Of a stretch of 64,000 nucleotides of DNA, positions 1 through 64,000 are shown piece after piece (the first letter of the stretch is position 1; each line of letters begins with the position of its first letter). The notes beneath the pieces were generated by a model, which worked only from the letters and a program-made list of their open reading frames with translations, was not told where the DNA came from and did not search any database. The translations under genes and the position numbers were made by a program. Origin of the DNA: Rhizopus arrhizus (lineage: Eukaryota > Mucoromycota > Mucoromycetes > Mucorales > Rhizopodaceae); the NCBI GenBank assembly GCA_024220505.1, contig JAKZZE010000003.1, positions 620,001 to 684,000 of the forward strand. The letters are read 5' to 3'.

Positions 1-898
1 GAAATACAATGAGCGAAAAAAAAAAAAAAAAACGAGGGAGGAGGAAAAGCAAGTTAGAAGCTGATCTGGCTTACCCACATATCGATAACATAATACATTT
101 AGTGCAAAATTGATCCGTAAATGAATACAGAAAAAAAAAAATCGTATGACTTGAAAAATAACAGCAAAAGGGCTTGAATGTAATTTGAATAAGATACAGT
201 TAGCTTATATACTTTAAGATACAAGAAGTGACCTTAATGATTACTACAAAGCTCTTTGCTGAAAAAGAAATATATATATTATGATAATGCATTGATAGTA
301 AGCCATTCTTTATAGAATAAAGAAAAAAAAAATCTTGTAAGATGCCTATTTAAGCCATATCATTGTTTATCATTTGGGAGGGTTTAGTGAAAAAATTAGC
401 TTGTTTTTTTTTTTTTCTATCAGAATTAAAGGGTCCCCTTAGATGAGCTCATTCTACTTTCTGATTTATTAACCATATTAAGATTAAATTAATCGTCGGA
501 GGAAGTGTTCTATACTCTTTTATGTCGTGATAGGAAATCAAGATAAGCTTCTTTTTTTTTTTTAGGAACAGAAACTGTCACAGCCATACTGATACAAACA
601 CTCTTTCACTTGATGAGTATAGTTCTTTTATTTATTCATATCCTATCTAACTCTATTTTACTTACTTATAATGTATAGCTCTACTTTAATAGAACAGATA
701 TAATAAAGTTGATTGTGTAGTACTCGTGAGAACTAAATTCGGTATGAAGGGCAAGCTGAACGTGATTTTCTCTAGTTCCCCGATCCTTTACTAGAAAATA
801 AAATGCATCTGATTGGATAAAAATACGTCATTGGCGGAAGTGATATGCAGATACCAGTTTCCCTTTAAAGAAAAATTAAGGGGAACTTGAAAAAAGTT

Positions 899-910
899 TA
901 TATATAAATA
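899..910 (+). promoter_or_regulatory. TATA box of the small gene at 962
   Basis: A run of alternating T and A (TATATATAAATA) lies about 50-60 bases upstream of the ATG at 962. An A-rich leader lies between. Spacing and composition fit a core promoter for the short gene that follows. No experimental start site is available. Confidence 0.5.
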
Positions 911-961
911 CACCCACTTCTTTATTATTTTACAAGAAAAAAAAAAAAAGAAATAATAATC

Positions 962-1183
962 ATGATTGCTGCCATCCCTCGTACTGCTTCTATTGTTCTT
1001 GTTCCAGTTACATCATTCGCTGGTTATGCTACCTATGTTCGATCAACTGCTAAACCTGCTGAAGCTCACGTTGAATACATGAAGAATTATAAAACCCTTG
1101 ATGAATCAGTTCACAAGAAATGGAGACAAATCAACAATGGTCTTGGTCTTGTAGATGTTGGTCGCAGTGGTGGAGGTCTTTAA
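962..1183 (+). CDS. small basic protein with hydrophobic N-terminus, function unknown
   Basis: A single-exon frame of 73 residues starts at the first ATG after a TATA box and A-rich leader, and ends in TAA. Residues 2-25 are hydrophobic with an Arg at position 7 and could be a membrane anchor or mitochondrial-type leader. The rest is polar and basic, with a region around YMKNYKTLDESVHKKW and a glycine-rich end (GRSGGGL). Size and shape resemble small accessory subunits of fungal mitochondrial complexes, but I do not recognise a specific family. The good promoter context and an AATAAA-like signal about 80 bases after the stop make it more likely to be real than a chance frame. Confidence 0.6.
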   Translation: MIAAIPRTASIVLVPVTSFAGYATYVRSTAKPAEAHVEYMKNYKTLDESVHKKWRQINNGLGLVDVGRSGGGL

Positions 1184-2841
1184 ATTATTCCAATACACTT
1201 TTTTATTTCATGTTGCATATATTATATCCTTGGCTGGGTCCTATCACATCATATTGGCATAAATAAAAAGAATATTTATTCAATTATCCTTTACATTGAT
1301 ATCGTTTTCAATAAAATATTAAATTTTTTTTTAAAAAGCATAAAAACATGAATTATCCAATTGTGGGATCTGAATAATAGGTGGTTCTTCATAACAATAG
1401 TTATCTGAGTTTACATTAACTCATCTTGAAGTTACATGTACTTGTATAATGAGCAATCTGTCAATGATTAGTTTTTGGTGTATTTCATTTAGTAAAGTAT
1501 GTATAAAGTCGCTGTTTTGGATCAAACGACATCATTGTTGGACACCAACATTTTTTGCATCTTTTTAACTACAACATTTTACAAGTTGAGAGTTTATTGA
1601 TTTAAACATTCTATAAAACGAATTCTTAATGATATAAAGGAGAGTAACATCAAAAAATAGAAAATCACTCAAACATTAAATAAAAGATCAAATTGTACAG
1701 CAGATAAGCCTTAATAATGTAATATAGTTAATAATAGCCTGTTCTTGTGTTTGATAAGCAACGGCGAATTATACAATAATAAAAGAGAAGACATACTCAT
1801 GAGCTTGATCATTAAGTTTTATATAAAAATAAATAAAGATAATGCAACTACTGGCTATATCATCTGTGAGCCACTACTCTTTTTTCAATTTACATCCAAG
1901 TAACTTTTTTAATAGGCGGGTGAAGTTTATAATTTTGATCGAAACAAACCAGAGTACGCAAGATGAGAATTCAAATCTTTTGGCAAAAGCTTACCACTCA
2001 TTGCTAGATCACACGCTTGATGGTATTTATTGGCATTTGCTAATAATCTGATGTTGACATGGGATGAAATGGCAAAATGGATGATATGAAATTCTGCAGA
2101 AAATTATGAGTCTTTTCTGTCATGTCATTCAACGTTCTTGTACAGTATCTTGTTGATAATCAGTAATACAGTCATTCTATTTATATGTTTATGTTTAGTA
2201 CGACCAAAATAACACGGTTTTAACTGATTATGATATGACTCAATCTAGCTATTGGTAATGAAGACGTATCTTTTACTTAGTATAAACATATTTGTCTTTT
2301 TTATAATAACAATTGAACTTTTTCCTGTGATCTAGTCTCAAAAGAATCAAAACTGACAACGTAGACATTGTATTTAAAATAAATTTGGTTGTAGCATATG
2401 CTTGTATGCTCTTCATTGTAGAATTAATAACTTTGATACCTAATCTTATGTGCTTTTCTCATACTCTATCTGTATCTCAATTGTACAATAGTTATTAATT
2501 CAACAAATACTTTACGAATAGCGAATATCTCAATCTGGCTACAACAAATCATTATCTTTTTAATTGGAAGATTATTGTCAGCAGCGTCCTTTTTAGATCG
2601 TAATACTCACAACAGTAGACTAAAAATATAGTAAACACACTGACACTTTAATCCATCATTTGGTCTATGAATAGAGAGTATATGCTTTAGGAAAGCATAT
2701 GAATAAATGTAATATTTCAAATTAGGGAAAAAAAATAGGAAAAAGTATACTGCTTAAAAATTCATGCAAATGTTATTTTTCTTTTGTTATGCAAATTTGT
2801 ATTACTACACTAAAAAAATTATATTTTATTTTATTTATACA
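1184..2841. other. AT-rich intergenic region
   Basis: About 1.65 kb with no gene I can support. It holds AATAAA-like polyadenylation signals just after 1183 and an open stretch at 1842-2051 whose translation shows no family features. It may contain decayed repeat sequence. Confidence 0.5.
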
Positions 2842-3886
2842 TTAAGCAGAAATGAATTTCTTCATGTTTTCAAGCCATTGAACATATTCCTTTTGTTCTT
2901 TGTATTCAACATAATCAGGCAAGAAGTTAGCCAATGCAGAGTTAATACCACGTTCTTCAAGGAAACGTTCATAAAGTTGTTGAAGGTTCTAAATTAAATG
3001 TTTTAGTAAATAAGGTAAATATTAGTAGAGTTATATACCTCATCTAATTCAGAGAATTGAGGGCCAATGTAGAGACCACGTCTTTGCCAATCAGATTCAG
3101 CAGATTGATCGTTAGCCAACTTGTTATCCTTATAATACATGACACTTTCAATAGCAATTTCACCATCTTGAGCAACTGTATCAATGGTTACAGCACCTTG
3201 ACCTTCCTAAAGTACTATTTATTATTTATGCTTTAATGTATATTTCATTATTTGCCTTTTCAATGGTAACAGATGCACGAACAGGGAAAGATACAGGTTC
3301 ATCTCCGTCTTCAATATTTTCGGGCTCAATCATATCGTCTTCAGGAAGGAAGCTTTCAGGAGGTGTATTGTTGATATCAGAAATAGAAAACAAGATACGA
3401 ATTCTAATAATGCGTGTTTTTAGTTTTCATAAACTTCTTCATATTTATCCCTTTTACTTTTCATTTCCAAAAGTACGTGTAAGGCTTACTTCATCAACAC
3501 CAGACTTATCTTCAATCTATACAATTCATTAAATTTTACCCATTTTCTTTTCACAAAAGCGATACTTTACCTTGAAAGAATTAGCTTCCAAGAACTCTTT
3601 GATAAATTCGGGCTCAGGTTCTTCATTGGATTTTTCATATTGAAATTCTTCATCCAACTTGTGAACCAAGTCAGCATCAACTATGTTTACTATAAGAAGA
3701 AGGAAACAAAAGACAGAATTCATTTTTACCTGCACCAGTTCCCATACGAACAAAGGTAGTAGAGAAAGAACGAGTAGCTTGGAAAGCGGGAACTACTCGA
3801 GACGTGACTTTAGGAGTAATGACAGCCTTGATAGCATTGGGACGAGCAATAGCACGAAGAGAAGCACGGAAAAGTTGAGAAGCCAT
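2842..3886 (-). CDS. MAM33: mitochondrial acidic matrix protein, Mam33/p32 family
   Basis: Mam33/p32 (gC1qBP, SUAPRGA1) proteins are acidic, doughnut-shaped trimers of the mitochondrial matrix linked to mitochondrial ribosome and translation function. Six exons can be read: 3886-3730, 3680-3571, 3516-3458, 3403-3256, 3206-3039 and 2988-2842. They give 262 residues, the usual family size. The N-terminus is rich in Arg, Ser and Ala and lacks acidic residues, as expected for a mitochondrial presequence. Family signatures are the acidic helix DLVHKLDEE followed by EPEPEFIKEFLE, a central beta region with FSISDINNTPPE, and the C-terminal helix NLQQLYERFLEERGI ending in ENMKKFISA. The fourth intron appears to use a GC donor (AAG|GCAAAT), which keeps frame with EGQGAVTIDT. 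The other introns are GT-AG. The family assignment is firm; exact exon edges are read by eye. Confidence 0.9.
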
Positions 3887-4947
3887 TGTGATGTGAACAA
3901 TAAAAAAAAAAAAAGAAAAAAGAAAATTTCCTGCTTTTGACAGGGCTGTTTTTTTTTCTATGATTCTAGAAACGCGGTTTGTTCTTTATGTAAAAAGCAA
4001 GTCACTGGATACATGTTTTTCCGTTTTGTCAAGACTAAACTGCTTGCAGAAATAATAAGGATTAATAGCCATTGAAAGCTATATCAATATTTCACTAAGA
4101 TTATTTAAGCTTTTTATTTGATGATAGCTTCAAAAGTCCAAGGAAGCAAAGGAAAAGTCTACAAAATAAAACTATCATTATTTGGTAATGAAAAGAATCA
4201 GTACCTTTACTCATCATCCTCTTTGTATTCATCAAAGAAAATCTATTGTATTCTTTTTTTTTTTTTTTCTTTCTTACCTGTAAGTGGATGGTAAAGCGTA
4301 TTGATCGTCAAGCTGAGAAAATTTCATGCCTGAATTAACTTGTTTACTTTTTTCATACTATGTCTTATACTTTTTGCTTTGTTTTGCTTGTATTTTATCT
4401 TGAGTGAATTATATTATAACCTACAATGATGGACCACTAAGTTGACTCATATTCTTCTATTAATAATGGAATAAAATCACAACATTTTGCGTATTTATAA
4501 TTTTTAATATGAACACAAATGTTATTTATTCTATTCCTTGTAGTCTAGTATAGAGGAAATGATATGAATGAAGGACAACCAACCTAACGAACTAAACAAA
4601 AACATACGAGTTCCAATTTGGTATTACCCTCTTAAATAACATTGAGAGCACTGCGTCAAAATGAAGTTAATCTATTAGATAACAATATTTGTACTATGCA
4701 GATGGTTAAATGTTAAGTGTCATTATGCAGATCTTTACATAACTTCATATAGCACTTGCTCCCCATTCACCAGTCTATTCTGGTAGATGACATACATATT
4801 AATAGGTCTACATTTCCATATATTCACATTATTAATCTTTAATGAAGCCTAGTCGCTATGCAATGATTATTTTTGGAACACAGTAGACATTATAAACGTT
4901 CACTACATATAGTCGTGCCAAAGAACGTGCTTTTTATAATATATGAA
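3887..4947. other. intergenic region
   Basis: It includes the A/T-rich promoter side of the Mam33 gene and about 1 kb of AT-rich sequence. A 4120-4330 minus-strand stretch has plausible splice-like signals and a short ATG frame, but no coherent protein could be assembled. Otherwise I see nothing. Confidence 0.4.
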
Positions 4948-5051
4948 TGTATGATCTTATTTAAATAAACTTGTATTTTATTTTAATCATGATCTTGTAT
5001 TAAGACTTGTGTTTATCAATGTCAACTACAATCGGTTACTGTTCTACAACA
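4948..5051 (-). repeat. terminal fragment of an LTR family
   Basis: This stretch is a near match, in reverse orientation, to the first about 100 bases of the LTRs at 14627-15137 and 57362-57928. Shared blocks include TACAAGATCAT (reversed) and the terminal TGTTGTAGAACAGTAAC (reversed). It stops at the expected LTR end (CTACAACA at 5044-5051). The rest of the LTR is not recognisable, so this is a truncated solo fragment with about 10-15 percent divergence by eye. Confidence 0.7.
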
Positions 5052-5221
5052 TACTCGGAGGAAAAAACTGATGCAAATCTATGAATTATGTCTAACTTCA
5101 TAGTACGTACTTCTATTGTCTATTACAATAGTTTGCTTCTATGAAACTTTTTAATTTTTAATAAAAAAATCTTTATTTATTCTGTAATGAGATCAAGTTG
5201 TATATACACAAATAATCTTAA

Positions 5222-6444
5222 TTATTTTTGCTGCTTTAATTCTTCAAAAGGAAACAAATTCCCAAATTTAAAGTGTTGAACAACAGGCACTTTTTTCAAT
5301 ACCTCAGCAATAAACATTTTTGTCATGCCTGTGTTGACTTTGTTCCATGACAAAAGGGATGCAATATCATTCAACATAGGTGAATGCTCAAAAAATGGTC
5401 CTCGTTTAACCTATTCTCTTTTGTTAAAATGAAACCTCAAAGAGTACTCCTATTTTTACCTCCAAAATGTATTGAATACATCGAAAGTACATGTATTCAT
5501 TTGAAAAATGGTTGACTGTATCTCTATTCAATATTGATTTTGGCTTCAACATTGGGTGATCTATGTACAGTTTAATGGATATAATGCAAATAAAATGCTT
5601 TCTCCCTATTTTTTACCAACTAACTGAGAGCTCCCCCATACATAAGGTAAGAATTGATGATCATCCAAACCCCATACTCCGTGACTACCAGCAGGTTCTA
5701 ATGAATAGGTCTTTTGTATCTTACGAACTAATTCTAGGTATCTTTTGAGCAACTTAGTTTTACGCATAAAAGTGCTATACAATAATATAATACCTCACAA
5801 ATATTCTTGTAACAACAGCTTGATAATCATCCTCAGTAAATCCTCCTAATAAAGCAATTCCAGCTAACCATGCAACAAAGCTTAATTCATGACCTGATCC
5901 ATAATCAATTCTTGTATCATTTCCAAAACTGTTACAAAAATACTCTCTTAATTCCGACATAGCTTTATGCAAAGGTTCTGGCAAAATAGTTTCCAATAGT
6001 TGTGTAGAGTGCTATTTTCCTCGTCAAAAGTTAATGTATATATATATATAAAATTATTTGTTATTATTACCTGTCTTAACTGCTCCATCCATTGTCTAAA
6101 TGCTTTATTACCAAATCTCTGTGGGTTCTCTAATGGTGGAAAATCGTTTAACCAGGAATCTAACTTGTCAAGCATTTCCAAAATACGTCGTGTTTGCTAT
6201 AGTGAAAACTTTAGATCCAAGAATTATATTTTCATTGAAATTTTACAGGTGAAATGCGACAAGGATCTGAAATTTGTTTTTTGTGAACACTTTCATTTAA
6301 TAGTGCAATAAAGGTCATGATCCTATCAAATGCTTGAGATCTAGAAAAGATTTCAATATCTTTTTGCTCATGTATGCGACGGATTGGTTCAACAGCCTGG
6401 TAAGATTCATATATATTTGGCAATGAAGGTATTTTTCTAAGCAT
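5222..6444 (-). CDS. PP2A phosphatase activator (PTPA/Rrd family)
   Basis: PTPA proteins (yeast Rrd1/Rrd2) are peptidyl-prolyl isomerase-like chaperones that activate PP2A-type catalytic subunits and act in TOR-related signalling. Exon 1 (6444-6247) begins [18 protein letters not shown]. Exon 2 (6196-6071) carries [13 protein letters not shown] and [10 protein letters not shown]. Exon 3 starts at 6011 and carries the hallmark [15 protein letters not shown]. The next exon has [10 protein letters not shown] and [19 protein letters not shown], the conserved active-site region. The last exon ends [10 protein letters not shown] at a TAA at 5222-5224. The third intron seems to use a GTGAGG donor directly after IF, since the nearby GTATTA donor would bring in a stop. 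The gene lies head-to-tail behind the Bfr1 gene, about 250 bases downstream. All family blocks are present, so it looks intact. Confidence 0.93.
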
Positions 6445-6692
6445 CTTGAAAAAGGAAAAGAAGAAAAGAAATAGTAATCAAACATATGACGTCGAGAAAA
6501 TTATTTTTCAACACCAATGTAAATTTAGGAACTTGAGGTTTATTTACAGTTTCAATTTACTAAAGAAAATTCGTTATTACAGGCTAAATGAAATACATAT
6601 CCACTTTCTTTATTATCCAAATGAAAATGAAACTTTTTTATTTTATTATTACACATGGTATTCTTTCTATTTGTTTTAATGGTAATACACAT

Positions 6693-8219
6693 TTAAGATT
6701 CTTCCTCCTTGTTTCCTTCCTTTTCTTCTTCTTCAGCCTTTAATATGGCTTGAATGCGTTCTTCGGCCTTCTTCTTATTGGCTTCTGTAACTTTGGGTTG
6801 TTCTTTGATAAAGTATTCTTTACGTTCTTTTAATTTTTGAATAGTAGCAGGAATTTCAGAAATCTTTGTAGGTACGGTCACCTTGATATCAAAAAAGGCC
6901 TCCATAGTAGAAAGAGGTAACTTAAGAGCATCAGACTTCTTGCCTTCCTTAGCAGTAGATTCTTTGCTTTTGTTTTGCTTTTTTTTATTTCCACCAGCAA
7001 AGAAGACATCATCATCACGCTTCTTGATCACCATACCTTCAAATGCATTCTCAATCTCATTTACAATAGCACCAGAGGCAGTGTCGTTTTTGCTACCAGA
7101 AGAAGTGAAGCTTTCCAAAAATATAGCAAGGTTATCACAAAGGGCAATCTCATTTTCAAAAGCAGGCAAGGAGGCCAATTCAAGTTCTTGCTTGGCAGCC
7201 TCTTGACGCTTTTCATTTTCTTCCTGAACCTTACGAAGCTGTTCTTGCTCCTTTTTGTACTCACGCAACTTGCGAACAAAGGTGTAGTATTCATCGTTAT
7301 TCTTGCGGTGTTCATCACGAAGTGTACGAAGCTTGGTGTATTTTTCATCTAATAACCCCTTAAGACGAGAACGTTCGTCATAAAGTTTATTACGAGCCTC
7401 ACGCTGCTTGTTTTGATCGCCCTGAATTTCCTTGAATTCAGCATCAAGTTGTTCATAGCGATCGCTTAACTTCTTGGCCTCGGAGTCATCAATATTCTTT
7501 TTGAGTTCATCATAGATGGCTCTTTCTCTATTGATCTCAGTTTGTTGTTGATCAATGTCTTCAAAAGAAAGACGGTTACGCTTCAATAATGAAATTTCTT
7601 GAAGCATCTATCCAAATCTTTTAGTCTTCACATACATGAACAACTCTTTATTATGTACCTTTTTTTCCTCAACAATTCTTACGCCTGCCTCAATCTTTCT
7701 TTCAAGTTCACTACATACACCTTTTATCAGTTGATTAATAACTATAAACTAGGAAAAAACATACGCAATACGATCATCTACTTCTTCAGTACTCTTGTAA
7801 GGAATTTTACTTTGAAAGCTTTTAACAACAGAGACCTTAATAATAAAAAGTTGGAAAAAATAACAAAACGATTCTCTCCTTCTTTATGTACCTTCTTTCT
7901 AATAGAGTCATTTAAAGCATCCAATTGTTCATAAACAGCTTTGCGACTCTTTTTAAGTTCAGCTTGTTTATCACGAATCTCGACTAATTCACTCTTGATC
8001 TCTTCACGACGAGAATTATCTCCTTTAGCAGGTAACTTACTAATCTTTTCCTTCACTACATCCTATTTGACTGTTACTATTATATGTTGAATAAATACAA
8101 AAGCTTACAAATTGTTTTTGAAGTTTTTCAATGGAAGCATTAACGCCTTCAATTGTTTTTTTAAACTCTTCTTCGTTTGGTTTCTTAACATGGTCAGGAA
8201 GAACAGGAGGACTACTCAT
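6693..8219 (-). CDS. BFR1: Bfr1-like coiled-coil mRNP protein
   Basis: Bfr1 (brefeldin A resistance; nuclear segregation protein) is a coiled-coil protein that associates with polysomes and mRNP complexes at the ER. Five exons are seen. The first begins MSSPPVLPDHVKKPNEEEF at 8219. The second (from about 8061) carries REEIKSELVEIRDKQAELKK. Two short exons carry VSVVKSFQSKIPYKSTEEVD and ELERKIEAGVRIVEEKK. A long last exon from 7607 carries LLKRNRLSFEDID and a long charged heptad region, followed by a Lys-rich linker (about 7000-6950) and the C-terminal block TVPTKISEIPATIQKLKE. Total length is near 450 residues, typical for the family. It is highly charged with no membrane segment. The C-terminus is acidic. 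Confidence 0.88.
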
Positions 8220-9269
8220 CTTATATATGAAAGGAATAGAATGGAAAAGAAAAAAAAAATGAAAACCTTAATTGTATTTAAATTATTTAAATGCCAGTAG
8301 CCAATCTTATCTCACTAAGCCACGTCCCCCTTTCCTATGTTGATAAAAAAGGATCCTCTTATAAAGCAAAAGTCGTTTAGCGACTTGACACATGTGGTCT
8401 TGATAATTTAGGTATTATTTCAATGTCACGCTCAACAATTAAAATGTCTTTTTCACTTTAATAAAATAGTAAGAGATTTATTAGAGCAAATCACAACGCA
8501 AATCATTATTTTTTTTTTGTAATTGCTGTAGCTTTATCTTAGGAATGGGTCGAACTGACATAAGCATTAAGCATAAAGGTACTTGAGCATTCAAAAGAAA
8601 TGTAAAATAAAATCTGTCACTTCAATTTTGAAACATAATGATTACGATAAAGAGCATGTATCATATTTAAATATGTTCGGCCCTAATAATTAAGCTTTCT
8701 GTATTTAAATAGTTTTGAAAATTTACTAAAAACGGTTGTACGTTTAAACTAAATATTTTATTTACAGGCTTAAATGAGTACGCGACGTTTCAAAGCACCA
8801 TAATTGCCCAAGCCAGATCAAATAGGATGTAAAAGAAGCTAAAAAATCTCTTATGGGAGCAAGGGCAAAAAAAGAAATTAAATGCGGAATGAGGGAAAAG
8901 CGTGTCATAGACATTAGTGTGAGGTTGGCTGACGATGTTGGCGGATCTTTTTATGTAAAGTAGGTAGTTAAGTTCATAAAGGATGGTGCAAGCAGTTGGA
9001 TGAACATGTTAGGTATTTATCCACAGAGTCTATACATGGTCAAGGATATGTCTTGTGCGGTACTTGTATGATGGGGCAAGATCATACGACGCTAAGTCGT
9101 CGATGTCAATAAGGCCAGACTGGACAAAGAAGTTGACAACAATATTGTAAATGGAAGTCCTGAATCGCTGCAGGGCAGCACAGATTCTATGGAGAAATAC
9201 TTCGCGAGCACGTTGTACTTTACAGTCAATGGGTTCATTAACAACAGTAGAGTCGCGAATGATTGATCA
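8220..9269. other. intergenic region with decayed repeat sequence
   Basis: 8220-8760 is the AT-rich promoter side of the Bfr1 gene. From about 8770 base composition changes to more G-rich and mixed sequence, which continues into the remnant at 9270-9960. Minus-strand translation gives short coding-like pieces (for example around 9150-9200, with a run like LHRICAALQRFRTSIYNIV) interrupted by stops. I read this as the decayed part of a mobile or duplicated gene. Confidence 0.4.
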
Positions 9270-9960
9270 TTATTGCATACACTTGCATCACTCTTAATCC
9301 TTATATTCTTTGATGAGCTTTAATAAACATTAAAATTTTCATCCATAAAAAAAAACTAGTTTCACCGCTTTTGCTAATTGCTGCTGTTGTCAAAGAGCTA
9401 TGTGCTCCGTCTACTCTAGCTACTTGCAATGGATTCCTTGCCATCGTCTTATCCACTGTTTTCGCGACTAGAGCATGATACGGCTTTTGGCATGTAACTT
9501 TCCCCAAAAAGATCACATTATCCTCTGGCGACTCTGCTATCGAAAACTTGCAACGAAAAACCGCATCCTTGCACTTATTCCTCAATATTTTATGGAATCT
9601 ACGAGTGTTTATAAGGTGCTATCGAAATAGACAGTCATTTTCTTGGGAATGTTCTAAAAAATGACAATTTTGGCAAACTGCGACTTGAAGTTTTTTACTG
9701 TTCTCTTTCTCCCTCTCGCTGGAAACTATACTGGGCCTAGATGCTTAACTTCTGAATATACATCCTGGGCTTTCTGTAACTAGCCAAGATCTAATCGCTT
9801 GTATAAATCTCCCTCTGACAACTTCATTGGTGTCATATCTTTGCCTTCAACCGTTCTGGCCAAATGAAGTAGTCGCTCGTGATGTCTATACCCTTCATCG
9901 TATGCACTAAGAAATTACTTCAAGAAATTAATTTGTTCTAAAAAATTTGTTTATATTTCT
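9270..9960 (-). pseudogene. decayed coding remnant of unknown, probably repeat-associated, family
   Basis: The minus strand holds an uninterrupted piece from 9585 to 9301 with motifs SPEDNVIFLGKVTCQKPY and ARVDGAHSSLTTAAI. A second piece in another frame at about 9910-9790 reads YRHHERLLHLARTVEGKDMT. Stops and frame changes separate them. Cys residues are scattered, not in a recognisable finger. The composition differs from neighbouring intergenic DNA, and the 3' end carries a short sequence repeated at 27.5 kb, which suggests a dispersed family. I cannot name the protein. No complete gene can be built. Confidence 0.5.
9278..9338 (+). repeat. dispersed about 60-bp repeat, copy 1
   Basis: The block containing CATCACTCTTAATCCTTAT and AAACATTAAAATTTTCAT is found again, inverted, at 27533-27591 with a few mismatches. 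Here it overlaps the 3' end of the minus-strand coding remnant. Confidence 0.7.
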
Positions 9961-10325
9961 AATAATACATGTACTATTGACACTTGATTAAAATATTATT
10001 CACAAAAAAAAAGAGCCATGTATGCTCTTGCTATTAAACATACATATACTTGTGATGAATGTGTATATAGTTGGCTGTTTGTTCTTATTTTTGTATTAAA
10101 TTATTAGGATAATACATTATGTGAAATGGCAAACTTTTATCTTTACAGGTCGTATCTGAGCAACTGGAAATGATCAAGCTTCGTTAACTGTGAAAGTCGA
10201 ATGAAATTAACAAATGAAGAGAATATTCTAGTTATAAGAGAGCTAATTAAATTCTTGAGTAGTAGTTTATATATTATATAACATTTATCAATACGTTTTA
10301 TACATGATTTTTTTTAATCTATAGT
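9961..10325. other. AT-rich intergenic region downstream of RER1
   Basis: About 360 bases of AT-rich sequence with no coding signal. It contains the 3' flank of the Rer1-like gene. Confidence 0.4.
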
Positions 10326-11058
10326 TTAAACTCTTCTTCTGTTGTTATAACTCTTTTTTCCTAAATCAAATGGAATGTACTTGTATTTGATCATATGATT
10401 AATTTGTCTACGCATCGTTAAACCAAACAAGATGATAAAGTACATCAATAAAATTGGCCAAAAAACGGGGACATCAAACAGGCGAAAGAATGTACAGAAA
10501 AGTGAAACTATGGCTGCTTTTGTAACAGAGTACCTATATTTGTTTAATTCAGTATTTATTATGGTGATTTAATGTTGCTTACCAGAACTTGAATTCAGGA
10601 AGACGACGAATGAACGGTTTGAATTCTTCATCATTCTTTAAAGGTAAGGCAGGACCTTCCTCCATTTCACTGTCTTGTGTATCAAGTTCAACAGAAGGAT
10701 CAAATTTAGGTGTTAAGAATGCCAAAAATAAATTCAACATGTAAATTCCTAAAGCATATCTATGAAAAAAATTTGAGTATCTAATCAAATGTACACAAAA
10801 AAAGAGTCCTACGCAATAATGTACCATCCCTCAGCATAGATTACACGCGTTGTGAATAATAGTAACAATGCAACCGTACCAGTCCAGCGATAAGGTGCAA
10901 AAGGTGTAATCTGATCCAGCACTTGCTGAAATCTCTAAATACATAATGAATACAACGGCTGCCATATCCACTTTAGTATATTTTACTCTTTCTATTTGTG
11001 ATTTTTGAGCTGATATGCTTGAGCTTGTATTTTCTGATTCACCAAAATCGTTCAACAT
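10326..11058 (-). CDS. RER1: Rer1-like Golgi-to-ER retrieval receptor
   Basis: Rer1 is a four-span membrane protein of the early Golgi that returns ER membrane proteins by COPI vesicles. Four exons give about 189 residues, against 188 in yeast. Exon 1 ends QKSQIER. Exon 2 reads [17 protein letters not shown] and includes [11 protein letters not shown]. Exon 3 begins [21 protein letters not shown] and ends RRLPEFKFW. Exon 4 reads [30 protein letters not shown] and [16 protein letters not shown], then a basic tail. Joins restore codons at each intron. The ATG at 11058 (MLNDFGES) was chosen because family N-termini are short and acidic. An in-frame ATG at 11112 would add a hydrophobic stretch not usual here. 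Confidence 0.94.
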
Positions 11059-11271
11059 TATTGGATGGAAAACAAACAGAACAAGTGAAAGAAAAAATGT
11101 TTGTGTTGACAAAAATACGCGTTACACTAACTATGTAAAGTGAGAAAAAAGGTTTATTGTGTGAATTATAAATAAAAAAGTCCAAGCTTTTAGGTATTGA
11201 GGGAAAGAGAAGGGGGAGCGAGTAGGATATTAAAGGTGTTAATTATACAAAAAATTTCTAAATGGAAATTA

Positions 11272-12363
11272 TTACACTTGATCTTCATGAAGTAAAGAGT
11301 CATAATGAACAGGACAACCTTTTCCTCTTTGTAACCAAGATGCTAGACAGTGTTGATGATATGAACATAAACAAATCATTCTAGATATTTTATCACCTAT
11401 AGCCCATCCCATTTTAGCCATATTTTGCTAATTGTATTATTCAATTACCTTCTGCAAATTCATCAAAACAAATAGGACATTCGTCGCCAACTTGTGTAGA
11501 ATCACTAGCCAGCTCATATACTTTTTTTTATTAGCACACATATACATTCTCTAATATGTAGTATATTTAAGACATGTTTTACCTATGTATCTTGGTAACT
11601 GAACAGGTGGACTTCCTACATTAAGGCATCGCTGGAGATGCTTTTCTTGGTCACCCCTTTGCATATTCAAAAATGATGCCCCACACACAGGACAATCAAT
11701 CATTAAACTTGAAGCACTATTACTACGCTGCATTTCAAAAGCAAATGAACGTGAACGGTGTCTTGAGCGTATGATGGGTACACGAAAGCATGCATCACAA
11801 ACGCGTTGTGTTTGTGAAGCTAAGAATGGATACTGTGATGATGATACCATTGGATCCTCAATCAATTCTTCCACAGGTAGTTTAATACGATGTGAACTAC
11901 ATTTATCACAGACAATCTGTCCACAACGACTACAATGACCGTATTATTATTTTCTTTCTTGATTTTAATATGCATTGACTTACCGACAATGATGTCTTCG
12001 TACTAAAAAGTTGAAACGTCGGTGGCAACGTCTACACTCAGGCGCATGTCTATCTAATTCCCAAACACGCTGTGACCTGGGTAATAGACCAGTGACTAAA
12101 TCAGCATTGCTTTTACTTCGTGTTCTTGTTGCGTCACTTGAACTATGTACCGGGTTTAGGGAAGTTGTAGTGGTAGTAATTATACTGGTAGGTAATTGAA
12201 TAGTAGAATCTGTTTGTTGTTCGGTAGTCGATAAATCATTGAAAGGATTTAATAAATAATTTCCATGTTCTTCAGTCAAGTCTTCTTCAGAATCTGATTC
12301 TTCTTGACGTTGTCGTTCTTCGGAAGTATTATTATGGTTTTCTGAATGGTTTATTTCTGACAT
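11272..12363 (-). CDS. FYVE and RING zinc-finger protein, probable endosomal E3 ubiquitin ligase
   Basis: The N-terminal about 110 residues are acidic and Ser/Thr-rich, low complexity. Then comes a FYVE domain with WELDRHAPECRRC, RRHHCRRCG and IVCDKC; these bind PI3P on endosomes and vacuoles. A middle C2HC-type finger reads CPVCGASF...HLQRC. A C-terminal RING-H2 reads CPICFDEFAEGD, then CSYHQHCLASWLQRGKGCPVH. An intron splits the FYVE motif at HHCR|RCG (donor GTAAGT; the join restores an Arg codon). Yeast Pib1 and a fission-yeast FYVE-RING protein share the FYVE-plus-RING layout, so a role as endosomal or vacuolar ubiquitin ligase is inferred. The start at 12363 is preferred over an upstream ATG at 12465 that adds a Phe/Ile-rich stretch resembling leader DNA. 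Confidence 0.85.
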
Positions 12364-13244
12364 TACGTATGTAAAAAGAACTAAATTTTTCCCCTTCCTT
12401 ATAAGAAATATAAATATATTTATGTAAAAAAATAAAATGTGACCTTTATAAAGCGTAATATTCAAAACATTGGGGGAGGGGTTTTTTTTATTAAAATATA
12501 AGTTACTTCTAACTTATTTCAAGCAAAAATAAACTAAATTATAGTAATGAGCACTATATAAAGGATCAGAGGCTTTATCTTTTCTTATAACTGTGAAAGT
12601 GCTAGGGCCATTACACATTCTTTCATTAGTGGTTTACAGTACTTTTAAAGCAAAATAACCTACCTATGCTTGGGAGTTGTTTTTATTGTAATTCCGCTGT
12701 TACACACAGCCAAATTCGTTATAAATTCAAAACTGCTTTCAATAGCACTTAAAAAAGAAAGATAAAACAACAGAGAATAGTAAAATCCAATAGCAAGCGT
12801 CACCTATTTCTTTCCGCTGTTTTTATTTCTTATTTTTATTTTTTACTACTATTATTTTAAACAGGTCATTTTCATTGCCAGTTCCCCACCGTTCATAAAA
12901 GAGCAGAAAGGAAAGTAAATGAAACAAGTACGTGAAATAAGTAAAAGATGAAACTCTTAATCGTTTAAAAGCAATGAAGTATAATCTATTCCCGATTGTT
13001 TTTATTTATCAACTCATTTCCTTGACATGAAAATTTTGTTTCACGAGAAAAAAAAAAAAAGAAGAAATAAAAAATTAATCCAGGGTTTTCCTTTTTTCCC
13101 CTTTTTTTTCACTCTTTGTATTATTATTTAATATAGCTGTTTGTGTGTGTATATAAACTACAAGTTGTACCCCCTGTGTGTGTATATATAAGCATATATA
13201 TACTTTTTCTCTCTCTCTTTATATAAATACATATAGTTGACATA
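12364..13244. other. divergent promoter region
   Basis: 880 bases between two divergently transcribed genes. It contains homopolymer A and T runs, a TG/TA microsatellite at about 13140-13205 and a CT run (about 13210) shortly before the ATG at 13245. The TATATATA blocks are candidate TATA elements for the acidic gene. No coding signal. Confidence 0.5.
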
Positions 13245-14492
13245 ATGTTGGACCATTCAACTGAATCAGTAATGACACAAGAAGAATATTTACAAGTGGA
13301 TATACCCGACAATAATGATCCATTCTATTTAGCTAATAAGACATTTTATACTACTTGTCATAAAATATCGCGTCAAAATAATCCAAGTTTCAGAAAGAAG
13401 CCACCTTACACTTTTTTAGAAAATTGGTTGATTCACAGTCTATTTAGTAAATCACAACAAATATTACTCAGATTCCCAGTAATTCACCCAAGAGTGATGA
13501 TGACTGAAGGAGACTTTATCTATACCCCACATCAAATGATGAATAATACAGATCATGGTTATTACTCGAACCAATATGAAGATGAGGAAGACGAAGAAGA
13601 ATATTATGATGATGATACTTTTATCATTGGTGATGAAGGTGTCATCGTTATGAGTGCTCCTGCCCCTGATATATTAGCAGAAAGCAGCAACCATTCAATT
13701 GTTATGGATGAAAACACCTGGATGGGTCACAGTAAATATAATGGAAATGGTTTAACACTCCATGTTGTGAATCCAGATTTGGATGAGGAAGAGGATCATA
13801 ATGAACGACAGCAACCAATAAGAAGAAGACTTGCTTTTCATACACAACTTCAAATGGTCGCGGAAGAGGAAGAGGAAGAGGAAGAAGAGGAGGGATGTAA
13901 GGAAGAGGAAGACGAAAATCCCAAGTTGAATGGCTTATCAATGTCACCCGAAATATTAAACTGGTATCGTTCGACTGATTTGAAATCAATGAAATCCATC
14001 ATTTATGAAGAGCAATCGTCGGTTATTGAAGGTTCAAATATCACTACTAATGATATCCAAAGCAATGAGGGTAATAGCGAGGGCAACAAGGGCTGCATGC
14101 ATGAAATAAGTCATGAAAAGGAACTGTTATCAAGTCGTCGCTCTAATAGCAAATCATATCAATCTTTAGCAGACATGATATTTGAAGAAGAAGAAGAAGA
14201 AGAGGAGGAAGTGGAAAATCGTGAAGTGTGCTCTCAACAAATAAGTACCACTACCTCTTATGGTACTGTCTTGCATCATTCTCCCGAACAAGGTATGATT
14301 CGAATATCTGGAAGTTTTGTCAATGCTACTTGGGCAGCTATCGATATAGCACAAGCATATCACGAGGATGAAAGTGAAAAAAATCTATTGGGATTTGCTA
14401 GTTGTGTGCTTAAAATATGGAAAGAGTTAATTTTTGGTGTAGGGCCTATGCTTAATTGGAGAGGCCGTATAAAACTACAAACACCCATTTAA
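13245..14492 (+). CDS. acidic protein of unknown function
   Basis: An intronless frame of 415 residues with a TATA-rich promoter immediately upstream. It has two long Glu-rich runs (about residues 206-224 and 313-322, encoded by GAA/GAG repeats) and an acidic Asp/Glu/Tyr segment near residue 110. The last about 70 residues (from ISGSFVNATWAAIDIAQAY) are less acidic and look like a folded part or helix: LGFASCVLKIWKELIFGVGPML. No catalytic motif is visible. The composition would suit a nuclear or chromatin-associated acidic protein, but this is a guess. I do not recognise the family. Confidence 0.65.
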   Translation: MLDHSTESVMTQEEYLQVDIPDNNDPFYLANKTFYTTCHKISRQNNPSFRKKPPYTFLENWLIHSLFSKSQQILLRFPVIHPRVMMTEGDFIYTPHQMMNNTDHGYYSNQYEDEEDEEEYYDDDTFIIGDEGVIVMSAPAPDILAESSNHSIVMDENTWMGHSKYNGNGLTLHVVNPDLDEEEDHNERQQPIRRRLAFHTQLQMVAEEEEEEEEEEGCKEEEDENPKLNGLSMSPEILNWYRSTDLKSMKSIIYEEQSSVIEGSNITTNDIQSNEGNSEGNKGCMHEISHEKELLSSRRSNSKSYQSLADMIFEEEEEEEEEVENREVCSQQISTTTSYGTVLHHSPEQGMIRISGSFVNATWAAIDIAQAYHEDESEKNLLGFASCVLKIWKELIFGVGPMLNWRGRIKLQTPI

Positions 14493-14626
14493 TTCCACCA
14501 CATGTATTTTATCTTACTTTGATTTCCTTTCTTTTTATGTGTTATTATTATCCATTCATTTATTCAGTATATAAACTTTCTTTATTGTACAGCGTTTCTC
14601 ACAAGTTTGACTTCTTAATTTACTAA

Positions 14627-15137
14627 TGTTATAGAACAGTAACTGATCGTAATTGATATTGATAAATATAAGTCTTAATACAAGATCATAATTAAATAAA
14701 AATATAAGTTTATTTAAATAAGATCATACAATCAATTCCAATTAAACATATTCTTTTAGAATAAGTATCAACTAAAATACCAAAATCGAATCCAATGTCA
14801 GGAATATTGCTAATCTTTCACATAATTGAAATAACGCGTAAAATAAAGTTGTTCAAATCAGTGAGGATTTCCCAGAATAAAAGATAATCGATGATAGACA
14901 TACAAAAGAACAAATGAAAAGCTTTCATAATCATAATTATAGACGACACTTGTTAAAGTACCTGAAGATTAGAAGAACGCTTACAATAGAAGATATCAAA
15001 TAAGATATAAATACCTGGCTTCCATTAGAATAATTTTTACTTTAAACTGAAATAAATCTCAGTCTCAAAAAGTACTCACACTGTTTCTTGAACTTTTTTT
15101 CTACTTTTTATTCAATTATTTCAACCACTATACAACA
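14627..15137 (+). repeat. LTR copy, same family as the solo LTR at 57.4 kb
   Basis: It begins TGTTATAGAACAGTAAC and ends ACTATACAACA, so it has the TG...CA ends of a retroelement LTR. It aligns along almost its full length with 57362-57928, apart from a roughly 25-base block after the TTCTTTTAGAATA motif and other small indels. The flanking 5-mers (ACTAA and GACTC) do not match, so no target duplication is kept. Ty3-type RNase H sequence abuts its right end, so this is an element end, not a simple solo LTR. Confidence 0.8.
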
Positions 15138-15330
15138 GACTCGACATGGTCGATACTTGATTTCGTATTCATATTCTGCTAATATGGTAATCCATCTTGC
15201 TATAATACCAATGGAGTTTTTTTGTATTTAGTCAATCTTTTAGTGCTGAATGATCTGTGATGATGGTGAATTTTCGTCCAAGAAGATAAGGTCTAAAGTA
15301 TTTGACAGCTCAAATAACGGCTAAGCATTC

Positions 15331-15332
<2 letters not shown>
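15138..15332 (-). pseudogene. decayed Ty3/gypsy RNase H fragment
   Basis: Minus-strand translation of 15332-15140 gives ECLAVI, stop, AVKYFRPYLLGRKFTI and TDHSALK, the RNase H block of Ty3/gypsy pol proteins (compare the intact element at 59.6 kb, which reads TDHAALK). A stop replaces the expected Trp, and further stops follow. The fragment adjoins the LTR at 15137 and ends at a 35-base T tract. Confidence 0.8.

Positions 15333-15367
<35 letters not shown>
15333..15367. repeat. 35-base T homopolymer
   Basis: An uninterrupted T run directly next to the RNase H fragment. It is one of the longest homopolymers in the window. Confidence 0.95.
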
Positions 15368-15374
<7 letters not shown>

Positions 15375-16514
15375 TTGAATTATCATCATTTTTCCTCTTA
15401 AAAGCTTTGTTTATGTTTCATTACATTAATAAAATCAAGTCTTTTGAGGCATATAATTCGTTATAATTCCTTTTTGTTTTATCTTTTTTATTACGTTTTT
15501 CTAAAAACAGCTTAATTTACAAGATCCGGTGATCATTTGTTACAAGCCAACTTGTAATCAAATCTATCATTACATTGGAGCTAAGGTGCACTCAAAAATT
15601 TGATTTTATTTAAACATATCTCTTTACGCTACAAACATCTGTTAGCAACAAAATGATCACAATGCAACGCAAACACAAAACAAAGCCTATTGTGAGCACG
15701 GTATTTGCCATGATCATAAGTTTGATTATGAGGGCGAAGCCTATCTTTAGGACAGAGTTGATGATTGCAACAACATTAACAAAAAAAAATATCACAAAGA
15801 TTTATGTGAAAATAACTATCGAAATTAATTACGCTTAGACAAATCAAATACTTTGCTCAAATTAGATCATTTACCTACAGTCTGTAATACAGTTCAACCA
15901 AGACCTATTAATATCCCAGAATTCATGGATTAAAGCAAGTTTGAATGGTATAAATAAGCATATACTTTTTAACTTTACTATTTTAGTTTTTATTGAACAC
16001 TTTAATCCATGAATAAGAAAGCCAAATCCTTTAAAACAAATCATTTTCTTTACATCTACTGTAACCTTTTGTCAAGCCTTTAAATCAAATATATTAAAGT
16101 AACTTGGTTCTAAAGATTATATACATCAAATGGTTTTACGAACTATTATTACTTGAAAATAGATTCTGCTCTAGATTTTGATCTCTAACAATAAGCAATT
16201 CTACTCAAATTAAACCTGCATGCAGGAAAACTATAGAATTCCACCGAGATAATTTCTATTTCTTATACAATTTTCGCCATTCTACTTCATTCATTTTTAT
16301 TCAGCTCATATGTATTCTTTATCTCAAGTAGAAACAATAATAGAAACGAAAGTGATACCAAGTTCACTTTAAAATGAACGATTTGGCTTAATATTATCAA
16401 CTTCATGTTGTTCAGGAGCACTAAAACATATTTGCAACTGGACACTACAAAAGGTAGGATATTGTATAAAAAGTATCCGTGTTGGTGCATTAAATGGAAA
16501 TATGCTTGCATTTT
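15368..16514. other. intergenic region with possible element debris
   Basis: About 1.1 kb. 15500-15910 shows coding-like composition on the plus strand (short pieces such as TNDHNATQTQNKAYCEHG and TVCNTVQPRPINIPEFMD) broken by stops. This could be debris of the adjacent retroelement or another repeat. The remainder is AT-rich with no signal. Confidence 0.4.
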
Positions 16515-19500
16515 TTATTCACGAATCGATTCCAATAGCTGACTAACGGTTTGTAATAAATGATACATTTCATATTGCTTGGCAGGAGAAGTAACACTTT
16601 TGGCACAAATAGATGCATTTGTTAGGTATTCAAAACGTGTTTGATTGTTCAGTCCCCTAAAAAAGTATAAGCAAATACACAGCTATGTTGTATAATCAAC
16701 TTACTCTGATTGACCTAAAGTGATATATGCTTTAGCTGCCTTTTCAAATTGTTCATGTTTTCTGTAGTATTTGGCAAGAACTCTAAGTCGTTTATAAGAC
16801 AATGGGTGTATGTTTAAGTATTCTTCAAGATGACTTGGTGATTCCTTTAAAAAATTTAAACAGTAGTCCTCCACATTAATATACAACATACCTTGATTAG
16901 CTCGTCCTCAATATTATGTTCCATAAATTTTTCATACATGTAGTGATGGAAAGTGATATCATCCGAGCTAAATGCAGCCGAATAAACTTCCTTTTTAACA
17001 TCAATAACGGAGCTAATAGAAACCTTTCTTGTAACTTCTAAAAGTATATCAAATACAGTATCATAGAATGGCTGTTTGGCATTGAATAAACCTGCTACAG
17101 AGTCATTCATAAGGTAACCAGCTTTTGTAAGCTCATTTGTGGTATTGTTGGGGTCACGAGCTTTGGCGCAAGCCAATGCAATGTTAACACCATATACCGG
17201 ATAACCTTGAGATGTGAATTCTTTAGCTATTTCAGCCAAGCTTGGTGCGGGGATATGTGCTGCGATTTTTTGCAAGATATGTAAAGAGCTGTTCAAAATG
17301 GCCTTAGTTTGGCTACCAGGTGCAGAACGAGCAGAATGAATGTCATGGGTTGCACGGTGAAGAAGAACAACGTTTGCATCACAGAAAGAGCCACAATTTT
17401 GCTGAAGAATACTGATGACATACTCTGTATCATAATTCTGCTTTTTAAAAGTGTATTCAATCAGAGATCCTGATAAGTCGCGTACAAGCGATCGACCATC
17501 TGTTGTTGTAAGCAATTGTTTCAAACTGGCCGACTTGAGTCGTTCTTTTGAATGTGTCTTTAAACTTTGAGTAATAATGGCAATCTCACCGGTATCAATC
17601 AAGTAAACAAAGAAAGCAACAGCTTCTATCAAGTAAACGGCGAGCTCATACATATTTTTTATAGACTTTTCTTCTATAGTAGCATTGTTCTTGGGAAATA
17701 TGGCTGAATGACTAAAGGAAAACAGGTCAGTAAGATTATTTCTTTACAAATATTTTTCTCTTCACCTTTCAATAAATGTTACAAGGTTTTTCAATATAAT
17801 TTGAATATTCAGTAGATCTCCTTTTTTGATTGCGTTAATGTATGCATTTTTGCCTTCATTCAATATTTCAGTAAAGAGAGGTTTATCCCAAATAGGACGA
17901 ATGGTGCGATATATAAACAAAGCTAAACCATCATGTCGACTGGTATATTGTTGGTTTTGTGATGGCAAATCAGACAAAAGACGACTAAACTCTTGCAAGA
18001 GAATAGTGACAGTCTCAAGTGTTTGAGAAACAACAGGTTGAGAGGTATCCAACATGAAGCCACTGCCGCTTGGTGGGATAGAGGAAGTAACAAGGCCAAA
18101 AGACATGGCACAGGAGTTGGAGTATCCAAAATGATCAAAGAAATCTTTAAAATTGTTGATTCGCATTGCTGTATCTTGATAACTTGATGAAACAAGGCTG
18201 AATAGCATATCAACAGGTCTTTGCTTTATCAAAACACTCAAACCACATGTGGTCAAGACTAATAAATGCCTAGTCGGAGTGGTGTAATGAGCTGCTAGCT
18301 CATTCACTTGAGACTGAGTGCTAGAGGTTTCTGACATGGCAACAATCTTTCCAGCAACAGTAATCTCATCAACAAATTCAGTTAACGAAGGGCGACCTGC
18401 TAAAGTAGTGGAGACCAATTTGCCCAGATCAGGGCAAATAGTAAATACGGATTCTTTTTGTTGATCGTTCTTTACGAGAGCCAAAAAACCGTCTTTGTAA
18501 GTTGATTTAGAAAATACCTGACCTGGAAGTGTATTTTCAGGAGGGGTGCGAACGTGTATAAGAGCAAGGTCACTTGGGATATCTTCAGATTTTAAGTTAT
18601 CTCCATGTTGATGGTAGGTGTAGTATAAGCGACATCCGGATGATGTGATAGCGACGAGCTGATATGATCTTGATTCATGAATAGAAACAGGATGAATTGA
18701 AATGATTTTAAAATTATTGGCATTAATAAGTGGTGAATTGGGACACATGAGTCTTGAACTCTCACAGGATTTGGAGTAGGTAGTTATTGTTTGGTAATCT
18801 TGTCCATTTTTACCCAAATAAGTAACAATGATATGCGAGTGTTCTGTCAATTGATATAATACTCTTCCAGCTTCGTTAACAGCAATCTGAATGACGGGAT
18901 CATGTACAGATAAAAACAGAGCAGAAAAGATGCCAGAACTATGTAATCTCTTGGAGCATTTACCAGTAAACCATCCTTCAGTTTGCTATGTAATAAAATG
19001 TAAACATGTGTGTTTTAGAGAAAAAGCAATGCTGTATACTTTACTCTATAATCTAATTCCCATACATTTCCGTCATTGCCGAGCATAAACACACGTCCAT
19101 CACTTGTTCCAACAATAGATTTCATGTTGATGCCAGATGTGCTGGTATGTGTGTCTGTTTGGTGAAATCGAATACCATCAGTAGCGTCTTTGCTAATAGC
19201 AATAAGCTTCACTTGAGATACAGTAGAAACAATCAATAATCGGTATACTTTATCGCTATTAAACACATCAGGCTTGGGTCTAACAAATCCAATACCAACT
19301 ATGTCGTCTTCTTCCTCATAGATATTCATATCGTTGCTTCTGAAAAGTAAGAAAATATAAGTTATGCAGTAAATAAAAGTGTTATTTTCTTTGTTACCCA
19401 TTAACATAATCCCATAAATAAAGACATTTTCCAATTGCAAAATAAGCTCTATTAATTTCTGGTGAAATACCTGCTGGGCTGTCTGGTTTTACTAGTAAAA

Positions 19501-19851
19501 AAAAAAAAATAAAAAATAAAAAAAAAGTTTAGTAAATTCATTATTATTGTGTTTCCATAAGGATTAATTGAACTCACGTTGATTGATTCCCTCAATGCCA
19601 GAGATGGGCATGTTCAAGGTAGTCTTCAAGACAACAGGTTTGACTTTTTCACTTTTTGCTGTTTCATAAATAATGCGATCTATTTAGTCAATGTGTTAAT
19701 ATATAATCTCAAATGGTTTGTTTTTCAGTCTTTTACTGGAAAATGCTTGCTTTAAATCCGGAAATTGACGGTCAACGATGCCTCTACTTTCCAAAACAAC
19801 TGAAGCTTCTTCAATGGCGTCGAAGGCTTTTTCTGGACAACTTGTTTCCAT
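16515..19851 (-). CDS. Nup155/Nup170-type inner-ring nucleoporin, short C-terminus
   Basis: Large scaffold nucleoporins of this family form the inner ring of the nuclear pore, with an N-terminal beta-propeller and a C-terminal alpha-solenoid. About eight exons are read. The start METSCPEKAFDAIEEA is at 19851, followed by IIYETAKSEKVKPV and SPEINRAYFAIGKCLYLWDY. A propeller block has DDIVGIGFVRPKPDVF and GTSDGRVFMLGNDGNVWELD. The large exon near 18980-17762 carries ECSSRLMCPNS-like and CPDLGKLVS blocks and LFIYRTIRPIWDKPLF. The solenoid exons from 17653 to 16515 include RLRVLAKYYRKHEQFEKAAKAY. The last exon ends LLQTVSQLLESIRE at TAA 16517-16515. Total is about 1000 residues by eye, while yeast and animal members have about 1300-1500. 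The C-terminal helical tail therefore seems missing, or lies in exons I could not find. Confidence 0.88.
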
Positions 19852-21140
19852 ATTCAAAGAAAGTGAAAAAGAAAGGCAATGATAAAAAATTTTGAACGCG
19901 AAAAAAAAAAATCAGTGGTGTATTTGGATCCAAGCAGTCACCCATGTGGTCTATTGATGTCCCACATTCAAGTTTTCAGGTTGTATCAAGGATTGATCTT
20001 ATTTAACAAACATATAATACTGCTTATATGTGCTAATAGCTTTTAGAACTATTACTCTAGGGTGACAGCATTAGTATTAGTCAATTACGATCATCTTTTC
20101 CCTATTCCGTATTCATATTCTGTAGAAGGACATTGCAAGTGAAGAAATAAAAATAAACTTATTATGGAATTAACTTTAACTATTGGTACAATGACAATTG
20201 TTTTTCTTTTTGTTTCTAAAAAAAACAACTCATTTTACACAAGTTCTTTGCTAAAGCATTTTCATAAAATACTTACTCCTAACTTTCTACCGCAAATGTC
20301 TGCGTGAACCGTCATACAAAAAGTTACCTTGGCAGATAACTTTGTTTTTAAAAGAAAAAAAGGGGAACTTAATTAAATTTTGTAGGCAATACATTAGAAC
20401 ATCTAGTTAAAGTAGAAGATTGAGTATCTATTTATTTCTGTACAAGAACGCGTGTTAAACGAAAGGAATGAAGTTAAACGTATCTTTTGTGATGTCTTAG
20501 GAAAAAGTTTCATGATGCCAGACGCGTGATTTTGCTTAAAAGCTTAGCGATATGGTACTATAAATGGCGTTTGTCGGGGTTATTGAGACATGGTGAAACA
20601 AATGAGAAAGCTGAACACCGATGCCTTTAATAAACCAGATCTTCTCTTAGACATAAAAGAAGAGTCTACGTTATATAGTAGATTGACTAAAGACAAAGTA
20701 AATAGCCAAACATTCTACATAGTTCCATTCATGAAGCTCTCAGTAAACGTAGCATATTTAATAAAGCTACCAAGTTTAGGATCGGCTTTGAAGTGTTTGA
20801 TAAAAGAGGGTAAACATAATTAATTATCAGAATAATCAATAAAAAAGTAGTCTGACACTTTTTTATTTTTAAAATTCAGGGACTGAAAGGTTATGGATAG
20901 ATTATGAAGTTAACCTTTTTAATATCGGAAACTTTTCTTAAAATTTTCAATAGTCAATAATAATTAAAAGAATACACAAGCATTCTTGAAATGAAGATGT
21001 GAGTTCAAATTTAGACAAGTTCGGATAAAATGAATAAATCATATTGTTGCACAATAAACTGAATTCGCTTCTTGAATCAATGTACAATAATAAATAAGGG
21101 TGTAAACATCTGATTTTTTCCTTTCTTTTTCTTTTCAAGT
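19852..21140. other. divergent intergenic region
   Basis: About 1.3 kb between the nucleoporin and the vezatin-like gene. It holds a 77-codon open frame at 20590-20823 with no recognisable features, and some coding-like debris around 20460-20590. Nothing else is supported. Confidence 0.4.
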
Positions 21141-21477
21141 ATGAAACAAGACTTTACAAATATCACATCCCCTTTAAATGTCATCTTACTTTCACTTATA
21201 ATACTTTCTTACTTTTGTTATTCACCAACAAGGAGATCAATACTGCTTCAACTACTGATTATCCCGTGTTCTATCATCTATCACTGGACTCATTCTATAA
21301 AAGTAAGTGAATAAAGAATAATAAAAATTCTGGATATCCTTTTTAAATTTGCTTCAGGTTTTGTTTTCATTGTCTCTATCACCCAAGGAACAATCAAAAT
21401 TTGAAGAGCAGTTCAAGTACCTTATTGTCACATCTTCCTTATTTAATGAACTAAACCAACAGCAACAACAGCAGCAA

Positions 21478-21508
<31 letters not shown>

Positions 21509-22772
21509 AGCAGCAGCAGCAGTCAGCCTACCTGGAGACATCTACACCAATCACATCAGGAGTAATCAACTCTGTTGTTTTGGTTGCAAACGTGTTTTAT
21601 ATTTTGCTATTAGCAGCAGTTTATAAATATTACTATCATGAAATAATCATCTATGGACTCACTTTAAGCTACGCAGTCTCCTCCTATTTCCTCTATAGAC
21701 ATAATGTAAGTTCATGATAAAAGAAGGTTTAATTTGCATTAACATATATTCTAGAAACATGTGCAGATTAGAAAAATACACGCATCTGCTCTTGACTCCA
21801 TGCATAAAATTATTTTATTATCTCAAAAAAGTGATACAATTTTAACTAGGCTATCGTATCATTCTCTTCAGGCATTGATCCCTTTAGTCAAATCTCATCT
21901 TGCAATTTATTCTAAACTGATTGAAGAACTACAGCCGTTAACTGACCCTCAAAACCTCTCTAGACTTCAAAACATGTACATGACTGTCAAAGTACAACAA
22001 ACTGACTTTCTCATCTTGAGTATTCGAGCAAAACGTCGAGAATACCTTTTACACCTCTTGGCACTTGATGTCATGTCAAATAATCACGCAGCTCATTACG
22101 GCAGAAACTGGAAGCGTGCTATTCAAGTAAACAACCAGCTTGTTTTGGAATACAACGCATTGAATAAACAGTTGTACGAGGTAACTACGACTGAATCCCT
22201 TACAGTAATCACAGGTAGGTTTAAATAAATAGGATAAAGAACTCCTTATTTATACTCTTCATATAGAATCTAGAAACATGAAAGAAGTATCAAGCCCTCA
22301 TCCTATTTCTGTTCCATCAACACCTGCTTCTGATTTTTTGATGGATGAAGCCTGCGTGTCACTTATGCAAAAAATAGCTACAGTAGAACGGCAGATGGAT
22401 GAATCTCAGTCTAAATTATTTGCATGCAGACAGGATGTCAAATATTTGTCTTCCGGAAGAGGTAAATGAACCAAGTACAGTATTTCTATCAGTAAAAATA
22501 CTTACACATCATTCACAGTCTCTACACAAAGTCTCAACAGAATTAGCAAACGTTTCACAAATATCAACGATACGTTGACAAAGTTAATGAATCAGTGGAC
22601 AGAAAGTAAAAGCATCTTGGACTCTTTATTGGCAGAACGTCAGCATAAAGATGATGGCTCACTGCCTTCACCTCCGTCATCCCCTGTTAGACAAGAAGTT
22701 CAAAGGAGCTTCAGCTTAAATCACGGAGACATTCATATGAGAAGACGGAATCGGAACTCATATTTCCTTTAG
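21141..22772 (+). CDS. vezatin-like membrane protein with polyglutamine tract
   Basis: Five exons are read, with joins at 21302 (AAA|GTAAGT), about 21709 (RHN|), about 22214 and about 22460, each restoring frame. The N-terminus has two hydrophobic segments in exon 1 (VILLSLIILSYFCYS and LLIIPCSIIYHW) and two in exon 2 (SVVLVANVFYILLLAAVY and IIIYGLTLSYAVSSYFLY), flanking a run of more than 20 Gln encoded by mixed CAA/CAG. The rest is helical and cytosolic: RKIHASALDSMHKIILLSQ, a basic RAKRREYLLHLLALDVM, and a late helix ISKRFTNINDTLTKLMNQW. This double membrane hairpin followed by helices resembles the vezatin/Inp2 group of myosin-binding membrane proteins, which in yeast tether peroxisomes to myosin V. 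The family call is moderate and rests on layout and helix patterns only. Confidence 0.6.
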
Positions 22773-23259
22773 AATTCTGAAAACCCCCTTCAAAAAAAAA
22801 AGATTTGACAATTATTTGTTGGTCAACAAACATAAAACTTACTATTTATATTTCACACAAAATTCAATTTTATCGCTCTTATTGAGGATTATAAACATCA
22901 TTTTGTATCTTTTGAAATATTTAGTTTTTGCGTTAAAACAAAGAATATGGGAGCTTATTTATCGCATGCAAAATGCCCTTTCGACCTCTTTTTTGTCACT
23001 CGCATAAATAAATCGCTTTGTTTATTTCAACGTTACATAGTTTATCTTTAATTCCGCTCGCGCAGACTTATTTGTAAACTTTTTTTTGACTGGAAGGGTA
23101 GATTCAAGAAGACTACAGTCAACCCTTAGTGTAATCGCAGGATATTCTGTTTTCACATTCTGTTTACCCATCAGCTAGCATCAAGAATCAACCAGGACAA
23201 CGACGACACCCTACTTACAAACAATACAATATCAGTGGTGAACATATTTTATTTACAAA
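22773..23259. other. convergent intergenic region
   Basis: 490 AT-rich bases between the 3' ends of the vezatin-like and Npr3 genes. No coding signal. Confidence 0.4.
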
Positions 23260-25307
23260 TCAATAATGGTATACAATCAAAATCTTATCTCTATAATATT
23301 TCAATACTAGACCTAACTGTCTTCGTGAAATGCCTTCTCTGTAAATAATCTCATCAATATGGTTATGTCCTTTCATATACGGTTTCAATCTCTCAAATAA
23401 GTCTCCTACTTCTTTAGGTGCCCTTTCATGACTTGTCCTTTTCAACTTATCACCGCTGTTTGAGCTAGAAGTCATTACATCTTCTGCATTGTCATAGGAT
23501 AATGGTTGCTGATGAGATGTATTGTCTTGTATCAAAATAAGGTACATATGTACTTGCACAACAAGGTCTTTTCGAATGAGCCAAGTAATTGCTTCTAAAT
23601 ATTGGTTTTTAAGCTCTTTGATTCGATACACTTGATGGTATTGCTGTGTATGCTGGAGTTTGGATAATAAAATGGGTAAACTTAGATTTGGAATATGTTG
23701 CTTGAAGTCAGCTTCTAAACTTGCCATGCTATCGATACAAATGATAAGAAAAGGTTTGGATCGTTTTCTCTATTCTCAGTTACTATTTTCTTTTTTTTTT
23801 TTTGGGATTCTTACTCTTCTAGTTTTGCAGTAGGTGATACTACATATATATTCCTGGTGCTAATTGTATTGATGAGTTTTGCTTTACGCCAATAAATTAA
23901 ATGGGCTGCAAGCCGGTATATCTGGGCTAGTGAACAATCAAGTAACAAGTGTAATTCTTGCAAGCTTATTATATTTATTAGTTGTCATCGATCGACGTCT
24001 AGATAAGCTCTTTGTTTTACCTTTGAGTGGGGGTCAATATCTGTACTAACTGAACAAGAGTCGGACTCGCGTCTAGAGGCATATTCTTCAAAACTTCTTC
24101 AGGATCTTCTAGGAGCAGCAAGGTATGATAGGGACATAAAATCGGATAATTATCATATTCATAACCAGCTACAGCATAGATATCCATCAAAGAAGAAGTT
24201 GTTGGAGATTTGAAGTTATCCTCTGGAGAGTTTTTTTCATTAATCTTGTTTGTTCCAAGCACAGGTATCTGTAAAGACAAATCAATAAAGTCGTTAATGA
24301 TGACATGTGCTGCTGTATTAGAGGAAACAGCAGTATAAATTTGCCGGATATCTCTGGCTAATGACGATTCTTGAAGTATTTCTCTCATCACTTGATAATA
24401 AGGAGTCCCTGTATAACAACTACTTTAGTTTATGTTCCATTGTTTATTGTCATCGAGTACCTTTATTATATGCTTCTTCCTTCAAAATCAAGACTTTTTC
24501 TATTTCTTCTTGTACATAACCGCATCTCAATTGTTCATATCTTAACGCAGACGAGTACTTCAGAATAACGTGCCTATACAAAGTTTCTACTTGTGAATTG
24601 AGCTCTAGATCTGGGGGTGACATGACAAACACGACGTGAAACAATGTCATATGAATAGATCCAGGTGAGGTATCCGATACACTATCACCATCATGATTGT
24701 CTGTCGCATCATCGCTGCTGTCCCTGTCGCTTTCATTGTTGTCACTGATACTGTTCATAGCACTGCTCTCGTTATTGTTATGGTTATTATTATTGCTACT
24801 GGAACTACTGACACTCTGGTCGTCATTTTGCTCATGATTGTTGATATTAGTCGACGGAGAGCTATTGGGTGTTGAAGTAGATTGCGATGATGTATTGGAT
24901 AAATCTTGAACCCCTTCATCCTGCTCCTTGCAACTTGATTCTGTCTGCAGTGAACTCAAACTAACAGGATGCCCTACAAATGTCAAGTCGTCTATACAAA
25001 GTTGAAATTTACGATCGCATAAAGGTAATTTTGGAGCCATAGCGTCTGCTAAAAAAGAAACATCAATATTAAATATGGTATCGCGCCCTGCAAAGGCATC
25101 TTTGCTATTGTTGTTCATTTGGGTTGATCGCTGGTCATTTGCATTCAGTCGACTTGTCATTGAGGAGCCATAAAAGACTTCTTCGGCTCCACTGCTGCCG
25201 CCACGCTGAGATGACGAAGGTCGTTTAGGATTTGGGGGGTAGCTAAATAAGTAATGGTGGCCTCTTGTTGAATTAACCACTAAAAATATAGCTAGTAGTG
25301 AACTCAT
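23260..25307 (-). CDS. NPR3: Npr3/NPRL3, GATOR1-SEACIT subunit
   Basis: Npr3 with Npr2 and Iml1 forms SEACIT/GATOR1, the GTPase-activating complex that inhibits TORC1 at the vacuole when amino acids are scarce. The first exon starts MSSLLAIFLVVNSTRGHHYL, then FSYPPNPKRP, and further on CDRKFQLCIDDLTFVGHPV. After a Ser/Asn-rich insert comes FHVVFVMSPPDLELNSQVE and RHVILKYSSALRYEQLRCGY. The second exon (about 24391-24017) has YPILCPYHTLLLLEDPEEVL. A third (about 24000-23810) has LAQIYRLAAHLIYWRKAKL and IYVVSP. The last exon, joined at GA|C to give LEDMASLEADF, ends HIDEIIYREGISRRQLGLVL, the conserved C-terminal helix. All major family blocks are present. The low-complexity Asn/Ser insert (about 24690-24900) is longer than usual. 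Confidence 0.93.
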
Positions 25308-25941
25308 TGAAGCATATAAAATAAAATAAAAAAAATGGATAAATCAAGTAGCGCAGTTACAATCACCTTTTCAAATTGTAAAACAAAATCCATGGCTCAT
25401 AAAAGAAGTTTGAGCATACATTAATGGTTAGATAGTAGCACAAGAAGCATAATCAACCAGTAGAATAATCATAAAAGATTCCGCTAAAACTGTCAACTGC
25501 CATGTTCTAGAATACAAAGTCGTCTCTAGCTGACCATATTAAAAATCAGGAATGCATGTACTAGTGTGTTTTTTTGATAAACCTACTTTAACTTAAAGTT
25601 ATGAAAGAATATTGACCAAGTCCGGTTCTTTTCTTTATATCTTTGCTTAGAATTGCACTATATTTAAATCATGTTTAACTTGGGTCAATGTATAAATTAA
25701 GACCATAAATAAAGCCTTGATGAATAAGAAAGAAAATGAGTGTTTATGACAAGTTGTGAAAACATTAAATATATTTCACACTATTACGATGCCCGTCTTG
25801 TCATGTTTTGAAAGTATTTTGATCTTTGCCTTCGATTACAGGGAAACATGTATGCTTTCACGTGATATTTCGTAGTTGATAACAGCATTTGCCGAAACGA
25901 GTCCCTATCTTTCCCTTTTTCTTCTCTTCTTGAGTTTTATA
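25308..25941. other. divergent promoter region of NPR3 and the bHLH gene
   Basis: 634 bases between divergent start codons. Apart from an E-box at 25858-25865 I see no other recognisable motif. No coding signal. Confidence 0.5.
25858..25865. promoter_or_regulatory. palindromic E-box (TCACGTGA)
   Basis: A perfect TCACGTGA palindrome lies 76 bases before the bHLH start codon. Max/USF/MiT-type bHLH proteins bind CACGTG cores, so it is a candidate autoregulatory site or a site co-regulating the divergent Npr3 gene. It could also be chance. Confidence 0.45.
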
Positions 25942-26601
25942 ATGACAAGTCAACAAGAACAAGCAAGTTTTATGAATGCCTTATTGATGCCTGGTAAAAT
26001 CCTATAGTAAATTATCCAGTCTAACAACAAATAGAGAATATTGTATATCAACAACCACTTACAAGTAACAATAAGCGAGCTTTTGAAGATATAGAAGCTA
26101 TACAACAAGAATCTTCACTTAAAAAGGAACGTAAGCCACGCAAAGCGTTGCATGAATTATTAACAGACAAAGAAAAGAAGGCAAATCACATTGCTTCGGA
26201 AAAGAAGCGTAGACAGAATATCAAATTAGGATTTGATCAGCTTATTGAGATCGTACCCTCACTTACAGAAGGGAACAGGTCGGAAGCACTCATTTTACAA
26301 AAATGTATATAAGCAATTATAAAGGATAAAAGGTTACTTATTAAAAAAAAAGCTGTGGATCATATTAAGCATTTGGTTGGCGTAAAAGATGACTTGAAAA
26401 GTCAAATAAAAAGTCTTCAGAGCATCTTGGGTGAATCGTAAGTTATAAAACTACTTATTTTTTATTGTGCATCTGTTTGATATTGATTACATAGCAATTT
26501 TGATGATGAAGTAAGTGATCTCAGCTATAATGTTTATAATAACTGATTTAATCTTTCGCTTACAGTATTCTGAAGATGACTTTACTTTTCCATCTTTTTA
26601 A
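25942..26601 (+). CDS. small bHLH transcription factor
   Basis: Exons 25942-25993, 26035-26304, 26353-26437, 26495-26510 and 26566-26601 join into 152 residues. All joins restore codons. The core reads KKANHIASEKKRRQNIKLGF (basic region and helix 1, with the H-E-R-R contact pattern that selects CACGTG E-boxes), then FDQLIEIVPSL, a loop with NRSEALILQKSVDHIKHLV (helix 2). A short helix LKSQIKSLQSILGES follows and may extend the dimer interface. The last residues are acidic (NFDDEYSEDDFTFPSF) and could be an activation patch. The fourth exon is a 16-base microexon. Size and class resemble small fungal MLX/INO4-like partners. The exact orthology is not decided. The Ser at QKSVDH is created by splicing T|CT. 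Confidence 0.88.
26495..26510 (+). other. 16-base microexon of the bHLH gene
   Basis: It is bounded by TTACATAG before and GTAAGTG after, and encodes only part of the acidic tail (SNFDDE with the flanking base). Skipping it would shift frame, since 16 is not a multiple of three. Confidence 0.7.
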
Positions 26602-26878
26602 TTATCTTTTGTTATTAAGGGTAATTCCTAGTTTGACAGCAGAAGTATATTATTCAAACTAAAGATGTAGTAAATTTTATCAATAAAGTAGCATCCAAAT
26701 AGTACACATAGTATAACTTTGTGTGAAAGTGAATGTTTGATATAGCAAATAAATTTAAAATCAACAAGACACGCTCTCCCTCTTCCAAACTACAGAAAAA
26801 AAAATCACTGTAAAGATATGTGTACAACGTTTATTGTTATATGTTCAAAAATGGAGAAGAGCGGAAAGAAAAAGCAAT

Positions 26879-27310
26879 TTAGTGAGCATCTTCACGCTTG
26901 GAGATGTATTCGACGGCTTGTTGAACACTTTGAATAGCATCAGCATCATTATCTGGGATTTCAACTGAGAACTCTTCTTCAATTGCCATTACTACTTCAA
27001 CGGTGTCTAAACTGTCTAAGCCAAGATCCTTGATGAAGTTGGCTTGAGGTGTAACCTAAAGCAACAAGCAATAAGTGATCTGATACTTTTCTCTCTTCTC
27101 TTTGTTACTTATTGTCAAATGATGAGTTACCTTTTCGGGATTAACCTTGTCAAAGCCCTTAAGAATGTTGAGGATACGAGATTCAACAGTCTCACCGTGG
27201 GCAGAAGCATACATGCGGGACATGAGGGCAGGTGCAACCATACGTGTCATGAGAGGACGTTGTGCAGATCTGGAAGCAGCAGACAGGATAACACGAGGGT
27301 AGAAAACCAT
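26879..27310 (-). CDS. ACP1: mitochondrial acyl carrier protein
   Basis: Acyl carrier protein of mitochondrial type II fatty acid synthesis, also a structural subunit of complex I and a partner of LYR proteins in many eukaryotes. Exon 1 (27310-27131) begins [20 protein letters not shown], an Arg/Ser/Ala-rich presequence, and continues [19 protein letters not shown]. Exon 2 (27055-26879) starts [20 protein letters not shown]. The Ser of the DSL motif is the phosphopantetheine attachment site. The end is [11 protein letters not shown]. Total 118 residues, typical size for the precursor. Intact. Confidence 0.95.
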
Positions 27311-27998
27311 TTTTTCTTTAAATGTCTATTGTAAGTAAAAGAAAGTCTATCAGAAAAAAATTGTAAAAACCCTGCTTTGCACTCACCCCGTCTTCCTTCA
27401 CTACCGGAGTTTACAAAAATGAATGACGTAGACGATTTGTCACAAATTATTTATTTCACCAAAACAGGAATAAAAGGTTTACTTTGTTGAGCCACAAAAA
27501 TGAAATGATGCAATGTTTTCTGTTTTTTATGAATGAAAATTTTAATGTTTATTAAAACTCATTAAAGAGTATAAGGATTAAGAGTGATGCAAGTGTATGA
27601 AATAGTGACTTGTAAAAATACAAAAGATATTAGCATAGATAATTGTAAGCAGATAGTTTCAATGGTTCTTTATGAATTTGATTGATGACAATCTCATCCA
27701 AGACAGGAATCTGTTCAAAGAATTGTTGTCAGTAAGCTTTCCATTCAAATCGGATGACTGTAGCAAAAAAGAAAGCATAAATTGTAAACTTGTCATGGTA
27801 GTGTAAGATATAGTAATTGGATAGTCTAAGTGTAGATAAATTCTGGAATATTGTGCTGCAGTTAGGATCTTTAGGATTTGACAAGTATTTCTTGAAAGCC
27901 GCTTTCCACAGGTCTTGTTTTTGAATTCAAGTAAAGAGCATATGCTGATCTATTTCTGATAATTTGTATAGAGGTACTCTTTGCTTTTTATAACAGCA
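27311..27998. other. intergenic region with element debris
   Basis: It contains the repeat copy at 27533-27591. On the minus strand at about 27640-27790 there is coding-like debris (VLDEIVINQIHKEPLKL) with stops. This looks like remnant mobile DNA upstream of the Fanzor element. No intact gene. Confidence 0.45.
27533..27591 (-). repeat. dispersed about 60-bp repeat, copy 2
   Basis: Inverted match to 9278-9338, sharing GAAAATTTTAATGTTTAT and ATAAGGATTAAGAGTGATG. It lies in the debris region before the Fanzor element. Confidence 0.7.
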
Positions 27999-28105
27999 TT
28001 TTAATCTAAAATGAGACGATTTAATAAAATAAATTAGACACTTTAAAAGATAAAAGAGACGAACGCCAAATTTTTTTGAGTCAAATGAACAAAACAAATT
28101 AGACA
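27999..28105 (+). repeat. left terminal inverted repeat of the Fanzor element
   Basis: It pairs with 30721-30828 in reverse. The outermost about 35 bases are identical up to AATAAAATAA. The inner part diverges slightly. Confidence 0.85.
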
Positions 28106-28478
28106 AAGCAAATTCTTTTTGTAGACAGTTTTATCGTTGCCACCTTTTGCTGTGGAGTATAACGTAATTGAGAAACTGGTTGTATGCACACATATCATTA
28201 GCTTTATAGTATTGTATCTGAAATGACAACAGTATAAGCACTTTCTTCACAATGTCTAAGAGAGACAGAGTTTATAATTCAATCATCAAGACATTATGTT
28301 ATAAAGTACTGGACTATTTGGTCATTATTCATCATATCATATAGTATAAGGTTATAGGTAGAACTGTTTCATTGTTCTAACTCCATTCTATCAATGACAA
28401 TATGTTGTCAAAAGACAATGACAGCACAAATGACAACAGTAATAAAAAACACTGTCAATTTATCTTTTATTTTTCTTT

Positions 28479-30616
28479 ATGGAACCGCCTCTAAAAATCA
28501 TAACAGTTAAAAGTTCAATCGCTGGTATTGGGTGGAAGCCACAATATATTCCGCTACTCAAGACGCTTGTAGCTAATGTTCATACCCTTGTGTCACATAC
28601 ATTCTCCTTTTTGAAGTACATCTTTATTCATGAACTGGAAAATAACCCTGCGTTTCCCTTGGAGGATTTCATTAATGTTGACTTTTTTAAAGAAGTCTTT
28701 CTGTCACTCCTCAAAAACTACAAACCAGACAAGCAGAAAGCTTCGACAAAATCAAGAACTTACAAAGGGCTAGTACTCAACTATCGACACCAGTACTTTC
28801 AGTGCTGTTCGTACGAGCCAATTAATATGAAGTATGCTCATCAGATAGCCTCTTATGAAATGGTAAAGATCGTCACTGCTTATCTGAATGGGGTCAAGGT
28901 TCAATTCGGAAACAAAGTTCGAATGTTTCTTAACTTGCTCTTAAAGAAGAACGAAAGAATCAAGGCGCTGAAAAGCGAGATGAAGAAAAACAAGGGAACA
29001 GAGAAGGAGATTGTGGCAACTATAAAGACAATAACAGAGCAGATAAGCAAGGTCAAGTTGGCTATATCGTCAAGGAGCATTGAAGATGTTCCCAAAGAGT
29101 TTTTCTCCTCAAATGATTTAGATAAAATCCGTAATCTTTTTGACTCGTATTCGACGGATTATCGATTTGCGAAAGGCTCGATCTATTACGACTGCAAAGC
29201 TAACCCTCTCAAGCACATAAAAGCGTACTATAGACTATCAAGCATGTGCGAAGCGCTTCAAAACAAATCATTCAATTGCTTTCCATTAAGAAAGGGCTTC
29301 ATACCATCGTATATGACGATTGATACATATATTTTAAATACTCAAATCTTGAAGAATTCCATCATCAGCCACTTGGATAAAGAAGTAGTATGGGGAGCCG
29401 TTCTTGATGTTAGATCAAAAGCGATGAAACCACAAGGAGAAAGAAGGATCATGAAGTTTAGAGGTACGATATACACAGATGGCGTAGGTGTGTCGGTGTT
29501 AAAGCAAAGCTACGATACAATGAAGAAAGGTGGCAGCAGTGGTGGAAAGCCAAAGTCTATTAAAGCAGAAGAATTCCAGTACATTGAGAAGTTGGGAAAA
29601 GAAGAGTTGCTGGCTGGTGTTGGCAAATGTGTATTAATTGATCCTGGCCGTCGAGACTTGCTTTACTGTATGCATGAAAAGAGTACTGTTGAAAATAAAA
29701 TGATTTACCGATATACAAGCAACCAAAAAGCAATCGAAACTAAATCTAGAAAATTCAGGAAGCTCAGGAACAACTTGAAGAGAGACGAAGTGATTGCAGC
29801 CGAGCTTTCCCTGTCGCATTTCAAATCTTCAACTGTCAACAAAGACAAGTTTATCGAGTATCTTCAAGAAAGAGCCAAAGTCACCCATGTCATGAAAGCG
29901 TACTACTTAAATGAAGATCGCCCTGCAGCAGAAGATCAGGGTGCCGGTGGTTTTTTACCCTTTAGAAAAATGAAGTTCTCAAGTTTCATCAATCAGCAAC
30001 AAGCAGACAAACGGTTAGCCAAGAAGCTTAGAGAGAGGTTTGGGAATGATTCTATCTTAATACTTGGTAATTGGTCGGCAGGAAAGGTAAAGTATCATGA
30101 ACCCATTAGAGGTGTCGGAATGAGAAGAATGTTAGCCAAAGAAGGCTTCCAGGTGTACCTCCTTGACGAGTTCCGGACTTCTAGTCTGTGCCCTTCTTGC
30201 CAAAATGGTGAACTTGAAACGTTTAAAAAAGTGCAGAATCCTAGACCATATCAAAGAGAAAAGTATCCCGTTGTAGACCGTCATGGCCTTTTAAGGTAAG
30301 TGCTTTTTATATGCAAGTAAAAAAAAATAACAAGCTTTCATAATTTCTGCTCAGGTGCAAAAACCAACAATGTTTAAAGGCTGTGATGAGCACAATAGAA
30401 ACTACTGATAAAGCCCCTCTTCGTCGTCTTTGGAATCGTGATATGGCTGCTACGTTAAACTTTAGACAAACCCTTTTTAGCCTGCGTGCAAATGGTGAAA
30501 GACCAGAACGTTTCTGCAGATCGAAAAAACTCTCCACCGGCTCTAAAAGAAAGGATATGTCATCACCATCAGCTAGTACTAGTCAACCGACGAAAAGACA
30601 AAATAATCCTTTGTAG
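28479..30616 (+). CDS. Fanzor-family RNA-guided nuclease (eukaryotic TnpB homologue)
   Basis: Exons 28479-30295 and 30355-30616 join (TTAAG|GTAAGT ... CTCAG|GTGC) into 692 residues. The intron falls between the two halves of the zinc finger. The N-terminal half is helical and basic. RRIMKFRGTIYTDGVGVSVL (about 326-345) matches the F-x-G-x-I-x-TDG-V-x-V-S block of Fanzor/TnpB wedge regions. The RuvC core follows: LIDPGRRD with Asp388; a strand ILILGNWSAG (526-535) where TnpB proteins usually carry the catalytic Glu; LLDEFRTSSLCPSC with Glu564 and Cys571/574; CKNQQC with Cys607/612 closing the finger; and WNRDMAATLN with Asp635. Loss of Glu at the canonical strand with a Glu in DEFRTS fits the rearranged active site reported for Fanzors. 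The C-terminus is basic (KKLSTGSKRK), a likely nuclear signal. The frame is intact, so the gene may be functional. No transposase is fused to it. Confidence 0.9.
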
Positions 30617-30828
30617 TTAACGCTGCATTAATCCCAGATATAGTGTAAGTCTTTGAACAATAATATAAGGGATTGCTCGTCAACATTTTTTTGAACATGT
30701 GTCTACAAAAAGAACCTGTATTGTCTAATTTGTTTTACTCACTTGTCTCAAAAAAATCTGACGTTAGTCTCTTTTATCTTTTAAGCCGTCTAACTTATTT
30801 TATTAAATCGTCTCATTTTAGATTAAAA
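30617..30828 (+). ncRNA. candidate guide (omega) RNA region of the Fanzor element
   Basis: In characterised TnpB and Fanzor loci the guide RNA is transcribed from the 3' end of the element, overlapping or following the gene, with the guide coming from sequence beyond the element edge. Here about 210 bases lie between the stop codon and the right element end, including the whole right TIR. This placement is the only evidence. No structure was computed. Confidence 0.3.
30721..30828 (-). repeat. right terminal inverted repeat of the Fanzor element
   Basis: Inverted partner of 27999-28105. It ends GATTAAAA at 30828, and the outer blocks TCATTTTAGATTAAAA and ACTTATTTTATTAAATCGTC match the left arm. 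Confidence 0.85.
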
Positions 30829-31255
30829 CACTATAAAACCGTAAATTGGTATAAGAAATAAGGCTGTACTTGGTAATGACTGTCGTGAATATTGTATCAG
30901 AATAAGCTCAAAGTGATTTGATAAGCTATAATTATTAAATCTTGTGATATTGGCTAGATAGAAGAAGAAAGAGAACTGGCAGTAAAGCTGTTATACATTT
31001 AATGTTATTAACTTGGAAAAAGCAAAAAGAGGTATAGGTGCTTTTAAAAGAACAATATATACGTTGTATTTTTTTTAAAGCAAATCCTGTGTATAATGAT
31101 TTTATGTGTTTTTTGTTTTTCCATACTTTTGATAGAATTCGTGACACACCAAGTGCATTTGAGTGCTCCTTTTTAGAAGTCACATGCACAGTAGTGCAAC
31201 TCAATAAATGCCAAATAGCAAATGCATTTTTGCATTTTTTTTTTTTTTTGTCAAC
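30829..31255. other. intergenic region upstream of the UBE2J gene
   Basis: AT-rich promoter-side sequence with a T tract shortly before the start codon. No coding signal. Confidence 0.4.
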
Positions 31256-32390
31256 ATGAGTGGAAAGTACAATGCAAAAAACTTAGGTACTTATTTAAAG
31301 ACTTATTCGATATCGTAATATCCTAAATTTAAATATTTCGCTTAGGTATTAAAAGGATTATGCAAGAAGCAAAAGAGCTTTCTGAGGAAAATGCTTACGA
31401 ATACTGTGCTCAACCTTTAGAAGTAAAGCTCGTAGTCAGTACAGCTTATTCACATTTTTGCTTACATCAATAACTAGGATAATCTATTTGAGTGGCATTT
31501 TACTATTCGTGGGCCTGAAGATACAGAATTTGCAGAAGGAAGGTAAAAGAAAACTAACGTACGAAAAGAGTTGGTATAGAAGTTAATACAAACCTAGGTA
31601 TCATGGTCGCATTCTTCTTCCCTCGGAGTATCCATTTAAACCACCTGAGATCATGTTCTTGACTGTAAGAGAACCTTCAAGTGTACATTAATTCACCGAC
31701 TCAACTTGTTACTATTTTTATAGCCAAATGGACGTTTTGAGCTCCATAAAAAGATTTGCCTAAGCGTTACTGACTTTCATCCAGAATTTTGGCAGCCGGC
31801 CTGGGGAAGTAAGTTAGAGGTCTTATATAAAGTAGAAGATACACTAATGAATAGTGCTAATCCATAGTTCGTACAATTTTACTTGCTGTCATTGCTTTTT
31901 TCCCTACACATGCTAAAGGAGCTATTGGTGGCCTAGACTATTCACCTGAAGAACGAGCACGGCTTGCAAGAGAGTAAGTGAATTTGATAAAGGGAGAAAA
32001 CAAAAAAAAAGAAAAAAAAAGAATGCCCAAATGCTAATGCAATGTAGGTCCATTAAATGGGTTTGTCCAGATTGTCACATGCACGTTAAAGATGCTTTGC
32101 CCGCGCTTAAAGTGGAAGGAGCTAAAGTTAAACATGAAGATATGCCGAACTTCTCGTTAAACTATAAAACAACCAAAGAGGCCTTTTCTGAATCCTCTGG
32201 TGGATCTAATTTAAATCCTTCGTCGCAAGATAAAAAATTAAGAGATAATGCTGGTCATCATACAACATCTAATCATACACTTTCACAAGGTGCAAGATCT
32301 CAAAACAGCGATTCAACATGGATAGGGGCCTTAGTAGGTATCTTGATCCCATTTTTAGCACTGTTTATTTATAACACAATGTCTTCATAA
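31256..32390 (+). CDS. UBE2J/Ubc6-type tail-anchored ubiquitin-conjugating enzyme
   Basis: Ubc6/UBE2J enzymes are ER-membrane E2s that serve ER-associated degradation. Exon 1 (31256-31286) encodes MSGKYNAKNL and joins through G|GT to GIKRIMQEAKELSEENAYEY. Later exons give FEWHFTIRGPEDTEFAEGRY, LPSEYPFKPPEIMFLT, PNGRFELHKKICLSVTDFHP (the Cys of KICLS is the catalytic residue), EFWQPAWGIRTILLAVIAFF and THAKGAIGGLDYSPEERARL. The last exon (from about 32047) has a Ser/Asn-rich linker and a C-terminal membrane segment, IGALVGILIPFLALFIY, followed by only a few residues, as in tail-anchored proteins. The long linker and FPTHAKGAIGGLDY block are closer to UBE2J1 than to short Ubc6. Intact. Confidence 0.93.
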
Positions 32391-32958
32391 TTGTGTTCAC
32401 AATCATTAAAGGACTGTTATTTATGTTAAAGAATGAACCTTTTTTGGATTAATCGCATAGTCTTCCATTGTTTCTACGTACTGCCTTTAGCATGCTTTAT
32501 AAAACAGCAGTTATAGTATAGTAATAACGGTAAAATGAGCTCTGTAGTTTCCTATAAACACAATATGATGATTACATGAAAAATTACTTTGTCAAAGCAA
32601 TACACAGACAGCCATCTTTAGCCGTTCATTATTTGCGAACTGAATTGACTAAGCTTCTTAGTGAACTTATTTTTCTTTGATATACAAAAGCCTTTTTTAT
32701 AGGAAAACATTCAATGCCGTGCAATGCACAAACACAGACTTTGAGTAAAGTGAAAGGTGGTACACTACATCCAAAAATTATTCGCGCATTTTGAAAACAA
32801 AATTTGGCATGCTTTTGAAATGCGTGAATAATTTTTGGATGTAGTGTATCACCTTTCATTTTAATTTTACGACTCAGACAGATGATAATTTATTAAAAAA
32901 AACGTGAAAGATCTTGGGGTTGTGTCTTTTTCTTCTTTTCCATTTTTATTAATAAAAT
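32391..32958. other. intergenic region with hairpin element
   Basis: It holds the 3' flank of the UBE2J gene, the hairpin at 32751-32858, and a 100-base AT-rich leader before the septin ATG. No coding signal. Confidence 0.5.
32751..32858. mobile_element. hairpin-forming MITE-like element
   Basis: Left arm 32751-32791 and right arm 32818-32858 are 41-base inverted repeats with two mismatches by eye, separated by a 26-base loop. The arm reads outward GTACACTACATCC then AAAAATTATTCGCGCA. A TA dinucleotide precedes the CACTACATCC block on each side, as in TA-targeting Tc1/mariner MITEs. The structure sits about 100 bases upstream of the septin start codon, so it could influence its promoter. It could also be two facing ends of a larger, deleted element. 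Confidence 0.65.
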
Positions 32959-34274
32959 ATGGCTTCAGTTGCTATGAATACTGGTGGTGTTGGTATCGCT
33001 CATCTTCCCAATCAACGTCATAAGATTGTATCTAAACGTGGGGCTAATTTTACATTGATGGTTTGCGGTAAGCAAGTAGAAGTTTAATAAGGGTTTTACT
33101 TATCACACATTTAGGTGAATCTGGCGTTGGAAAAACTACTTTTGTAAATACCTTATTTACAACCGGAATCAAAAGCCACAAAAATATGAATAAGCGTCAT
33201 GCTAAACAAATAGAAAAAACTGTAGAAATTGAAATAACTAAAGCAGGTACACAAAAAAATTATGTTTTATTATCGTGTGTGTATCAATAATGCGCTTAAT
33301 TTAGAAATTGAGGAAAAGAACTTTAAAGTAAACTTGACTATTATTGATACTCCCGGGTTTGGTGATTATGTCAACAATTATAACAGCTGGATGCCTATTT
33401 ATGAATTCCTTGATGATCAGCACGAAAGCTTCATGGCACAAGAGCAACAACCTGTTCGTCAAGGTGTCATTGATCTTAGAGTTCATGTTTGTCTTTATTT
33501 TATTCGTCCAAATGGTCATGGGTAACACATGGATTTATATATTTAAAAAAGAAACGATGCTCATATTTTGCTTTAGACTTAAGCCTCTTGATATTGAAGT
33601 AATGAAGCATCTTGGCTCTCGAGTCAATTTAATTCCGGTGATCGCTAAAGCAGATACCCTTACACCTAACGATTTGGCAAAGTTTAAAGTGAATGTAAGT
33701 GAATAGAAGTATAAAAAAAAACAATAAATACGACATATACTAATATTGTATATAGATTTTAAACTCTATTCAAGCCAATAATATTCAAGTATATTCTTGT
33801 CCTATTGAAAGTGAAGATGAGGAAATTACAGAGACAAATAAAAATATCATGGCTTCCATGCCTTTTTCCGTTATTGGTTCTACTCAAGATGTTCAAACTA
33901 TCGATGGGCGTACTGTAAAAGGCAGAGAATACTCTTGGGGAGTAGCCGAAGTTGAAAATGAAGATCACTGTGACTTTAAAAAGTTGAGAAAGCTATTGAT
34001 TCGTTCACACATGCATGATTTGATATCAACTACAGAAGAAAGGCATTATGAGAACTATCGCCAAACACAGATGGGCACTCGTAAATTTGGTGAACCAAAG
34101 TAAGAAGGGGAAAAAAAAAAAAATGAAAAAATTTGTAATTTGAATATTAAATGTTCGCTAGACAAAAGAAATATGAAAATCCTAAATTCAAGGAAGATGA
34201 AGAACAACTTCGATTAAATTTCACAAAGCAAGTTAAAGAAGAAGAAAACAGATTCCGTCAATGGGAATCACAGG

Positions 34275-34312
<38 letters not shown>

Positions 34313-34455
34313 ACTAAGATATTGTTGAATAGCTTGTTTCTGAACGCGATCGCCTTAATAAAGATCTTGAAGAACAACACGCTCAAATCAAACAATTGGA
34401 AAGCGAGCTTGAGCATTTGTATCAATTACATGGCCGTGGAACAGTCCGAAGATAA
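32959..34455 (+). CDS. septin
   Basis: Septins are GTP-binding proteins that form filaments at the neck, septum and hyphal cortex. Start [17 protein letters not shown] at 32959. P-loop [15 protein letters not shown], switch IIDTPGFGD, septin loop [15 protein letters not shown], NKxD-type [11 protein letters not shown], and the septin unique element region with [20 protein letters not shown] and [17 protein letters not shown]-terminal coiled coil ([16 protein letters not shown], then [11 protein letters not shown]) places it in the coiled-coil groups such as Cdc3, Cdc11 or Cdc12 rather than Cdc10. At least six introns are read, one of which carries a run of about 30 A (34279-34308). The end is TAA 34453-34455. 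Confidence 0.94.
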
Positions 34456-34661
34456 GCATATTAAACTTCATAATGAATTAATAATAAAACAGCTACATAA
34501 AGCAAATAATTTTTAAAAATTTTAGTGCAAAATTATATTTTGAAGCAATATTAGTATATATATTACTCAACTACGTGTTTATTGTGACAAATAGTTATAT
34601 ATGAGTGGATGTGTTTATGTTTTCTAAACATTGAACTATGTATATTGATGTGTTATGTTAT

Positions 34662-37600
34662 TTACTTTCTCTCTGCTGATCCAGTAGGTTTCAAAGGTAC
34701 TCTTGCGGTAATGGCTTCATCTATAATATCAAAGCTCCTTATGCTTCTGTAATCATTCAAAGTAGATACAACAGATATTCTGTTTTTCCATTTATCAAAA
34801 TTCTTTTGTTTATAATTCATCTCTTCCTCATCATACAATATTTCATCCATAAGCCAATCACGCGTGCTTTGATTATAGGAAGACAAGCCTGTGTTTCCAG
34901 GATTAATCATGCTCATCTCCCTTTGCTCTTGGTATCTTAGAAATCCGATTTCATTGTAATTGGTTGCATGTCGAACCAAAATAACTGCTGCTAGTTCTTT
35001 ACAAAACTCTTGCAGAACAATGTATGAGTTGACAAAGTTGGCAAGTTTTGCAAAGGGGTTAGTCATGGTGACTGGTGTCGCGTTTGATCGCTGACTGCTT
35101 TGAAAAAAGGAGAAAGAGGGCGAAATGGGGGATAAACTACTTCCAGTGACGCCCATATCACCATTAATTCTCAGTGGCAAAAGCCCAGCTGATTTTGTAG
35201 CAGAAGGTGATGAAGGACTGCGCGGTGAAGAAGGCGTGAGGGTTGAAGTTGAGCCCTTATTAAAGACAAGCTTGGAGAGGTGGGGCTGGGTTTTGGACAT
35301 TACATCGGTTTTTCGAGGAGGTAATACGTGATCATTTCCATTAGATACTGTTTGACTATTCTGTCTTCTTAATGAACCAGTGTGGCGACTGTATGATGAT
35401 CCGTTCTGGACTTCAGTGACTCCTGATATCATACCACGTTTTTTGGCTATTGATATACGAGTTTCAAAATTAGGAACAAGCTGTGCTCGCTTAAGTGCTT
35501 CAAATGTGATCTAAGATTTAAGCAAGAATAAGTAGAGCAAATATTGAAAAGATAAATATAGATTACCTGCTCCAAAAGAGCATAAAGACTACGTCGGTTT
35601 ACTTTGGTGCTTGGCAATGTCCAAACACCTCCATAAAGCACACCATCATTACCTACACGTATAGATCTCCAATCACAAATAACTCCATCCATGCGTTTAT
35701 CAACAACACCAGCAAGTTTCTGCAAGATACTGGTCACCAGTAGATTTTGTTCGACAGGCAACTCAAACATTCTGCAAAATTGAGCAAAGATTCGGCTCAA
35801 AAATAGGCCTTCATATGCCTCAGCGTTCTTATTTGTAGTTGTTGTGTTTGTCACTGTGCTCGAGATACTCATTTGGTCTGCAGCGGCATCATTCATCATG
35901 CTCTTGGGTCTCAAAAGTCGACTTTTGCGATCTTCGGTTTCTATATCCTTCTTACTTTTAACAGGTGGATAAGGTGTTTGCCAAAAGTTTTTAGCAAGTA
36001 ACGCGTAATGAAATCGCTCTTGTGCTTCGTGGAAATAGTCGTCGTAGCTGTTTCCGGGTACAACTACGTAGGGACTACTGCTGCTTTTATCATCCTCGTT
36101 TTCTTGAGCAGTGGATGGCAAGGAATCGGATGAAATGACGCTTGATAAGGGTGGCGACTTCATTCTTTCTAATTCATCTTCTAGTGGTAAAAGGGATAGC
36201 ACTCTATTAACAAACAGGGTATGTGTTAAAATCTTTTCTTCTATACGGTATTTTTTTGTATTTAATTTTACCTTTCTACAAGCCATCTAACTTTCTCATT
36301 TTTGCTCTCGTCTTGAGGCTCTTTATCACCAATAGCAAGGTCATCTACATTGGGCTGTTCATCAACAGTAGCAATACTGTCACGATCATCTGCTGCTTTG
36401 GATCCAAGGGATGATGTATCTGTTGAATCTTTTGCTTCGAAATCAATGTAATTGCCTTCTGGAGAAATATCAAGATAATTTCTGAGCACTAAGTTATAAA
36501 TAGCAAATTGATTGTAAGTTTCAAGGATAGTATCAAACAGTCGTAACGAAGCGAGTACAAGTTCCTGCTTTTCAGAATCGAGACGATTAATTAAAAGTAA
36601 GCGCAAGGTCATGTCTTCATCATCATTGGTTAATACAGATTCTTGCTTTATTCTTGGTGATGAAGGCGCTGTATCGGTCTTGATATCATCATCAGTGGCC
36701 TGCGAAGATGAACCGTCGTCTCGGTCGTTATCTAATAAATCATTTACGGGTATATTTGCCTTTGCTTCCGCTTCAATATCTTTACCGATGCCTCCTTCTT
36801 CGCTTATTAGTACAACCAAAAACACATGCAGCAGCCTCTGATCTGTCAAACCACGAATCATTTCAGTTGTGTATGCTGTTGCTGCCGTCGCAATCTCTGC
36901 AGAAGGGGAACTCAGAGCGGTACAGACCATAGGATGCCAAAACATGGTTGTCAATTGAGCCATCAACGCTGTCATCAACCGCTTCTCGGCTACTCTTGCC
37001 ACATCATTCAGATATTCCCAAAAACTGTAGAAGTCATCTGCAATCCTTTCTTTATCCACCGTTGATCGTAGCATGCGTACGAAGTTGTTATCGAATGGGC
37101 TGCGCTTTCTGCGCTTCCTTTTGAAACTGTTGTGAGCATTAACTGTGATGATCAAGCTGTTGTTGGTAATCATTGCAGGTACTGAGAAACGAATGGGTCG
37201 TTTGGGTGGTCTTGTCGGAATGATTTTGTTGTTTTCTGAAATAATAAATGCTCCAGTATTCTTAGGTAAGTAGGCAAAGAGAAGCGAAAGTCGTTCAGCC
37301 TGTATCGTACATTAAAGTATCAGCCAAAGTAATAAATTACCAAATGCTTTTCTTTTACCATCACTTCACATAAACCAGAGTATTCTACGACATAACAAAC
37401 ATATTCAGGATCATCATCAAGCAAACGAAGGGCGAACAAAATAGCTTCCCTTGCTATTTCTCCTGTCTCTCCGGGGATATTCATATAATCAACAAGGTAT
37501 GTAAACATATCAAAGCGTGGCTAATAACAGAAAAAAAAAAGGGGGGGCATATGCGTTAACAACTTTGTTTGATATATTCCCATTCTTACTGTCAAGAACA

Positions 37601-38512
37601 TATTCCAAGCAATTTTATCTTCAACACTCTCCTCCCGCTTATGAAGGGTCTTGCCATCCTTTGCACTTCTCCAAACACTTTCGCCTAATCCTCGACACCA
37701 ACCTCTCTCAAAAAACAAATCCATCAAGGCAGCATTGGCACCCTTAAAGTGAGAGAATACACCATGCATTAATTTGACAAGTTCCAATGATAATTCAGAT
37801 ATGGCGGCAGTTCTTTCCTCAGAGCAGGCTTCTGCATCTGTAGCTAACTGTTCATAGTGATGAGCAATCAATCTGTGACATGAAGTGATGAGCTTTTGAA
37901 GCGGAACATGGACTGCTCTTTCTGGTAAGAGTTGGGCTTCAACGTTGGTAACTAGGCTGCAAAAGAAGCGTAAACAGTGAATACGCATACCATAGGGAGT
38001 CTAAGATAAAACAAGCTCTAGTTACTTTACTTTTTTTTTTTTTTCTAAGAGAGGGTTTATTTACATCTACTTTAGCAAATTCCACTAGTTCCTCAAGAAC
38101 ACGCTTTTGAAGCAAATATTCAAGACAAGGGCCGGTCTCTAAGCTACCACTAGGCCGCTGATGTTCAATCTCTTCTGCTTGAATAAGTTTGATGATATTT
38201 TGTAAACTGCAAGGAATGGGTGTAAGGTCGACTGCATCTTTCAAAGGATCTATAGTGAAAAAGATGAATTAATAGACTGTCTCTTTTTGTCTCTCTCTCT
38301 TCTCTCTTTCTCCACTTCCCCTCTTTTTTTTTTCTTTCTCCACCAATAAGTATCCACAAAAAAAGAAAGAAAAAAAAACCTCGTAGTAAAAACACTATAC
38401 CAGCAGCAGTTTCGTAATATTTTTGAATATTCGTCCAAGCTTCCGTTAATAGCTCTAATTTTGTTTTTGCTGCGTTTCTTCCAGAGAGAAGCTTTGAAAG
38501 AAACATGGACAT
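34662..38512 (-). CDS. FHIP/RAI16-like protein (FTS-Hook interaction family)
   Basis: FHIP proteins (FAM160, RAI16-like) bind the FTS-Hook complex, which links cargo such as early endosomes to dynein. Start MSMFLSKLLSGRNAAKTKLE at 38512, then LLTEAWTNIQKYYETAAG. Later exons carry DLTPIPCSLQNIIKLIQAEE, ETGPCLEYLLQKRVLEELVE, FFCSLVTNVEAQLLPERAVH and FERGWCRGLGESVWRSAKD. The central part has MLRSTVDKERIADDFYSFWE and ISPEGNYIDFEAKD. The C-terminal region (from 35432) is Ser/Pro-rich with a block ILVRHATNYNEIGF and ends in a basic tail. About 1150-1200 residues by eye. Acidic, Ser-rich insertions (around 36300-36450, 36650-36780) are low-complexity. The family is recognised mainly from the N-terminal RAI16-like blocks. 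Confidence 0.82.
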
Positions 38513-38677
38513 TTTCTCTTTTTTTTTTATCAGAAAGAAAGAAACAAGGAGAGAAAGGGAGGTTTGTGTTAATCAAAAAAGATTTAAGGCACCAGTTTTG
38601 TGTTACCTATTTTTGTAGACTCTGTGGCTGGATTCTTCTACTGTTTTGCATCTATTCTGCATGCAAATGATTTAAAT
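38513..38677. other. promoter region of the FHIP gene
   Basis: 165 bases up to the first LINE target repeat. The LINE insertions therefore sit about 170 bases upstream of the FHIP start codon. Confidence 0.5.
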
Positions 38678-38692
38678 AGTGTTTTCAAGTAC
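38678..38692 (+). repeat. 15-base target-site repeat, copy 1
   Basis: AGTGTTTTCAAGTAC. Identical copies are at 39786-39800 and 40379-40393, delimiting two LINE tails. Confidence 0.92.
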
Positions 38693-39785
38693 GATCAAAG
38701 AATATTTTATTTATCTGAGAATTAAAATAACCTAATTGAGCACATAATAATGGAAATTATTGTATTGCCCGGGTCAGATCAAATAAGGGGAGAAGGAACT
38801 GAAATCTTTTTGACCGGCAAAAAGGGAAAAAGAATAAAGATGGGAAGATGAAGAAGATACAGCAATAAACGATACGAGATTAATTAGAGCTGAACCAATG
38901 CAATAGTTTAGTACCCAGAGGTGGAATTTCAGGAGCAGTTTTGTCATGGTGGAGGTAGTCAAGTTCATGTAGGATTTGGCAAATGATCGGCCATCGAATA
39001 AACCATGCTGAATATTTTGATCGAGGTTGTATAGTAGGTTTCTTCCTTGAAGTAGGCAGGAGATTGAGAAGATAAGATAAAGGATCAGAGACAGTGCTTG
39101 GCATAAGAAGGCGATGATGCATATTTAGACAGGTAATAGCATGCGATCGAATGAGCAGGTCATGAGGGTGGTAGATACATGGTTTGGAACGGCCACCAGG
39201 CAACCAGCCCATATGCCAACGAATTAATCGGCTGCGTTCAATGTATGACATCGGTAGCCAGAGGATGGGATCTACGACTAATTGAGGACGGCAAGCGGAG
39301 AGAAGGATAGAGTTAGTGTCTGCACGGCGGTTTTCAAAAGATTTTTGTAGATAATCTTGACAAATTGCTTTGAAATTGCGTCGATCAAGTTGATCAGGAT
39401 CGGTTTCCGCACAGAGCCGCCATAGAGGAGAAGTAGTGAGCTTGTACCATTGTGAGTGGCTTGTTGATGTTCGAATGTAAGGAATTAGTCTAAACATAAG
39501 AGTATCATCCGGTGTATCAATAGCTCGAAGCAAGAATTTGGCTTGTAAGATGTAGATACGCTCTTTCATTGTTGGTTTATTTACTAGGTGTAGCATGACC
39601 TTGATGGACGAGCGTGAAGTGCCCCCAAATATTCGACGTAGACATTGGTTTTGGCAAGATTCTATCTTCTGAAGTTCCCTGCATTTCACCGCACTGATGG
39701 CCAGATCGTATTCGAGTTGTGGACGAACGATTTGAGAATAAAAATGCGTGGAGGTGAGCTTATCAAAACCAGTAGAGTTCACACC
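38693..39785 (-). mobile_element. 5'-truncated LINE retrotransposon copy A
   Basis: Minus-strand copy with its 3' end at the left. An open frame of about 300 codons (39782-38880) encodes the post-RT C-terminal part of a LINE protein: FYSQIVRPQLEYDLA (end of RT/thumb), NQCLRRIFGG, RSRLIRWHMGWLPGG and HPHDLLIRSHAITCLNMHHR (a His/Cys-type region). The remaining about 190 bases to the left are 3' UTR. It is flanked by the 15-base repeat, so 5' truncation and a target-site duplication typical of target-primed reverse transcription are both visible. No RT active site is present, so it is dead. Confidence 0.88.
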
Positions 39786-39800
39786 AGTGTTTTCAAGTAC
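39786..39800 (+). repeat. 15-base target-site repeat, copy 2
   Basis: AGTGTTTTCAAGTAC, shared by both LINE insertions. Confidence 0.92.
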
Positions 39801-40378
39801 GTTTAATAATAATGTATTTATTGTAAAATTTTAATGACCCAAATTGAGCACATAATAATATGAAATTATTGCATTGCCCGAGCCAGTTCAAGATTTGGGT
39901 GGGAGCTAAAAACCTTTTGATAGGCAAAAGGGAAAAAGGGTAAAGAAGGGAAGAGGTGATAGACAAAGTAACAAACAATACTAGATTAATTAGGGCCAAG
40001 CCAATGCAAGAGTTTAGAGCCAAGGGGTGGGACCTCAGGAGCGATCTTGTCATGGTGAAGATAGTCAAGTTCATGTAAAATTTGGCAAATGGTTGGCCAA
40101 CGTATAAACCAAGCAGCATATTTCGATCGATTTTGTGTCGTTGGCTTTTTCCTGGAAGTGGGCAAGATATTCAGGAGAAAAGATAAAGGATCAGTAACAG
40201 TGCTTGGTAATTGAAGACGTCGATGCATATTTAGACAAGTAATAGCATGGGACCGAGTAAGTAGATCATGGGGGTGGTATATACACGGCTTTGGTCTACC
40301 ACCGGGTAACCAACCCATACGCCAGCGAATTAAGCGACTACGTTCAACATAGGACATCGGTAGCCAGAGGATGGGATC
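39801..40378 (-). mobile_element. 5'-truncated LINE retrotransposon copy B
   Basis: A shorter copy of the same family. The coding part (40357-39986) reads MSYVERSRLIRWRMGWLPGG and continues to a C-terminus like LGSKLLHWLGPN. It matches the 3' half of copy A with many scattered changes, for example H-to-R and R-to-K differences. Its 3' UTR (39801-39985) matches 38693-38880 at block level (AATTGAGCACATAATAAT). Flanked by target repeats 2 and 3. Confidence 0.88.
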
Positions 40379-40393
40379 AGTGTTTTCAAGTAC
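40379..40393 (+). repeat. 15-base target-site repeat, copy 3
   Basis: AGTGTTTTCAAGTAC, right flank of copy B. Confidence 0.92.
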
Positions 40394-40700
40394 AGTGGAG
40401 TTAGTAAATTTTGTCGGTTTGAAGAAAATAGACTTCGTTTAGCAAAAAACAAATGTCACTAACCTAAATGAAAATTTCGTTTGGAACATTTATTGTTGTC
40501 GCTTTGTACTTGTTCTAATGGAATACCTGTATTAAATGACCAAAGCGATGACTTTGGTGGTGAATTTTTATGATCTTCCTACTTTTGTTCTAGTTTCTTT
40601 AACTGCATGCGTTCAAAAGCAATTTTTGAGAAATAAATCAGAAGCGGTGTTTGAAGATAAAGCCTTCTCTTTTTCTTTTTTTTTTTGCTTATTGTTGATC

Positions 40701-42651
<1,951 letters not shown>

Positions 42652-42657
42652 AAATAA

Positions 42658-44340
42658 TCAGTTTATTGAATACATCATCTTTTGCTTTCTCTTTAGTTCT
42701 TTCTCTGTCCTTTTTTTCTTTTTTTCAATAATAGCAAATAAATCATCTTCGTCTTCAGAGGAGGAAGAAGAAGAAGAAAAAAAGGAACTATTTACAGGTG
42801 TATTAGAGGTAGTAGCATTAATAGTAATAATGTTATTATTATGGGTATTGGAAGGACTCATATTGGAAGAAGTGGTAGTAGATGATAAATATGTAAGTGT
42901 ATGATTTGGTACATTTCTATGAATGTTGAAATCTTCGGAGCCAACTCTTTTATGATGAGTAGGGGATACAGTAGGCGTAAAGGCAAATGACTGCATTGAT
43001 CTTGAAGAGCGATGTTCATAAGAATATCTATTGTGTGGTTGCTGTGATACAGGATTGATTAATAAATCAGGTGTTGAAGATGATTTATTAATAGCCAATA
43101 CATTGCTATCGGACAATCGAGAAGAAGAAGCTGTAGATGCATTCGAATTTTGTCTTTTTACGTCGCTTATTTCACTATCTTCTATCCAAATAGAGTCATT
43201 ATCATCTTCATCATCACTCATCATCATCTCTCCCATGTAATGTATAATATCTTCCTCCTCATCGTCATCAATAGGTACATCCGCTGGTGGCCATGTACCA
43301 ACTACAATAGGTAATTCAACAAAGAAGGAATCAGAAGCAGACTTTTTATCTTCCAAGATTACTTGAGCTCTCAATTTATAGTGAATCTTTAATATCTTTC
43401 CTTTATATCGAACAGTGGGTGGTGTATTTCGTATAATCAATTGGCTGGCAATCGATTGAGTGAAATTGTAAGGTCCAATGATGTTCAAGTCAAATTTGTT
43501 TGATTTCAATACATGTTCTTCTTCTATTCTATTTCTAAATACATTTAAGTACCTATCACATATATTATATATAATATACATATACTTTACTTTGCTGTCT
43601 GTATCTTTACTTTTCGAATAAAATCAACTACGAGTGCATCTTTTCTTACACAACTAGAGCTAGTTCCAACAATAATACTTATTGGTATAGTCTCTCCTCG
43701 TGTATACCCTGATCTTGGGACAGAGAGGTGCACATGGCATTTGCCACAGTCTGAAGCAGGTATTTCTTTCATCTTTTCAGCTGGCCGGTTAAAACTGTCT
43801 TTTGTAACATCCACAAACTCCAGAATAGTAACTGGATATTCAATTTTTGGGCATAGACTTTCAGGCATCATTGGTCTATCCAATACTGCTGTCAACTTGT
43901 ATTCAATACGTGCTAACTTTTTTTTGCCAAACTAAAGTTAAAGGGAAACATAAGCTATTGTTTTTTTTTTGAAGAAAAAAGTATGTTTCTTTTTTACGTC
44001 TAAAGCACTTGGTAAATTGTCAGGTACAAGAAAATCAAAAGAAAAATTATACAACTTTTGTTCCAATTTTGATTTTCCTTCAATGGTTTTAAAGCTTTGA
44101 AATAACGAAATGGCTTCTTTGTCTGATACATAAATAGAACCGGAGAACTTTACAATAATTGGGTTGATTTTAATTGAGCTTTTTGGCTGAATAATTACAG
44201 AGCCTGTACTTAAAACGTTAGAGGATTCATACTATAATTACTTACTGTTGTGTACCTCGAATAGTCTCTCCTGGAAAATAAAATTTTTCTTCTGAAAGTA
44301 CAATATCAATTACTTTATTTGTCTTGGATTTAGCTCTCAT
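42658..44340 (-). CDS. alpha-arrestin (arrestin-related trafficking adaptor)
   Basis: Alpha-arrestins recruit Rsp5/Nedd4-type ubiquitin ligases to plasma-membrane transporters. The start MRAKSKTNKVIDIVLSEE at 44340 leads into KFYFPGETIRGT, the typical arrestin-N motif. Then come SSIKINPIIVKFSGSIYVSD, NFSFDFLVPDNLPSALD, and ARIEYKLTAVLDRP. The arrestin-C half has HVHLSVPRSGYTRGETIPIS and YKGKILKIHYKLRAQVILED, ending VVGTWPPADVP. The tail is long, Ser/Asn/Thr-rich and acidic, with basic C-terminal residues. I do not see a clear PPxY motif in the tail. The stop is only six bases from the convergent Ecd stop codon. Confidence 0.88.
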
Positions 44341-44432
44341 ATTGGATCAACACTTTATGAGATAAACAGGAAAAGAGAAAAGAAAAGAAAAAACGGGCCT
44401 TTTTTTTTGTTTGTGAAATTTTTATTTTATTT

Positions 44433-45649
44433 CTATTTTTGGTTATAGTTCAATGGTGAATCAGCGTTATAATGCATCTATTGTCGTATTTTAGTATAAA
44501 ATAAGCCATGAATTTACTTATATATTACCTCTTTAGCGCCAACAGTGCCTCCTCCACCACTAACACCAAAAGTGGTCCAGGTTTTTACTTCGTCTGTTGG
44601 TTCAAATGAAGCCCAAGATATACCACTAGTCTTTTTCAAATTGATTTCTACTTTAGTAGAAAGTGCGGTAAATTTAGAAGCATTTACATCAATAGTCTTA
44701 TCCACTAAATTAATACAACATGGTACGAATAGCTTGCAGTTCTATTTTACCTGAAATAAAGGAAAGTTCTTTTTGTAACGCTTATTGCCCTTCATCTTAA
44801 TATCAATATCAATTGAATTTTCATTAAATTTAACTTGGGTATCTTCCTTGTTCTTGGCAAAAATACTGAAAATAACACTTGTTTGTGTTTGATACCAATC
44901 CGTACGACAATCAACCATTTCCTCACCATTATTGTTCTTGCTAACAAAGACGTGTCTTCCTTCTTTACATCCCTCAATCTTTAAAAACTCATCAAAATCG
45001 AGTACTTTACGACTGCAGCAACTCCATCCCTTGGACCCTTCGTGAAAAATGGGTGCACCTGGGTGATAACGGCATTTGGCATCAGGTCCTCTAGAAGTCT
45101 CTTGATCCTTAAATATATGGCCACAACCACGTCTCTTACAGGTAGTACCTTCAATAACAGAAACTGATTCATCGTCCTCTTCTTCTACAATTTCCACTGG
45201 TTTCTTTTCCTCAGGCTGCGTTTGAGCAACTGCTGGAGCAGGCTTAGGGATCTCTTGTTTGCCATAAACTTCGACACCATCCTTAGTTACATGACTTGCT
45301 TTTGAAGCAGCTGGCTTCTTTTCTTCCTTGGCAAGTTGAACAGGAGCTTCAGTCGAATGAAGACCAAAGGAACAACCAGGAATCTGAAGAAATTCATCGA
45401 AATCAGAAACACGTTTTTTGCAACAAGACCATCCCTTTAAGCCTTATTTTTTTTTAATCATTAATGACTTCGTTTTATAATACTTTATTTTACCTTCATG
45501 AAATACGGGAGCTCCTTCATGAAATTGACAAGCTAAGATAGATAAGTATCATTGTTATACCCCTTAAGAGATAGAAAAAGCTTACAATTATCTTTGTTAT
45601 CTTCTTCACTGAATTCTTTTCCGCAGCCTTTACGAGTACACTTGGGCAT
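44433..45649 (-). CDS. CHORD-CS protein (Rar1/CHORDC1/CHP type)
   Basis: These are HSP90 co-chaperones with two Cys/His-rich zinc domains and, in animals and fungi, a C-terminal CS (p23-like) domain. The start MPKCTRKGCGKEFSEEDN at 45649 begins CHORD I, which continues over introns through [20 protein letters not shown] and DFDEFLQIPGC. A Lys/Glu/Pro-rich linker follows. CHORD II reads TTCKRRGCGHIFKDQE, CRYHPGAPIFHEGSKGWSCC, VLDFDEFLKIEGC. The CS domain has RTDWYQTQTSVIFSIFAKN and ISWASFEPTD. The last exon, joined after AKE, reads MHYNADSPLNYNQK to a TAG at 44433-44435. All zinc ligands are present in both CHORDs. Intact. Confidence 0.95.
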
Positions 45650-45990
45650 TGTTTATCAATCTACTTTAAAAAAAGGAAAGAGCTTTTGTGTGTAATTTAT
45701 TACCCCTTCTTTTTTTTCTGGAAAATAAAAAAAGCCGTCATTGTGACTCGTAAAGAAATTGCTAGACTTCTGCTGTCTTGTCAATTAAGATACCTATTCC
45801 TATTATTGCCCGAGTCAGTCCATGATGGTATTTATACTTTTCTTCATATATTGCTAATATTTTCCAAAAAAAAAAATCGAAGTAAAATAAAACTATCCAA
45901 AAAGTAATTTTTTTTCATTGATCAATGTCTTTTTATTCCTTTTTTTTTAATGTCTTTTTATTCCGTGTTATTACATAGAAAGTATCCGTC

Positions 45991-46024
<34 letters not shown>

Positions 46025-46069
46025 CAAAGCCTTAGTTTTCGCACGCTCTACCGACCTCTTACAGCTAAC
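45650..46069. other. intergenic region
   Basis: Contains a short T-rich section and a 30-base T tract (45995-46024). An open stretch at 45686-45907 shows no features. Confidence 0.4.
45995..46024. repeat. 30-base T homopolymer
   Basis: Uninterrupted T run between the CHORD gene and the decayed element region. Confidence 0.95.
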
Positions 46070-48035
46070 ATGAAGGTTGAAAACATCTTCAATAAAAACG
46101 CGGTTTGTCTCAAAACCTACGTTTTTAGCACAATTTCTTTTCTTCTCAGGAACTTCTTGATTTTCACTCCGCTTCTTTAGAAATCGATATGCAGTAAAAA
46201 GTATAATACCTGTTCTTACAGCTGTCTTTCAACTTAACCATGTATATAAAACTAGGGCTCCGTGTTATTATAAATGCTTTTCCATCACTAAATACTTTTA
46301 TTGGCCCATGTTGTTTGTCCAAAAACCCTCATAGATATAAGTCCTCAAAGAGTAAGCTCATGATGTCAAAGAAGCAATTAATTATTTTAGGCAAAAGATT
46401 AGCACTAAACGTGCAAAGAACATTGAAAGTATTCTTAAATTAAAAGATTTAATGCGTAGTTGATACCTTACTGTAAGCTGCACTTCATTATAAAAACAGA
46501 GAAAAAGATATGCAAAGATTGTAATCAGTATGGCCATGAAGCTAAAGCATTTAATGCTTGTCCTTTTTATAATAAAAGTAGTAAATTTATAGTCCTTGAT
46601 AAAATATGATTAGCTTGTCATTATACACAGATAGTAAAAAAAAGAAAGCTTCAATATCAAAAGTATGACTATGAAATAAAAATAGCAAAGTTAAAAGGAA
46701 AGAGGAAGCGATTAGAATTCGAGATGAAAAATAAAAAAGAAATCTTTAAGTGTAGTAAATGTGACAGAGAGGGACAGAAGAATTCAAGACCCAAAGGGTG
46801 CAAGTATCATAACAAAATCATAGATGAAGCGATGGTAGAAAAGCTGGGGAATGGGTTTGAACGATACACGAGAAAGGTTTACTTGTCATCTGTTATAAGG
46901 CCACAGTATCAATATGTTTTTATTGAGCATGTTCTCAGGCTATCTGACTTCATTAGAAATATACTATTTAGAGCACAATTATTTGTCAGCTTTTTCTTAG
47001 TGAACAACAAAGAATTAGCTCGTCATACTTACCTATTCAACAACAATTCTTGGTATTCAATCTCTCAGCTTATTATGGGAGTACGGGCGACCAATTCCAA
47101 CTTCGTGAGAAGCCCAATTGTGCTTACTTTTAATAAATTCATGGTCGGTTTCTCTCGATTATATTTAGCCTAAAGACTGTCCATGTAAAGCTTATAGCGA
47201 TGCTCTGTCAGCTGAATTGCTATGGTAGCTACAGCTTATTTAAATAGCATTGTTGAAAACTTCGAAAAAAGGGTGTTGTGTTGTTTTCACAGAAGCATAA
47301 AGATCCTCTATCCTGTAAATTTAAATAAGCGATGCATATTCAATGTGTAATGAATAATGGTCTAATGCTTTAAATAGAAATTTAATACTAAGATTATTAA
47401 GCAAGTGTCTTTTGGATATTGCTGTCAAAGATTACCGAAAGACAAACCTTTATGGTCAATGTGTCTGGATTTGATTTTTCTTCAAAAGATAAGCCAAATT
47501 GATTATACTTGCAGGAAATTAGAAGAACAAATGACCATGGCGCCTATAGCCGAGAGTTTGTCTGCTGCTCCTGCCAGCTTATATCGGCACTGGCATATAT
47601 TGCTGGTCAAATCGAACAAGAGACCAAAAATTGCGAAGATTGAATATCCATGCCACGGCAAACTAGTTTTTTCCAATCTTCCGTTTCAAGCGGATATATA
47701 ACTACAAATACCAAAGCATTGGCAAGTAACACTAAACAATCAAGTGTCGGTATGGATGATTACAATGCATGCTCAGAATACTTCATAATGCTTTTGATTT
47801 TAGTAAACTTGGCTACAAAAGGTATGTATACACATAGGCATTATGCTTTTCATCATGGATGTATCTGGAACTATATATTAATTTTTACCACAGATATTAG
47901 CCTAAATGACCTCAAGAGGTGCCTGCAAATGGGAAGGATATGTTTTGCTGTCATGCTCAGACAGCTGGGTTTAGTACTTATCTCCTCTTCGCTAGTCCCA
48001 GAAAAAGTAAATGTAGTGAGACCAAGTTGGAACTA
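46070..48035 (+). pseudogene. decayed large repeat-associated gene of unknown family
   Basis: Several plus-strand coding pieces in changing frames suggest one long dead gene. About 46500-46600: KICKDCNQYGHEAKAFNAC, a CCHC-like knuckle. 46724-47173: FKCSKCDREGQKNSRPKGCK, another Cys-rich finger, followed by KLGNGFERYTRKVYLSSVIR, EHVLRLSDFIRNILFRAQL and NNSWYSISQLIMG. About 47650-48035: coding-like debris with CFD-like and KLGYK segments. Stops and frame changes occur throughout. The layout (zinc knuckle, long helical region, later Phe/Asp-rich part) could belong to the N-terminal half of a large transposon protein, and I could not exclude a decayed relative of the Fanzor family, but no RuvC block is visible. 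Function not assigned. Confidence 0.5.
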
Positions 48036-48039
48036 GTAG

Positions 48040-49020
48040 GCTTTAATGAAAATGAAGTTGAAAAGTACTCTTTCTTGTTCCAATTCCGGTAGTAGTTGCA
48101 ACAACAGTACAATCAGCTTTTCTTTTCTTGCTACCTGCTGCGGTAATTAATTTTCTCAAGGAGATATAGATTATTCCCTGTGCATAAATAGCCTCAAGGA
48201 TTGCAATCGAAGTTCCTCAAGAGGTAGGAACGATAGATTTGTCAGGTTCACCTTTTTCAGACCAACCTTGAGAACGGCTGACGTGGAGATAAAACCTGCC
48301 TCATCAAGGAAGACATAGTTCTTTTCAAAATACATGCTTTTCATCTGACATCCATGCGAGTACTGCTGCTTTTCGCTGGGGGTCCACTTCTGAATTTCTC
48401 TTTTTAGGAATTTTCTTCAGTCTCTTGAAACTCAATGCACAATGCTTACGAACATAATTGTAGAAGGTAGCTTTGCAAAATTGTGAGATTAGGGAACCTA
48501 ACCAAAATTTGGTGTTTCATTTGGTCTAAAATCATTGGTGAATAGCCATTTATAATTACAACAACTAATTAGGTATGTTGTTGCTTCATATTAGCCATGA
48601 CACCTTTATCAGGTCCTTTTTTTTTAACTTAGGAGAAATATACCCTCTTTTTTCCATTGTTTTTTGAATTGGTTTGCTAAACTAAGGCTGGTATCAACGT
48701 CATCAGCAGCAGCCTTTACCGGAGCTTGCTCAGTGACTAAAAGCAAGAAACGGTCGATTTGATTTGTACTGTACTTGCAATACGTGTTCCTTTTCTTCAA
48801 GTCAGCCTTACTGGCGTGAGCATTAGAGAAGACTTCAATTTTGGGTTGAATAGGAGCGTCACTGCCTTTTTCAGCTTCGCTCTTATGTCTGAGACCTTTC
48901 ACGTTCTTTTCCTTTTCGCTGTTCTCAAAGTTTGAAAGCTCTTGAAGATATATTTTAGGTTTTTCGTCAATCTCTATGACACCAGGATCAAGCTCATACT
49001 TTACTCTCATCATTGGCATA
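48040..49020 (-). pseudogene. decayed IS630/Tc1-like DDE transposase
   Basis: Minus strand. The N-terminal piece from 49019 has MMRVKYELDPGVIEIDEKP, then a helix-turn-helix-like stretch CKYSTNQIDRFLLLVTEQ and VKAAADDVDTS, the form seen in Tc1/IS630-type transposases of Mucorales. Further along (48500-48180) is TFYNYVRKHCALSFKRLKK, WTPSEKQQYSHG and NYVFLDEAGF, the first catalytic Asp block of DDE. A later piece near 48120-48060 reads TVVATTTGIGT. Several frame changes and stops separate them. It is in the opposite orientation to the neighbouring remnant. Dead copy. Confidence 0.75.
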
Positions 49021-50677
49021 AGGCTGTCGTTACTTCCTCAGTTACATCTTCGGTGTACTCTTGGTCACTAAGAGATAAGCAATCAAATTCCGTGTTGTCA
49101 GCTATCATTTATTAATTGAGAAAAAAAAAAAAAAAAACACACATACACACACTTTTATCAAAATCTCCACTAAGCTTTTCTCAAAAAATAAATCCTTTTT
49201 TTGAGAATAGATTGGTAGTATTAAAAAATATAATTGGGATTTCGTTCAAACTTTACAATAATAAACTAGGAAAGTGTAGCTATATTGTATGAATAAAACT
49301 TAATGCATAGGGTTAACTTTCCTCACAAATGTGAAGTGTGCAAATTGAAGTTATTCTAAGCCAAATGCTGCAGGATTATTAAGAAAAAATATATAACATG
49401 TTTAGAATTAGCTATCTGTTGATGTGTTTTTTCTCTTAGCCCATATCTATTTATTTGAAATAGTTAAAAGTATAATCACTTAGTTCTTTAGTTTTTTTTA
49501 TCTCGACCACTTTAACAACAGCCTAAAACGCTTTTTAAAGGATATTAAAGACTGAGTATCTCAAGGCATATATTGATATGAAGTTGATGCAATATCAAAT
49601 ATATATAATTTTAAAAATATTTTTTCTGGCTCGATGCCATAATAGTCCTTCCACTCCTGAAGACCATGTTTTGACAGATAAGCATTATAACTGGGTACCC
49701 CGAAGGGTTCATCAGGAAGCAGTTTTCCTGGTATGAGGCCCTTTGAAATACATTTGAAGGCTAGGAAGCCAAGCCTGATAATGTTGCTCTAGTTGGATGT
49801 GTCCCAGTTTATTCCAGAGGTTTGGAATTGTAAGGTTACATTGCATTTCTTAAAAATCGCTCCAAGCATAATACTATTCTTCAGAAGAATTACTTCCGCA
49901 TTCTCCTGATTTATGAGTTTCGAATAAGTAAATACTGTCTACATTGTGAAGAAATGATTCTGCAGACCTTTCGAATGACACCGAATCCTCATCCCTAAGA
50001 AGACAAGCCCTCCCTCAAGTTATTAGACACAGCCTATTAAGATGTATAAATCAAAGCTATTGAATGCCTCTGGTTAATAACAATAGGTTGCTGACAATAG
50101 CGGATATTTTTGCCACTAGAATCGTGACTTAGATACCTGCCTCAACATGTTGCATATTGTTTGTTTGCTTCGTGAGAATGATCAAATTTTCGAAATGTTC
50201 AGATGCGGTGCTCTTCAACAACCAGGGAGATTTAGAGAGCATGCTGACGACTTATAAGATCTACATTCAGCACAACACTCTCGAAATCAATAATTTCTCC
50301 TAAACAGTTATCATTGTTCATCATCTAGATACACTAAGTGTAAGTGATAAGCATGATAATAGCTTTTAAGTTCATGTAATTACACCAAACAGATCAACCA
50401 AAGACAAATTTAAATTTATTCTACTTTATATTAATTCTATTTGGATACTTTCTTTGCTTCCATTTGGGTCTATTTTCTTGTCAATTTTTATTCCAATTTT
50501 ATTAGGTTTCAATTTCTCTTACCTCTTTTCCAATTATTTCACCTCAGTTTAACAATAACTAATAGAAACAATGAAGAACTATTATTGGCTGTAGAAATGT
50601 GACTTAATAAATGGGTTTAAAACTTGCTATTTTGTAGAAAAAATTATTTTTTCTTGTTTTCTTATACTTTATTAAAC
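49021..50677. other. intergenic region with remnant coding debris
   Basis: A run of 18 A is at about 49117-49134. Minus-strand translation of 49590-49880 shows a coding-like stretch (RLGFLAFKCISKGLIPGKLL and LPDEPFGVPSYNAYLSKHGL then QEWKDYYG) with stops around it. This is probably another decayed repeat-derived gene. 50350-50677 is the AT-rich promoter side of the FKBP12 gene. Confidence 0.45.
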
Positions 50678-51062
50678 ATGGGTGTTACGTAAGTTATATA
50701 TCAACTAAATAAAAAAAATTGCAGCCTATTCTTAATATCAAAACAGTGTTGAAACTATCCAACCTGGAGATGGTAAGAACTTCCCCAAGAAAGGTGATAC
50801 CGTCACTATACACTACACTGGTACTCTCGAAAATGGTTCCGTGTTTGATTCCTCCGTTAAACGTAACGATCCTTTCGTTACTCAAATTGGTGTCGGAAGA
50901 GTTATCAAAGGCTGGGATGAAGGTGTTCCTCAATTATCCCTTGGTCAAGAGGCAAACTTGATTTGTACCCCTGATTATGCTTACGGTCCCCGTGGTTTCC
51001 CTCCTGTCATTCCTCCTAACGCCACTCTCAACTTTAAAGTTAAGCTCTTGAAGATTAACTAA
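50678..51062 (+). CDS. FPR1: FKBP12 peptidyl-prolyl isomerase
   Basis: FKBP12 is the cytosolic prolyl isomerase that binds FK506 and rapamycin, forming complexes that inhibit calcineurin and TOR. Exon 1 is only 11 bases (50678-50688, ATGGGTGTTAC). Exon 2 (50747-51062) joins T|GTTGAA after an AAACAG acceptor, giving [20 protein letters not shown] and 108 residues, exactly the usual size. Drug-pocket residues are present: HYTG (Tyr), VFDSS (Phe, Asp), [13 protein letters not shown] (Val, Ile, Trp), PDYAYG (Tyr) and a Phe near the C-terminus ([10 protein letters not shown]). A closer TTGCAG acceptor would break the frame. In Mucor the orthologue is known as fkbA. Intact. Confidence 0.96.
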
Positions 51063-51323
51063 ATCTTATTATCTTCAATAAATTATAAATGTGTTGCTCA
51101 AATTGAGCTAATAAACATTAGTATTTGTCTATGATTTAAATGTAAAAATCACACTTGTATGCGTATTCATGCAAGATGATTTCTATATCACTATTTCTGT
51201 AATAAATACATGTACTCATTTGCATACAATATATTACATTTTATTTCTAAATCAATGAAGGTTTTAATTTGCTGATACATTTTTATGTGTAAACATGTGA
51301 ATAATAAGACAAAATTGAATTCT
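51063..51323. other. convergent 3' intergenic region
   Basis: 260 AT-rich bases between the FKBP12 and transporter stop codons, with AATAAA-type signals. Confidence 0.5.
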
Positions 51324-53561
51324 TTAAAGCATAATGATCCTGACTCCACCAAAATCACCAAAGGAATATTCAAACTTTTCACTAGGACATGCCATAAACA
51401 TTTGTGATTTGGGTATATTCAATTGCCTAGAAATAGCGTCTACTGTACAGGGATTAAATAATCCTTGAATAAAGATCTACAAAAAAAAGTAAGCAAAAAT
51501 AAATACCAATTTTCATTAGAAATTTTACGAGATCAATTTGTATCTTGGGATACACTTCATCCAGCATTCGATGATTAGCCTCTAACTCTTCTGGTATTTC
51601 ATCCAAGTTTTGATACAAATATACGAATTTCATATGGCCCGTATCTTCATTGTTTTTGACATATTGTATAGCTTTGTTCATAATATGTGGTTCATCAGTC
51701 TTTAAGAAAAATACAATCGGATTCTTTCTAATCTTTTTTATCTGGCCCTGAATAAACTGCTCGATTCTGTGGGAAGCTTGATGAAATCTATGCAGAAAGC
51801 TCATTTGGTCAAATAACCAATAACAGAGTTTCCAAAGCCAGCAACGCTTGAGCATGATTAATATCACTACTAAAACAACTGCAAAGTAGATTACAAAATA
51901 CTCTGCAATTTGAGGATCAATTACAATGTTACCAATCAGAGCGGCCAGCAATATGAAAAAAACAAGTAGTGAAGTACCCAAGGATACTTTTACAGGTCGC
52001 GGTAAACGGTCACGCTTGTATTTGATTAAAATGTTTGCTACTGCAAAGGTAGACATACTGCCTAAAAATGCAACAGCAAATACACCCGATAAAGAGCTTG
52101 TATCTCCTCCAACGATTGCATACAAAGTAACACTAAGTATTAAAAAGGCCAAGACAATGTACTGATAGGATCCTGTAATAGGGTTGCGAATAAGAAAGAA
52201 TTTGGGTAAAATGCCATCTTCTGACATCCGCTGAACTAATCCAACAGCTCCAATAAGACCAGTCAGTACACCAGCACAGAGAACAATAACAGCATCTATC
52301 ATAATCCAGACACGCAACCATCGACTGCCACCTGCTGCATATTGCCCAAGAACCGAGACTGCAGTAGCTGAATTTGCCTGTATGATAGGAATAGGCACAA
52401 GTACAGTAGTTAATAAGGTCAATGGTGCGTTAATAACAACCAAGAATCCAAACATGTTGTTCATCACTTTGGGAAATGTATTGGGTTTTAAGTCCTCAAT
52501 GTAATTTTCTGCTGACTACATAAAAAAGCATACCCATGTCATATTAGTTGTACATTTCGGTAGTATTACTTGAAGTAGTTACCTCGAAACCAGTAACACC
52601 TAGCAGGCCTATACAAACACCTTTTGCTATTAGAAGTACAGGGCTGGATCCTGGTGGGTCAGGGATTTGAGTCCAGTTATCAATAAGCGTCTGGCTTCCA
52701 TATTTCCCCCAAGCAACAATACTAGTAATTATAACAGCAGTAAGCGTTATTGAGTGCAACGTGAAGATAGATAATGTCAACGTTGATGACTCTTTTAGAC
52801 CCAATATACATATCAGTGAAAAGGCGATCAAAATGATTATGGTAAGCACAAAGGGCGTCAACTTTTCTGGTAGCGTCACTTCTGCAGCCAGATAGGCAGA
52901 TGCAGTAGATGCTGATACAACACAGGTAGCCAAATAATCCAAAACTGACAAGCAAGCTGCAATAGCTGCTGCGGTTTTAGTTGTCGTATTAAGTAAAGCA
53001 TTATATGTTCCTCCATTTAAAGGAAGTGATGTGGCTACTTCTGTAATAATACGTTTCATGGGATACATTAACAAGGCTATCAATAACATAGAGATGGGTG
53101 CATATTTTCCTGCTTGTACTGCACATGGTCCGATGGAGTATAAAACGGAGGCGATCAGATCATTGCCAGCGATTGATGTAGCTCTCCATTGTCCAATTGT
53201 TGTTTTGTTTAGTTTTTTTTCGTCATACTGCTGTAGATCCGACGGTTCTATTTCCATATAATATGTACTTCCCCACCTACATTCAACAAATAACAATGAA
53301 TTTAATTTTTGATCAATACATTTTTTTTAATTACCCTGCAAATTCCCATGAACTATTGAGATTGGGATACCGAGTAGGCACACTGCTCCATTTAAGTGCA
53401 TAGCCTCGTCGTTTTTTTAACTGCTTCTGCTTAATTTGATGGAACTCAGACTCTGCAAATGAAGGTGGAGGATGCAAACCGCATTCTGAAAAAAATGAAT
53501 ATTAGGAATCCAGCAAGCAACGACTACGAATCAACAAACCGTTTCCGTTGATCTCTGTCAT
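51324..53561 (-). CDS. APC-superfamily amino acid transporter
   Basis: A multi-span membrane protein of the amino acid-polyamine-organocation superfamily, probably a plasma-membrane or vacuolar amino acid permease. Start MTEINGNECGLHPPPSF (join G|AA after GGAAAC) at 53561. The N-tail is hydrophilic. TM1 region has SIAGNDLIASVLYSIGPCAV, the glycine-rich substrate-binding helix. Then SLPLNGGTYNALLNTTTKTA, LVLDYLATCVVSASTASA-like, and a TM6-like GVTGFETSAENYIEDLKP, all hallmarks of the family. About 12 hydrophobic segments can be counted by eye. The soluble C-tail has FLHRFHQASHRIEQF, FFLKTDEPHIMNKAIQYVK and EVYPKIQIDLVKFLM, ending CPSEKFEYSFGDFGGVRIIM. The tail is longer than in yeast permeases. 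Substrate not predictable. Confidence 0.88.
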
Positions 53562-55635
53562 TGAGTGAGGAAAAACATTTTAGGTAAATTTGTTTGAGAC
53601 TCAGTTATAAGCAATTTATTTTTATTTTTCATTTATGTCTCATTGCATCAGGAGCTATATTAAAACAACTTATATTGAGCTAAAGGAGTGGAATTAGTTA
53701 TGACCTAATAATAGAGAAAAGACTGTAATGAATCTTTGTAAAAGCATTCACTACTCTGATTTCTTATAAATTGAATATGAATCATGTTTAAAGTATGTTG
53801 GGATACGACATACATATCTTACTTAAAAGGTAAAAATTGATGTAATCAGATAATAGAATAAAAAATTATGGACATTTTTTTTTATTCTATATTTCTACGA
53901 GTTGACAAGGCAAATTGTATATGACTCTATTGTAAAAAAAAAAAAAAAAAAAAAACATCAAAAATATCATATTAACTAAAAACGTAGTACCATTTATGAT
54001 ACTTTTGTAATGGATTGATTAATATATATCATGTATTGCTTTGATGACACCGTTTTAATTGTTGGGGTTTTTTTTAATGTCACTTGAAATCCTTAGCAAC
54101 GCAACTGTTTTCCTTTATATCATTTGACAAGATTAAATGATGCTTGTGGTGTCGAAGGAATTTCTTTTCAAACTTCCCTATTTTTTGTTTTTCAAATTTC
54201 TAAGAGGGCCACTTTTTTCCCTCTCCTTCTTCTTGATCAATCATAATCTTACAGTTCGAGTCATTTTATTCTTTTATAAATTATTGAAATCAAGTACAGT
54301 TATGAGGAGTTTTTGGTGACCTGTGAGAGAGTGCGAGACTGTATAGACCGTAGTTAATCAGTATCATCTTATATCCACTATGTTTCTTTGTTTCGTATTA
54401 TTGGGTTTTGCAAATGATGTTATTACGATTCCTTTATCTTTCCACATATGTTATTGATAGCTTTTTATGTTGCTCTTTTGTTATTAAGATAAGTGATAAA
54501 GGTCAGTGAATATAAAATAATGCATCGAGAAATAATAAAAAAGAGGGTGATAAATAACCTTTTTTTTTTCTTTGATCTACAAAAAACACACTAATAAACG
54601 TGATGTCAATGTCAGATAGACCTGAGCAATAAAAAAATTAAACAAACCAAAGACAGAGTTATCGAAACATGCTGTAACAGGAACCAAAAAGATGAGCTTA
54701 TGTTTGGTACCATTAACAATCAAAAGCATAAATGATAATAATAATGATTTTTTATTGACATATAGTTAGGTTTATTTTGTTTATAAAGCCATTGGTCAAT
54801 AAAGAGAAGTTTTTAACATAAAGAAATTTATAAGGATGGTATATGTATCGTAAACAGGAATGACGTAAATAGGTATATCATATATATACCCTATTTACTT
54901 CTGTTATAGGTAGACATAATAAAATAATAAATTATGCTATAAACCAAACATCTCCAACACTAGCATAGTTAAATCATAAAGATCTGATGATGAATTATAT
55001 CATAAAGAGTAATAAATGTCTTGCATATATAATGCCAACCTGTTATAGTATTAAGTCTTTGCATAATCTCTTTTATGATCCAATGTATTTAGTTGCATTG
55101 AGACTATGTATGTCAGAATAGAATATTGTTTTTCTTGCATAGTAACTTTATCGATCTAAACGAATGATTGAGAAATATTCTTACCAATAATCCGATTGGT
55201 GCCTTAATGACTCCTGTTGTCTCCATTATCAGGTCTCAGTCTTTCTGTACTAATTTAGTAACCAAGTTTACTCAAACCCAATAACCATTCAGGAACAAAA
55301 TACAAGTGCCGTCTTAAACAAAGACTCCATGGATGCCTATTTATAAATGCAACACTAATAACTTAGAACAACAATTTATAGTATAATTATACAAGATAAG
55401 ATTCCATGGAACAAGATATGATGAAAATGCCCCAATCCAGAATGAAACATCAAGAAAGAACCAATTGATTTAACTCAATCATCCCCATGAATTATTCTCC
55501 AAAAGAATATAAATATCCCACCTAAATCCTCATTGAAAAAAGGATAACTTTAACTTGGATATAATCAAGAATAAAAAGTATCTCAAAGTAATTATTGTTT
55601 TGGTGCTTTTTTATTTCTTTTTTTATCTTCGTTTA
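53562..55635. other. AT-rich intergenic region
   Basis: About 2.1 kb with no gene I can support. It includes a 23-base A run around 53934-53956, a short hairpin at about 54866-54900 and an open stretch at 54137-54319 that reads as chance. No recognisable repeat family. Confidence 0.5.
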
Positions 55636-56289
55636 TTACAACTTCAGATCCTTGCATTTTTGTTTCATGAACTTTGAAAATTGGTTGCGAAGAGCGTCAG
55701 GATTTTTATAATTTAGCAATCCTAATTGTTTGCCATCTTCTAAGCATGCTACCCAATCCATTTTTTTATGTCCTTTTTCCATTCTTGTTTTCTTGAAGTT
55801 TTCAACGAAATGCATGCCTCTTTCATATGTATCTTCGTCGTCATTAATGGTTAAGGAGGCGTTACTTTCAATTGTTCTCTTGTTTGACGAAGAACTGGTG
55901 GGATCAGAACTATACTTCCTTTTCAAGTTATTGTTTTGCATTTGTGCATCAATAATTGTTTGAACCAATACATCAGAAGATGTAGTTGTATTAGCAAGCA
56001 TCAGTAATTTTTCATATTCACGATTTTGGGATTCAAGTAATGACAACATAATGTTATTGCTGCGGTTTTTCTCACGACTTAAAGCCAAATTATATAGATA
56101 TTGCATTGTTGGATCATCAGCGAAAGGAGCATTCAAAATACAAAGAGCTTGGCTAGTGAAAAACAATCCAAGGGCAAACAGCGGGTTCAAAGGATTGTCT
56201 ACATTGTCCTTATCAAGATTCTCTTTAGAGAGAATAACACAATCAGCCATCCAAGCACTACGGCGCAAAGAATGCTTGTTGAAGCGCAC
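55636..56289 (-). CDS. orphan protein with a SANT/Myb-like C-terminus
   Basis: An intronless frame of 217 residues. The N-terminal part has a hydrophobic stretch FALGLFFTSQALCILNAP, unusual for a nuclear protein. A long coiled or helical part follows (SREKNRSNNIMLSLLESQ). A Ser-rich linker contains NLKRKYSSDPTSSSSNKRT, a plausible bipartite nuclear signal. The end reads KMDWVACLEDGKQLGLLNYK and PDALRNQFSKFMKQKCKDLK, which resembles the last helices of Myb/SANT-like domains used in transposon-derived transcription factors. I do not recognise the family. It could be a domesticated transposon gene. Confidence 0.5.
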   Translation of the reverse strand: MRFNKHSLRRSAWMADCVILSKENLDKDNVDNPLNPLFALGLFFTSQALCILNAPFADDPTMQYLYNLALSREKNRSNNIMLSLLESQNREYEKLLMLANTTTSSDVLVQTIIDAQMQNNNLKRKYSSDPTSSSSNKRTIESNASLTINDDEDTYERGMHFVENFKKTRMEKGHKKMDWVACLEDGKQLGLLNYKNPDALRNQFSKFMKQKCKDLKL

Positions 56290-57356
56290 GAATACTCGTT
56301 GAAGCGTTTTTTTACAGTGCTTCTGGCGTATTTTTGAGTTTATTTTTTGGTTGTTCTCTGCATTTTTTTAAAAACTCTCCATTCGTTTTTATTGCTCCAC
56401 TTTTTTTTTTTTTTTTTTGCAGGTAAATATTGAAATGGGCTGGATCTACTTGGCAAAATCACTTTTTAAACTATATAAAACCCGAGTTATGCTGTTAAAA
56501 GACGTAACGAACCGATATTATACAACTTGCATTTTTCTGCATTATGATTGTAATGGTCGTAAAAAAGATTCCTTTTCATTAGTTTTTTTAAGCAATTACA
56601 AAGAAAGTAGATTGTGTACAATTTTTATTTTTTTTAAAAAAAACGTTCTGTGACTCTCTTTTTTGTTTCTATCTTGAACAATATTTGTGGTTGTTTTTAG
56701 AATAGATAATTTGCAACAACAAAAAAAAGGACAGCTTATACAGTGAGTTAAAAAACCGTTTCAGTGTTTTTCCTAAATATGGTTTTTGAAGTGTTTTAAG
56801 TATTCAAAAATAAGATAAAGAAGAATTAACGAGACCGAACAATAGTTCTAAAGTCGAATGCTTTTATTAAAGAAAGATTTCAAGGCTATTTATATTAGTT
56901 AAGCAAGACCTGAGATTAGATGACAAAAATAGTTACGACCGATATGATTTGACATGCATAAGAAAAATTTTATAGACTGATGTTAATAATCAACTGTTGA
57001 GATGAAAGTGAAACTTGGCTGTTTAGGGCAGTGATAATTATCAGGTTCTATTCTTATTCAAACTCATTTGTAAAGATTTAGTCCAGAATGATAAGACTGT
57101 ATCTTATTGACATGTCAAAACATGACATTGCCCCCTTCCAGGTTGTAACTATCTTTTCTGGAATTAATGTGGCAAGTGAAAATATGTTTGTTTAAGTGAA
57201 TGTCGAAAATGAGGTTTGGGATGTCAAGATGAGCTCTATTTGTTGTAAGAAATAGGTGCTTGGTAGGGTTAAGTCATATAACGTATAGTGGCTCTTTATA
57301 TAAACATATAAAGTATAGTGTTCAAGAATGGAACAAAGCATTTAGGCGATAATAAA
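56290..57356. other. intergenic region
   Basis: About 1.1 kb of AT-rich sequence, including a T run near 56400. An open stretch at 56417-56653 has no family features. Nothing else supported. Confidence 0.4.
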
Positions 57357-57361
57357 CCCTA
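57357..57361 (+). repeat. 5-bp target-site duplication, left (CCCTA)
   Basis: CCCTA immediately before the LTR. The same five bases follow it at 57929-57933. Confidence 0.9.
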
Positions 57362-57928
57362 TGTTGTAGAACAGTAACTGATCGTAGTTGACATTCATAA
57401 ATATAAGTCTTAATACAAGATCATAATTAAATAAAATAAAATATAAGTTTATTTAAATAAGATCATACAATCAGTTCCAATTAAACATGTTCTTTTAGAA
57501 TATGTTTTGTATTAATGAGAGTTCTTTTATAAGAAGAAGTATCAACTAAAATAACAAGATCCAATCCAATATCAGGAATATTGCTAATCTTTCATATAAT
57601 TGAAATAACGCGTAAAATAACGTTATTCAAATCAGTGAGGAATTCCCAGAATAAAAGATAATCTATGACAGACATACAAAAGAACAAATGAAAAGTTTTC
57701 ATAATCATAATTATAGATGACACTTGCTAAAGTACCTGAATATTAGAAGAACGCTTACAATAGAAGATATCAAGCCACTCACTCAATAAGATATAAATAC
57801 CTACCTTCAATTAGAATAATTTTTACTTTAACTTAAACTGAAATAAAGATCAGTCTCAAAAAGTACTCAAACTGTTTCTTGATCTTTGTTTCTACCTTTT
57901 TCTTAATAACTATTACCATTATACAACA
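57362..57928 (+). repeat. solo LTR with perfect target-site duplication
   Basis: 567 bases, beginning TGTTGTAGAACAGTAAC and ending TATACAACA. It is flanked by CCCTA on both sides, the mark of an integrase-mediated insertion followed by LTR-LTR recombination. It aligns with 14627-15137 and, partly, 4948-5051. It is a different family from the LTRs of the Ty3 element that starts at 57961. Confidence 0.92.
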
Positions 57929-57933
57929 CCCTA
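57929..57933 (+). repeat. 5-bp target-site duplication, right (CCCTA)
   Basis: Right partner of 57357-57361. Confidence 0.9.
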
Positions 57934-57960
57934 AACAGGAATTTATTGCTAAAGTGATGT

Positions 57961-58195
57961 TGTAATAGTTTAAGACCGGGTTTTAAAAATAGGAAAGAAA
58001 AGATTGTTTGTGAAATTTTTGCCTGATCTTTATTGAATAAAATATTATGGGATATTTATACAGTTTGAAGGTTTTGTGTTAGTCATTCTAATATCTTTAG
58101 TCTTATTATTCTCTGCATTTCATTTGGTCTAGAGACTTGACTAGTTGATATGAATGTTGTGCGCGTATTCTATATATGTAAAATATGGTCGGACA
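57961..58195 (-). repeat. 3' LTR of the Ty3/gypsy element
   Basis: 235 bases from TGTAATAGTTTAAGACC to GGTCGGACA on the plus strand. It matches 62943-63177 throughout by eye. Because the element reads on the minus strand, this left copy is the 3' LTR. Confidence 0.93.
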
Positions 58196-58199
58196 TATA

Positions 58200-61100
58200 T
58201 TACATCATCCCCTCCTTAGAAGAAGGCTTGCCGGAAGGATCACCAAAGTCTTGAGGATTGGCAGAGTACCATGGACGCATGTGTCTAACGTTGGCAGTGG
58301 TGATGTGATTTAACGGATCACCAGTTTTCTTGATTTTAAACGAAGTGCCTTCCGCATTGTTTCTTGAGATAACTTCCCAGGGTCCAGTCCATCTTTCTTT
58401 TGGAAATGTCAGCTTCACCAAATTTTTTCTTGCTACCAGATCGCCAGGTTTGTAATCATATTTTACTTTGGAGCCTTTGTCGTAGAATTTCTTTTGTCGT
58501 TCTTGAGCACGTTTGATGTTGTCGAGAGCCTTGCCTTGAACCAGAGGTAGATGGTTGTTGAGATAATTTATCCAGTTTTCCGTTTCGTAAGTCTTTGGGT
58601 CGATAATGAGTTCTTCTGATAAAGGTAGTATAGCTTTTCTTCCAAACATTATTTCGAACGGAGAGTAACCAGTAGATGCTTGCTTTGCTGTGTTATATGC
58701 GAAAGTGATAAATGGTAGGTAGTTGTCCCAGTTTCCTTTGTCGTCTTGATCCACATAAGCAGCGAGACTTATTTTGAATGTACGATTTAGTCTTTCCACC
58801 AGGCCATCAGTTTGAGGGTGTTCCACTGAGGTCAGGGATCTTTGTATTCCTAATCGCTTGCAAATCATGTTCATAGCATCTGAGATAAAGTTCGAGCCAT
58901 TGTCCGTTATTAGTCTTGAAGGTACACCAAATTTCAATACGATTTCAAAGAGTAATACTTGCGCCACATTATCAGTTGTGAATGAAGGTAAGGTCCTGGT
59001 AACTGCCCATTTAGACAAGTATTCACATAAGACAAGAACGTATCGATTTCCTTTGCGACTCATTGGTAGTTCTGCTATATCAGCTGCCCAAATGTCACCA
59101 GTATATCTTGGAAGGATTGGTTTCAACGGAGCCACTGCTGAGTCGGTTCTGATCTTGTATCGTTGGCATTGTGGGCAACTTTTGATGTAAGTCTTGACGT
59201 CTTCGGCAATGCCAGGCCACCATGTCACTTCTTTGATTTTTTCCATAGTTTTGTCCACCCCGAAGTGTCCACCAGTTAAGCTATTATGGTATTTTTCCAG
59301 CACCTTGCTAACCATTATTCTTGGAAGGATGGGAACCAGTTTGTCTTGGCGAAGTTGATAGCATAGTAGCCCATTTTTCCAAACATGAGGGGTTTTCACC
59401 TCCTTCTTCAAAAGAGCGATGACTTTGTCTTCTTGTTGTAACTTGTGAAAACCTTGAAGTGTCAGTTCCGCGAGATCTTGATTGTTGCTTGAAAGTCGGC
59501 TGAGAGCATCAGCATCGGCATTGAGACTTCCTTTCTTGTGGATGATGGTAAACTGATATGATTGAATAGTTAGGATCCACCTAGCAATGCGTCCCCGAGG
59601 CATTTTGGTTGATAAGATACTTTTCAAAGCTGCATGGTCTGTATATATTGTAAACTGAGCACCAAACAGATAAGGATAGAAGTAGTTGAGAGCCCATACG
59701 ATAGCCAGACATTCTTTTTCGGTTGTACTGTAATTTTGTTCCGGATCTGTCAACGTTCGACTTGCGAAAGCGATAGGACGACCAATTTGCACCAAGATAG
59801 CACCAAGACCAGAATCACTAGCATCACAATGGAGATCATAGGGTTCTTCAGGATTAGGATAAGCCAAAGTAGGGAGTTCCACCATTCTTGATTTCAGTTG
59901 TTCGAAAGCCTCTTGAGCGGCCGGAGTCCATTTGAATCCTCGTTCTTCTTTCTTGAGTAACTTGTAAAGAGGTTTCGCCATCGTTGATAAGTTTGCAATG
60001 AACCGATGATAAAACGCACAGAATCCTAGGAATCGTTGTACTTGTTTGACGGAAGAAGGAGTAGGCCATGTTTTGATTACTTCAACCTTGGATGGATCTG
60101 AGCGTATACCATGTCCGCTGACCAGGAAACCTAGGAACTTGATTTCCTTTTGAAAAAATTGACATTTTTTTATCGATATCTTGAGATTATAGTCGTTTAG
60201 TCGTTGTAACACATTTCGAAGATCTTGCTGATGTTGTTCTTTTGATGAGCTGTACACAATTATATCATCCAAATATACCATTATTCTTGGGAGTCCACGT
60301 AGTATTCCATGCATGAACCGCATAAACGAACTAGGGCCATTAACCACACCAAAAGGAAGACACGTGAACTGATATAAGGAACCGTTTGCGATGAAAGCCG
60401 TTTTCTTAGCGTCCTTGGGGTCTAGAGGAAGTTGCCAGTAACCAGACTTGAGGTCGATACCCGAAAAATACTTGCTGCCTTGAAGTCGATCCAGGAGTTC
60501 CGAGATTCGTGGTAAAGGGTACTTGTCCTTAATTGTTACCTTGTTCAGTCCTCTATAATCGACGCAGAACCGTTTTCCACCATCCGGTTTTGTAATGAGC
60601 ACCACAGGAGAACACCAATCGCTTGTACTAGGGGTGATAACTTTCGAAGCCAACATTTTCTTGACTTCTTTTGCAATTTCTGCATTTTCAGAGTGCGATC
60701 TCCGATAATCCCTTTGTGCCACAGGCAGAGCATCACCAGTGTCAATCCGATGTGCGTAAGGAGCATTGGTTATACTTTGATGTTCGGATTCTTTGACAAG
60801 GTTTGGGAATTTTGTGGTAATTAAGTTAGTTACGCTCATATCATTGTTTGTTTGTAGGGATTTTTTAACGGTTTTCGTTCTAGGGTGTAAGATAATGTCT
60901 TCATTAATCATCCAATCCATTCCGAGGATTATTTCTTCATTTTGTTTTTCCACAATATACACAAATGCTGTGCTTTCTGTTTGTTCGTCCAGGTTAAATT
61001 TGAATACGGCTTTTGCTGATGATTGTTGAGTGGTCGTATTACCGTATTTGATGGTCGCTGCGTTACATTTATACTGAGGAAGGTTGAGGTTTTTTGCTGT

Positions 61101-62924
61101 AACTGCTGATATTGTGCTAATAGTTGAGCCGGTGTCGACAAGTACCGTTTGTTGTTGTTGCTGATCATGTTTGACAATGATGTGGAATCTGTTCGGTTTG
61201 TTGATTTCTAAATTGATGTCCAAGTCGTTTTGATTGTTCTGAAGGAAATGGCTGAATATGTCTATGTCGTCGTCGTCTTCGTCTTCGTTGTTGTTGTACT
61301 GGTTTACAATTTCTGCTTCTTGGTTGTTGTTGTTGAATCGGCTGTTTTTGCTGTTGAATCGGTTGTTTTTATTGTTATTGCTGAATCTGCTGCTGTTGTT
61401 GAATTTGTTACTGTTCTTGCTGTTGTTGGTACGTTTTCTGCAATCTTTCTTCATGTGTCCAGGTTTGTTACAGTAGTAACATTTTCTTGTATCACTTGAT
61501 GATCCTTTGTTTTGAAAATTCTGTTGTTCACCGGATCCACTACTAGTATTTGATCCACTAGAACTTTCGTCGTAAGTAACCGGAGTTGGTATAGCCTGAT
61601 CAATAGCCATCGATCGTCCATAGCCATACGTAGGAGGACCGCGTCTTGAAAATTCTCGTTCCACTTCCGTTGCTATTTCTATACCAGTGTCCAAGTCGGT
61701 AGCACGACCAAATATTACGGCTGTCTTGAGTTCTGGCCTAATCTTTTCCTTGAAATAATCAAGTTGAATCGCCGGTGTATAAACTTGTGCACGATATAAA
61801 AGATCCATCAATTTAGGAGCAAACTCCCCGATGGCCATCTTCCCTTGGCGAAGGTTCTTGAGTTCATCCAAGGCTGCCAATGCAGGGTTTGCACCTCCAC
61901 CGTATTGATGCAGAAACTGAGTCTTGACGTCTATCCAGTTCTTTTTTGTTTCCATTCGCAGACTATTGAACCAGTTTAGTGCTTGACCCTCCAGTACTGC
62001 ACAAAGTTCCTCCACCATTTCTTGTTCGTTGAACCCAAGATAAGTACTAATTGATTCATAACGATAAATCCATTTCTGGGCACTTTCTGCACTTCCCTTT
62101 TCGAAAGTGGGAATCCTTATTCTTCTACGCCTTTCCCTGTACTTTTCACCTCGTACATACTCAGTGGATTCTTCTTTTGTCTTTTCACCACCATTGATAC
62201 CGGTCGTTTTTTCTTTCCCTTGTCGCCACAAAAGTCTTTCATTTTGCAATTCCTTTATCATGTTACGTAACTCTGCGATTGTTTGATCTTTTATGTCCTG
62301 CTCACCACCAGTTGGTTTAACATCTTGTTTCCAAGGATTCAATACCATTTGGACCACTTCTTGAGGCAATTCCAATTCCTGACATACCCCCAACGTAGGC
62401 CATTGGAAGTCCTTAATGTATGTCTGAAGAGTTGAATTGACATGTTGTAAGTACCATCCAAAGTGTTCCTTGATGAATTCTCTAGCCGGTACGATATTAC
62501 CATCGAGTTCCGTTATTTGTGCCTGAAGAGTCTCAATCATATTTCTTTTCTCCATGATGATCAGGGATAACTCTTCCTGTGATTCCGGAGGTATCATGGG
62601 CAAAGTGATAGCTACATTCTGAATTCGTTGGTTTAATCGTTGAATTTCCAGAATACGTTCATCTCTTCCTCCATGAAGGTATGTGAGCATTTCCGTAGCA
62701 GTTGTCTTTAGAAATTGGAACATACCAAGGAGGGTGTCATCATCAGGGAGCGACTGAGCATCCTTTGACAACACCGAAGGAGGACCAGACGGTGAACCAG
62801 GAGCACCACCGTTGCTGAATGAAAGCAAAACAGAGCTAGCGGGGGACCTGTCGGGACTCATAGGAACAGGAGCAAGGTTAGGGCGGGATGCCCCGTGAGA
62901 CCAAGGATTAGAATCGGATACCAT
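58200..62924 (-). CDS. Ty3/gypsy Gag-Pol polyprotein
   Basis: One frame of 1574 residues from ATG at 62924 (MVSDSNPWSHG). An earlier in-frame TTG at 62942 lies in the candidate primer-binding site and is not the likely start. Order: Gag-like region (RIPTFEKGSAESAQKWIYRY then LEGQALNWFNSL), zinc knuckle CYYCNKPGHMKKDC (about 482-495), aspartic protease VLVDTGS (Asp near 597), reverse transcriptase with YLDDIIVYS (catalytic Asp pair about 886-887), RNase H with TDHAALK (Asp near 1096), integrase HHCC zinc region (about 1218-1260), the TDNGSN Asp near 1341 and VERLNRT Glu, then a GPWEVISR module at the C-terminus. Gag, Pol and integrase in one frame, with PR-RT-RH-IN order, is Ty3/gypsy. No frameshift or stop is seen, so it could be active. 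Confidence 0.95.
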   Translation of the reverse strand: MVSDSNPWSHGASRPNLAPVPMSPDRSPASSVLLSFSNGGAPGSPSGPPSVLSKDAQSLPDDDTLLGMFQFLKTTATEMLTYLHGGRDERILEIQRLNQRIQNVAITLPMIPPESQEELSLIIMEKRNMIETLQAQITELDGNIVPAREFIKEHFGWYLQHVNSTLQTYIKDFQWPTLGVCQELELPQEVVQMVLNPWKQDVKPTGGEQDIKDQTIAELRNMIKELQNERLLWRQGKEKTTGINGGEKTKEESTEYVRGEKYRERRRRIRIPTFEKGSAESAQKWIYRYESISTYLGFNEQEMVEELCAVLEGQALNWFNSLRMETKKNWIDVKTQFLHQYGGGANPALAALDELKNLRQGKMAIGEFAPKLMDLLYRAQVYTPAIQLDYFKEKIRPELKTAVIFGRATDLDTGIEIATEVEREFSRRGPPTYGYGRSMAIDQAIPTPVTYDESSSGSNTSSGSGEQQNFQNKGSSSDTRKCYYCNKPGHMKKDCRKRTNNSKNSNKFNNSSRFSNNNKNNRFNSKNSRFNNNNQEAEIVNQYNNNEDEDDDDIDIFSHFLQNNQNDLDINLEINKPNRFHIIVKHDQQQQQTVLVDTGSTISTISAVTAKNLNLPQYKCNAATIKYGNTTTQQSSAKAVFKFNLDEQTESTAFVYIVEKQNEEIILGMDWMINEDIILHPRTKTVKKSLQTNNDMSVTNLITTKFPNLVKESEHQSITNAPYAHRIDTGDALPVAQRDYRRSHSENAEIAKEVKKMLASKVITPSTSDWCSPVVLITKPDGGKRFCVDYRGLNKVTIKDKYPLPRISELLDRLQGSKYFSGIDLKSGYWQLPLDPKDAKKTAFIANGSLYQFTCLPFGVVNGPSSFMRFMHGILRGLPRIMVYLDDIIVYSSSKEQHQQDLRNVLQRLNDYNLKISIKKCQFFQKEIKFLGFLVSGHGIRSDPSKVEVIKTWPTPSSVKQVQRFLGFCAFYHRFIANLSTMAKPLYKLLKKEERGFKWTPAAQEAFEQLKSRMVELPTLAYPNPEEPYDLHCDASDSGLGAILVQIGRPIAFASRTLTDPEQNYSTTEKECLAIVWALNYFYPYLFGAQFTIYTDHAALKSILSTKMPRGRIARWILTIQSYQFTIIHKKGSLNADADALSRLSSNNQDLAELTLQGFHKLQQEDKVIALLKKEVKTPHVWKNGLLCYQLRQDKLVPILPRIMVSKVLEKYHNSLTGGHFGVDKTMEKIKEVTWWPGIAEDVKTYIKSCPQCQRYKIRTDSAVAPLKPILPRYTGDIWAADIAELPMSRKGNRYVLVLCEYLSKWAVTRTLPSFTTDNVAQVLLFEIVLKFGVPSRLITDNGSNFISDAMNMICKRLGIQRSLTSVEHPQTDGLVERLNRTFKISLAAYVDQDDKGNWDNYLPFITFAYNTAKQASTGYSPFEIMFGRKAILPLSEELIIDPKTYETENWINYLNNHLPLVQGKALDNIKRAQERQKKFYDKGSKVKYDYKPGDLVARKNLVKLTFPKERWTGPWEVISRNNAEGTSFKIKKTGDPLNHITTANVRHMRPWYSANPQDFGDPSGKPSSKEGMM

Positions 62925-62942
62925 ATTGAGCTTCTCCACCAA

Positions 62943-63177
62943 TGTAATAGTTTAAGACCGGGTTTTAAAAATAGGAAAGAAAAGATTGTTTGTGAAATTT
63001 TTGCCTGATCTTTATTGAATAAAATATTATGGGATATTTATACAGTTTGAAGGTTTTGTGTTAGTCATTCTAATATCTTTAGTCTTATTATTCTCTGCAT
63101 TTCATTTGGTCTAGAGACTTGACTAGTTGATATGAATGTTGTGCGCGTATTCTATATATGTAAAATATGGTCGGACA
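62943..63177 (-). repeat. 5' LTR of the Ty3/gypsy element
   Basis: The right copy, which is the 5' LTR relative to transcription. Identical by eye to 57961-58195. Recent insertion is the simplest reading, since LTRs are identical at integration. Confidence 0.93.
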
Positions 63178-63182
63178 TATAC

Positions 63183-64000
63183 AGTAGCGGACAAAACTGG
63201 TGCACAAAAATTAAAATCAACATTGTATCTCCGCCATATGTCTGCGACTTTTGTGGCATATACCATCTGAAAGACAGTCCAAAATATACATTATGTTATG
63301 TAAACCGGAACTGTGCCGGACATCCCCCAGGCATAAGGTCATTTTTAGTGATTTTTTGCATATTTCAATTTTCGCCAAAAATGTGGTGCTTGTCTAGCCT
63401 TCTTTCAATTTTCCCCATATCTCTCCCGTTTGCTTTCAGATTTCACAGCATATTAGTAAATTTTAGTAGCTCTTAAAAATATATAAAACTGTACTTATTT
63501 TGTATTTCCCATTGAGTTCCCCCTTTTGTTTTTACCCTATTCACTATAACAAAGTACTAGCCTTATATGTTTAAGAAAATAAGCAACTGTAAAAACGAAA
63601 CTCTGAGATCTCGAACACGCCTAGTTCGTACGACAGCAGATATTTCTAGAGTAACAAGGATCTCTAAATGGACAATCAACAGGAGAAAGAGGGAAGAAAG
63701 AAACTTAATGTCTTGTGATCATGAAGGTATTCCGCTATTAGCCTGAAAAGTTATTAGTTCAGTCATCAACCTAGAGCTTGGACAAGGTCCGCTACACACA
63801 GTTCCTGATGCTCAGCACATTTTGAGGGACCTTAAGATACAGTGTTAGCAGACTGTCAGTCTAAAGGCACAGTAGGAAGCTAGATTTTGAGTCTGGAAGT
63901 AAGGAATCGAAGAATTTCATCAGCTGTATAAGTCGGAAAAAGCGATGAATGTGGTATCACGACAAGCCATTGTATACTATAGAGGGCTGGAAGTCTGCTA
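63183..64000 (+). mobile_element. left end of a decayed Tc1/mariner-like transposon, cut by the window edge
   Basis: It begins CAGTAGCGGACAAAAC just after a TA, the form of a Tc1/mariner terminal repeat inserted at TA. After about 380 bases of non-coding sequence, plus-strand pieces read as transposase N-terminus: RSRTRLVRTTADISRVTRIS and KWTINRRKREERN, a helix-turn-helix-like DNA-binding part, followed by stops and frame changes. The catalytic part would lie beyond 64000. The element's left end is only a few bases from the 5' LTR of the Ty3 element. Confidence 0.75.

What the first reader, a model, noticed from the sequence alone, without database searches (positions are those of the whole stretch)
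27999..30828. A compact transposon carrying an intact, spliced Fanzor-type RNA-guided nuclease
Seen: 107-base inverted repeats enclose one gene of 692 codons with RuvC-like blocks DPGRRD, DEFRTS, a split CxxC zinc finger and WNRDMAATLN, with no stops or frame shifts and one clean intron. Known: TnpB and Fanzor proteins are RNA-guided DNA endonucleases that travel in transposons. Inferred: this is a functional or recently functional Fanzor unit, moved by a transposase supplied elsewhere. It is the best candidate for an interesting, possibly undescribed system in the window.
Basis: partly seen in the sequence, partly recalled or inferred. Interest (0 to 1): 0.88.

Follow-up and report, generated by a model that had tools for sequence, protein, structure and literature searches.

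The report
Fanzor transposon in a Rhizopus genome
This is a mobile DNA element of a fungus that carries a gene for an RNA-guided DNA-cutting enzyme (Fanzor) of a known family; the places where it and a sister element sit suggest that the enzyme may help its element stay in the genome.

Summary
In detail: about 130-bp inverted ends enclose one open, singly-spliced gene of 692 codons. The protein is a Fanzor1, closest solved relative Parasitella PpFz1 (phmmer E 2.4e-164), without the roughly 105-residue stretch taken to be PpFz1's FRI insertion. The genome is a Rhizopus by best protein match. Fanzor1 in Mucorales is known since 2013.

New here:
(1) The ends are CAGTG tips beside TA, the Tc1/mariner pattern, not the MuDR pattern reported for Rhizopus ROr-4. 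Four other elements share 37 of 37 end bases and hold pieces of a Tc1 transposase plus a Fanzor fragment.
(2) In this family and a second Fanzor family, the base before the left TA is A at 17 of 18 scored sites, against 6 of 22 on the right and 3 of 11 at left ends of Tc1 elements without Fanzor. That fits PpFz1's measured TAM (ATN) and suggests RNA-guided retention of the element.
(3) The window copy is a mosaic: its first 366 bp are 89.0% like young copy L046, the rest 99.8%; its left tip is decayed.
(4) Six young copies share one LINE tail on the left but have unique right flanks, which I cannot explain.

omega-RNA, cleavage and mobility are inferred, not shown.

The parts
27993..28127 (+). 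left terminal inverted repeat (tip decayed in this copy)
   Evidence: 27999-28127, 88% to right arm; tip by comparison with other copies
30700..30833 (-). right terminal inverted repeat ending CACTA; right end is where the omega-RNA scaffold is expected (inferred)
   Evidence: omega-RNA position inferred from PMC10711439 and PMC11423790 passages
27990..27992 (+). ATA at the left flank: TA target-site dinucleotide (27991-27992) plus A at -3, proposed TAM
   Evidence: PpFz1 TAM ATN from PMC11423790
30834..30835 (+). right TA target-site dinucleotide; proposed guide starts after it
   Evidence: guide inferred
28479..30295 (+). Fanzor1 exon 1 (605 codons + 2 nt); DPGRRD at 29640-29657, DEFRTS at 30165-30182, CPSC from 30189
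30296..30354 (+). intron, 59 nt, GT-AG
   Evidence: database protein P0001 crosses the same junction
30355..30616 (+). Fanzor1 exon 2 with second half of the zinc finger and WNRDMAATLN (30431-30460), stop included
27999..28364 (+). old segment of the mosaic: 89.0% identical to young copy L046
28365..30828 (+). young segment of the mosaic: 99.76% identical to L046
27516..27968 (-). 3' end of a LINE (non-LTR retrotransposon) adjoining the left end, 88.3% identical to the LINE tail of the young copies
   Evidence: a copy of that LINE matches zf-RVT, E 1.9e-6, above cut-off

Best explanation
The element is a non-autonomous Tc1/mariner-type transposon whose only gene is a Fanzor1 nuclease. A Tc1-type transposase made elsewhere moves it by cutting at the CAGTG tips and inserting at TA (inferred from tips, TA flanks and relatives). 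The right end is transcribed as an omega-RNA whose guide is the right flanking DNA (inferred from published Fanzor1 systems). The left flank ends in ATA, which serves as TAM: when the element is cut out, the Fanzor-RNA complex recognises the healed empty site (ATA followed by the guide match) and cuts it, so that repair copies the element back from a sister copy. Elements that landed at NTA sites without A are therefore lost more easily, leaving A at -3 on the left side only. Shown: homology, open gene, many young copies, TA flanks, left-only A. Inferred: omega-RNA, cutting, retention.
For: Fanzor1: PDB matches PpFz1 E 2.4e-164 and SpuFz1 E 2.7e-52 with DPG, TS-C4 finger and RD aligned. Multi-copy, no transposase inside. 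Tips and TA. Tc1 link: four C23 elements contain the 37 end bases unchanged (4 of 4) and a transposase piece (4 of 4); the last piece of the transposase, from a copy read in full, matches DDE_3 at E 1.1e-13; a Fanzor fragment is inside. The sister FRI family has CAGTG tips, TA and broken Tc1 transposase remnants before Fanzor. TAM imprint: A at -3 left 17 of 18, right 6 of 22, Fisher p 1.8e-5. The idea was noted; of the sites fetched or scored after that, left 8 of 8, right 2 of 9, p 0.0023. Paired copies: 8 left-only, 0 right-only of 12. Tc1 controls without Fanzor: left 3 of 11, right 5 of 9; Fanzor left against control left p 0.0003. PpFz1 TAM is 5'-ATN (PMC11423790, passage). Recent spread: 7 of 8 near-identical copies open with splice sites; L056 has TA at both outer ends and is 99.6-99.75% identical to L040, L046 and L048.
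Against: No omega-RNA signal: fold z-scores -0.17, -0.31 and 0.89 for three window stretches and 0.32 for one sister end; 1 of 19 predicted pairs with a two-sided change; no Rfam family at its cut-off. TTTATA in 8 of 12 compact left flanks goes beyond ATN and could be transposase preference. No intact transposase with these tips was found (the lists of 28 and 63 are capped). No expression or strain data. The window copy's own left tip is mutated. The control Tc1 families have other tips, hence probably other transposases. 10 of the 18 left sites were in view when the idea was formed. L056's left end (L065) is taken across an insertion of about 1.9 kb; without it the count is 16 of 17 (p 4.7e-5).
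Confidence: 0.6

Rival explanations
1. Fanzor1 in a Tc1/mariner-type element, but the left-only A (and T-run) is an oriented target preference of the transposase, or a leftover of the element's end, not a TAM imprint.
For: TTTATA goes beyond the ATN TAM: 8 of 12 compact left flanks; left and right ends are not identical, so transposase contact could be asymmetric.
Against: Two families whose tips share little beyond CAGTG show the same left-only A (11 of 12 and 6 of 6), while the T-run is mostly in one (FRI left TTTATA 2 of 6). Control Tc1 elements show no left bias. TA abuts both tips, so the A lies outside the duplicated site.
Confidence: 0.35
2. The young copies spread largely by gene conversion or ectopic recombination between old copies, not by transposition.
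For: The window copy changes abruptly from 89.0% to 99.76% identity inside the element; its LINE tail is old as well (88.3%); the C6 copy keeps the right end and loses the left at element base 619.
Against: The six LINE-tail copies differ from one another beyond the poly-T (three) or beyond a shared second segment (three) and have unique right flanks; L056 looks like a TA insertion without the LINE tail.
Confidence: 0.3
3. Six young copies moved as a retrotransposed unit: an antisense RNA from the right tip through Fanzor into the LINE tail, reverse transcribed by LINE machinery.
For: Left boundary is a LINE 3' end with 25-34 T in three copies, flanks 99.3-100% identical, intron kept, one right boundary (L048) lacks the exact tip.
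Against: No target-site duplication in 3 of 3 copies tested, while the one LINE control examined has a perfect 15-bp one; 5 of 6 right ends stop exactly at the transposon tip.
Confidence: 0.15
4. MuDR-type Fanzor element like ROr-4, MCi-4 and PBl-3.
For: Long terminal repeats; another Fanzor element of Rhizopus was filed there (PMC3627910, passages).
Against: TA, not a 9-bp duplication, flanks the copies; Tc1 transposase pieces share the end.
Confidence: 0.03

Closest known systems
Parasitella parasitica Fanzor 1 (PpFz1; PDB 9cf0-9cf3; PMC11423790)
   Same: Same family over the whole length (E 2.4e-164): DPG, TS, C4 zinc finger, RD. Its TAM ATN fits the left-flank ATA.
   Different: The window protein has about 10 residues where PpFz1 has about 105 (query 481-491 against chain 986-1092); I take this to be the FRI domain the paper describes as cyclophilin-binding.
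Fanzor1 families of Rhizopus oryzae, Mucor circinelloides and Phycomyces (ROr, MCi, PBl; PMC3627910)
   Same: Fanzor1 in Mucorales transposons, some without their own transposase.
   Different: ROr-4 was filed as MuDR with 9-bp duplications; this one has Tc1-like tips and TA. I could not compare sequences with the four ROr families (supplements not open to me), so it may be one of them.
Mariner-linked Fanzor1 of Pythium and PGv virus (PUl-1, PUl-4, PGv-1; PMC3627910)
   Same: Tc1/mariner ends, TA, Fanzor1, with or without transposase.
   Different: Other hosts; here the transposase relatives read are broken.
MCi-2 of Mucor circinelloides (PMC3627910)
   Same: Near-identical 3' Fanzor part with differing 5' sides, as in the LINE-tail copies here.
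   Different: MCi-2 has no recognizable TIRs and 11-12-bp duplications; here long TIRs and TA.
SpuFz1 of Spizellomyces (PDB 8gkh; PMC10432273)
   Same: Fanzor1 between inverted repeats, many copies, no transposase found between the repeats (passages).
   Different: E 2.7e-52 only.

Membership tests
Fanzor1 | D-X(125,275)-[TS][TS]-X-X-[C4 zinc finger]-X(5,50)-RD motif (PMC3627910) | tested here: met
   D388 of DPGRRD, TS at 567-568 (178 residues between), C571/C574, RCKNQQC from 606, WNRD from 632
Fanzor1 | DPG signature of the RuvC domain (PMC10711439, figure legend) | tested here: met
   DPGRRD; D388 and P389 at least 90% conserved in an alignment of 22 sequences
Fanzor1 | Sequence match to experimentally studied Fanzor1 | tested here: met
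   PpFz1 2.4e-164, SpuFz1 2.7e-52
Fanzor1 | Curated profile match | tested here: inconclusive
   PF07282 E 0.037, below cut-off; no TnpB model in NCBIfam; 60 of 69 database relatives carry a precomputed tag PF26935.1 whose name I did not see
Fanzor1 | RuvC fold in a model of this protein | not tested
   busy; job unfinished
Fanzor1 | omega-RNA from the right end | tested here: inconclusive
   no fold, covariation or Rfam signal; needs RNA reads
Fanzor1 | RNA-guided DNA cutting | not testable with these tools
   bench assay
PpFz1-like, FRI-bearing Fanzor1 | FRI insertion in RuvC | tested here: not met
   10 residues in place of about 105; the sister family in the same genome has a stretch there (three copies translated)
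Tc1/mariner transposon | TA target-site duplication | tested here: met
   11 of 13 compact copies with both ends reached have TA beside both tips (L048 and L053 lack it on the right; six of the 13 share one left junction; L056's left end lies across an insertion); FRI family 7 of 7 right and 6 of 7 left. No empty site seen.
Tc1/mariner transposon | CAGTG-type tips | tested here: met
   53 places match TAYAGTGTTTTAATCTAAAATGA with up to 3 mismatches, 0 in the reversed control; that CAGTG is typical of Tc1 is recalled
Tc1/mariner transposon | own DDE transposase | tested here: not met
   none inside; Tc1 transposase pieces in four elements with the same 37 end bases
MuDR transposon | 9-bp target duplication | tested here: not met

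The most novel reading that the evidence does not exclude
Natural insertion sites of two Fanzor-bearing Tc1/mariner families in one fungal genome carry a left-side TAM imprint, which would mean that in a eukaryote the RNA-guided nuclease keeps its cut-and-paste element in place by cutting healed donor sites, as proposed for TnpB in bacteria.
Probability: 0.4. Interest if true: 0.8.

Novelty: new member of a known kind. Interest (0 to 1): 0.5.

Why it matters
What Fanzor does for its transposon in nature is open. If the left-only A is a TAM imprint, the question becomes testable with population genomes alone, and Rhizopus offers two Fanzor families with many copies plus Fanzor-free Tc1 controls in one genome. 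A compact Fanzor1 without the FRI insertion and with a predicted ATA TAM is also a candidate tool.

Tried and rejected
MuDR membership (rejected by TA flanks). A piggyBac-like reading from the inner TTAA (dropped once the CAGTG tips outside it were seen). A DIRS/tyrosine-recombinase element as carrier of copies L041 and L045: the supposed DIRS end is the terminal repeat of a Tc1 family. LINE retrotransposition of the composite: no target duplication in the three tested. LINE sequence to the right of the window copy: none found in 30829-32500 against a 1.0-kb upstream stretch. Guide RNA by folding, covariation and Rfam: nothing. Intact partner by transposase coordinates near the tips: none among the rows listed (capped lists). 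The tip-sharing 1.97-kb element on C4 (L064) showed no stop-free stretch over 98 aa. TnpB models of NCBIfam: no match. Structure prediction: not obtained. Papers: PMC11423790 passages and one section; PMC3627910, PMC10432273 and PMC10711439 passages only; the rest listings. Library searches for Fanzor alone, with Mucor, with Rhizopus, with mariner, and with TAM plus target site duplication held 82, 2, 2, 5 and 5 papers.

Full report
What is there. Arms 27999-28127 and 30700-30828 are 129-nt inverted repeats, 88% complementary. Between them lies one gene: exon 1 28479-30295, a 59-nt GT-AG intron, exon 2 30355-30616, together 692 aa without an internal stop. Compared with other copies the element runs about five bases further out on each side, to tips TAYAGTG...CACTRTA beside a TA. 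In the window copy the right tip is good and the left tip is decayed.

What the protein is. phmmer against the PDB finds two sequences at E up to 1: Parasitella PpFz1 (E 2.4e-164) and Spizellomyces SpuFz1 (E 2.7e-52), with the DPG block, the TS-C4 finger and the final RD aligned. Pfam gives only a sub-threshold zinc-ribbon match and NCBIfam no TnpB match. PpFz1 has about 105 residues where this protein has about 10; I take that stretch to be the FRI domain, which PMC11423790 describes as cyclophilin-binding and found only in Parasitella and Rhizopus (passage). Of 69 database relatives (8000 candidates scored) the best is 99% identical and named Rhizopus arrhizus; it spans the same splice junction. 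60 of the 69 carry a precomputed Pfam tag PF26935.1, whose name no call showed. No model of the fold was obtained.

Copies. The genome (50.3 Mb, 41 contigs) has at least 83 places matching exon 1 (72 of 320 candidates scored). Eight near full-length copies, the window included, are 98-100% identical over exon 1; 7 of 8 are open to the stop with GT-AG splice sites, one has a stop. One of the seven has lost a zinc-finger cysteine. Among the eight, 16 synonymous and 30 non-synonymous differences were counted, some shared by two copies, on 433 and 1646 sites: at most weak purifying selection.

A second Fanzor family. Seven copies (L029-L034, L036), 41-42% identical to the window protein, have exon-1 frames without stops of 596-838 aa; three were translated and carry the extra stretch of the PpFz1 type, the others are 94-96% identical to L029 in DNA. 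Their right ends read CACTG|TA in 7 of 7. Left ends were found in 7, with TA and a recognisable tip in 6. Remnants of a Tc1-type transposase lie between left end and Fanzor; in the four copies examined (L084-L087) they are in short frames.

The transposase link. Fifty-three places match the compact tip with up to 3 mismatches, 0 match the reversed control. Four of them, in two inverted pairs on C23, belong to about 1.74-kb elements whose other end is TACAGTGCTTCCAGTCCC. All four hold the window element's first 37 bases unchanged and a transposase piece of 216-217 open codons. Two were read in full: they hold a Tc1 transposase broken into several frames (its last piece matches DDE_3 at E 1.1e-13, another at E 1.2e-4 below cut-off) and a Fanzor fragment of up to 98 aa. 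So the compact family looks like an offshoot of a Tc1-plus-Fanzor element; its left repeat is perhaps an inverted copy of the right end (inference). An intact partner was not found in the listed rows.

The flank test. I scored the base before TA at ends whose side was known and whose TA was present. Compact family: left 11 of 12 A, right 4 of 15. FRI family: left 6 of 6, right 2 of 7. Together 17 of 18 against 6 of 22, Fisher p 1.8e-5; background P(A before TA) in the window 0.346. Leaving out the right ends of the LINE-tail copies gives 17 of 18 against 4 of 17 (p 2.0e-5); leaving out L056's left end, reached across an insertion, 16 of 17 against 6 of 22 (p 4.7e-5). Of 12 copies with both ends scored, 8 have A only on the left, 0 only on the right (sign test 0.008). 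The idea arose on 11 left flanks (note), 10 of which are in the count. Of the sites fetched or scored later, left 8 of 8 have A, right 2 of 9 (p 0.0023). Dropped before counting: one FRI left end without TA and tip (L084); right ends without TA or tip (L048, L051, L053, L092); ends that are cut or missing (right of L042, L043, L052; left of L049, L051, L052, L057); ends of unknown side (L061-L064, L069-L081, L083); three fetched pieces in which no tip was found (L091, L093, L094). The six LINE-tail copies count as one on the left.

Control. Two Tc1 families whose read copies hold a transposase and no Fanzor (L095-L098) gave left 3 of 11 A, right 5 of 9. Fourteen copies were sought; 11 left and 10 right ends were recognised, one right end without TA; three further copies of the second family gave no tip at the places I asked for. 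Fanzor left against control left: p 0.0003; the control's own left-right difference is not significant (p 0.36). PpFz1's measured TAM is ATN (PMC11423790, passage). With TA given by the transposase, A at -3 is exactly what ATN adds.

Mosaic. Against young copy L046 the window element is 325/365 identical over 27999-28364 and 2458/2464 over 28365-30828; 35 of 38 base differences from all seven other young copies lie in the first part. The LINE tail left of the element (27516-27968) is 88.3% identical to that of the young copies. So an old left part is joined to a young right part, by conversion or recombination (inference).

LINE-tail copies. Six young copies (L040, L041, L045, L046, L048, L058) share 493-549 bp of left flank pairwise at 99.3-100%, the 3' end of a LINE read antisense (zf-RVT in a sister copy), ending in 25-34 T in three and in other shared mobile DNA in the other three. 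Their right flanks show no similarity to each other. The LINE tail has 34 further long matches in the capped list, all starting at query base 7 or later, so without the Fanzor tip; two were read and continue as LINE across the junction (one cut short 5'). The one LINE control examined has a 15-bp duplication; the three poly-T composites have none. I have no satisfying mechanism; PMC3627910 describes a similar fixed 3' side with variable 5' sides for MCi-2 (passage).

Guide RNA. Three window stretches and one sister end fold no better than shuffles, ten aligned right ends give 1 of 19 pairs with a two-sided change, and Rfam has nothing at its cut-off in 27900-30950. This neither supports nor excludes an omega-RNA: PpFz1's is only 75 nt with short stems (PMC11423790, section read).

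Verdict. A new (or Repbase-listed; not checkable here) Rhizopus member of Fanzor1 in a non-autonomous Tc1/mariner-type element. The part worth pursuing is the left-only TAM imprint.

Noticed in passing
L040, L041, L045, L046, L048, L058 (left flanks) and window 27516-27968: A LINE 3' tail is joined to the left end of six young Fanzor copies and, older and 24 bp off, to the window copy; right flanks are unique and no target duplication is seen in the three tested.
   Followed up: partly
C23:1605933-1616556 and C23:1658913-1665729 (L061-L063, L083, L119, L120): Two pairs of inverted Tc1 elements with a captured Fanzor fragment (first pair 99.8% identical; second pair not compared); in the first pair, frames that look by eye like LINE reverse transcriptase and endonuclease lie between the two arms.
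   Followed up: partly
L029-L034, L036, L084-L090: The FRI-bearing Fanzor family keeps exon 1 of Fanzor open in 7 copies while its Tc1 transposase is broken in the four copies examined.
   Followed up: partly
L041 and L045 (left side): The left boundary of their shared segment is the terminal repeat of a Tc1 family (tip TATTGTATTTTTCAG).
   Followed up: partly
L040 and L058 (left side): A reading frame that by eye resembles a tyrosine recombinase lies next to the LINE tail or its neighbour; no search was made.
   Followed up: no
window 48112-49025: Remnant of a Tc1-type transposase on the minus strand (45% identical over 121 aa to an intact one).
   Followed up: no
C6:93693-97892 (L019): A 99.3% identical Fanzor copy with intact right end whose left part, up to element base 619, is replaced by sequence that by eye resembles a reverse-transcriptase frame.
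   Followed up: partly
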